A stretch of DNA of 24,469 nt from a virus. How positions within the stretch are numbered: position 1 is the first letter of the stretch; each line of letters opens with the position of its first letter. The position numbers and the translations under genes were made by a program. The stretch is from the IMG/VR virus record IMGVR_UViG_3300035145_001161, positions 1-24,469 of that record, one strand, 5' to 3'. Below are positions 1 to 24,469 of the stretch, in pieces. The notes under the pieces were generated by a model that saw only the letters and a list, made by a program, of their open reading frames with translations, was not told the origin of the DNA and did no database searches.

Positions 1-1961
1 AGAATGACGAGAATGGAAGTCAAATAAAGGTATTAGACTCTACGGCTTCTTCATCTGACAGCAGATATTTAATTCATGAATTAGGAGCAGATGTTGTAAA
101 CTTTGACGTTACAGTTGCAAACGGCTATGTATACATTAATAACTTCGCTTCTAGAAGACTTGTGTTAAAAAACGGCAAGACGTATAAGTTTAACTTAACA
201 GATGCAAGCGTAGATAATGCAGCTGGCTTTTTAATTCCAGGTGGAAGTTTAAATAATGCAGGTACTATTTATACATATAGTCCAACAACTAATGGAACCT
301 ATTCTTACGAATACTCTAACTTAGCAGGTACTTCATTTATTGGTGGTGAAATTAACGTTTCAAACAGAGCAAACTCTCTGTTCGCAACACCTTCTGTAGT
401 TTCAGGAAATGATATTAAAACTGCGGCAACTGAAGTTGGTAGATGGTATGCTGTACCTAGTGGCGTTGATAAAGAGTATGCTCTATTAGATAATGATTTA
501 ACATTTTTAGATTCTACAGAATGGACAGGCACAAACTCTACACAACTTCAAGTTGTGCCTAACACCACGGTTCCCGCCGTATGGTACGATACTGTAAGAT
601 TACACCTTAAAACCGGTTACTCATTTTCAGGAAGAGGTTATGAAGGCTTTGTATTTCAAGTAAAAACAAAAAGATTAAGCGGCAATGAGTGTTACTTTAC
701 ATCTATCGCATATCTTAACTCGTCTAACTTTGAAATTCAAAACCCTAGACCCTTTACACTAGGAGATACCTCATATTCAAAATATATTGAAGTTAAAATT
801 CCAGCATTGATTCACATGCAGGATGCATTCTATAATAAACCGTTTAACGATACGTTCTTTGGTTTAAATCAAAATGCATTTAACTCAACTGCTAATTATG
901 AAATATGTTTTCAATTAATTGATAAGATAGAAGATTTAAACGATGTAAGATACGCAACGTATAGCGAAGAAACTAAGATGACTCTTTCCCAAGAAGATGA
1001 GTTCACAGATATTTCTGCAAATATAGTTGAGTCATCTAATGGAGACTATTTTGAAATATACGGAACATATAATGGTTCTGCATCAGCTTTTGAAAATTAC
1101 ATTACAGGTAGACTTGAAACTTCAGGTGATGACATTTCTGTTTTCCATGACATAGAAGTTAGCGAACAGTTAGCAAACAATTACATAAAAACTTACGCAA
1201 CTACATTTGTACAGACAGAACAATATGATGAGCCTGTATTTTATAGACCTGTTATTTTAAACTCTAATATCTCTAGTAGCTTTTTAATAACTCATACTAT
1301 GAGAATCTACAATGAGACGGACAATACACAGATCGTAAAACAAGCTAGTATAGTTAACACTACCCCTAAAAAATACGGTAAAAGTTTTTCTAAGATTAAT
1401 TTAAATTCTAACATAAGTCCTAACTTAATCTATAACACTTTACCTAATACATCTGTTAACAGAGAATTAAATCAGTTTGTAAATTCTATTAGACCTAGCG
1501 TTGGTGAGACTAAATATGTACCTGTTGCCCTAGATACTTATCAAATCATGGCATCTGCTTCTAAAGTTTCAGTCGATGGAACAGAGATTAATGTAATAGA
1601 TGGTGTTACATATAAGGAAGAAGGTGAAACAGAGGTAGTTTTATCTAAGGTTTCAGACAACTTTGTTAAGTTTAATGTTGCGCAACCTAGTGGAGAATCT
1701 ATACAGTCTATTAGTTTTGTAAATGCTGAAGATATTGTACTGATAATTAAAAGCGGTAATGTAGAGCAAAGAATTTCACACGATCCTTCTTTTCCAGACA
1801 TAGACGCGGCTGAAGGTGAAATTTTATTTAAAGTAACTAAAGACGTTGCAACAAGATTTGACCAAAAAGATACTAACTTGTTAGAAGATAAATTTTATAT
1901 TAACATCAAGAATGGTACTACAGAGTCGTTGTTGTACTATGGAAAAGTAAAAATCGTATAA
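1..1961 (+). CDS. Large virion protein, probably tail/baseplate or fibre, 5'-truncated
   Basis: The frame is open from nucleotide 3, so the gene starts before the window; a GTG at 162 is internal and not the real start. At least 652 residues are visible. Composition is rich in Asn, Ser, Thr and aromatic residues, with no membrane segment and almost no Cys, as expected of a beta-rich extracellular structural protein. Near the visible N terminus is the pattern LKNGKTYKFNLTDAS, which resembles a small beta-sandwich module common in marine phage structural proteins. I do not recognise the family as a whole. It ends in a TAATG overlap with a tail-tube-like gene, which supports a tail or baseplate role. 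The structural call is reasonable; the exact part is unknown. Confidence 0.55.
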   Translation, partial: NDENGSQIKVLDSTASSSDSRYLIHELGADVVNFDVTVANGYVYINNFASRRLVLKNGKTYKFNLTDASVDNAAGFLIPGGSLNNAGTIYTYSPTTNGTYSYEYSNLAGTSFIGGEINVSNRANSLFATPSVVSGNDIKTAATEVGRWYAVPSGVDKEYALLDNDLTFLDSTEWTGTNSTQLQVVPNTTVPAVWYDTVRLHLKTGYSFSGRGYEGFVFQVKTKRLSGNECYFTSIAYLNSSNFEIQNPRPFTLGDTSYSKYIEVKIPALIHMQDAFYNKPFNDTFFGLNQNAFNSTANYEICFQLIDKIEDLNDVRYATYSEETKMTLSQEDEFTDISANIVESSNGDYFEIYGTYNGSASAFENYITGRLETSGDDISVFHDIEVSEQLANNYIKTYATTFVQTEQYDEPVFYRPVILNSNISSSFLITHTMRIYNETDNTQIVKQASIVNTTPKKYGKSFSKINLNSNISPNLIYNTLPNTSVNRELNQFVNSIRPSVGETKYVPVALDTYQIMASASKVSVDGTEINVIDGVTYKEEGETEVVLSKVSDNFVKFNVAQPSGESIQSISFVNAEDIVLIIKSGNVEQRISHDPSFPDIDAAEGEILFKVTKDVATRFDQKDTNLLEDKFYINIKNGTTESLLYYGKVKIV

Positions 1962-2512
1962 TGATACTTAATAGCAGAAATAATTTATTCAACTTTAAAC
2001 TGCCTAGAACCTTTATTCCAAAGGAAGTAGCAGATAAGTACATTCCATATTTAAATAGAATGCCCGGAAATCTAATTACTGAGCCTATTGATTTTATCAA
2101 TTATTCTATTCAAGGTGTTGGTATACCTGGAATTAGTTTTGACCCGATTGAACAGAATCCTAACGACGGAACGGTTTCATATCATAGGGGTTCTATTCCA
2201 ATTCAAAATACCATCGAAAGACAGTTTACAATTGAAATGCAATTGTTAGATGGTTATATCAATTATTGGATTATGCAAGACACTCTGTTGTATTATTATT
2301 CAAAAGCACAGAGTAAACCATATACCGATGATTTAAAATTGCAAATCTTGGATGCAGAAGGAATTCACGTAATGAGTGCCGTTTTTGAAAAGCCAATTTT
2401 AAATTCTATCACAGAGCTAGAGTTGAATATGTCAAGCAATATAGCGGAGTTCAACACGTTCACCCTTAATTTTTATTACAATAAGTTTAACCTTAAACTC
2501 GAAATAGACTAA
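1961..2512 (+). CDS. Tail-tube-like or baseplate protein
   Basis: A 183-residue protein whose ATG shares one base with the upstream stop (TAATG). The N terminus (FNFKLPRTFIPKEVADKY) is followed by a region about binding or assembly at residues 45-75, and the C terminus has the pattern ITELELNMSSNIAEFNTFTL followed by an aromatic-rich strand. The ending resembles T4 gp19 (tail tube), where GELQLDWDSNNEIQTFEVTL closes the beta-barrel. T4 gp48 and gp54 share that fold, so a tube-initiator or baseplate role is equally possible. Predicted to be soluble and part of the virion. The similarity is judged by eye and is remote; context beside another structural gene supports it. No enzymatic motifs are visible. 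Confidence 0.45.
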   Translation: MILNSRNNLFNFKLPRTFIPKEVADKYIPYLNRMPGNLITEPIDFINYSIQGVGIPGISFDPIEQNPNDGTVSYHRGSIPIQNTIERQFTIEMQLLDGYINYWIMQDTLLYYYSKAQSKPYTDDLKLQILDAEGIHVMSAVFEKPILNSITELELNMSSNIAEFNTFTLNFYYNKFNLKLEID

Positions 2513-3105
2513 TGTTAGTTGGACATAGGTTTAAAGTCAATCCTGACTGGATAATTCCAGGAGAAATCAACACTCAATATCTGGGCTTAAATATGTTAAT
2601 AGCCGACTTATTTGGTCATTATTGTGAAGTAGGTTCGTATCTTCAAAGACCTTTAAAGATGATAGAGATAGGTTCATATATGGGGGAATCTGCTATGATG
2701 TTTGCAATGTCTCATCTGTTTTCAAAGATTTGTTGCATAGAACCTTTTCATGGATACGAAGAATTTAATGACATTATGAAATACACGTGGAAGCAAGTTG
2801 AACACCAATTTCAACATAATACACGTAACTTTAAATCTATTGAATTGCATCAAGGTTTAAGTCATGACATAGCTGATAGCTTTGAAGACGATACGTTTGA
2901 TTTTATTTACATCGACGGTTCGCATAATTATGAGAATGTTAAAAGAGATATACAATTATATTTACCTAAACTAAGAAAGGGTGGAGTTATCGCAGGACAT
3001 GATTATTATGAAAAAGAATGGCCAGGTGTAGTGCAAGCTGTGAATGAAAGTGTTGGAAAACCCGATAAAATATACATGGACACTAGTTGGCTTAAAGTAA
3101 TATGA
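2512..3105 (+). CDS. Class I SAM-dependent methyltransferase (Methyltransf_24 type)
   Basis: A 197-residue Rossmann-fold methyltransferase. Motif I is MIEIGSYMGESAMMFA (about residues 50-65), binding S-adenosylmethionine; an acidic strand end follows (CCIEPFHGYEEF). The FDFIYIDGSHNYENVKRDI segment with the D-G-S-H signature and the later GGVIAGHDYY are typical of the Methyltransf_24 group, which in bacteria and phages often methylates sugars or small polar substrates. The substrate here is unknown. The start is an ATG in a TAATG overlap with the upstream structural gene, and the stop overlaps the next start (ATGA). It forms a tight group with an oxygenase and a DUF1796 protein, so these three may modify a virion protein, a glycan or a nucleotide. 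Confidence 0.75.
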   Translation: MLVGHRFKVNPDWIIPGEINTQYLGLNMLIADLFGHYCEVGSYLQRPLKMIEIGSYMGESAMMFAMSHLFSKICCIEPFHGYEEFNDIMKYTWKQVEHQFQHNTRNFKSIELHQGLSHDIADSFEDDTFDFIYIDGSHNYENVKRDIQLYLPKLRKGGVIAGHDYYEKEWPGVVQAVNESVGKPDKIYMDTSWLKVI

Positions 3106-3713
3106 AATATAAGATAATAAATAACATAGTTCCAGAGGAAGTTATATCCTTTTTACAAGAATATACTTTAGAATTAAAAAACAGATTAGATAACACCACG
3201 TTGCAAGAAAAAAATGTAGGTTCAGGTTTGTATTGGAAAGGAATCGACATGGCTTCTAGCTTTCCTTTAGCTTCGGCGGAAGAAAATACAAAGCTCTTTA
3301 ACGTTTATACGTCTGATTTTATGTACAATTTGATTACAGATTACATTCCTTTTCCATATATATTTAACGACCAGGTAGTTGTAAAAATGCCAGGAGAAGA
3401 ATTTGATTTTAAACCACATACCGATAATGAATTGGGACCTTTACCTGGAGATAAGGAATTACTAACTATAAATTGTATGATAGCGTTAGATGATTTTACA
3501 GATGAAAACGGAGCTATCAGAGTTTTAGACGAAGAGTGGATAACCCTGTATCCTAAAAAGGGAGATATTTTAATGATAGAAGGAAATGTTGTTCATGCTT
3601 CTGGTAACAATAAATCTAATTTACCTAGGAGAGCGTATCTTTGTGTGTATAGTAATAAGCCTATTGGGAAGAATTTTCAAAAAGGGTATTATCACGAACC
3701 TTTTAATATATAA
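3102..3713 (+). CDS. 2-oxoglutarate/Fe(II)-dependent oxygenase, PhyH-like
   Basis: A 203-residue protein with the double-stranded beta-helix metal site of phytanoyl-CoA dioxygenase relatives. The iron triad is visible as H106-x-D108 (KPHTDNELG) and the distal H165 (NVVHASGNN), followed by LPRRAYLCVY, where the arginine would bind the 2-oxoglutarate carboxylate. The stretch MIALDDFTDENGAIRVL is also characteristic. These enzymes hydroxylate small molecules, sugars, amino acids or bases using O2 and 2-oxoglutarate; the substrate cannot be read from sequence. Its ATG overlaps the methyltransferase stop by four bases, so the two are probably translationally coupled and may act in one pathway. Confidence 0.75.
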   Translation: MKYKIINNIVPEEVISFLQEYTLELKNRLDNTTLQEKNVGSGLYWKGIDMASSFPLASAEENTKLFNVYTSDFMYNLITDYIPFPYIFNDQVVVKMPGEEFDFKPHTDNELGPLPGDKELLTINCMIALDDFTDENGAIRVLDEEWITLYPKKGDILMIEGNVVHASGNNKSNLPRRAYLCVYSNKPIGKNFQKGYYHEPFNI

Positions 3714-3733
3714 CTAAAATTATACTAGAGTGT

Positions 3734-4312
3734 ATGGGGAAGATGCTTTTTACTATAAGTAAAACTTGCAGCGGAGGCTTTGCTATTGCGGACTCAGGAT
3801 TGAAGAAAACAACCTACCCGTTTGATTGGTTAGGACAACCTATCAAAACGGTTAGTCATATTTTAGATAACGGTATTGAACATCTTCTGGAAGATTACGA
3901 GATTTCATATCCAGATGAAAATGGTAGAATTATACAGGTAATATGGGATAAAACATATAATATGTTGTTTACACATGAAGTGTCAGCTAATATAGATGAG
4001 ATTAGAGAAAAGTTTATTAGAAGATATAACAGGTTGATTAATGATTTGAGAAATAGCGAAACCGTTGTTTTAATTCATGCAACCTCATGTGAGAATTCAT
4101 TATGGGAGCATTGGAATAGATGGCGAAAACATTTTAAATCAAAAATACCTAACAAGTCAGTAGATGATAATGATATAGGGTGTGTTGTAGAGTCTATATT
4201 AAAAATAAATCCAGAAATAAAAATACAGGTTGTTAAAAGCTCCATCTATTCTGACGTAGTAGATGACATACAAAAAGGCGTCTTTGAAGAATTAATAACA
4301 AGAGATACGTAG
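3734..4312 (+). CDS. DUF1796-family protein (putative papain-like cysteine peptidase)
   Basis: A 192-residue protein. The N terminus has the family pattern of a conserved Cys in a Gly/Ser-rich turn (SKTCSGGFAI, C11), a short helix ending in GLKK, then TYPFDWLGQP, the S/T-Y-P-F-D-W signature of DUF1796. Family members have been suggested to be papain-like peptidases and are often found beside sugar transferases, but activity is not established. The later segment TVVLIHATSCENSLWEHWNR contains His and Cys that could complete a catalytic site. The ATG at 3734 gives MGKML; the ATG three codons later is also possible. A 20-base AT-rich spacer separates it from the oxygenase gene; no ribosome-binding sequence is seen. 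Confidence 0.6.
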   Translation: MGKMLFTISKTCSGGFAIADSGLKKTTYPFDWLGQPIKTVSHILDNGIEHLLEDYEISYPDENGRIIQVIWDKTYNMLFTHEVSANIDEIREKFIRRYNRLINDLRNSETVVLIHATSCENSLWEHWNRWRKHFKSKIPNKSVDDNDIGCVVESILKINPEIKIQVVKSSIYSDVVDDIQKGVFEELITRDT

Positions 4313-4320
4313 ATATATAA
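4310..4320 (+). promoter_or_regulatory. TAGATATATAA box 3 nt before a start codon
   Basis: The 11-mer TAGATATATAA overlaps the preceding stop and ends three bases before the ATG at 4324. The identical 11-mer with identical spacing precedes the gene at 15658, and the 9-mer GATATATAA lies upstream of the gene at 9716. All three downstream genes carry the capsid-targeting-like motif. It resembles the AT-rich T4 late promoter (TATAAATA) in composition, but is too close to the start for a normal leader, so it might instead be a translation-enhancing leader. The role is inferred. Confidence 0.25.
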
Positions 4321-4323
4321 AAC

Positions 4324-4701
4324 ATGGAAAAGACAAAAACTTTTATAGAATACTTACAAGAGCAAGACTTCTCAAGCGATCAGTTGGAATCGTTAAATGA
4401 GTCTTTACAATCTGAATGGACACCTGAACTAGAAGCTAAAGTTGATGCAGCTTTAGAAGAATTCGTGAAGCAATATCAAAACGAAGATGGAAGCTACGAT
4501 ATAGAATCCTTTAATGTACAACTTACAAATGAAGGTCTATTTGGTTCTATTTTTGGAGGACTTACAGGATTTGCTTTAGGAAAGTCAGTTGGTAAAACAA
4601 TCGCTAAAGTACTAGGTGTACAAAAAGGCGTTATGTATGATATGTTAACCTCCCGATTAGTTGGTGCCGCTCTAGGTGCAGCTATCGGTTCTAAAATGTA
4701 A
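4324..4701 (+). CDS. Small protein with capsid-targeting-like N terminus and glycine-zipper tail
   Basis: A 125-residue protein. Residues 1-13 (MEKTKTFIEYLQE) match the capsid-targeting sequence of T4 internal proteins. Residues 14-66 are acidic and helical. From G71 the sequence becomes a glycine-zipper membrane-seeking region with repeated GxxxG (GLFGSIFGGLTGFALG, later GAALGAAIGSKM). A site fitting prohead-protease cleavage lies at L24-N25-E26/S27, and E70/G71 is a looser candidate exactly at the junction of the acidic and glycine-rich halves. I infer a head-packaged pro-peptide whose acidic half may be cut away to free a membrane-active segment; nothing proves this. It follows DUF1796 by 11 bases and precedes the RuvC-like gene by 3 bases. 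Confidence 0.6.
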   Translation: MEKTKTFIEYLQEQDFSSDQLESLNESLQSEWTPELEAKVDAALEEFVKQYQNEDGSYDIESFNVQLTNEGLFGSIFGGLTGFALGKSVGKTIAKVLGVQKGVMYDMLTSRLVGAALGAAIGSKM

Positions 4702-4704
4702 TTA

Positions 4705-5367
4705 GTGAACTACATTGCAATAGACTTCTCAATTAACTCTCCAGGAGTATGTGTATACAAAGACGGGGAGGACTCTTATACCTTTATTAATTATATAAAG
4801 CCTAAGACAGGAACAAAGGCTGAAAGAGAGTTACAGGAAATGGCTTCTGAATTAGAAACCACAATTTTTGTAAAACAACCTGAATTCGAAACTTCAAGCG
4901 ACTTCTCGAGTAAAGAACTCTTAAAAATTAATCGATATGAAAAAATGGCAAATGATATGGCAGAGCTTATCATAGGCTCTATCGATCCTGACGTTCCGTG
5001 TGTTATTGGATTTGAAGGTTCTTCTTATGGTTCTGCTATGGGAACCAACAACCTGATAGATATGGCAAGTGCAGCAACTCTATTAAAGGTTAAATTACTC
5101 GGAGAACTTGAAGTAAAGGACATGAGAACTGTTGCCCCTTCAACAATTAAGAAACATGCTGGAAAAGGTAATATGAAGAAGAGCGATTTGTGGAAAGTTT
5201 TTTTACAAAACACCATTAAAGATGTTGACCTCTTAAACAGTGATTTTTATTCATTTTGTGTGGAAGAAATCGGAGAGGTCTCTAAAGTTCCTAAACCCTT
5301 TGATGATTTAGTTGATGCGTTCTTTCTTTGTAATTTCCTAATGTATGGATTTACCACTCAGACCTAA
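4705..5367 (+). CDS. RuvC-like Holliday-junction resolvase (RNase H fold)
   Basis: A 220-residue protein starting at GTG, three bases after the preceding stop. The expected acidic catalytic residues of the RuvC/RNase H fold are visible: D7 at the end of the first strand (YIAIDFSINSPG), E104 (VIGFEGSSYG), and D200/D201 plus D204 in the last helix (FDDLVDAFFLCNF). The GSSYGSAMGTNNLIDMASAA segment after E104 is typical of phage RuvC-like proteins. Such enzymes cut four-way junctions or branched DNA during recombination-dependent replication and before packaging. In T4 that role is filled by the unrelated endonuclease VII (gp49), so this may be a functional replacement. The gene sits just before the gp32-to-UvsW replication block. 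Confidence 0.7.
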   Translation: MNYIAIDFSINSPGVCVYKDGEDSYTFINYIKPKTGTKAERELQEMASELETTIFVKQPEFETSSDFSSKELLKINRYEKMANDMAELIIGSIDPDVPCVIGFEGSSYGSAMGTNNLIDMASAATLLKVKLLGELEVKDMRTVAPSTIKKHAGKGNMKKSDLWKVFLQNTIKDVDLLNSDFYSFCVEEIGEVSKVPKPFDDLVDAFFLCNFLMYGFTTQT

Positions 5368-5463
5368 AACCAAGTCTTATATTCCTTTTTGCCCCAAAAG
5401 TTTCATTTAGCAAAAAAAAATTTAAATATATAGATTACCATGAAACATTGATTTGTTAAGTGG

Positions 5464-5473
5464 TATAATTATT
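5464..5473 (+). promoter_or_regulatory. Candidate promoter -10 region (TATAATTATT) before gene 32
   Basis: This lies in the longest intergenic stretch of the window (5368-5537, 170 bases), which holds no other clear element. TATAATTATT occurs again at 20981-20990 before another gene. No good -35 box is seen at normal spacing, nor a complete Bacteroidota TTTG/TAnnTTTG promoter, although a TTTG is present at 5452. The long leader (about 60 bases from the box to the gene 32 ATG) is A/T rich with no Shine-Dalgarno; T4 gene 32 has a regulated leader too, but I see no convincing pseudoknot. Confidence 0.35.
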
Positions 5474-5537
5474 GTGAGGTAATTAAAGTACTGAACGTTT
5501 TAAAGTAAATTAACGAAAATTAAAGTTTTTAAGAATT

Positions 5538-6458
5538 ATGGCAGATTTTGACATTTTTAACTTGAGTATCTCCGATGTTGATACTCATGAAACCGAGAAC
5601 AAAAGTTCTCAAAACGACATCTACAAACCATCAGCAGACGATGGTAAAGACGGAACTTACAAAGCACTTATTAGATTTGTTCCGAATCCAAAAAACCCAA
5701 GACAATCTTTAGTTAAAAAGTATGTACACTGGTTGACTGACGCAAACGGCGACGGTAGACTTGTTGATTCACCTTCAACAGTTGGTGAAAAGTGTCCTAT
5801 TGCTGAAGCTTTCTTTAAACTCAGAAAATCAGACTCAGCGGTCGATAGAAAAATGAGTGACAAGCTTAAGCGTAGAGAGCAATACTACTCTTTGATTAAG
5901 ATTATCAAGGACCCACAGAATCCTGAATTGGAAGGTACTTACAAAGTATTTAAATTCGGATATAAAATTAAAGAAAAAATTGAGGAAGAAACTAAACCTG
6001 CATTTGGTGAGCCTACTCAAATCTATGACCTTTTCGAAGGTAAGAACTTTGAGCTGATTATCACAAGACAAGGTGAGTACAATAACTACGATAAGTCTAA
6101 GTTTTCTCCTTCTAAAGCAGCTATCGTATTAGACGGTAAACCTGCTGAAAGAAATCAAGAAAACATGGCAGCTATTAAAGCCGAGTTAGATGCAGCGCCA
6201 ACTCTTGAACCTTATGAGTACAAATCATGGGATGATGGAACCAGAGACTTCGTCAATGGTATTTTAAGACAGTATTTAAATCCTGGAACTTCATTAGATG
6301 AAGTAGTTCCTTCAGCTAAGAAGACTACTGCCCCAAAGGCGACAGAAACAACTGACGAAGTTTTCACACAAGCAGCTGCTACATCAGAAACTAAAACTGA
6401 GAAGAAAGCAGATTCAGCTGATGATTTAGATTCTTTCTTAAATGACCTCGACCTCTAA
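5538..6458 (+). CDS. 32: Single-stranded DNA binding protein, T4 gp32 family
   Basis: 306 residues, against 301 in T4 gp32. It coats single-stranded DNA at replication forks and recombination intermediates and organises the polymerase, primase-helicase and UvsY. Matching features are the OB-fold core with a KDPQNPELEGTYKVFKFG segment (T4: KDPAAPENEGKVFKYRFG), a NYDKSKF motif (T4: NYDESKF), and an acidic C-terminal tail DDLDSFLNDLDL like T4's DDLLNDL, which binds partner proteins. H64 is conserved, but of the T4 zinc cysteines only one is kept (C86 in KCPIAEAF); the others are missing, so zinc binding is probably lost. It overlaps the primase gene by 17 bases, implying coupled expression. Confidence 0.9.
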   Translation: MADFDIFNLSISDVDTHETENKSSQNDIYKPSADDGKDGTYKALIRFVPNPKNPRQSLVKKYVHWLTDANGDGRLVDSPSTVGEKCPIAEAFFKLRKSDSAVDRKMSDKLKRREQYYSLIKIIKDPQNPELEGTYKVFKFGYKIKEKIEEETKPAFGEPTQIYDLFEGKNFELIITRQGEYNNYDKSKFSPSKAAIVLDGKPAERNQENMAAIKAELDAAPTLEPYEYKSWDDGTRDFVNGILRQYLNPGTSLDEVVPSAKKTTAPKATETTDEVFTQAAATSETKTEKKADSADDLDSFLNDLDL

Positions 6459-7521
6459 AATATCAGAAGATTTAAAGCAAAAGGTCAGAAGTTTAGTTAA
6501 GCAAGTTGTTGTTAAAGAACACAGCGAGCCCAACAAGCAAATGATAAAGGAAATGCCAGGTAGATTAAACCTGGCATGTCCTTATTGTGGAGATTCATCA
6601 GACGACCATCATAAGAAAAGAGGTAATCTGTATTGGAACACCCTTCAATATCATTGTTTTAACTGCGGCGAACACGGTGACGTTTATTCTTTCTTAAAAG
6701 ACCATCATGTAAAGCTCAAAGATACCTCCGATTCAGTTCAAATTATTGAGTACATTCAAGAACATAAGATATCGGTTAACGATGTTGAAACTCTTCAGCA
6801 TGGTGTTTTCGCCAAAATGATGGAATTGGCTCCTACAAGAGCCGACCTTAAAAAGGCACTGTCTTTAAAGGAAATAGAACCTGGCGATCCTGCCTTTTTC
6901 TACTTAAGAGACAGAATGTTACATAATAAACTAAACAACTTTTTATATTCTCCTAGAGATAAAAGACTTTTAGTTTTAAACTTGGCACCTGAAGATAAGA
7001 TAATAGGATTTCAGACACGCTCGTTGTACCAGAAAGCGAATAGTAGATATTTAACATACGATATAGAGAAAATATATCAGGAAATGAAGCTACCTCTAGA
7101 AGCATCTGAAGAAGAACTCGTAGCCTTGAAAAAGCTATCAACCTTGTTTGGAATTATGAAAGCAAACTTTCAGGCCGATGTTACCGTTTTTGAAGGACCG
7201 ATGGATGCTTTATTTATGTCTAATTCAATTGCTTTAGCATCTGTTAACAGGTCGACGGAAGAGTTAGATGAAATACCTACAATAAGGTATATGTTTGATA
7301 ATGATGAAGCGGGTAGAACTAAAATGCTAGAAAAACTAAAAAAAGGAAAAGACGTTTTCATGTGGTCAAAATTTATAGAAGAGTCTAATTTAGATAAATA
7401 TCCAGATAGAATAAAGGACTTAAATGACCTTGTAATAGTATCCTGGAAGAACAAAACGAAAAGTTTAGGTAAAATAATAAACTACTTTACTAACTCTAAA
7501 CTGGATGCATATTACCTATGA
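6442..7521 (+). CDS. 61: DNA primase, gp61/DnaG type
   Basis: 359 residues (T4 gp61 has 342). It makes RNA primers for lagging-strand synthesis with the replicative helicase. The N-terminal zinc finger is complete: C46-x-x-C49 (CPYCGDSS) and C72-x-x-C75 (CFNCGEHGDVYSFL). The TOPRIM catalytic part has E251 in VFEGPMDALF and the acidic pair D286/D288 in MFDNDEAGR, followed by KGKDVFMWSKF and KDLNDLV, matching T4 gp61 (ERVMFWDKS...KDVNDM). The ATG at 6442 lies inside the end of gene 32; no later start would keep the whole N terminus as well. The stop overlaps the next start (ATGA-type). Confidence 0.88.
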   Translation: MTSTSKISEDLKQKVRSLVKQVVVKEHSEPNKQMIKEMPGRLNLACPYCGDSSDDHHKKRGNLYWNTLQYHCFNCGEHGDVYSFLKDHHVKLKDTSDSVQIIEYIQEHKISVNDVETLQHGVFAKMMELAPTRADLKKALSLKEIEPGDPAFFYLRDRMLHNKLNNFLYSPRDKRLLVLNLAPEDKIIGFQTRSLYQKANSRYLTYDIEKIYQEMKLPLEASEEELVALKKLSTLFGIMKANFQADVTVFEGPMDALFMSNSIALASVNRSTEELDEIPTIRYMFDNDEAGRTKMLEKLKKGKDVFMWSKFIEESNLDKYPDRIKDLNDLVIVSWKNKTKSLGKIINYFTNSKLDAYYL

Positions 7522-7733
7522 AAATAGATTTTTTAGAAATGATAGATTCGGAGCTAGAAGAATTTAACGAAGACTCAAAGAGAGAAAGAAATTTAAAAAC
7601 AATAGTTGACTTTAACTCGTCTGAATACGATTATCAGAACAAAGACTTTGAAATACAAAAACCAAAGTTAAAGAAAAAGGAAAAGTCAAGTATTTATATA
7701 AAGAAATCTAAAGACAACAGGTCTTTATTTTAA
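7518..7733 (+). CDS. Small charged hypothetical protein between primase and uvsY
   Basis: 71 residues, overlapping the primase stop by four bases and ending two bases before uvsY. The N-terminal half is acidic (IDSELEEFNEDSK), the C-terminal half strongly basic (KPKLKKKEKSSIYIKKSKDN), giving a bipolar, probably disordered protein. I recognise no family. T4 has tiny ORFs (uvsY.-1, uvsY.-2) in the equivalent neighbourhood, but I cannot show homology. Its tight placement makes it a real gene and suggests a role in replication or recombination, perhaps as an adaptor binding nucleic acid. Confidence 0.6.
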   Translation: MKIDFLEMIDSELEEFNEDSKRERNLKTIVDFNSSEYDYQNKDFEIQKPKLKKKEKSSIYIKKSKDNRSLF

Positions 7734-7735
7734 GT

Positions 7736-8158
7736 ATGAGTGAAAATAAAATAATAAAATTAGACGAATATCTAGGAGGTCAAAGAACCGAATGGACAGA
7801 AAAGATTACGTCTTTAGCCAAGGAAATAAAGGCGGGAACTAACTTAGAAGAAGTCAGTTCTCTTACTTTAAGTTATAGACAAATCTTAGTAGAGAATCTT
7901 GCAAGCATAAATACAAAGATGCGGTCTCAGAAATCCGTAGTAGACAAACTCTACAAACAAAAATGGATAGAGTACTATAATTACGATTACAAGTTGAGTG
8001 ATAAACAGAAAGAAAAGTTTTTAGATGCTGACCTAGCAGAAGATAGACAGATTTTTAGTATGTTAGAAACTCAAATGCAATTTATAGAAGCTTCTATCAA
8101 AACACTTGACAACATGGGCTTTGCTATTAAAAACAGGCTCGATATGTCAAAGTACTAA
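7736..8158 (+). CDS. uvsY: Recombination mediator UvsY
   Basis: 140 residues against 137 in T4. UvsY loads the UvsX recombinase on gp32-coated single-stranded DNA. The best evidence is the C terminus, IKTLDNMGFAIKNRLDMSKY, which aligns with T4's DAIKSRGFAIKHIQDMRAF, plus the central helix pattern VVDKLYKQKWIEYYNYDY matching T4's KKVALKARLDYYSG. The whole protein is helical and basic/acidic mixed as in the family. Gene order supports it: it lies directly before uvsW as in T4-related genomes, and downstream of gene 32, its binding partner. UvsX itself is not in the window. The call by eye is strong at the C terminus and moderate elsewhere. Confidence 0.82.
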   Translation: MSENKIIKLDEYLGGQRTEWTEKITSLAKEIKAGTNLEEVSSLTLSYRQILVENLASINTKMRSQKSVVDKLYKQKWIEYYNYDYKLSDKQKEKFLDADLAEDRQIFSMLETQMQFIEASIKTLDNMGFAIKNRLDMSKY

Positions 8159-8174
8159 AAAATATAAATGAAGT

Positions 8175-9683
8175 GTGGTATTAACACTAACAGACGACAA
8201 TCAATTTTTAAGAATTGATGAGATAAGTGAGTTAGAGCTAGAACAACTTACAATATCATTAACTAAAAGAATTGATAATTGGAGATTTAATCCTCTTGTA
8301 AAAAGAGGCGTATGGGATGGTTACGTATCGTATATCAAAGACGATAAGTGGGTGCCTGCTGGTTTGTGGAGATACATCATGTCAGTATGCAAAGAGTATA
8401 AGTACGAGCTTAAAATAAACGGAATAAGAAGATTAATAGACCCGCACATATCAGCAGAAAACTTTGAAGAGTGGGCGCTAGCATTCTTTAATGGAAGTAA
8501 GCTTGTACCTCGAGACTATCAAATAGAAACTGCATTTAACATTCTTAAATTTAGAAGATGTTTAGCGGAGTTGGCGACTTCAGCTGGTAAAACTCTCATC
8601 AGCTTTCTTGTCGTTGCATATATGCTAGAAAAAAAGAAGGCCGAAAGAATACTCTATATTGTACCTAACGTTTCACTTGTAGTACAGGCCAATGAAGATT
8701 TTCAAGATTACAATTTTAGAAATAGAGTAAAGCTAAGAATACAACAAATATATGCAGGCCAAAAAATAAAACCCAACAGAAATATCGTAATAGGAACGTA
8801 TCAGTCCTTGGTTAAAAAGGATAAAGAGTACTTTGACCAATTTGATGCCGTTATAGTAGATGAAACCCACAAGGCAAAATCAAACTCGATTAGAGACATA
8901 CTAAAAAAATGTAGAAGAGCAACGTATAAGTTTGGTCTTTCAGGTACGATACCCAAAGACGGTACTCTTGATAAACTTACATTAATGAGCCAGACTGGAC
9001 CGGTAATTAGCGAGGTTAAAGCGGCTTTCTTACAACAAGAAGGACATATTGCAAAATGTAAGGTTAAAATAATTCAGATGGATTATGCTCCTGAAAAAAC
9101 AAGAGAAGCCTTTCAATCACTAGCTCAAAACAGATATGAAAACAAAGATGTATTTCAACTAGAACAGAACTATGTTATTAATAACGAGGCAAGATTAGAC
9201 TTTATATCAAACGTTATTGGAAGGGTTCCTAGAAATAGCCTTGTTCTTTTTCACAGAATTGAACATGGTAAAAAGTTATATGAAAAACTTAGACAAGAAA
9301 GTGACAAAAGAGTCTATTATGTAGACGGCGGTACAGACAAAGATATTAGAGAAGAGTACAAGAAGAAAATGGAAGCAGGTGATGAGGTTGTTATCGTCGC
9401 TTCCTACGGTACCTTTTCAACAGGTATCTCTATTAAAAAGATACACAATATATTTTTCACCGAATCCTTTAAATCAGAGGTTATTATTAGACAGTCGATT
9501 GGTAGAGGTTTGAGACAACATTCTTCTAAAGATGCTGTTCTAATCGTAGACTTTGTAGATGATATTAGAACATCCGAATGGGACAATTATTTATATAAGC
9601 ATGGTAAGGCAAGGCAGAAAATATACAAGCAAGAAAAATTTGAATACAGTATTAAGAAAGTCAAATTTGATGGAGATATATAA
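8175..9683 (+). CDS. uvsW: UvsW-type superfamily 2 helicase
   Basis: 502 residues, the length of T4 UvsW. It unwinds branched DNA and R-loops and switches phage replication from origin- to recombination-dependent. Visible motifs: an N-terminal DNA-binding domain with WRFNPLVKRGVWDGYVSY (T4: YRFNPRFRYGNWDGRIRL); Walker A ATSAGKT with K139; DETH box at residues 229-232; KFGLSGT; VIVASYGTFSTGISIK; and motif VI RQSIGRGLRQH. The start is odd: GTG at 8175 is the only start that retains the full N terminus, while an ATG at 8168 is out of frame by one base and opens a 16-residue ORF. Removing one T (8174) would give ATG AAG GTG GTA in frame, so an indel is possible. Confidence 0.92.
   Translation: MVLTLTDDNQFLRIDEISELELEQLTISLTKRIDNWRFNPLVKRGVWDGYVSYIKDDKWVPAGLWRYIMSVCKEYKYELKINGIRRLIDPHISAENFEEWALAFFNGSKLVPRDYQIETAFNILKFRRCLAELATSAGKTLISFLVVAYMLEKKKAERILYIVPNVSLVVQANEDFQDYNFRNRVKLRIQQIYAGQKIKPNRNIVIGTYQSLVKKDKEYFDQFDAVIVDETHKAKSNSIRDILKKCRRATYKFGLSGTIPKDGTLDKLTLMSQTGPVISEVKAAFLQQEGHIAKCKVKIIQMDYAPEKTREAFQSLAQNRYENKDVFQLEQNYVINNEARLDFISNVIGRVPRNSLVLFHRIEHGKKLYEKLRQESDKRVYYVDGGTDKDIREEYKKKMEAGDEVVIVASYGTFSTGISIKKIHNIFFTESFKSEVIIRQSIGRGLRQHSSKDAVLIVDFVDDIRTSEWDNYLYKHGKARQKIYKQEKFEYSIKKVKFDGDI
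9675..9683 (+). promoter_or_regulatory. GATATATAA box at the uvsW stop
   Basis: GATATATAA repeats nine bases of the box found at 4310 and 15644; here it contains the uvsW stop codon and lies 32 bases before the next ATG. A T4-late-promoter-like CATAAATAG follows at 9700-9708. Either could drive late expression of the 9716 gene and the block behind it. Both are short and AT-rich, so chance is a real alternative. Confidence 0.22.
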
Positions 9684-9715
9684 GTTAACGACAAATAAAC
9701 ATAAATAGTCAAAAA

Positions 9716-11155
9716 ATGGAAAGAATAAGAACATTCAAAACGTTTTCCGAGCTAAAGCAACAAGAATCTATTTCTAAGCTTAGAGAAGAAAACAATGCAA
9801 AACGCTCTGCAATTCTAGACAAGATTTCAGGTATCTTAGATGAAATGGGAATCGTTGAACTAGAAAACTTAGATGAAGAGCAAAAAACTGACTTAATCAC
9901 AAAGATATTTTTAGCAAAAGAAATGGCAGAAGAAACTGTTGAAGAACCTGCTGAAGAAGTTGCCGAAGAAGAAGCAGAGGAAACAGTTACTGAATCCGTT
10001 GAAACTGAAGAGGTTGCTGAAGAAGAAACTGAAGCCACTGAAGAGTCAGAAGAAACTGAAGAAATTACTGAAGAAGAAACTGAAGCTACTGAAGAGTCAG
10101 AAGAAACTGAAGAGGTCGCTGAAGAAGAAACTGAAGAAGTTGTTTCAGAAGGAACACGCTCTCAATTTGGTAAAATCGACAAAAAAGGAAATATCAAATC
10201 AGTATACATGCACTATGATGGTTATCCTGACCACATGTTACCTACTATTAAAAAGAACTATAAAGACGGAAAGAACGTTGATAAGGTAGTTGCTAAAGGC
10301 GGTGGTAGTGGATTAGATGCATTTAACAAGATTAACTTCTACGATGATGGAGCTTCTATTCAAGGTAACGTTAGCAAATTAGATAAGTATATTAAAGATG
10401 CTGACTATCAAGGTGGCGCTGAATATGTTTACCTATTCGATGAGAGAGATGGTAAATGGTATATGGCAGACATCTACTCTTATGACGGATTAAAGCCTGC
10501 ATTTGAAGCCGCTGAAGTTAACGAAGAAGAATTAAACGAAAGAGATAAGGCAGCTGCATATAAGAAAGCAGGTAAGTTAGGTTACAATGACCAATTCCTA
10601 GGAAGACAATCACTTTCAAAAACTTTAGCTGCTGAGCTTGGATTCGATCCTAAAAAACCGTGGACAGAAGGTATTGGATTTGACCATGTTGCAATGTATG
10701 CAATAGGTAAAAAAGAAGGTACTATTAAAGCTGATGCTCTATCTGGTAAATACACTTACGAAGATTTATTAGCAATGGCTAAAAAGTTCTTAGGTATTAA
10801 AGAATCAGTTGACGTTGAAGAAGGAAATGAATTTGGCGCTGCTAGAGCAAAGGCGATAGCTGATGGAGAAGATGAATTTGAAGTTGATGGTAAAAAGTTT
10901 AAAGTTACTGATGTAGATAAAGAAGACAAAGAGAACGCTGAAGAGTTTGCTGGTGAGTCTAAAGAAACTGAAGTAACTGAAGCAGAGGTAAAGTCAGCTG
11001 AAGAATTTAAAGAATATGCATTCTCAGTTTTAAAGCAAGCTTTTGGAGATGACTTCGACGAGGCTAAAGCACAGGAAGTTGTTGACGGTTTAGTTGATAA
11101 GCACGGAGAAGACTATGGTGCAATGGTTGGAGCCTTACAATCTTCATTAGGATAA
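9716..11155 (+). CDS. Acidic-repeat, probably head-associated protein
   Basis: 479 residues, very acidic. Residues 1-13 (MERIRTFKTFSEL) weakly match the capsid-targeting motif of its neighbours. Residues about 75-142 are a Glu/Thr/Val repeat tract (TEEVAEEETEATEESEETEE) made by a 51-base tandem repeat. V143-S144-E145/G146 then fits the T4 prohead-protease rule exactly at the boundary with a folded domain (SQFGKIDKKGNIKSVYMHYD, about 150-270). Two further small domains follow: NEFGAARAKAIADGEDEFEV and a C-terminal helical unit ending DYGAMVGALQSSLG, both of a style seen in T4-like marine phage proteins. I infer a packaged or scaffold-like protein losing its acidic half during head maturation. 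The biochemical function is unknown. Confidence 0.6.
   Translation: MERIRTFKTFSELKQQESISKLREENNAKRSAILDKISGILDEMGIVELENLDEEQKTDLITKIFLAKEMAEETVEEPAEEVAEEEAEETVTESVETEEVAEEETEATEESEETEEITEEETEATEESEETEEVAEEETEEVVSEGTRSQFGKIDKKGNIKSVYMHYDGYPDHMLPTIKKNYKDGKNVDKVVAKGGGSGLDAFNKINFYDDGASIQGNVSKLDKYIKDADYQGGAEYVYLFDERDGKWYMADIYSYDGLKPAFEAAEVNEEELNERDKAAAYKKAGKLGYNDQFLGRQSLSKTLAAELGFDPKKPWTEGIGFDHVAMYAIGKKEGTIKADALSGKYTYEDLLAMAKKFLGIKESVDVEEGNEFGAARAKAIADGEDEFEVDGKKFKVTDVDKEDKENAEEFAGESKETEVTEAEVKSAEEFKEYAFSVLKQAFGDDFDEAKAQEVVDGLVDKHGEDYGAMVGALQSSLG
10001..10138 (+). repeat. 51-bp in-frame tandem repeat coding for an acidic tract
   Basis: Two near-identical 51-base units begin at 10019 and 10070, with a partial third at 10121 and a degenerate copy before 10019. 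Each encodes 17 residues of the type EEETEATEESEETEEIT. Because 51 is a multiple of three, copy number can change without a frameshift. The units differ only at a few third positions and in the last codons, which suggests recent duplication. Confidence 0.8.
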
Positions 11156-11174
11156 TAAAATCACCTTTCACAAG

Positions 11175-12455
11175 ATGAAAAAAATCCTATCATACAAAGA
11201 ATTTATAGTGGAAAGATATGACTCTTCGAAAGAAGAGTCCTCTCTTATTCTAGAAGGTGGTGCGGCAGGTCACATGGCTCACCCCTTTGACGATAATTCT
11301 TTGACTTTTGCAGATTTTAAAAGAATTGTAACAAGTGCTTTACAAGGTAAATTAGACTTTGAGCAGGCTCCTACTGAAAAGACGGATGGTCAAAACCTTT
11401 TTGCAAGTGTAAAAGACGGTAAAACAATTTTTTCAAGAAACAAAGGTCAATTGATCGCGCCTATAGGTTTGAAAGGAATCATTGAAATGTTTACTGACCA
11501 TAAGTCAGCCTTAGTTGAAGAAACTTATATTAAAGCAGCTAAAGACCTAGATTCTGCCCTTACTTCTTTAAAAGACCAATCTATGTTTAACGATGGAAAG
11601 TCATTTGTTAACATGGAAATTATCTTTACTAAGAATCCAAATGTAATAAACTATGATAGAGGAAATTTAATACAATTTCATAATATAGTTCATACTGACG
11701 GTCAAGGAAATATAATAGGTGAGGAGCAAAAGCTAGGAACTGAATTAGCTAAGGCCCTTCAGAAAATAAAGAAAGATGTTCAACAGACTTACACAATCAT
11801 CCCACCACAAATTTTAAGGATAGCCAAAGATGTTAACTTTGATGCCAGAGTAAATTACTACTATAAGAAAATAGATGCCTTAAGAGATACGTATAAGCTC
11901 ACAGACACTGATGAAGTTAAGATGTATCATGAAAAATGGTGGAGAAGTCAAATAGAATCCGAGTTTTCAGATATACCAACAGACGCCCAAGAAGGAATGT
12001 TGCTAAGATGGGCATACGGTGACAAGAAAACTCTCGACTTAAGAGCTGTTGCAAAGTTAGTTGATAAAGACCAGCTCAAAAGAATTAAAGAATTCGACAA
12101 AATATCAGGTAAGAAATATAAAGAAAACATTTTACCTTTTGAAAACTTATTTTTAGAATTAGGAGCTGATGTTCTTAAAAACGTTTCTAATTTTGTTGCT
12201 GCTAGTCCTGATGCAGAAAAGCAAAGACTACATAAACAGATTAGAACTGAATCTGAAAAGATAAAAAAGAACGGCGATCTAAGTCAAATAAATAAAGTAG
12301 AAAAAGAGTTAAAGAGACTCGAAAGCATCGGAGGAATTGAGTCCATAGTTCCTAGTGAAGGTGTAGTATTTAAATATAACGGAAAATTATTTAAACTCAC
12401 TGGAACGTTCGCTGCTATTAATCAACTAATGGGCATAATTAAATACGTAAGATAA
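11175..12455 (+). CDS. Nucleotidyltransferase/RNA-ligase-like protein with capsid-targeting-like N terminus
   Basis: 426 residues. Residues 1-13 (MKKILSYKEFIVE) match the T4 capsid-targeting sequence, and I25-L26-E27/G28 fits the prohead-protease site just before the conserved start of the folded part (GGAAGHMAHPFDD). Covalent nucleotidyltransferase motifs follow: motif I EKTDGQNLF (KxDG with the candidate adenylated lysine), SRNKGQ as motif Ia-like, FVNMEIIF as motif III-like, and near the C terminus EGVVFKYNG and KLFKLTG as motifs IV and V. The middle is a long helical insertion. Likely reaction: ATP-dependent adenylation of an RNA or DNA end, or of a protein; substrate unknown. If packaged, it would act at the start of infection. 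It lies 19 bases after the acidic gene. Confidence 0.65.
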   Translation: MKKILSYKEFIVERYDSSKEESSLILEGGAAGHMAHPFDDNSLTFADFKRIVTSALQGKLDFEQAPTEKTDGQNLFASVKDGKTIFSRNKGQLIAPIGLKGIIEMFTDHKSALVEETYIKAAKDLDSALTSLKDQSMFNDGKSFVNMEIIFTKNPNVINYDRGNLIQFHNIVHTDGQGNIIGEEQKLGTELAKALQKIKKDVQQTYTIIPPQILRIAKDVNFDARVNYYYKKIDALRDTYKLTDTDEVKMYHEKWWRSQIESEFSDIPTDAQEGMLLRWAYGDKKTLDLRAVAKLVDKDQLKRIKEFDKISGKKYKENILPFENLFLELGADVLKNVSNFVAASPDAEKQRLHKQIRTESEKIKKNGDLSQINKVEKELKRLESIGGIESIVPSEGVVFKYNGKLFKLTGTFAAINQLMGIIKYVR

Positions 12456-12456
12456 A

Positions 12457-12747
12457 ATGAGTATATTTACATTTATTGTTGTATTGCTAGTTATCGGTGC
12501 AGGAGCACTTTTGTGGGCATACAAAGAAGGAAAGCTTACAGATGCTGACGGAGATTATATCCCTGACGAAGTCGAGGAAAAAGTGGCAGATGTTAAGAAA
12601 GAAGTAAAAAGAAGAGTTAAGAGAGTTAAAGAAGAAATCTCTGACGTAAAAGAAGAACTTAAAGAAGTTGTTGACGAGGCTAAAGACGTTGTAGACGCTG
12701 CATCTGGAAAAGCTAAGAAAAGGAGAGGTAGACCTAAGAAAAATTAA
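12457..12747 (+). CDS. Small membrane-anchored protein with Ca-binding-like loop, coiled coil and AT-hook tail
   Basis: 96 residues. Residues 4-22 are a single hydrophobic segment (FTFIVVLLVIGAGALLWAY) followed by K/E, so the protein is probably anchored with its C terminus in the cytoplasm. Residues 29-40 (DADGDYIPDEVE) have the D-x-D-x-D spacing of thrombospondin type-3/dockerin-like calcium loops. Residues 39-82 form a charged heptad-like coiled coil, and the tail KKRRGRPKKN is a classic AT-hook (GRP core with basic flanks) that could bind minor grooves of AT-rich DNA. A membrane-to-DNA tether is an inference. It starts one base after the preceding stop and has no family I recognise. Confidence 0.65.
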   Translation: MSIFTFIVVLLVIGAGALLWAYKEGKLTDADGDYIPDEVEEKVADVKKEVKRRVKRVKEEISDVKEELKEVVDEAKDVVDAASGKAKKRRGRPKKN

Positions 12748-12761
12748 TTTAAACTAAATAA

Positions 12762-14627
12762 ATGGCTTTACAAAAACTAAGAGAGCATTTTCAAACATCT
12801 AACATTAACTCGTTTAATGATATGTTAAAGAATAGGGTGGTAGTTACTGAAAAAATTTCAGCACCTTCTTTTCATGTTAGAAGAACGTTTAATAAGTTTG
12901 AGTATTACAAGTCTGGTAAAGGTGAGGCCATGAATATGGTTGACAGAACCGTAGTTAAATTATATGAAGCGGGTGTAAAACACATACAGAGTTTAGACCC
13001 TTCTACTAAAGAAAAAATGCCAACTGATTGGAAGTTTGGTTTTGAATATCTACCTGAAAACAACATTTCAGAATTCCAATACGAAGAGCTTCCTAAAAAT
13101 TCTCTTATTTTAAATCACATTCAACAGATTGGAGCTAACGGCAAAGTAAAGAAGATTATTAGCGACCCTTCTGTTTTAAACAAGTGGGCAGATATTCTAG
13201 AAGTTCAAAGACCTAGTGTTATTTTTGATGGAATCTTAGATGAAAATCAAAAGAAAGAACTAGTAGAGTTATTATCAACTTCAGATTCTGAGTTTAATAA
13301 CTTATATGACTATGATATAAACACTGAGGCAAAAACTTCTTTTACAATGAAAGCCTTTAAGATGTTTGAAAAGGCTTCAACTAGAACAACCCTATGCAGT
13401 GATTTAGAAAAAGAAATAGACGGATTAGTTTTAACTTTTTCTGAAGGCGGTAGACTTAGGTCTTTTAAGCTTGAAGATTTTACGAGAAAGGTTAATGAAA
13501 ACAGAAGTTCAAGTCATATCTATCAGTTAACAATAACTGACATGTTAGAATACATGACAGTCTACGACCTTAGTAGCATTCAGCTTACCGAAGAATCAGC
13601 AGACTATAGGTATATGGAGTTAATGTCAGCCGTTTTCAACGAATACCTAAAAGAAAATTCAACTAAGTATATTGGTGTTAATTTTGAAAGCGCTGATTTT
13701 GCTGATTCAGATTCTTTCAGATTAAATACAAAATACATTAAGAATGAAACAACGTTAAAGTATGTTTCTAATCCTATTTTAGCGGAGTTATTTAAAATAA
13801 CATTAGGATCGTTTAGAAAGAAAAAATCAAAAACAAGCGATATATTAGATGAAGATATGATCGCCAGATTAAATGATATTGTTGAAAAGATAGAAACACT
13901 TGTTTTTGTAGAGAACACAGATAAAAATTCTATATACGATTTTAAAAACTATATGCTTCATAACAAAGTAAAGCAATCTACATTAAACGAAGCTCTTACG
14001 GTAAAGTATAAAGAACAAGGTAAAGAGCCTGTAAATATGTTTGTTGGTAGATTTCAACCATTCACATTAGGTCATGCCAAAGTATTAGAAACTATTCACA
14101 AACAAAATGGTTTTCCAGTTGTAGTTTTCTTAGTTAAGGCTAAGAATAAAAAGAAAGAAGATTCTTTTAAAAGACCTTATGACGAGGCAACTCAACTTAA
14201 AATGTTTAAAGCAGTTCAAAAGCAATATCCTTTCTTAAAAGAGATATACGTAATTCCAACGGCTGCAATTGATGTAATGTTTAATGAAATGAGACCAAAG
14301 TATGAGCCTGTATTATGGGGAACTGGTAGTGATAGAATGAAAGTTTACGGCTATCAGGTAAATAACGATAAGTATAGAGAAGACCTTGGTGTAAAAAGTG
14401 ATTTTGGACTATATGAAATTCCAAGAACAGATGATAACATTTCTGCTACTAAAGTTAGAAATGCAATGTTAGATGGAGATGAAAAGTCATTTAAAAAAAT
14501 GACACCAAAATCCCTTCATAAATTATATGGAGAGCTTAAGAAAAAATTAGAAGACTCAGTTAACTCATCAGAAGATGTGGAAATAAAAGAATCAGTTTTA
14601 ACCTTTAAACAATTTATTGAGAAGTAA
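12762..14627 (+). CDS. Fusion of RNA-ligase-like domain and NMN-adenylyltransferase-like domain
   Basis: 621 residues in two parts. The N-terminal part (about 1-250) has RNA-ligase-like motifs: VTEKISAPSFHV with K31 (T4 Rnl2: EKIHGTNFSI), FGFEYLPE as motif III-like, E218-IDGLVLTF as motif IV, and RSFKLEDF as motif V. A helical linker follows. Residues 424-600 are a cytidylyltransferase-like fold of NMNAT/NadR type: M426-FVGRFQPFTLGH-438 (GxFxPxTxGH), PVLWGTGSDR, and ISATKVRNAML (560-570). This domain would join NMN and ATP to NAD. The extreme C terminus SVLTFKQFIEK is a capsid-targeting-like motif in an unusual place. Its stop shares one base with the next start (TAATG). Domain calls are good; the combined function is unknown. 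Confidence 0.75.
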   Translation: MALQKLREHFQTSNINSFNDMLKNRVVVTEKISAPSFHVRRTFNKFEYYKSGKGEAMNMVDRTVVKLYEAGVKHIQSLDPSTKEKMPTDWKFGFEYLPENNISEFQYEELPKNSLILNHIQQIGANGKVKKIISDPSVLNKWADILEVQRPSVIFDGILDENQKKELVELLSTSDSEFNNLYDYDINTEAKTSFTMKAFKMFEKASTRTTLCSDLEKEIDGLVLTFSEGGRLRSFKLEDFTRKVNENRSSSHIYQLTITDMLEYMTVYDLSSIQLTEESADYRYMELMSAVFNEYLKENSTKYIGVNFESADFADSDSFRLNTKYIKNETTLKYVSNPILAELFKITLGSFRKKKSKTSDILDEDMIARLNDIVEKIETLVFVENTDKNSIYDFKNYMLHNKVKQSTLNEALTVKYKEQGKEPVNMFVGRFQPFTLGHAKVLETIHKQNGFPVVVFLVKAKNKKKEDSFKRPYDEATQLKMFKAVQKQYPFLKEIYVIPTAAIDVMFNEMRPKYEPVLWGTGSDRMKVYGYQVNNDKYREDLGVKSDFGLYEIPRTDDNISATKVRNAMLDGDEKSFKKMTPKSLHKLYGELKKKLEDSVNSSEDVEIKESVLTFKQFIEK

Positions 14628-15631
14628 TGGATAGGTATAATTTTGAGAGAGCAATAAACGATGTGCTTAACGAAAACGCACACAGTAGTGTTGGTAGTTG
14701 GTTATCTTTAGCTCAACAAACTAACGTACAATCTAAACAGATGTTGTATGATAGAATTAACAAGGAGTTGTTTAATGGAAAACCACCCTATCCAAAAAGA
14801 TTAAAGCTTTCTAAATTTGATGCCTCATCATTTAAAACAGTATATTCTTATTTAAAGAAGAATAAAAAGGCAATGAATGAGCTTTTCAAACAAAAAATTC
14901 AGGGTATTGGCGCTGGAGAAATAATGTTAGCCTATATTGTTGAAAACCTAACAGTAGGTGGAGGAAGTGCTACGGTTGATTTAAATCTATTCAACGATAA
15001 CGGAACAGTATTTGACGAATGTGAGTTGAAGGAGGCTAAATTAACAGGAGCTGGTTTCTTAGAAGGATGGCAGCTAGGAGCAAATCACGCTAAATTGTCT
15101 ATTAAAACTATAGATGATTTTAAAGCACTATATAATGAGGTTAAATTTCAAGTACCTGCATTAGACCCTAATACAGATTCAGGAAAAGAATTAGCAGATG
15201 GATTTACATCTGGTGAATGGGGAACGGCTCCCGATGGAAAAAGATTTAGACACCTATCTGCAATCAAAGAAATTCCTATAGGTCAAGATAGAGAATTTAA
15301 ATTAGGACCTGGCCCTAATGGAGAAATTACAGTTAAGTATAACGAAGAACTCCTAGGAAATTTAAGTGATAGTAAAACAGTTGATAAGATAAAAGCGGCT
15401 CTTGCAGCTAAAGCTAGTTCCAAGGTAAAAACATTCGATCAGATACACACTGAACTAATAAAGAGCATGGGAGCAATTAAAGAAAAGTTTTTATTTATTT
15501 CAACTAAAGGTCCATCAGGAGGTAAAACTATACAAAACTTTTACTTTAAGAAAAATCTTCCTGGAACAACTGATAAATTACAACTACATTCTATCACCCT
15601 AAACAAATGTAAGTTTAGAGTTAAGGCATAA
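14627..15631 (+). CDS. PD-(D/E)XK-like putative nuclease or structural protein
   Basis: 334 residues, translationally coupled to the fusion gene by TAATG. Residues 91-138 contain IQGIGAGEIMLAYIVENL (G97-E98), then TVDLNLF with D118, and ECELKEAK with E133-L134-K135. The order GE...D...ExK is that of restriction-endonuclease-like folds, and phage proteins with a GxGE helix before the core are common. The rest is basic and shows no transmembrane segment. The N terminus (RYNFERAINDVLNE) loosely recalls the capsid-targeting motif but is not a clear match. Possible roles are DNA nicking or cleavage of host or modified DNA, if the fold is right; alternatively a virion protein that merely resembles it. 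Confidence 0.5.
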   Translation: MDRYNFERAINDVLNENAHSSVGSWLSLAQQTNVQSKQMLYDRINKELFNGKPPYPKRLKLSKFDASSFKTVYSYLKKNKKAMNELFKQKIQGIGAGEIMLAYIVENLTVGGGSATVDLNLFNDNGTVFDECELKEAKLTGAGFLEGWQLGANHAKLSIKTIDDFKALYNEVKFQVPALDPNTDSGKELADGFTSGEWGTAPDGKRFRHLSAIKEIPIGQDREFKLGPGPNGEITVKYNEELLGNLSDSKTVDKIKAALAAKASSKVKTFDQIHTELIKSMGAIKEKFLFISTKGPSGGKTIQNFYFKKNLPGTTDKLQLHSITLNKCKFRVKA

Positions 15632-15643
15632 TAAAACAAATTC

Positions 15644-15654
15644 TAGATATATAA
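15644..15654 (+). promoter_or_regulatory. TAGATATATAA box 3 nt before a start codon
   Basis: Identical in sequence and in spacing to the ATG (three bases) to the copy at 4310. It sits in the 26-base gap between two genes of the putative packaged-protein block. A promoter or translation-leader role is inferred from the repetition alone. Confidence 0.25.
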
Positions 15655-15657
15655 GAT

Positions 15658-18165
15658 ATGAAAAAAGTAACCACATTTGAAAATTTTCTTAACGAAAGGT
15701 CAATTAATAAAATATCTAAAGACCTAGAAGCTGTTGCGAATAAAATGGTAAAGACTGTTGGTGAGTGGAAGACTGCCAAAGGTGATAAAAAAGCTGAGCT
15801 TTTAGAAGTACTTAGAGAACTTAATAAAGAAAAGGCCGAGTTAGAAAAAGAATTAGATTCTGCAGTTGCAGGAAAAGATAGAAATATACAGCTCATTCTT
15901 ACTGAAGAAGTAGAAGCTGAAGCTCACTTCGAGAATGAAGTTAGAGATATATTAGATGAAGCTAGATATAACAAGAAAAAGTTATTAAAAGCAATCAAGA
16001 ATAAGGACGACATGTTCATTCAGTTAGGAGACGGTACTGAACTAATAGTTTACAATCCAGACTCTAACAATAAAGATAATGCAGAGATGTGGCATGATGA
16101 TGTTGTATTTGCAGTCGACCAAGACGGAGAAGAGCATGAAGTTAAATACTCAGATATTGCAGGTATTGGTGAATCTCTAGTTACTGAAGGTAAAAGAGAC
16201 AATAATAAAGTAACTACTGCTTGGAAAAAAACAGGTGTTACTGACTTACCTTCAATCGCTAAAATGTATGCTGACGCAATGGAAGATGCAAACTTCCATA
16301 GAGAAATTCCAACTTCTAAAGCGATTGGCGCAGCTTCTAAAGCAAAGGTAAAGCAACTAGGAGATATGTATACTGCTATTTCTCAAGCAGCAGGTTGGAG
16401 TGGATATGCTATTGCAAACGGTACAGTACAATACTTAAAACATATTGGTGAAGAAGGTGCTGCATCTAAGTTATTAAAAGCTATCACTAAATACGATTTA
16501 AATGAATCACTTAATGAAAGAAGGATTCAAATTAAAAGAAAATATACTGAAAATCATCCAGCACTTACAGCTGGTAAAACAGCAAGAGTTAGAAATAAAA
16601 TTTTAGAATACATTTCTGACGGCAAGCTTACACAAGACGAGTTTAATAAAATTCTATCTGAACTTTCATTAGATTCTAAAAGATGGTTAAAGAGAAATCA
16701 AAAATACTTTAACGTATCAGAAGAAGGTATCAGTCTTTCAAAATTTGGAAAGAGAATTTTAAAAGGAATTACAATTAACGAAAATCAAAACACAAAAGAT
16801 ATGAAAATCTTTACAGCATTTAAAGATTACTTACTTGAATCAGAATCAGTTGATGAAAAATACAAGATAAGTAAATCAGGAACAAAAAAAGCAGCTGAGC
16901 TTTTAATGAAAGCCCTAACTAAGGTTGATAAGTCTGACTTTGAAATCACTAAAGGTTCTTTAGAAGAAGGTGGATTTGACCTTGACCAAGATGACGTTGA
17001 ATTTGACGGAGGTTCTTATTTTATTGGCGATAACGGTGAAATAGTTAATGCAGCAGACGGTATGAAAATATACGGCAACGTTGAAGATTCAGTAAACGAT
17101 ATCGTTAAGAATCTAAAGTCAGGTAAGATGGAAATCTATGAGTCGGTTGAAGAGTCTTATGATATGTTATTAGAGGCTATTAAGTCTACTAAGTTGGCAA
17201 GAATCATGCAGATGTCAAATGATAAAGACCTTTTTAAGAAAGTTTATCAAATGTCAAAAACTCCTATTGATAAAATTGGAGATGAGAACATTTCTGAAAT
17301 GGACCCTGAAAAAGCGTATAAAGAAAAGTATGATACTAATGATGTTATCATATTCTATATCTCTACTAGAGAGAAGGAAAATCCATATAAAACAGACCAT
17401 GGCTACAACATTCCAGCTAACGCAATTATAGGTGTTACTGATGGTAATAGAAAAATCTATGAACCTGTGTATAAGCAATGGGACGCTGACCCAGATTATT
17501 CTAAAGGTAGAAAACCCGAGTCAAGAAGAGGACGTAGAGGAGTATATTCAATGTCAGCTAAAGAAAGATACCCTAAATCAGGTGCTAGCTCACCGGGTTC
17601 TAAGATAAATTTACAGGGAAGTTGGAGCTTTAACTTAGGAAACGCTAAGAGAATTGCTTCTGTTTCTGATGTTGCTTATGTTATTTGGCTTTCAGCTGTT
17701 CCAAGTGCTACGCCATTAAGAGATGAAAGAGCAAAAGCAAAAGAAGGTGCTATAGCATTCGAACATCCAAATGATTTTAAGAAAGCTAACATCGACAGGT
17801 ATAGAAGTATCTTAGCTAAAAGAGCTGATAAGCCAGAAAAAATCGACAAAGATGTTGAAAAAACAGTTGAAGCAGCTCATAAATTATTTGCTGACGCATT
17901 TAAAAAGAAGGAGATGAATCAGTATGGTTATCTTGTAGTTGGTAAAGACCCTAGAGGTAGAGATGTTACCGCTAGAGATGTAACTAGTTTTGTTTCAAGT
18001 CTTATGGATGATTGGCAAAGATATTCTGAATATCATTCAAATGCAAAGAAAGAAGAAGAACAAGGTAGAGGTGGAAGTAGCTACTATAAAAAAGAAGCTA
18101 AGTCTTACGCTTTATCAATCAAGAAAAGATTGAATAAATTTGCTAAAATGGATATTGCTTGGTAA
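15658..18165 (+). CDS. 835-residue multi-module protein, candidate packaged polyprotein
   Basis: Residues 1-13 (MKKVTTFENFLNE) match the capsid-targeting motif. Residues 17-75 are a coiled coil. A second, complete copy of the motif starts with an internal Met at residue 382 (MKIFTAFKDYLLE), as if two packaged genes had fused. Sites fitting the prohead-protease rule fall at module borders: V175-T176-E177/G178, L392-L393-E394/S395 and L504-L505-E506/A507. The C-terminal module (507-835; TKLARIMQMSNDKDLFKKVY, RIASVSDVAYVIWL, EGAIAF, VGKDPRGRDVTARD) is of a type I associate with uncharacterised T4-like marine phage proteins. No catalytic motif is recognised. It could release several injected proteins or be a large internal head protein. 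It ends in a TAATG overlap. Confidence 0.6.
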   Translation: MKKVTTFENFLNERSINKISKDLEAVANKMVKTVGEWKTAKGDKKAELLEVLRELNKEKAELEKELDSAVAGKDRNIQLILTEEVEAEAHFENEVRDILDEARYNKKKLLKAIKNKDDMFIQLGDGTELIVYNPDSNNKDNAEMWHDDVVFAVDQDGEEHEVKYSDIAGIGESLVTEGKRDNNKVTTAWKKTGVTDLPSIAKMYADAMEDANFHREIPTSKAIGAASKAKVKQLGDMYTAISQAAGWSGYAIANGTVQYLKHIGEEGAASKLLKAITKYDLNESLNERRIQIKRKYTENHPALTAGKTARVRNKILEYISDGKLTQDEFNKILSELSLDSKRWLKRNQKYFNVSEEGISLSKFGKRILKGITINENQNTKDMKIFTAFKDYLLESESVDEKYKISKSGTKKAAELLMKALTKVDKSDFEITKGSLEEGGFDLDQDDVEFDGGSYFIGDNGEIVNAADGMKIYGNVEDSVNDIVKNLKSGKMEIYESVEESYDMLLEAIKSTKLARIMQMSNDKDLFKKVYQMSKTPIDKIGDENISEMDPEKAYKEKYDTNDVIIFYISTREKENPYKTDHGYNIPANAIIGVTDGNRKIYEPVYKQWDADPDYSKGRKPESRRGRRGVYSMSAKERYPKSGASSPGSKINLQGSWSFNLGNAKRIASVSDVAYVIWLSAVPSATPLRDERAKAKEGAIAFEHPNDFKKANIDRYRSILAKRADKPEKIDKDVEKTVEAAHKLFADAFKKKEMNQYGYLVVGKDPRGRDVTARDVTSFVSSLMDDWQRYSEYHSNAKKEEEQGRGGSSYYKKEAKSYALSIKKRLNKFAKMDIAW

Positions 18166-18695
18166 TGTCAGATAAACAAAAAGACATACAAGAAGATTTA
18201 AGCCCTGCCAATATCGGCGGAATGGGCCCAGTTACTTTACCTAATGGTAGTGAACTTGGTTCTGGTGATGTTCCAGCTGGAAGAGGCGATGCCGAAGAAG
18301 AATACAAGAAAAAGAAAAAGAGAAAAAGAGAGTTAGAGATGCAAGAAAAACTAGTTCACTTGACGTTTGAAAGTTTTGTAAATGAGGCAATCGACTATAA
18401 CGATCCTGTTTTAATTAGACTAAGACAAGACAAACTTAGAAGAGCAGACATGGCTAAATTAGATGCTATGAAGAAAGAGGCTGAAAAGAACAGAAAGAAA
18501 GCCATGAGAAGATGGAATCAAAAGAAGTATGACCAGTGGCTAGAAGATGTTGCTTCTAACGGCGGCGCAGAGAATGCTTTTGATATGGCACAGAACGCTG
18601 AGTTTGAACCAGGTCTAATTGACTGGGTAGAGAAAGAATTTCCATACGATGACCCAATGCAAAGAATCCAGTGGGATATTGAGGCATACGCATAA
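18165..18695 (+). CDS. Basic/acidic protein with internal capsid-targeting-like motif
   Basis: 176 residues. I choose the ATG at 18165, which shares one base with the upstream stop (TAATG), over a TTG two codons earlier. The N-terminal 40 residues are Gly/Pro rich (NIGGMGPVTLPNG, GSGDVPAGRGD) and probably disordered, followed by a lysine/arginine run (KKKKKRKREL). Residues 62-74 (KLVHLTFESFVNE) match the capsid-targeting motif, and V72-N73-E74/A75 fits the prohead-protease rule. After it comes a helical basic region with RRWNQKKYDQWLEDV. The internal position of the motif would let the protease remove a 74-residue leader. It is the last gene before a strong terminator, so it closes the transcription unit. 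Confidence 0.6.
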   Translation: MSDKQKDIQEDLSPANIGGMGPVTLPNGSELGSGDVPAGRGDAEEEYKKKKKRKRELEMQEKLVHLTFESFVNEAIDYNDPVLIRLRQDKLRRADMAKLDAMKKEAEKNRKKAMRRWNQKKYDQWLEDVASNGGAENAFDMAQNAEFEPGLIDWVEKEFPYDDPMQRIQWDIEAYA

Positions 18696-18726
18696 TAATT
18701 TATCTAAAAAATTTTTAAAAATAAAT

Positions 18727-18757
18727 AACCCGAGATTTTTTTATCTCGGGTTTTTTT
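18727..18757 (+). terminator. Strong intrinsic terminator
   Basis: AACCCGAGAT (18727-18736) pairs perfectly with ATCTCGGGTT (18743-18752) around a six-T loop, and five more T residues follow. An A-rich stretch lies upstream, so it may also work weakly on the other strand. It ends the 9.7-18.7 kb gene block. Confidence 0.88.
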
Positions 18758-18774
18758 AGTATATTAGTATAGGT

Positions 18775-18933
18775 ATGGCAGATAAGAAGAAAAATAATGA
18801 TAAATTAGACTTCAACGGAGGTTGGTCATCGGGGGAAGCTGCCCACCACATCTCTAAAAAGATGACTCAACAGACTATTCCAGATAAGACAAAATATAGT
18901 CGAAAAAAGAAGCATAAGAACAAAGAAGATTGA
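18775..18933 (+). CDS. 52-residue basic hypothetical protein
   Basis: ATG at 18775, TGA at 18931. The protein begins MADKKKNNDKLDFNGGWSSG and ends in a lysine/arginine-rich tail (YSRKKKHKNKED). The composition suggests nucleic-acid binding. It is the first gene after the terminator and fills an otherwise empty 280-base gap. No Shine-Dalgarno is present, as elsewhere. The codon pattern and sensible N terminus make it likely to be real, but it is too short to assign to a family. Confidence 0.5.
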   Translation: MADKKKNNDKLDFNGGWSSGEAAHHISKKMTQQTIPDKTKYSRKKKHKNKED

Positions 18934-18953
18934 AACAATTTAAGACTTTATCA

Positions 18954-18959
18954 TATAAT
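18954..18959 (+). promoter_or_regulatory. Candidate -10 box (TATAAT)
   Basis: TATAAT lies 17 bases before the ATG at 18976 in a short AT-rich gap (18934-18975). It is the consensus bacterial -10 hexamer, but no good -35 box is evident and the leader would be very short. In AT-rich DNA this is weak evidence. Confidence 0.25.
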
Positions 18960-18975
18960 ATCTAAATGACTTTAT

Positions 18976-19236
18976 ATGCTTATTAACCTCAGACCTGATA
19001 ATTATTTAGCGTGGGCGCCGGCTGCAATTGAGAAAATAGAAAGAACTATAAACTCATGTGAAACAGTAAGGCAGTTAAAAATGGCTAAAAAAATGGTTGA
19101 CAATTTTATTGTGGTTAGTATAATGGAAGAGGATTCTAATGACGAAGATATTCAATGGATAAGTCATCAGCTCTGGTTAAGAGTTAAAATTCAAGAAATA
19201 AATCTAAAACAATGGACACCAGAAAAGGTACAATAG
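18976..19236 (+). CDS. 86-residue hypothetical protein
   Basis: A small, largely helical protein (NLRPDNYLAWAPAAIEKIER, then VRQLKMAKKMVDNFIV and a Trp-containing C terminus ISHQLWLRVKIQEINLKQW). No family is recognised and no membrane segment or metal motif is visible. It overlaps the cytidylyltransferase gene by 25 bases, so the two are probably co-translated. The overlap and good coding composition support a real gene. Confidence 0.6.
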   Translation: MLINLRPDNYLAWAPAAIEKIERTINSCETVRQLKMAKKMVDNFIVVSIMEEDSNDEDIQWISHQLWLRVKIQEINLKQWTPEKVQ

Positions 19237-19664
19237 GATTTACGGCGGGTAACTTTGACCTACTACACCCAGGTTATATTTACACGTTTGAAACGGCAAA
19301 GAAACACTGTGACTATTTCATGGTATTTTTACAAGAGGACCCTTCAGAAACAAGGTATACCAAATATAAACCTGTAATTCCTCTTTATGAAAGATATAAA
19401 ACTTTAATGGCAATCGAGTATGTTGATGAGGTTGTTACTTATCAAACAGAAGAAGACCTTTTAAAGTTAATTGAATTCTATAAACCAGACATTAGAATTC
19501 TTGGAGATGATTACATAGGTAAGAGATTTACGGGTGACCATCTTCCAATTGAGGTAATTTATACAACACGATCTCACGATTGGTCAACGACCAGAATAAA
19601 AGATTTGATTACTCTTCAAACTCTTAAGCAGAATCCTGAGATTATTAAACGATTAGATAAATGA
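19212..19664 (+). CDS. Cytidylyltransferase-like nucleotidyltransferase (TagD/HldE-C type)
   Basis: 150 residues of the small Rossmann-like nucleotidyltransferase fold that joins CTP or ATP to a phosphorylated sugar or polyol. The HxGH region is TAGNFDLLHPGY (H19-P-G-Y22), so the second histidine is replaced by tyrosine. The second signature S125-TTRIKD is intact, as are the ERYKTLMAIEYVDEVV and DIRILGDDYI segments typical of glycerol-3-phosphate cytidylyltransferase relatives. It overlaps the rmlB-like gene by four bases, so both may serve one sugar-nucleotide pathway. Activity is uncertain because of the H-to-Y change, although relatives with HPGY may exist in phages. The substrate cannot be inferred. 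Confidence 0.75.
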   Translation: MDTRKGTIGFTAGNFDLLHPGYIYTFETAKKHCDYFMVFLQEDPSETRYTKYKPVIPLYERYKTLMAIEYVDEVVTYQTEEDLLKLIEFYKPDIRILGDDYIGKRFTGDHLPIEVIYTTRSHDWSTTRIKDLITLQTLKQNPEIIKRLDK

Positions 19665-20620
19665 GAGTAATTGTAACGGGTGGATTTGGATTTATAGGTT
19701 CTAGTTTCGTAAACCTACTAAAGAGAAAAAATCCAACATGTGAAGTAGTTATCGTAGATAAAATGACGTATGCTGCAAATCCAAATAATGTAAAGGTAAA
19801 AGCCAAGTTAATTAAAAAAGATATTTGTGAAGTTACACCTGAAGATTTGGGTGAATATGATTATCTTGTACACTTTGCGGCTGAAAGTCACGTTGACAAT
19901 TCTATCAAAGACGGAAGACCTTTTATTAGGACAAATGTAGAAGGAACCTATAATCTTATAGAGTGTGCAAAGAAAAATAGTAATTTAAAGAAGTTTATTC
20001 ATATTTCGACCGATGAGGTTTATGGAGATATGGATGATTATCCAGCTGACTTAGTAAACGGTATTAGTAGAAAGGTTGTAGCTGACGAGAGTTTTAACTT
20101 AAAAGGTTCTTCATATTATTCTGCTACCAAAGCGGCATCAGACCTTTTAGTTGAATCTGCAGGTAGAACTTTTAATCTACCATACATAATAACTAGAACA
20201 TGTAATAATTACGGCTCTCATCAGAATGCAGAAAAATTTATTCCTAAAATAATTGAGTCCATTAAAAATGGAAAAGAAATACCAGTTTACGGAGACGGGC
20301 TTCAGATTAGAGAATGGATAGACGTTGAAGACAATGTAAATATAATATACGCCCTAATGTTGTCTAGTCAAGTCAACGAAGTTTTTAACATAGGAAGCGG
20401 TGAAAGAATGGAGAACATTCAAATCATTGAAACAATTGGAAAATTCTTAGGTAAAACTCCTAACTTTAAATATGTTGAAGATAGATTGGGCCATGACAGA
20501 AGATACGCTTTAAATAGCGATAAACTAAGAAGTGTTATCGGAGAATATATTCCACTGTCATTCGTAGAATTTTTAAAAGAACAAATAAGTGAACTAAATA
20601 AAATAGAAGAATATGAGTAA
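19661..20620 (+). CDS. rmlB: dTDP-glucose 4,6-dehydratase-like NAD-dependent sugar epimerase/dehydratase
   Basis: 319 residues of the extended short-chain dehydrogenase family; RmlB proteins are usually about 350. The NAD-binding motif is TGGFGFIGSSF (G7, G10, G13). The RmlB signature STDEVYGD is present, with D118 and E119 as the acid/base pair, and the catalytic YSATK has Y153 and K157. LVHFAAESHVDNSI and RTCNNYGSHQNAEKFIPKII are also typical. The enzyme makes dTDP-4-keto-6-deoxyglucose, the entry to rhamnose and other deoxysugars, though no other rml genes are in the window. The sugar might decorate DNA, the virion or the host surface. A closely related dehydratase with a different nucleotide is possible. 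Confidence 0.82.
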   Translation: MRVIVTGGFGFIGSSFVNLLKRKNPTCEVVIVDKMTYAANPNNVKVKAKLIKKDICEVTPEDLGEYDYLVHFAAESHVDNSIKDGRPFIRTNVEGTYNLIECAKKNSNLKKFIHISTDEVYGDMDDYPADLVNGISRKVVADESFNLKGSSYYSATKAASDLLVESAGRTFNLPYIITRTCNNYGSHQNAEKFIPKIIESIKNGKEIPVYGDGLQIREWIDVEDNVNIIYALMLSSQVNEVFNIGSGERMENIQIIETIGKFLGKTPNFKYVEDRLGHDRRYALNSDKLRSVIGEYIPLSFVEFLKEQISELNKIEEYE

Positions 20621-20816
20621 TTTATACGCCATGTTAAAGGCTACTGCAGAAGCAGACAAACAAAAAGCATTATTATCGTTAGACCTGTTAAACAACAAAG
20701 CAGTTGGTATTGGAGACCACTCTACTGAAGATTTCTATAAGAACGCAGAAGAGGCTCTTCAAACGTTAGTCGACGCTGACGATAGATTAGAAGCCGTTGA
20801 GAAATATCTTTCGTGA
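20613..20816 (+). CDS. 67-residue helical acidic hypothetical protein
   Basis: Starts within the last codons of the rmlB-like gene (eight-base overlap) and its stop overlaps the GTG start of the next small gene. Sequence is helical and acidic (MLKATAEADKQKALLSLDLL, then YKNAEEALQTLVDADDRLEA). No family recognised. Its position in an unbroken chain of overlapping genes supports it being real. Confidence 0.55.
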   Translation: MSNLYAMLKATAEADKQKALLSLDLLNNKAVGIGDHSTEDFYKNAEEALQTLVDADDRLEAVEKYLS

Positions 20817-20977
20817 AAGAAATAGAAAAATTGATGATTGGTCTAATAGAAGAGTGCGCTAAAGAGATTCAGTTTAAGCATGAAGAGATGGACCACCCTT
20901 CTGAATTCGCGTACAACGACGGAGTTCAAGACCTCCTTATATGCTTTAAGAATAGGCTTAAACAAAAGGAAGATTAG
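20813..20977 (+). CDS. 54-residue hypothetical protein with GTG start
   Basis: GTG at 20813 overlaps the preceding stop by four bases (GTGA); TAG at 20975. The product runs MKEIEKLMIGLIEECAKEIQ, then HPSEFAYNDGVQDLLICFKN and a basic end. It fills a 185-base gap that would otherwise be unusually long for this genome. A single small helical domain is likely; no function can be given. Confidence 0.5.
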   Translation: MKEIEKLMIGLIEECAKEIQFKHEEMDHPSEFAYNDGVQDLLICFKNRLKQKED

Positions 20978-20980
20978 CAG

Positions 20981-20990
20981 TATAATTATT
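20981..20990 (+). promoter_or_regulatory. Candidate promoter -10 region (TATAATTATT)
   Basis: Identical ten bases to the element before gene 32 (5464-5473), here 11 bases before the ATG at 21002. It sits in one of the few intergenic gaps. A phage promoter class is possible; two copies in AT-rich DNA is limited evidence. Confidence 0.3.
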
Positions 20991-21001
20991 AAACAAACTT
21001 T

Positions 21002-21286
21002 ATGGCTGATAAAAGCATCTTACAAGAAGCAGACGAAATCGTAAATAATAGAAGCGAAGAAAAAGACCGCATGTACGGTCCTTTTTCAGAAGGTATGGAC
21101 CGAGCTGCTTCTATATTTAATGGCATGACCGGACTAAGCGTTACAGGCCGAGAAATGTTTATGGCTCTAATAGCTCTTAAATTTTCAAGAGAAAGTTACA
21201 ATCACAAAAGAGATAATCTATTAGACGCAGTTGCATACATACAGGGTTTAGAAAACTATATCAATGAGGGCGGTATACAGAAATAG
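21002..21286 (+). CDS. DUF6378-type phage protein
   Basis: 94 residues with the widely spread phage pattern EADEIVNNRSEEKDRMYGPF, then MTGLSVTGREMFMALIALKF and HKRDNLLDAVAYIQGLENYI, which I associate with DUF6378. The domain is all-helical with conserved R, Y-G-P-F and D residues; its function is not established, though its helical layout and acidic residues recall nucleotide-handling proteins. It overlaps the next gene by 23 bases. Confidence 0.65.
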   Translation: MADKSILQEADEIVNNRSEEKDRMYGPFSEGMDRAASIFNGMTGLSVTGREMFMALIALKFSRESYNHKRDNLLDAVAYIQGLENYINEGGIQK

Positions 21287-21617
21287 GTACGGTGACTTAA
21301 TTCAATTTGAAAGAATTGATGAAGATAGAATTAGAATGACAGGAGGAAAGTTCTGTCGATATGGGTTTGATGACGATCCAGATATATTGAACATGGTCGA
21401 TCCATCAGGAGGCCCTATGATAGTCGCTAAAAATTATACAGGCTGTAAGCCAACTGACCTAGGTATTTTTTCAGAAGCCTGGAGAGGTTTAAAGGCAGAA
21501 TACATTTTAAAGGCTTCAGCCGGTGATGACGAGAATGGGTCTTTTGACCTCATAGTATATCAGTGTAATGATAGCTGTCAGATAGAAGAACATGAAGATT
21601 GTGAAAATTTAGTATAA
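21264..21617 (+). CDS. 117-residue hypothetical protein
   Basis: Begins inside the end of the DUF6378 gene. The sequence is beta-rich with conserved-looking turns (MTGGKFCRYGFDDDPDILNM, VDPSGGPMIV) and four cysteines, three of them towards the C terminus (YQCNDSCQIEEHEDC). These could bind a metal, but the spacing is not a known finger. Stop TAA is directly followed by the next ATG. No family is assigned with confidence. Confidence 0.6.
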   Translation: MRAVYRNRYGDLIQFERIDEDRIRMTGGKFCRYGFDDDPDILNMVDPSGGPMIVAKNYTGCKPTDLGIFSEAWRGLKAEYILKASAGDDENGSFDLIVYQCNDSCQIEEHEDCENLV

Positions 21618-21935
21618 ATGAAATTAAAAGTTACAGAACCTACCAGAACAGTTTGGCTACAGGAAACCAAACAAGTAGTTGTAGAATTAGAAGACGGAAG
21701 AGTTTTAGGAATTAGAGTTATGGAAGATGATAACGGTTCCGAAAACTATTACGCATTAAAACCAGCTGGAGAAGAAATCTATAAAAGAGACCAGGCTTGG
21801 ACAGTTGACCATGAAATGGAATGGGAAAGTGAAGAGCTTAAAGAAGCTGCTACAAGATATGCAGCTGTTATGTTCTATGAAGATTCAGAAGAAGGTGAGA
21901 TAGTAGATACAGACGAACTAGAAGAAGTTTGGTAA
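21618..21935 (+). CDS. 105-residue acidic hypothetical protein
   Basis: Starts at the base after the preceding stop. It is rich in Glu and Asp, with a predicted beta N terminus (TRTVWLQETKQVVVELEDGR) and an acidic helical end (DSEEGEIVDTDELEEVW). No motif is recognised. Strong negative charge could mean DNA mimicry, but that is speculation. It is followed by a 15-base leader to the glucosyltransferase gene. Confidence 0.55.
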   Translation: MKLKVTEPTRTVWLQETKQVVVELEDGRVLGIRVMEDDNGSENYYALKPAGEEIYKRDQAWTVDHEMEWESEELKEAATRYAAVMFYEDSEEGEIVDTDELEEVW

Positions 21936-21950
21936 ACAATTAAATTAAAT

Positions 21951-23174
21951 ATGAAAATAGCACTAGTATTAGCAAAAGGAGTTGAAGGTTGTGGACTCAC
22001 AAGACACACGATCGAATTTTACAACTGGCTTATTAAAGAAGGCCATGATGCAACAATTTATGCAGCTATCGAAAAAAGATGGCCTCGTCACAAGATGACA
22101 GACATTGTTGCAACAGAATTTAAAAGAAAAGATATTCCTAGTATTGCAAAACAACTAGAAGAAAATGATGTAGTTTATTACACTTCATATCCGCATAAAT
22201 CTGTAGGTGACGAATTTAACGAAGACTTTATTGAACATTGTATTTATGGTCTTAAAAATCCTATTAAAGTAGGAAACTGTTTAGACCACAACACTGCTAA
22301 TCTTGCTAAGAACTATAAGTACTGGGAGATTATGAAATCTATGGATGCCATGTTTAATTATTCTGCTCGCTCTAACTTTGCCAATAAACTTAGAGAAATG
22401 GCACCTGATACTCCTTTAATTGAAATGAACCTTAATCCTTATGACTATGACGCTTGGTCAAATGTAGTTGTTCCAGCTGAAGAGCAGGAAAAGAGAGTTA
22501 CTTATTTCGGCAGGTTTGCAGGATTTAAAGACCCTTTCAGGATGTTTGATATTATGAATCTTTTGAAGGGAAATAATTTTGTAACAGAAGCAAGAGGAAT
22601 TGAACGTTCTATGGGTGCTCTTCCAATGTTTCTTCAAGAAGATAGAAAAACTTTAAGAGAAGATATTTTTGAAGTACATGAAACTAAGAACCCTGTAACT
22701 TATCCTCAAGTTGACGACAGACTTTATATTTATGGTCCTTACAATCTTGCAGAAGGAATGGGAGAACTTGGAAAGTCAATGTTCGGCGCAGAATTCTTTA
22801 ACCTGCCTGAAAGACTATACGGCTCTATGATTGAGTATGCTATGTGTGAGGTAATCGCAGCTGGAACTATTCCATTATTCGATAAACACTGGGGTGAACA
22901 CGTTATCCACAGAACAGAAGGAGTTCCTTTTATAGAACTTAAAGATTTCGCGATATTTGTTGACAGAGATAACGTAGAGGCCTCTATACCACAGATATTA
23001 GAGCTTGCAACAAACCACGAAAGAAGAGATGAATTTAGAAAAAATTCTCTCCGTCTTGCTAAATTACACAATGCCCCTGAGGTTGTAAACACTGATTTGT
23101 TTGACGCTATATCTAATGTTCAAAAAAGACAGGTAGAAAAACCTGTAGAATTGAAAACAAATTCATTGTTTTAA
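21951..23174 (+). CDS. agt: DNA alpha-glucosyltransferase, T4 AGT-like
   Basis: 407 residues against about 400 in T4 AGT, a GT-B enzyme that moves glucose from UDP-glucose to hydroxymethylcytosine in DNA. The N terminus MKIALVLAKGVEGCGLTRHT aligns with T4 MRICIFMARGLEGCGVTKFS, followed by YNWLIKEGHDATIYAA (T4: RDWFIKNGHEVTLVYA). Further matches: GRFAGFKDPFRMFDI (T4: GRTTTWKGFYQMFDF), EARGIERSMGALP (T4: EGLERSPAFIA) and IEYAMCEVIAAGTIPLFDK (T4: LEYTHLELGACGTIPVFWK). The modified base could be hydroxymethylcytosine or another hydroxymethyl base; the sugar could differ. It lies just before a gp56-like dCTPase gene, which fits a cytosine-modification pathway. Confidence 0.82.
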   Translation: MKIALVLAKGVEGCGLTRHTIEFYNWLIKEGHDATIYAAIEKRWPRHKMTDIVATEFKRKDIPSIAKQLEENDVVYYTSYPHKSVGDEFNEDFIEHCIYGLKNPIKVGNCLDHNTANLAKNYKYWEIMKSMDAMFNYSARSNFANKLREMAPDTPLIEMNLNPYDYDAWSNVVVPAEEQEKRVTYFGRFAGFKDPFRMFDIMNLLKGNNFVTEARGIERSMGALPMFLQEDRKTLREDIFEVHETKNPVTYPQVDDRLYIYGPYNLAEGMGELGKSMFGAEFFNLPERLYGSMIEYAMCEVIAAGTIPLFDKHWGEHVIHRTEGVPFIELKDFAIFVDRDNVEASIPQILELATNHERRDEFRKNSLRLAKLHNAPEVVNTDLFDAISNVQKRQVEKPVELKTNSLF

Positions 23175-23197
23175 GTAAAATAATAAACGATTAAAAA

Positions 23198-23662
23198 ATG
23201 GCAAATTCAGACAACAAGTGTGCAGATTTAGAAGTTACCGACTTCTATGACACAGACAATGATACTCTTGGCTTAATTTACAATAAGCAAATTGAATTAC
23301 AAAAAAGACTTGGCTTCGACTTCAAGGATTGGAGTCTGAAAGATATCGCTGATTTTTGGTGTGTTAACAAACACGCAATGTCAGACGAATTAAACGAAAT
23401 GTTTGATGCATTAGGTGGAATCAACGATGGCATTGGCTCAGGTGCCTGGAAGTATTGGAAATCTACCAACGAAAAAGCAAAAGACATGAAAATATCCGAC
23501 TTAAGCGAAGAAGATAAGCTTGAGTTATTCTATGAATGGATAGACGGTTTACATTTCTATATGAATTTTGCCATCTCAATCGGCATGACAGCTAAAGATA
23601 TTGTTAACTTATACATGGCGAAGAATGCAGAAAACCATGACAGACAAAACCGAGGATATTAA
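23198..23662 (+). CDS. 56: dCTP/dUTP pyrophosphatase, T4 gp56-like
   Basis: 154 residues (T4 gp56: 171) of the dimeric all-alpha dUTPase/dCTPase family. It breaks dCTP and dUTP to monophosphates, removing cytosine from the DNA precursor pool and supplying dCMP for hydroxymethylation in T4. Metal-binding pairs are visible in SDELNEMFDALG and EWIDGLHFYMN. The C-terminal half matches T4 closely: AWKYWKSTNEKAKDM (T4: VWKKWKARYIEAQEK), LSEEDKLELFYEWIDGLHF (T4: MSPEDQLEIKFELVDIFHF) and YMAKNAENHDRQNRGY (T4: YLKNKENFARQDRGY). It could be a pure dUTPase instead; the adjacent DNA glucosyltransferase favours the dCTPase role. The stop shares one base with the polymerase start. Confidence 0.85.
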   Translation: MANSDNKCADLEVTDFYDTDNDTLGLIYNKQIELQKRLGFDFKDWSLKDIADFWCVNKHAMSDELNEMFDALGGINDGIGSGAWKYWKSTNEKAKDMKISDLSEEDKLELFYEWIDGLHFYMNFAISIGMTAKDIVNLYMAKNAENHDRQNRGY

Positions 23663-24469
23663 TGATTCTAGATATTGAGCAAAAGGACAACGAAGTTTTT
23701 ATTTCATATTACAACACCGAAGGTGAAGTAGCCTTTAAAAGATACCCGATAAGTCAATTCAAAAACTGGTACGTTTGCGATCCTAAAGATAGAGGTAAAA
23801 GTACAGAATATACAAACTGGGATGGACGATCTGTTAAGATGGGTTCAGCAAGAAGATTTAATAAGTTTTCTTTAATTTATTTCTTAGATAATTTACCTGA
23901 AAAAGATAAAGAAGAAATCTTTGCATATAATATGCCAAAGACTTACTTTGTAGATATTGAAACAGAAATTGTAGATGGATTTCCAAAGGCTGAAGAAGCT
24001 AAGTCTAGAATTTTAACATTCTCAATTATCACACCAGATAAAAAAGCAATTGTCTTAGGTCTTAAGGATATTTCTTCAAGTGATGTTCAGAAAATAGAAC
24101 AAGATACCAACGAATACTTTAAAAAGTTTGATGACGAGTGGGAATTTAAATATCATAAATTCAATTCTGAATATGATATGGTGTATACATTCCTTATGAA
24201 GTTCTTACCTAAGTTTCCAATGATGACAGGCTGGAACTTTATTAACTATGACTGGCAATACATTGTAAACAGATGTAAGAGATTACAGATAGACGTTGCA
24301 GAAGCGAGTATGACACAAGCGGTTGATAACAATGACCAAAGGCCTTTACACATAGGTATACTCGATTACATGCAACTATATGATAAGTATGATAGGTCGG
24401 TTAAGGTTAAAGAATCAAACGCCCTTGATTATGTTGCAGGACAAGTGCTAAAAACACAGAAGATTAAGT
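23662..24469 (+). CDS. 43: Family B DNA polymerase, gp43-like, 3'-truncated by the window
   Basis: The ATG overlaps the gp56-like stop (TAATG), and 269 codons are visible before the window ends. The N-terminal domain begins MILDIEQKDNEVFISYYNTE, near the style of T4 gp43. Exonuclease motif I is YFVDIETEI with D98 and E100 (T4 D112, E114), and motif II is MTGWNFINYDWQYIV with D197. The following LHIGILDYMQLYDKY matches the T4-type linker before exo III. Polymerase motifs lie outside the window. This is the replicative polymerase with 3'-5' proofreading; T4 gp43 also represses its own translation, but no such hairpin is visible here because the gene lacks an untranslated leader. Confidence 0.92.
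   Translation, partial: MILDIEQKDNEVFISYYNTEGEVAFKRYPISQFKNWYVCDPKDRGKSTEYTNWDGRSVKMGSARRFNKFSLIYFLDNLPEKDKEEIFAYNMPKTYFVDIETEIVDGFPKAEEAKSRILTFSIITPDKKAIVLGLKDISSSDVQKIEQDTNEYFKKFDDEWEFKYHKFNSEYDMVYTFLMKFLPKFPMMTGWNFINYDWQYIVNRCKRLQIDVAEASMTQAVDNNDQRPLHIGILDYMQLYDKYDRSVKVKESNALDYVAGQVLKTQKIK

What the first reader, a model, noticed from the sequence alone, without database searches (positions are those of the whole stretch)
12762..14627. RNA-ligase-like domain fused to an NMN-adenylyltransferase-like domain
One protein joins motifs of covalent nucleotidyltransferases (EKISAPSFHV, EIDGLVLTF, RSFKLEDF) with a GRFQPFTLGH/ISATKVRN NMNAT domain, plus a targeting-like C terminus. A ligase-like enzyme linked to NAD synthesis could repair cleaved tRNA while restoring NAD after host NAD-depleting defences, or could use NAD/NMN chemistry on RNA ends or proteins. 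If packaged, it would act in the first minutes of infection.
Basis: partly seen in the sequence, partly recalled or inferred. Interest (0 to 1): 0.72.

Follow-up and report, generated by a model that had tools for sequence, protein, structure and literature searches.

The report
Capsid-targeted phage ligase–NAD-synthase module
A phage gene joins an RNA-ligase-like domain to an NAD-making-enzyme-like domain, sits next to a second ligase-like gene, and carries a tag like the one phage T4 uses to load proteins into its capsid; this partnership recurs in many large phages, which suggests a nucleic-acid-repair and NAD kit delivered with the viral DNA.

Summary
The ORF is real, intact and widely conserved. 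Residues 1-400 are predicted with good confidence to have the RNA-ligase fold (T4 Rnl2 is the top solved match). Residues 419-599 are an NMNAT-like adenylyltransferase with the active-site motifs kept. The C terminus carries a T4-type capsid-targeting motif in 68 of 69 distinct relatives.

(1) The gene directly upstream (11175-12455, here 'LigA') is a second covalent-nucleotidyltransferase-like protein with no Pfam or PHROG family; its ligase motifs are invariant in 65 sequences. (2) LigA and an NMNAT-like domain travel together: neighbours in the window's clade, fused as NMNAT-LigA in at least 18 non-redundant lineages, and matched in cyanophages by a DUF6267 gene next to an NMNAT-like gene. 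(3) NMNAT-like proteins have been found by mass spectrometry in cyanophage virions, and the two I checked start with the same capsid-targeting motif.

I read it as a virion-delivered ligase plus NAD-synthesis module acting at the start of infection. Packaging is well supported. Catalysis, substrate and tRNA repair are untested. In distant huge phages the ligase lysine of the fused domain is lost, while LigA keeps its own where it is present.

The parts
12762..14627 (+). Fusion protein, 621 aa: RNA-ligase-fold domain (1-400), linker, NMNAT-like domain (419-599), C-terminal capsid-targeting-like tail
12762..13961 (+). RNA-ligase-fold domain (residues 1-400)
   Evidence: AlphaFold2 pLDDT 88.5; best PDB match T4 Rnl2, E 1.2e-7
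12849..12869 (+). Motif I EKISAPS; K31 codon at 12852-12854
   Evidence: K in 57 of 59 aligned homologues; N in one, Q in one; N or D in huge-phage homologues
13413..13433 (+). Motif IV EIDGLVL
13467..13469 (+). Motif V lysine K236 (SFKLEDF)
   Evidence: K in 52 of 59
14016..14558 (+). NMNAT-like domain (residues 419-599)
   Evidence: Pfam, NCBIfam and PDB-profile matches; closest solved relative is archaeal NMNAT MJ0541, E 2.2e-7
14046..14075 (+). GRFQPFTLGH, (H/T)xGH signature
   Evidence: all positions but the L invariant in 9 aligned relatives
14439..14459 (+). ISATKVR (ISxTxxR signature)
14583..14591 (+). IKE, possible prohead-protease site (h-x-E) before the tail
   Evidence: h-x-E within 32 aa upstream of the tail motif in 57 of 68 relatives
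14601..14624 (+). C-terminal CTS-like motif TFKQFIEK: aromatic residues at T4-CTS positions 4 and 7 kept, processing Glu at position 10 absent
   Evidence: 68 of 69 distinct C termini; 0 of 68 with E at position 10; no match in 500 shuffles of the window's proteins
11175..12455 (+). LigA, 426 aa, second covalent-nucleotidyltransferase-like protein directly upstream
   Evidence: 65-sequence alignment with invariant EKxDGxN, RN, E148, EGxVF, K407; fold model pLDDT 87, top PDB matches are RNA/DNA ligases but weak, E 9e-3
11175..11213 (+). LigA N-terminal CTS-like motif MKKILSYKEFIVE
   Evidence: 66 of 66 distinct LigA N termini; E at position 10 in 49, D in 6
11379..11381 (+). LigA motif I lysine K69
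   Evidence: 65 of 65
4324..4701 (+). Small protein with N-terminal CTS-like motif (MEKTKTFIEYLQEQ); another putative packaged protein
15658..18165 (+). 835-aa protein with N-terminal CTS-like motif (MKKVTTFENFLNERS); another putative packaged protein

Best explanation
The gene encodes a virion-packaged, two-domain ejection protein that works with its neighbour LigA. Proposed sequence: (1) made with other capsid-targeted proteins, the fusion enters the prohead core through its C-terminal CTS-like tail and LigA through an N-terminal one. (2) The gp21-type protease trims LigA after its tag, and may cut the fusion at an h-x-E site before its tail. (3) Both are ejected with the DNA. (4) In the cell the NMNAT-like domain converts NMN and ATP to NAD+, while the ligase-fold domains, through a lysyl-AMP at K69 of LigA and probably K31 of the fusion, seal breaks in nucleic acid, most likely RNA, produced by host defences. 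Shown computationally: ligase fold of the fused domain, ligase motifs of LigA, NMNAT-like domain, CTS-like motifs, pairing across phages, protease in relatives. Inferred: steps 1-4 as events, RNA as substrate, and joint action of the domains.
For: Fold: T4 Rnl2 top hit, all of the top 38 PDB matches are ligases. NMNAT: Pfam, NCBIfam and PDB profile. LigA motifs invariant in 65 of 65. Pairing: of 70 non-redundant LigA loci, 37 have LigA then ligase-NMNAT, 5 have LigA then the ligase domain alone (in L019, L159 and L164 the NMNAT gene follows), 18 are NMNAT-LigA fusions; 7 of the other 10 end at a locus edge. Cyanophages: DUF6267 (KxDG, EGxV, K motifs) directly upstream of an NMNAT-like gene. 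Packaging: CTS-like N-terminal motif in 8 genes of a 179-kb relative against 0.15 expected, 0 of 500 shuffles reaching it; spacing matches the T4 CTS, with targeting at positions 4 and 7 and processing at 8 and 10 (PMC9026906); Peptidase_S77 in 7 of 8 relatives; NMNAT-like proteins in virions of S-SZBM1 and S-CREM2 (PMC9146016, PMC10665884), which begin MRFRQFIIEA and MKNFSSFLTEA.
Against: No activity is demonstrated for any domain. The fused ligase domain's lysine is lost in one fused lineage (N), in L153 (Q) and in huge-phage homologues (N or D). LigA's fold match is weak (best E 9e-3). Profile comparison does not establish homology of LigA with DUF6267 (probability 23%, motif IV-V region only) or of the fused ligase domain with LigA. 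NMN specificity is not proven; equivalog cut-offs are not reached. Conventional Rnl1, Rnl2 and NadV coexist in two of eight relatives. Mass-spectrometry detection in cyanophages could reflect carry-over, as the authors themselves note. The 157-kb NMNAT-LigA relative G008 shows no CTS-like motif among its genes.
Confidence: 0.5

Rival explanations
1. The NMNAT-like domain serves the ligase directly: LigA takes AMP from NAD+, releasing NMN, and the NMNAT domain turns NMN back into NAD+ with ATP, giving a self-regenerating NAD+-dependent ligase.
For: Repeated fusion and adjacency of exactly these two activities; NMN is the by-product of NAD+-dependent ligation (general knowledge; NAD+-dependent ligases described in PMC9503650).
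Against: No NAD+-ligase Ia-type domain was recognised in LigA by Pfam; the top fold matches of both ligase domains are ATP-dependent enzymes; direct use of ATP would be simpler.
Confidence: 0.13
2. Only the NMNAT-like domain is enzymatic in the fusion; the ligase-fold domain has become a nucleic-acid-binding or packaging scaffold, and the protein mainly restores NAD+.
For: Loss of the motif I lysine in L009/L158, L153 and L024-L028; motif III and IV acids vary (E/D/Q; E/D/P).
Against: K31 in 57 of 59 and K236 in 52 of 59 aligned homologues, hard to explain without catalysis; LigA next door keeps every motif.
Confidence: 0.2
3. The pair modifies ends or proteins rather than repairing them, for example transferring AMP, NAD or NMN groups to RNA 5' ends or host proteins, in the way that T4 Alt and ModB use NAD.
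For: Covalent nucleotidyltransferases include capping enzymes (general knowledge); phages package NAD-using effectors (PMC9503650).
Against: No capping-enzyme or ADP-ribosyltransferase match; the closest fold is a nick-sealing RNA ligase.
Confidence: 0.1
4. Head-core structural proteins with vestigial enzyme folds, packaged in bulk without catalytic function.
For: CTS-like motifs; several unrelated proteins in the region carry them.
Against: Catalytic motifs are invariant in LigA and nearly so in the NMNAT domain across large divergence.
Confidence: 0.07

Closest known systems
T4 RNA ligase 2 (Rnl2, PF09414)
   Same: Predicted fold of residues 1-400 matches it best (E 1.2e-7); EK-type motif I, (E/D)G-type motif IV, motif V lysine
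   Different: No Pfam match; relaxed motif I; fused to an NMNAT-like domain and tagged for the capsid; conventional Rnl2 coexists in some relatives
Archaeal/NadM-type NMN adenylyltransferase (TIGR01527, MJ0541)
   Same: GRFQPF(T/H)xGH and ISxTxxR motifs; closest solved relatives
   Different: Below equivalog cut-off; fused to ligase-like rather than Nudix or kinase domains as in NadM and NadR
Cyanophage 'cytidyltransferase' (phrog_395) with DUF6267 (PF19782, phrog_455)
   Same: NMNAT-like gene directly after a KxDG-bearing gene; N-terminal CTS-like motif; found in virions of several cyanophages
   Different: Separate genes in those examined; DUF6267 homology to LigA not established
T4 internal proteins IPI-III and Alt (CTS, gp21 cleavage)
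   Same: Motif spacing [FY]xx[FY][ILV]xE; gp21-type protease present in relatives
   Different: In the fusion the motif is at the C terminus and lacks the processing Glu
Phage NAD+ salvage (NadV with NadM or NadR, PMC9503650)
   Same: An NMNAT-like enzyme carried by a phage
   Different: No NadV in six of eight relatives; capsid-targeted; partnered with ligases

Membership tests
Rnl2-type RNA ligases | Ligase nucleotidyltransferase fold | tested here: met
   Foldseek top hits 2hvr, 2hvq, 8uce and others
Rnl2-type RNA ligases | Motif I lysine | tested here: met
   K31; 57 of 59 relatives; lost in L009/L158, L153 and huge-phage homologues
Rnl2-type RNA ligases | Match to the PF09414 profile | tested here: not met
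   No RNA_ligase match at E<=1
Rnl2-type RNA ligases | Lysyl-AMP formation and RNA sealing | not testable with these tools
   needs biochemistry
NMN adenylyltransferases | (H/T)xGH and ISxTxxR motifs in a HIGH-superfamily nucleotidyltransferase | tested here: met
   GRFQPFTLGH, ISATKVR; Pfam above cut-off
NMN adenylyltransferases | Equivalog-level NMNAT model | tested here: not met
   TIGR01527 35.3 bits against cut-off 181.2
NMN adenylyltransferases | NAD+ from NMN + ATP | not testable with these tools
   needs biochemistry
T4-type capsid-targeted proteins | Aromatic residues at CTS positions 4 and 7 | tested here: met
   68 of 69 fusion C termini, 66 of 66 LigA N termini (position 4 also allowed L in the LigA scan)
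T4-type capsid-targeted proteins | N-terminal position with Glu at position 10 | tested here: not met
   In the fusion the motif is C-terminal and 0 of 68 have E; LigA is N-terminal, E in 49 of 66
T4-type capsid-targeted proteins | gp21-type protease in the genome | tested here: met
   7 of 8 large relatives; the window itself is a 24-kb fragment without it
T4-type capsid-targeted proteins | Presence in the virion | not testable with these tools
   reported only for cyanophage NMNAT-like proteins
DUF6267 / phrog_455 | Profile homology to LigA | tested here: inconclusive
   hhalign probability 23%, motif IV-V region only
NadV/NadM-type phage NAD+ salvage | Accompanying NadV | tested here: not met
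   PF04095 in only 2 of 8 relatives

The most novel reading that the evidence does not exclude
A widespread, previously unrecognised virion-delivered enzyme module in T4-like and huge phages couples an NMNAT-like enzyme to ligase-type nucleotidyltransferases, including the unannotated LigA family. NAD+/NMN chemistry and nucleic-acid end joining would form one pathway used in the first minutes of infection.
Probability: 0.35. Interest if true: 0.85.

Novelty: new variant of a known kind. Interest (0 to 1): 0.66.

Why it matters
Phage-packaged enzymes act before any phage gene is expressed, when host defences strike first. A recurrent ligase + NMNAT pair tagged for the capsid would give a testable link between NAD metabolism and nucleic-acid repair at that moment, a function for two unannotated families (LigA, DUF6267), and a reason why NMNAT-like proteins keep appearing in cyanophage virions. 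It also suggests a C-terminal form of the capsid-targeting signal.

Tried and rejected
Chance motifs: rejected by the fold search and by conservation. Random CTS-like matches: rejected by shuffles. Pseudo-ligase throughout: not favoured, K31 kept in 57 of 59. LigA homologous to DUF6267 or to the fused ligase domain: hhalign did not support it. PDB sequence-profile searches with the LigA, ligase-domain and DUF6267 alignments found no ligase. A NadV-based NAD salvage system: NadV absent from most relatives. A conserved PD-(D/E)XK nuclease partner (window 14627, cyanophage phrog_1462, Xanthomonas/Stenotrophomonas neighbours): read by eye only, no nuclease family match, not claimed. No papers were found on DUF6267 or on a ligase-NMNAT fusion, within this open-access library only.

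Full report
OBSERVATION. The ORF at 12762-14627 (+) starts with ATG and encodes 621 aa. It is intact in many IMG/VR relatives, about 48-88% identical in the best segment, and in the 462-kb phage LR756500 at 32% over 96% of its length. Residues 419-599 match CTP_transf_like, TIGR00125 and, below cut-off, the archaeal NMNAT model. A profile of the domain finds archaeal NMNAT MJ0541 and other NMN adenylyltransferases ahead of phosphopantetheine adenylyltransferases. Residues 1-400 have no family match, but a 59-sequence AlphaFold2 model (pLDDT 88.5, pTM 0.83) matches T4 RNA ligase 2 first (E 1.2e-7) and only polynucleotide ligases among the top 38.

ACTIVE SITES. In 59 homologues the motif I lysine is kept in 57 and the motif V lysine in 52, while the motif III and IV acids vary. 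The canonical-looking form EKIDGSSF is present in some relatives. The lysine is N in the L009/L158 lineage, Q in L153, and N or D in the huge-phage homologues L024-L028. So the ligase domain is probably active in the window's phage but is not under universal constraint. The NMNAT-like domain keeps GRFQPFTxGH, a GxDR motif and ISAxxVR in all nine aligned relatives.

THE MISSED PARTNER. The upstream gene 11175-12455, called LigA here, has no significant Pfam, PHROG or NCBIfam match. Its 65-sequence alignment is invariant at E-K-x-D-G-x-N, R-N, E148, E-G-x-V-F and K407-x-T-G, the expected ligase motifs. Its fold model (pLDDT 87) matches RNA and DNA ligases first but weakly (best E 9e-3). It is best described as a probable covalent nucleotidyltransferase.

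PAIRING. Among 70 non-redundant LigA loci, 37 have LigA followed by the ligase-NMNAT fusion and 5 have LigA followed by the ligase domain alone; in L019, L159 and L164 the NMNAT-like gene comes next. Another 18 are NMNAT-LigA fusions, and 7 of the remaining 10 sit at a locus end. Named examples of the fusion are Microcystis phage Mel-JY01, where it lies near the terminase, portal-like and prohead protease genes, and huge phage LR756508. In cyanophages a DUF6267 gene with KxDG, EGxV and K motifs lies directly upstream of the NMNAT-like 'cytidyltransferase' in many genomes, and the PHROG 455 profile spans both. In Xanthomonas phage X1 and Stenotrophomonas phage Ps15 a KxDG-bearing gene lies directly upstream of the NMNAT-like gene. 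The linkage is not absolute: in ACG-2014f, S-SM2 and S-CREM1 DUF6267 lies elsewhere, and in S-CREM2 the gene before the NMNAT-like gene is a sigma factor. Profile comparison does not show LigA, DUF6267 and the fused ligase domain to be one family, so the recurrent pairing may be convergent.

PACKAGING. T4's capsid-targeting sequence needs positions 4 and 7 for targeting and 8 and 10 for processing, with gp21 cutting after L/I-x-E (PMC9026906). The window has three N-terminal matches to this spacing (0.02 expected) and the 179-kb relative G001 has eight (0.15 expected); 0 of 500 shuffles reach either count. All 66 distinct LigA N termini carry it, 49 with E and 6 with D at position 10. Of 69 distinct fusion C termini, 68 carry it at the C terminus, none with E at position 10, and 57 of the 68 have an h-x-E site within 32 residues upstream. 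These are related sequences, so the counts show conservation rather than independent events. A plausible reading is a C-terminal targeting tail, removed, if at all, by cleavage further upstream. A gp21-type protease is present in 7 of 8 large relatives. NMNAT-like proteins have been reported in virions of S-CBWM1, S-SZBM1, S-SCSM1 and S-CREM2 (PMC10665884, PMC9602691, PMC9146016), and the S-SZBM1 and S-CREM2 proteins begin MRFRQFIIEA and MKNFSSFLTEA. The authors caution that carry-over is possible. The NMNAT-LigA relative G008 shows no CTS-like motif, so packaging there would rest on gene context only.

MECHANISM. The most economical reading is an ejected ligase + NMN-adenylyltransferase module acting early on nucleic-acid breaks, with RNA favoured because Rnl2 is the closest fold. 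The tRNA-repair and NAD-rescue version is possible but weakened by the co-occurrence of conventional Rnl1, Rnl2 and NadV in G003 and G004 and an Rnl2-type ligase in G002, while six of eight relatives show no NadV (contigs may be partial). An NAD+-recycling ligase, a scaffold role and end modification remain open.

NOVELTY. Virion NMNAT-like proteins and phage RNA ligases are known separately. Their fusion, the LigA family, the repeated pairing and a C-terminal CTS-like tail were not found in the papers searched, an open-access library only. I rate it a new variant of a known kind, with a credible case for a new functional module.

Noticed in passing
L006 640-1623 and 5898-6833; also L007, L011: The uvsW gene is split in two, with 1.4-4.3 kb between the halves, in three relatives; possibly an intron or intein.
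   Followed up: no
L005 508-1005 and 1810-3012: LigA is split by an insertion of about 0.8 kb in one relative.
   Followed up: no
L201-L206: The gp21-like protease domain lies in open frames of 606-831 aa in the window's clade against 207 aa in G008, so it may be fused to another head protein.
   Followed up: no
window 14627-15631; L019 6474-9701; L029 2138-3142; L030 2285-3229; L032 2593-3768: Neighbours or fused domains with a D...(E/S)xK pattern that could be PD-(D/E)XK nucleases; read by eye, no nuclease family match.
   Followed up: partly
L029 1128-2138: Xanthomonas phage X1 has a possible Pol-beta-type nucleotidyltransferase (GDIDI) in the same gene cluster.
   Followed up: no
window 19212-19664: A second HIGH-superfamily nucleotidyltransferase (CTP_transf_like, 1.3e-13), followed by an epimerase/dehydratase-like ORF; probably sugar metabolism.
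   Followed up: no
L232 (DIAL01000117): The only match in bacterial genome contigs is a 3.8-kb contig in a Flavobacteriaceae MAG, probably a phage fragment and a hint at the host.
   Followed up: partly
L019-L023, L232: The NMNAT-like protein there begins with a CTS-like motif (NDLNNFLNEKK) and a domain shared with window ORF 15658-18165, suggesting exchange of parts among capsid-targeted proteins.
   Followed up: partly

Follow-up and report, generated by a model that had tools for sequence, protein, structure and literature searches.

A candidate capsid-targeted cargo polyprotein made of exchangeable modules bounded by prohead-protease-like sites in a T4-like phage fragment

The T4 internal proteins IPI, IPII and IPIII, together with Alt, carry an N-terminal capsid-targeting sequence (CTS) of F/YxxFhxE spacing that ends in an hxE cut site and precedes a small cargo. 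In the CTS of IPIII, residues 4 and 7 have been mapped to targeting and residues 8 and 10 to processing, which an aspartate at position 10 blocks (PMC9026906), and the T4 prohead protease gp21 cleaves after L/I-X-E. Polyvalent proteins combine many disparate domains in one polypeptide, are predicted to accompany the DNA into the host and have been likened to the polyproteins of RNA viruses; they often hold an embedded metallopeptidase or assemblin and recognizable enzyme domains (PMC5512222). Among giant-phage head proteins, those of phiKZ and SPN3US gp53/gp54 are cut by the prohead protease after X-E motifs, sometimes in several places; in ejection proteins these cuts strip propeptides from the N terminus to give a single mature product, and module exchange is not described (PMC10052503). 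The locus analyzed here shares the CTS, a predicted hxE cut end and small candidate cargo with T4, and the disparate domains in one chain and predicted entry with the DNA with polyvalent proteins. These two are the closest known systems, but neither has been described as exchangeable modules joined by head-protease sites, and we found no description of such cargo modules in the literature surveyed, which covered few subscription papers or bioRxiv preprints.

The window, the whole stretch of DNA analyzed in this work, is a 24-kb fragment (24,469 nucleotides) of a marine phage from an IMG/VR virus record, with T4-like genes that include a UvsW-type helicase and, by inspection, gp32- and DNA-polymerase-like ORFs. 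The ORF at 15658-18165 (+) comprises 835 open codons and encodes an 835-aa protein (P0001) with module order M1-M2-M3-M4-M5-C6, laid out as follows (arrows mark predicted cuts):

15658..15696, + strand: N-terminal CTS, MKKVTTFENFLNE, predicted cut after E13; spacing as in T4 IPIII and in the N-terminal profile of module ORFs
15697..15906, + strand: M1 (residues 14-83), helical hairpin ending ILTE83; the homologous block in the 875-aa gene of L004 stops at VITE
15907..15960, + strand: short spacer (residues 84-101) ending LDE101↓A; L004 has an extra module, X1, here
15961..16188, + strand: M2 (residues 102-177), ending VTE177↓G; nucleotide similarity to L271 and L272 drops at both ends
16189..16506, + strand: M3 (residues 178-283), ending LNE283↓S, with LNE287↓R right behind; the block recurs elsewhere
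16519..16782, + strand: M4 (residues 288-375), ending INE375; conserved in 87 ORFs, in many orders
16801..16839, + strand: second complete CTS at internal Met382, MKIFTAFKDYLLE, ending at E394↓S; starts a separate 448-aa gene in L003-L008
16840..17175, + strand: M5 (residues 395-506), ending LLE506↓A; moves independently, with junction insertions in L006 and L150
17176..18162, + strand: C6, C-terminal module (residues 507-835), a mixed alpha/beta part and a helical bundle; 58-row alignment A4

Both targeting motifs that a preliminary description had read from the letters, one at the N terminus and a second full copy at Met382 (nt 16801), are present as complete CTSs of the T4 IPIII type. The ORF begins MKKVTTFENFLNE↓R and the internal copy reads MKIFTAFKDYLLE↓S, each with the F/Y-x-x-F-h-x-E spacing, identical to that of the IPIII N terminus in the T4 record (MKTYQEFIAE↓A); MKKVTTFENFLNE, like MKTYQEFIAE, has aromatics three apart followed by h-x-E. 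The F..F pattern falls within the first 15 residues of 70% of module ORFs versus 22% of other ORFs. Only ~5% of junctions retain a complete F..FhxE CTS, some of them with its Met; inside the chain, targeting seems dispensable while the cut site is retained. The protease-like sites proposed earlier at E177, E394 and E506 are likewise all found, and each is an insertion, deletion or end point of a module in relatives; further boundaries lie at E13, E83/E101, E283/E287 and about E375. By itself, the hxE motif is weak evidence for the three sites, because [LIVMFY]xE occurs 26 times in the 835-aa protein (13 times in a stricter form); it is the comparison with relatives that lifts them above chance.

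All pairs of closed ORFs of at least 120 aa from the viral-contig loci were compared on the insertions that separate them: pairs were aligned with long-gap scoring, and insertions of at least 25 aa with well-matched flanks, defined by alignment alone, were counted. The count gave 360 distinct insertions (238 non-redundant; median 110 aa), which are partly related by phylogeny and not all independent. [LIVMFY]xE lies no more than 9 aa from both ends in 90% of the 238, versus 21% under random placement (maximum 29%, 1000 simulations), and a stricter site is found at both ends in 50% versus 3% expected (maximum 8%); with gaps slid within alignment ambiguity, exact E↓...E↓ inserts amount to 41% versus 4% (maximum 8%, 500 simulations). 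Random placement within a protein is not enough by itself to distinguish protease sites from flexible linkers with a similar composition. The E-anchored profile reads V/I/L at P3, N/T at P2, E at P1 and S/A/G at P1', where anchoring selects P1 and partly P3, and the P2 and P1' preferences are enriched without selection; the profile resembles the L/I-X-E rule of gp21. All linkers contain hxE, and the strict form [LIV]xE[ASG] is present in 90% of them (5.2 per 100 aa) versus 0.19 per 100 aa within modules, a contrast that is partly circular because the limits of module seeds were drawn, in part, by eye at such sites. Unsplit modules provide the clean tests: strict sites number 6 versus 30 expected in C6 and 0 versus 5.5 in GTR, and control ORFs hold 383 versus 243 expected (1.6x). 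By these counts C6, never split in the seeds, avoids strict sites. Interior strict sites exceed expectation in M3 (23 versus 10.5) and M4 (18 versus 9.1), and also in K1 and EGN. The polyprotein reading is strengthened by the 238 insertions bounded by protease-like sites.

A tblastn search with P0001, the 1104-aa protein of L009 and the 668-aa protein of L006 matched none of 50,697 phage records, so no cultured relative was found there; relatives come from a comparison set of ~290 viral-contig loci. L001 and L002 encode a 1037-aa version, ~79% identical to the window protein (blastp), with an additional ~55 aa before M3 and ~133 aa after it, inserts that sit at FNE↓G...TE↓G and between NES and INE↓R. 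Separate genes near residue 382, which the preliminary description had suggested seeking, occur in L003-L008 as an adjacent pair of 875 + 448 (or 609) aa; the second gene has a CTS of its own, MKLYTNFDNFINE↓A, and its start falls precisely on the Met382 position. At the junction that corresponds to E506, L006 carries two whole modules more than L004, and L150 adds one. Separate modules had also been suspected across residues 178-507; M3, M4 and M5 do occur in other orders elsewhere, and one continuous domain over this interval is not what relatives show.

The idea of two proteins joined in one frame agrees with the split at Met382 in sister phages, but the chain is one of about six modules, not two, and the direction of the event may be the reverse. 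The C6-domain tree places the split clade and the window clade as sisters (100/96), and M4 and C6 share a single ORF in 61 of 73 tree rows, so that the two-gene arrangement may be derived; for this character, a single fission in the sister clade is the simplest account. The CTS and Met that both arrangements have before M5 suggest that M5-C6 once began a gene. Given these elements on the M5 side and the fossil-like starts (NNMKTKFIYESFSEFV..LNE↓A) upstream of C6 in other fused ORFs, CTS genes have probably been joined or parted repeatedly.

Across the loci, 31 module profiles resolve 106 module orders in at least four gene families, among them the C6 family (the 835-aa gene), the GNT family (window 9716-11155, whose modules are shuffled in relatives) and the K family. 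M2, M3, Q1, EGN, GTR, N3, K3 and K4 are each found in at least two families; M2, M3, Q1, EGN and others each stand beside 9-13 different neighbors, and N3, GTR, R6, Q2 and M4 also occur as stand-alone, CTS-bearing single-module genes. The block at 177-284 (M3), for instance, is present in other genes of L181, L107 and L261. Identity to L006 is 40% in M1, 93% in M2 and 64% in M4, and identity to the second gene of L003 is 50% in M5 and 36% in C6. Residues 101-179 (M2) share ~90% nucleotide identity with a K-family gene (L271), falling at E101 and E177, and residues 104-179 share ~90% with a GNT-family gene (L272); identity that ends at these two glutamates points to a recent exchange of M2 alone between different polyprotein genes. 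GTR (phrog_1987) stands alone in cyanophages, among them P-SSM2 (PSSM2_070, L294 2498-2947), where it begins MGTRS and has no CTS, and the polyprotein GTR starts at the same residue, directly behind the predicted cut. At the level of sequence, these comparisons document the modules and their exchange, along with where the sites lie. A further ORF family starting MPSTSKSQQRL (DUF3008-like, by eye) carries M1, X1 or R6 (L106 8717, L074 7330, L048 6908).

Pfam, PHROGs and PADLOC gave no confident function for the whole protein or its modules, and no Pfam match, including the polyvalent hallmarks (MPTase, ART, primase, ParB-like and others), exceeded the cut-off for P0001 or its modules. The AF2 model of C6 (pLDDT 80.5) returned generic helical matches only, with no recognized fold, in Foldseek and VIA-align. 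The full-length AF2 model, built on a 21-row alignment, is poor (pLDDT 56) and speaks neither for nor against the module boundaries; pLDDT is ~85 for residues 21-60 (M1).

The window fragment itself lacks a prohead protease gene, whereas four of nine related fragments score above cut-off for Peptidase_S77 (PF03420), one of them G001, the contig that carries the nearest relative, L001. The T4-like head genes of these relatives include an S77 protease gene, which adjoins the genes for portal, major capsid protein and small CTS proteins; the small CTS-motif ORFs lie between portal and protease genes, the place of the head-core genes in T4. Prohead protease and scaffold-like repeats (EYAEYVAE...) also form a single 637-686-aa ORF in relatives, with an embedded cargo-type module, EGN:

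L013, 1447-3357: fused protease/scaffold ORF with EGN
L016, 2635-4674: fused protease/scaffold ORF with EGN
L019, 2850-4910: fused protease/scaffold ORF with EGN

The capsid protein of the clade is nearest to that of the uncultured 462-kb phage LR756500 (51%) and then to those of Prevotella Lak phages (38%). We infer a Bacteroidetes host, for which near-absence of SD-like boxes is expected; one of 25 window genes has such a box, and gene starts are A-rich, as in Bacteroidetes.

We consider it probable (roughly 70%) that the 835-aa ORF encodes a CTS-targeted, packaged-cargo polyprotein that is cut in the prohead. A single N-terminal CTS would bind the precursor to the prohead core, and a gp21-type (S77) prohead protease would cut behind the glutamate of (V/I/L)-(N/T)-E↓(S/A/G) linkers, freeing about six products, namely five modules of ~70-112 residues plus the C-terminal domain of 329 residues. 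All of them would be retained in the head and pass into the host along with the DNA. The linkers would also serve as joints for the gain, loss and exchange of modules between polyprotein genes and phages, and for the fusion or splitting of neighboring CTS genes. The best reading is that the gene acts as T4 internal proteins would if strung together in one chain: T4 cargo genes yield one product each and lose propeptides alone, whereas here up to about ten modules follow one CTS, with sites between them. By analogy with the T4 internal proteins and Alt, we infer an effector role for the products.

Shuffled modules need not be cut apart. With six modules of separate distributions in one chain, the protein has the multiple unrelated domains of a polyvalent protein, and some multi-domain polyvalent proteins of other phages and plasmids travel uncut; the modules might be packaged and injected as one chain, with linkers that are merely flexible and resemble gp21 sites by composition. 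This is unlikely, as linker positions are patterned from P3 to P1', the strict site found in nine of ten linkers is avoided in C6, and linkers end in the way that the CTS does at its processing site (VNE↓A versus INE↓A). Embedded peptidase and known enzyme domains, often present in polyvalent proteins, were not found here, and the linkers match the head protease. Cutting, in turn, need not release cargo: gp22 and gp67, two core proteins of T4, are cleaved into several fragments, the long propeptides of SPN3US undergo multiple cuts and for the most part exit the head, and EGN resides within a scaffold/protease ORF, all of which would suit a propeptide or core protein whose M1-M5 are destroyed and expelled, leaving C6 as the sole mature virion product. 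We give this account a similarly small, marginally lower chance, since the modules are separately conserved, have about the size of T4 internal proteins and are exchanged between genes, and since single-module CTS genes and a stand-alone cyanophage GTR exist. That the ORF is an ordinary multi-domain protein with unremarkable hxE triplets is very improbable: the 26 triplets would allow it, but chance occurrence was rejected on breakpoint tests that fall far outside the 1000 and 500 simulations.

Compatible with the cargo-polyprotein explanation is a further, rather doubtful reading in which Met382 is a working start, so that the 835-aa chain would be accompanied by a nested 454-aa CTS-tagged protein and the second CTS would be functional, not a remnant. 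The sequence around Met382, AAGATATGAAAA, is identical to that of the true start, the scarcity of SD-like boxes fits, and a required internal start exists in T4 gp21 (PMC9026906); the start context of Met382 ranks 5th among 123 internal in-frame ATGs, but its score of 2.97 lies below the median of real starts, 4.12.

More broadly, and with somewhat less assurance than for the single gene, we lean towards the view that large T4-like marine phages, apparently kin of huge Bacteroidetes phages, share a general system of cargo cassettes, made up of several CTS-led polyproteins with interchangeable modules, in which one targeting event would load several injected effectors and the prohead-protease sites between modules would double as joints for rapid effector exchange among genes and phages. 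If so, a code of a CTS plus modules split by V/I/L-N/T-E↓S/A/G would flag many injected proteins in metagenomes and mark the start and end of each. T4-style head processing would then extend from trimming single cargo to freeing many per chain, providing a plain route to fast turnover of anti-host effectors, and the modules would be candidates for counter-defence proteins.

Other window genes bear related features:

9716..11155, + strand: second polyprotein of the same kind, GNT - acidic - GTR/phrog_1987 - N3 - EGN - G5 (phrog_1987 E 1e-14)
18165..18695, + strand: third family member, of the R2 family; CTS-like LTFESFVNE↓A in its interior; longer relatives
4324..4701, + strand: small CTS-bearing protein, N terminus MEKTKTFIEYLQE, glycine-zipper-like C terminus (weak Pfam glycine-zipper matches)
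11175..12455, + strand: CTS-bearing ligase-like protein (MKKILSYKEFIVE); CTS by inspection, KxDG-type motif by eye only

Relatives of the R2-family member reach 380 aa (L004) and 668 aa (L006), with 3-6 modules. Its N terminus, IGGMGPVTLPNGSELGSGDVPAG, resembles a stretch close to the start of the clade's major capsid protein (GMGPVSLPN...GSGDKAP, L019) and is perhaps a second head-binding element. The gene at 11175-12455, which adjoins the polyprotein gene in most relatives, shows by eye a ligase-like KTDG and late EGxxxK motifs. The 621-aa protein at 12762-14627, in which Pfam matches a cytidylyltransferase-like domain (3e-8), has the CTS-like peptide ESVLTFKQFIEK at its end, and its relatives end in LLTFKQFLENNG or VLTFAEFKK; the peptide is possibly a C-terminal targeting tag, and T4 Alt also undergoes C-terminal processing (PMC9026906). 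Directly upstream of the 835-aa ORF, at 14627-15631, lies a gene for a 334-aa protein with N terminus MDRYNFERAINDVLNE, in which the motif ECELKEAK recalls, by eye, a PD-(D/E)xK nuclease core.
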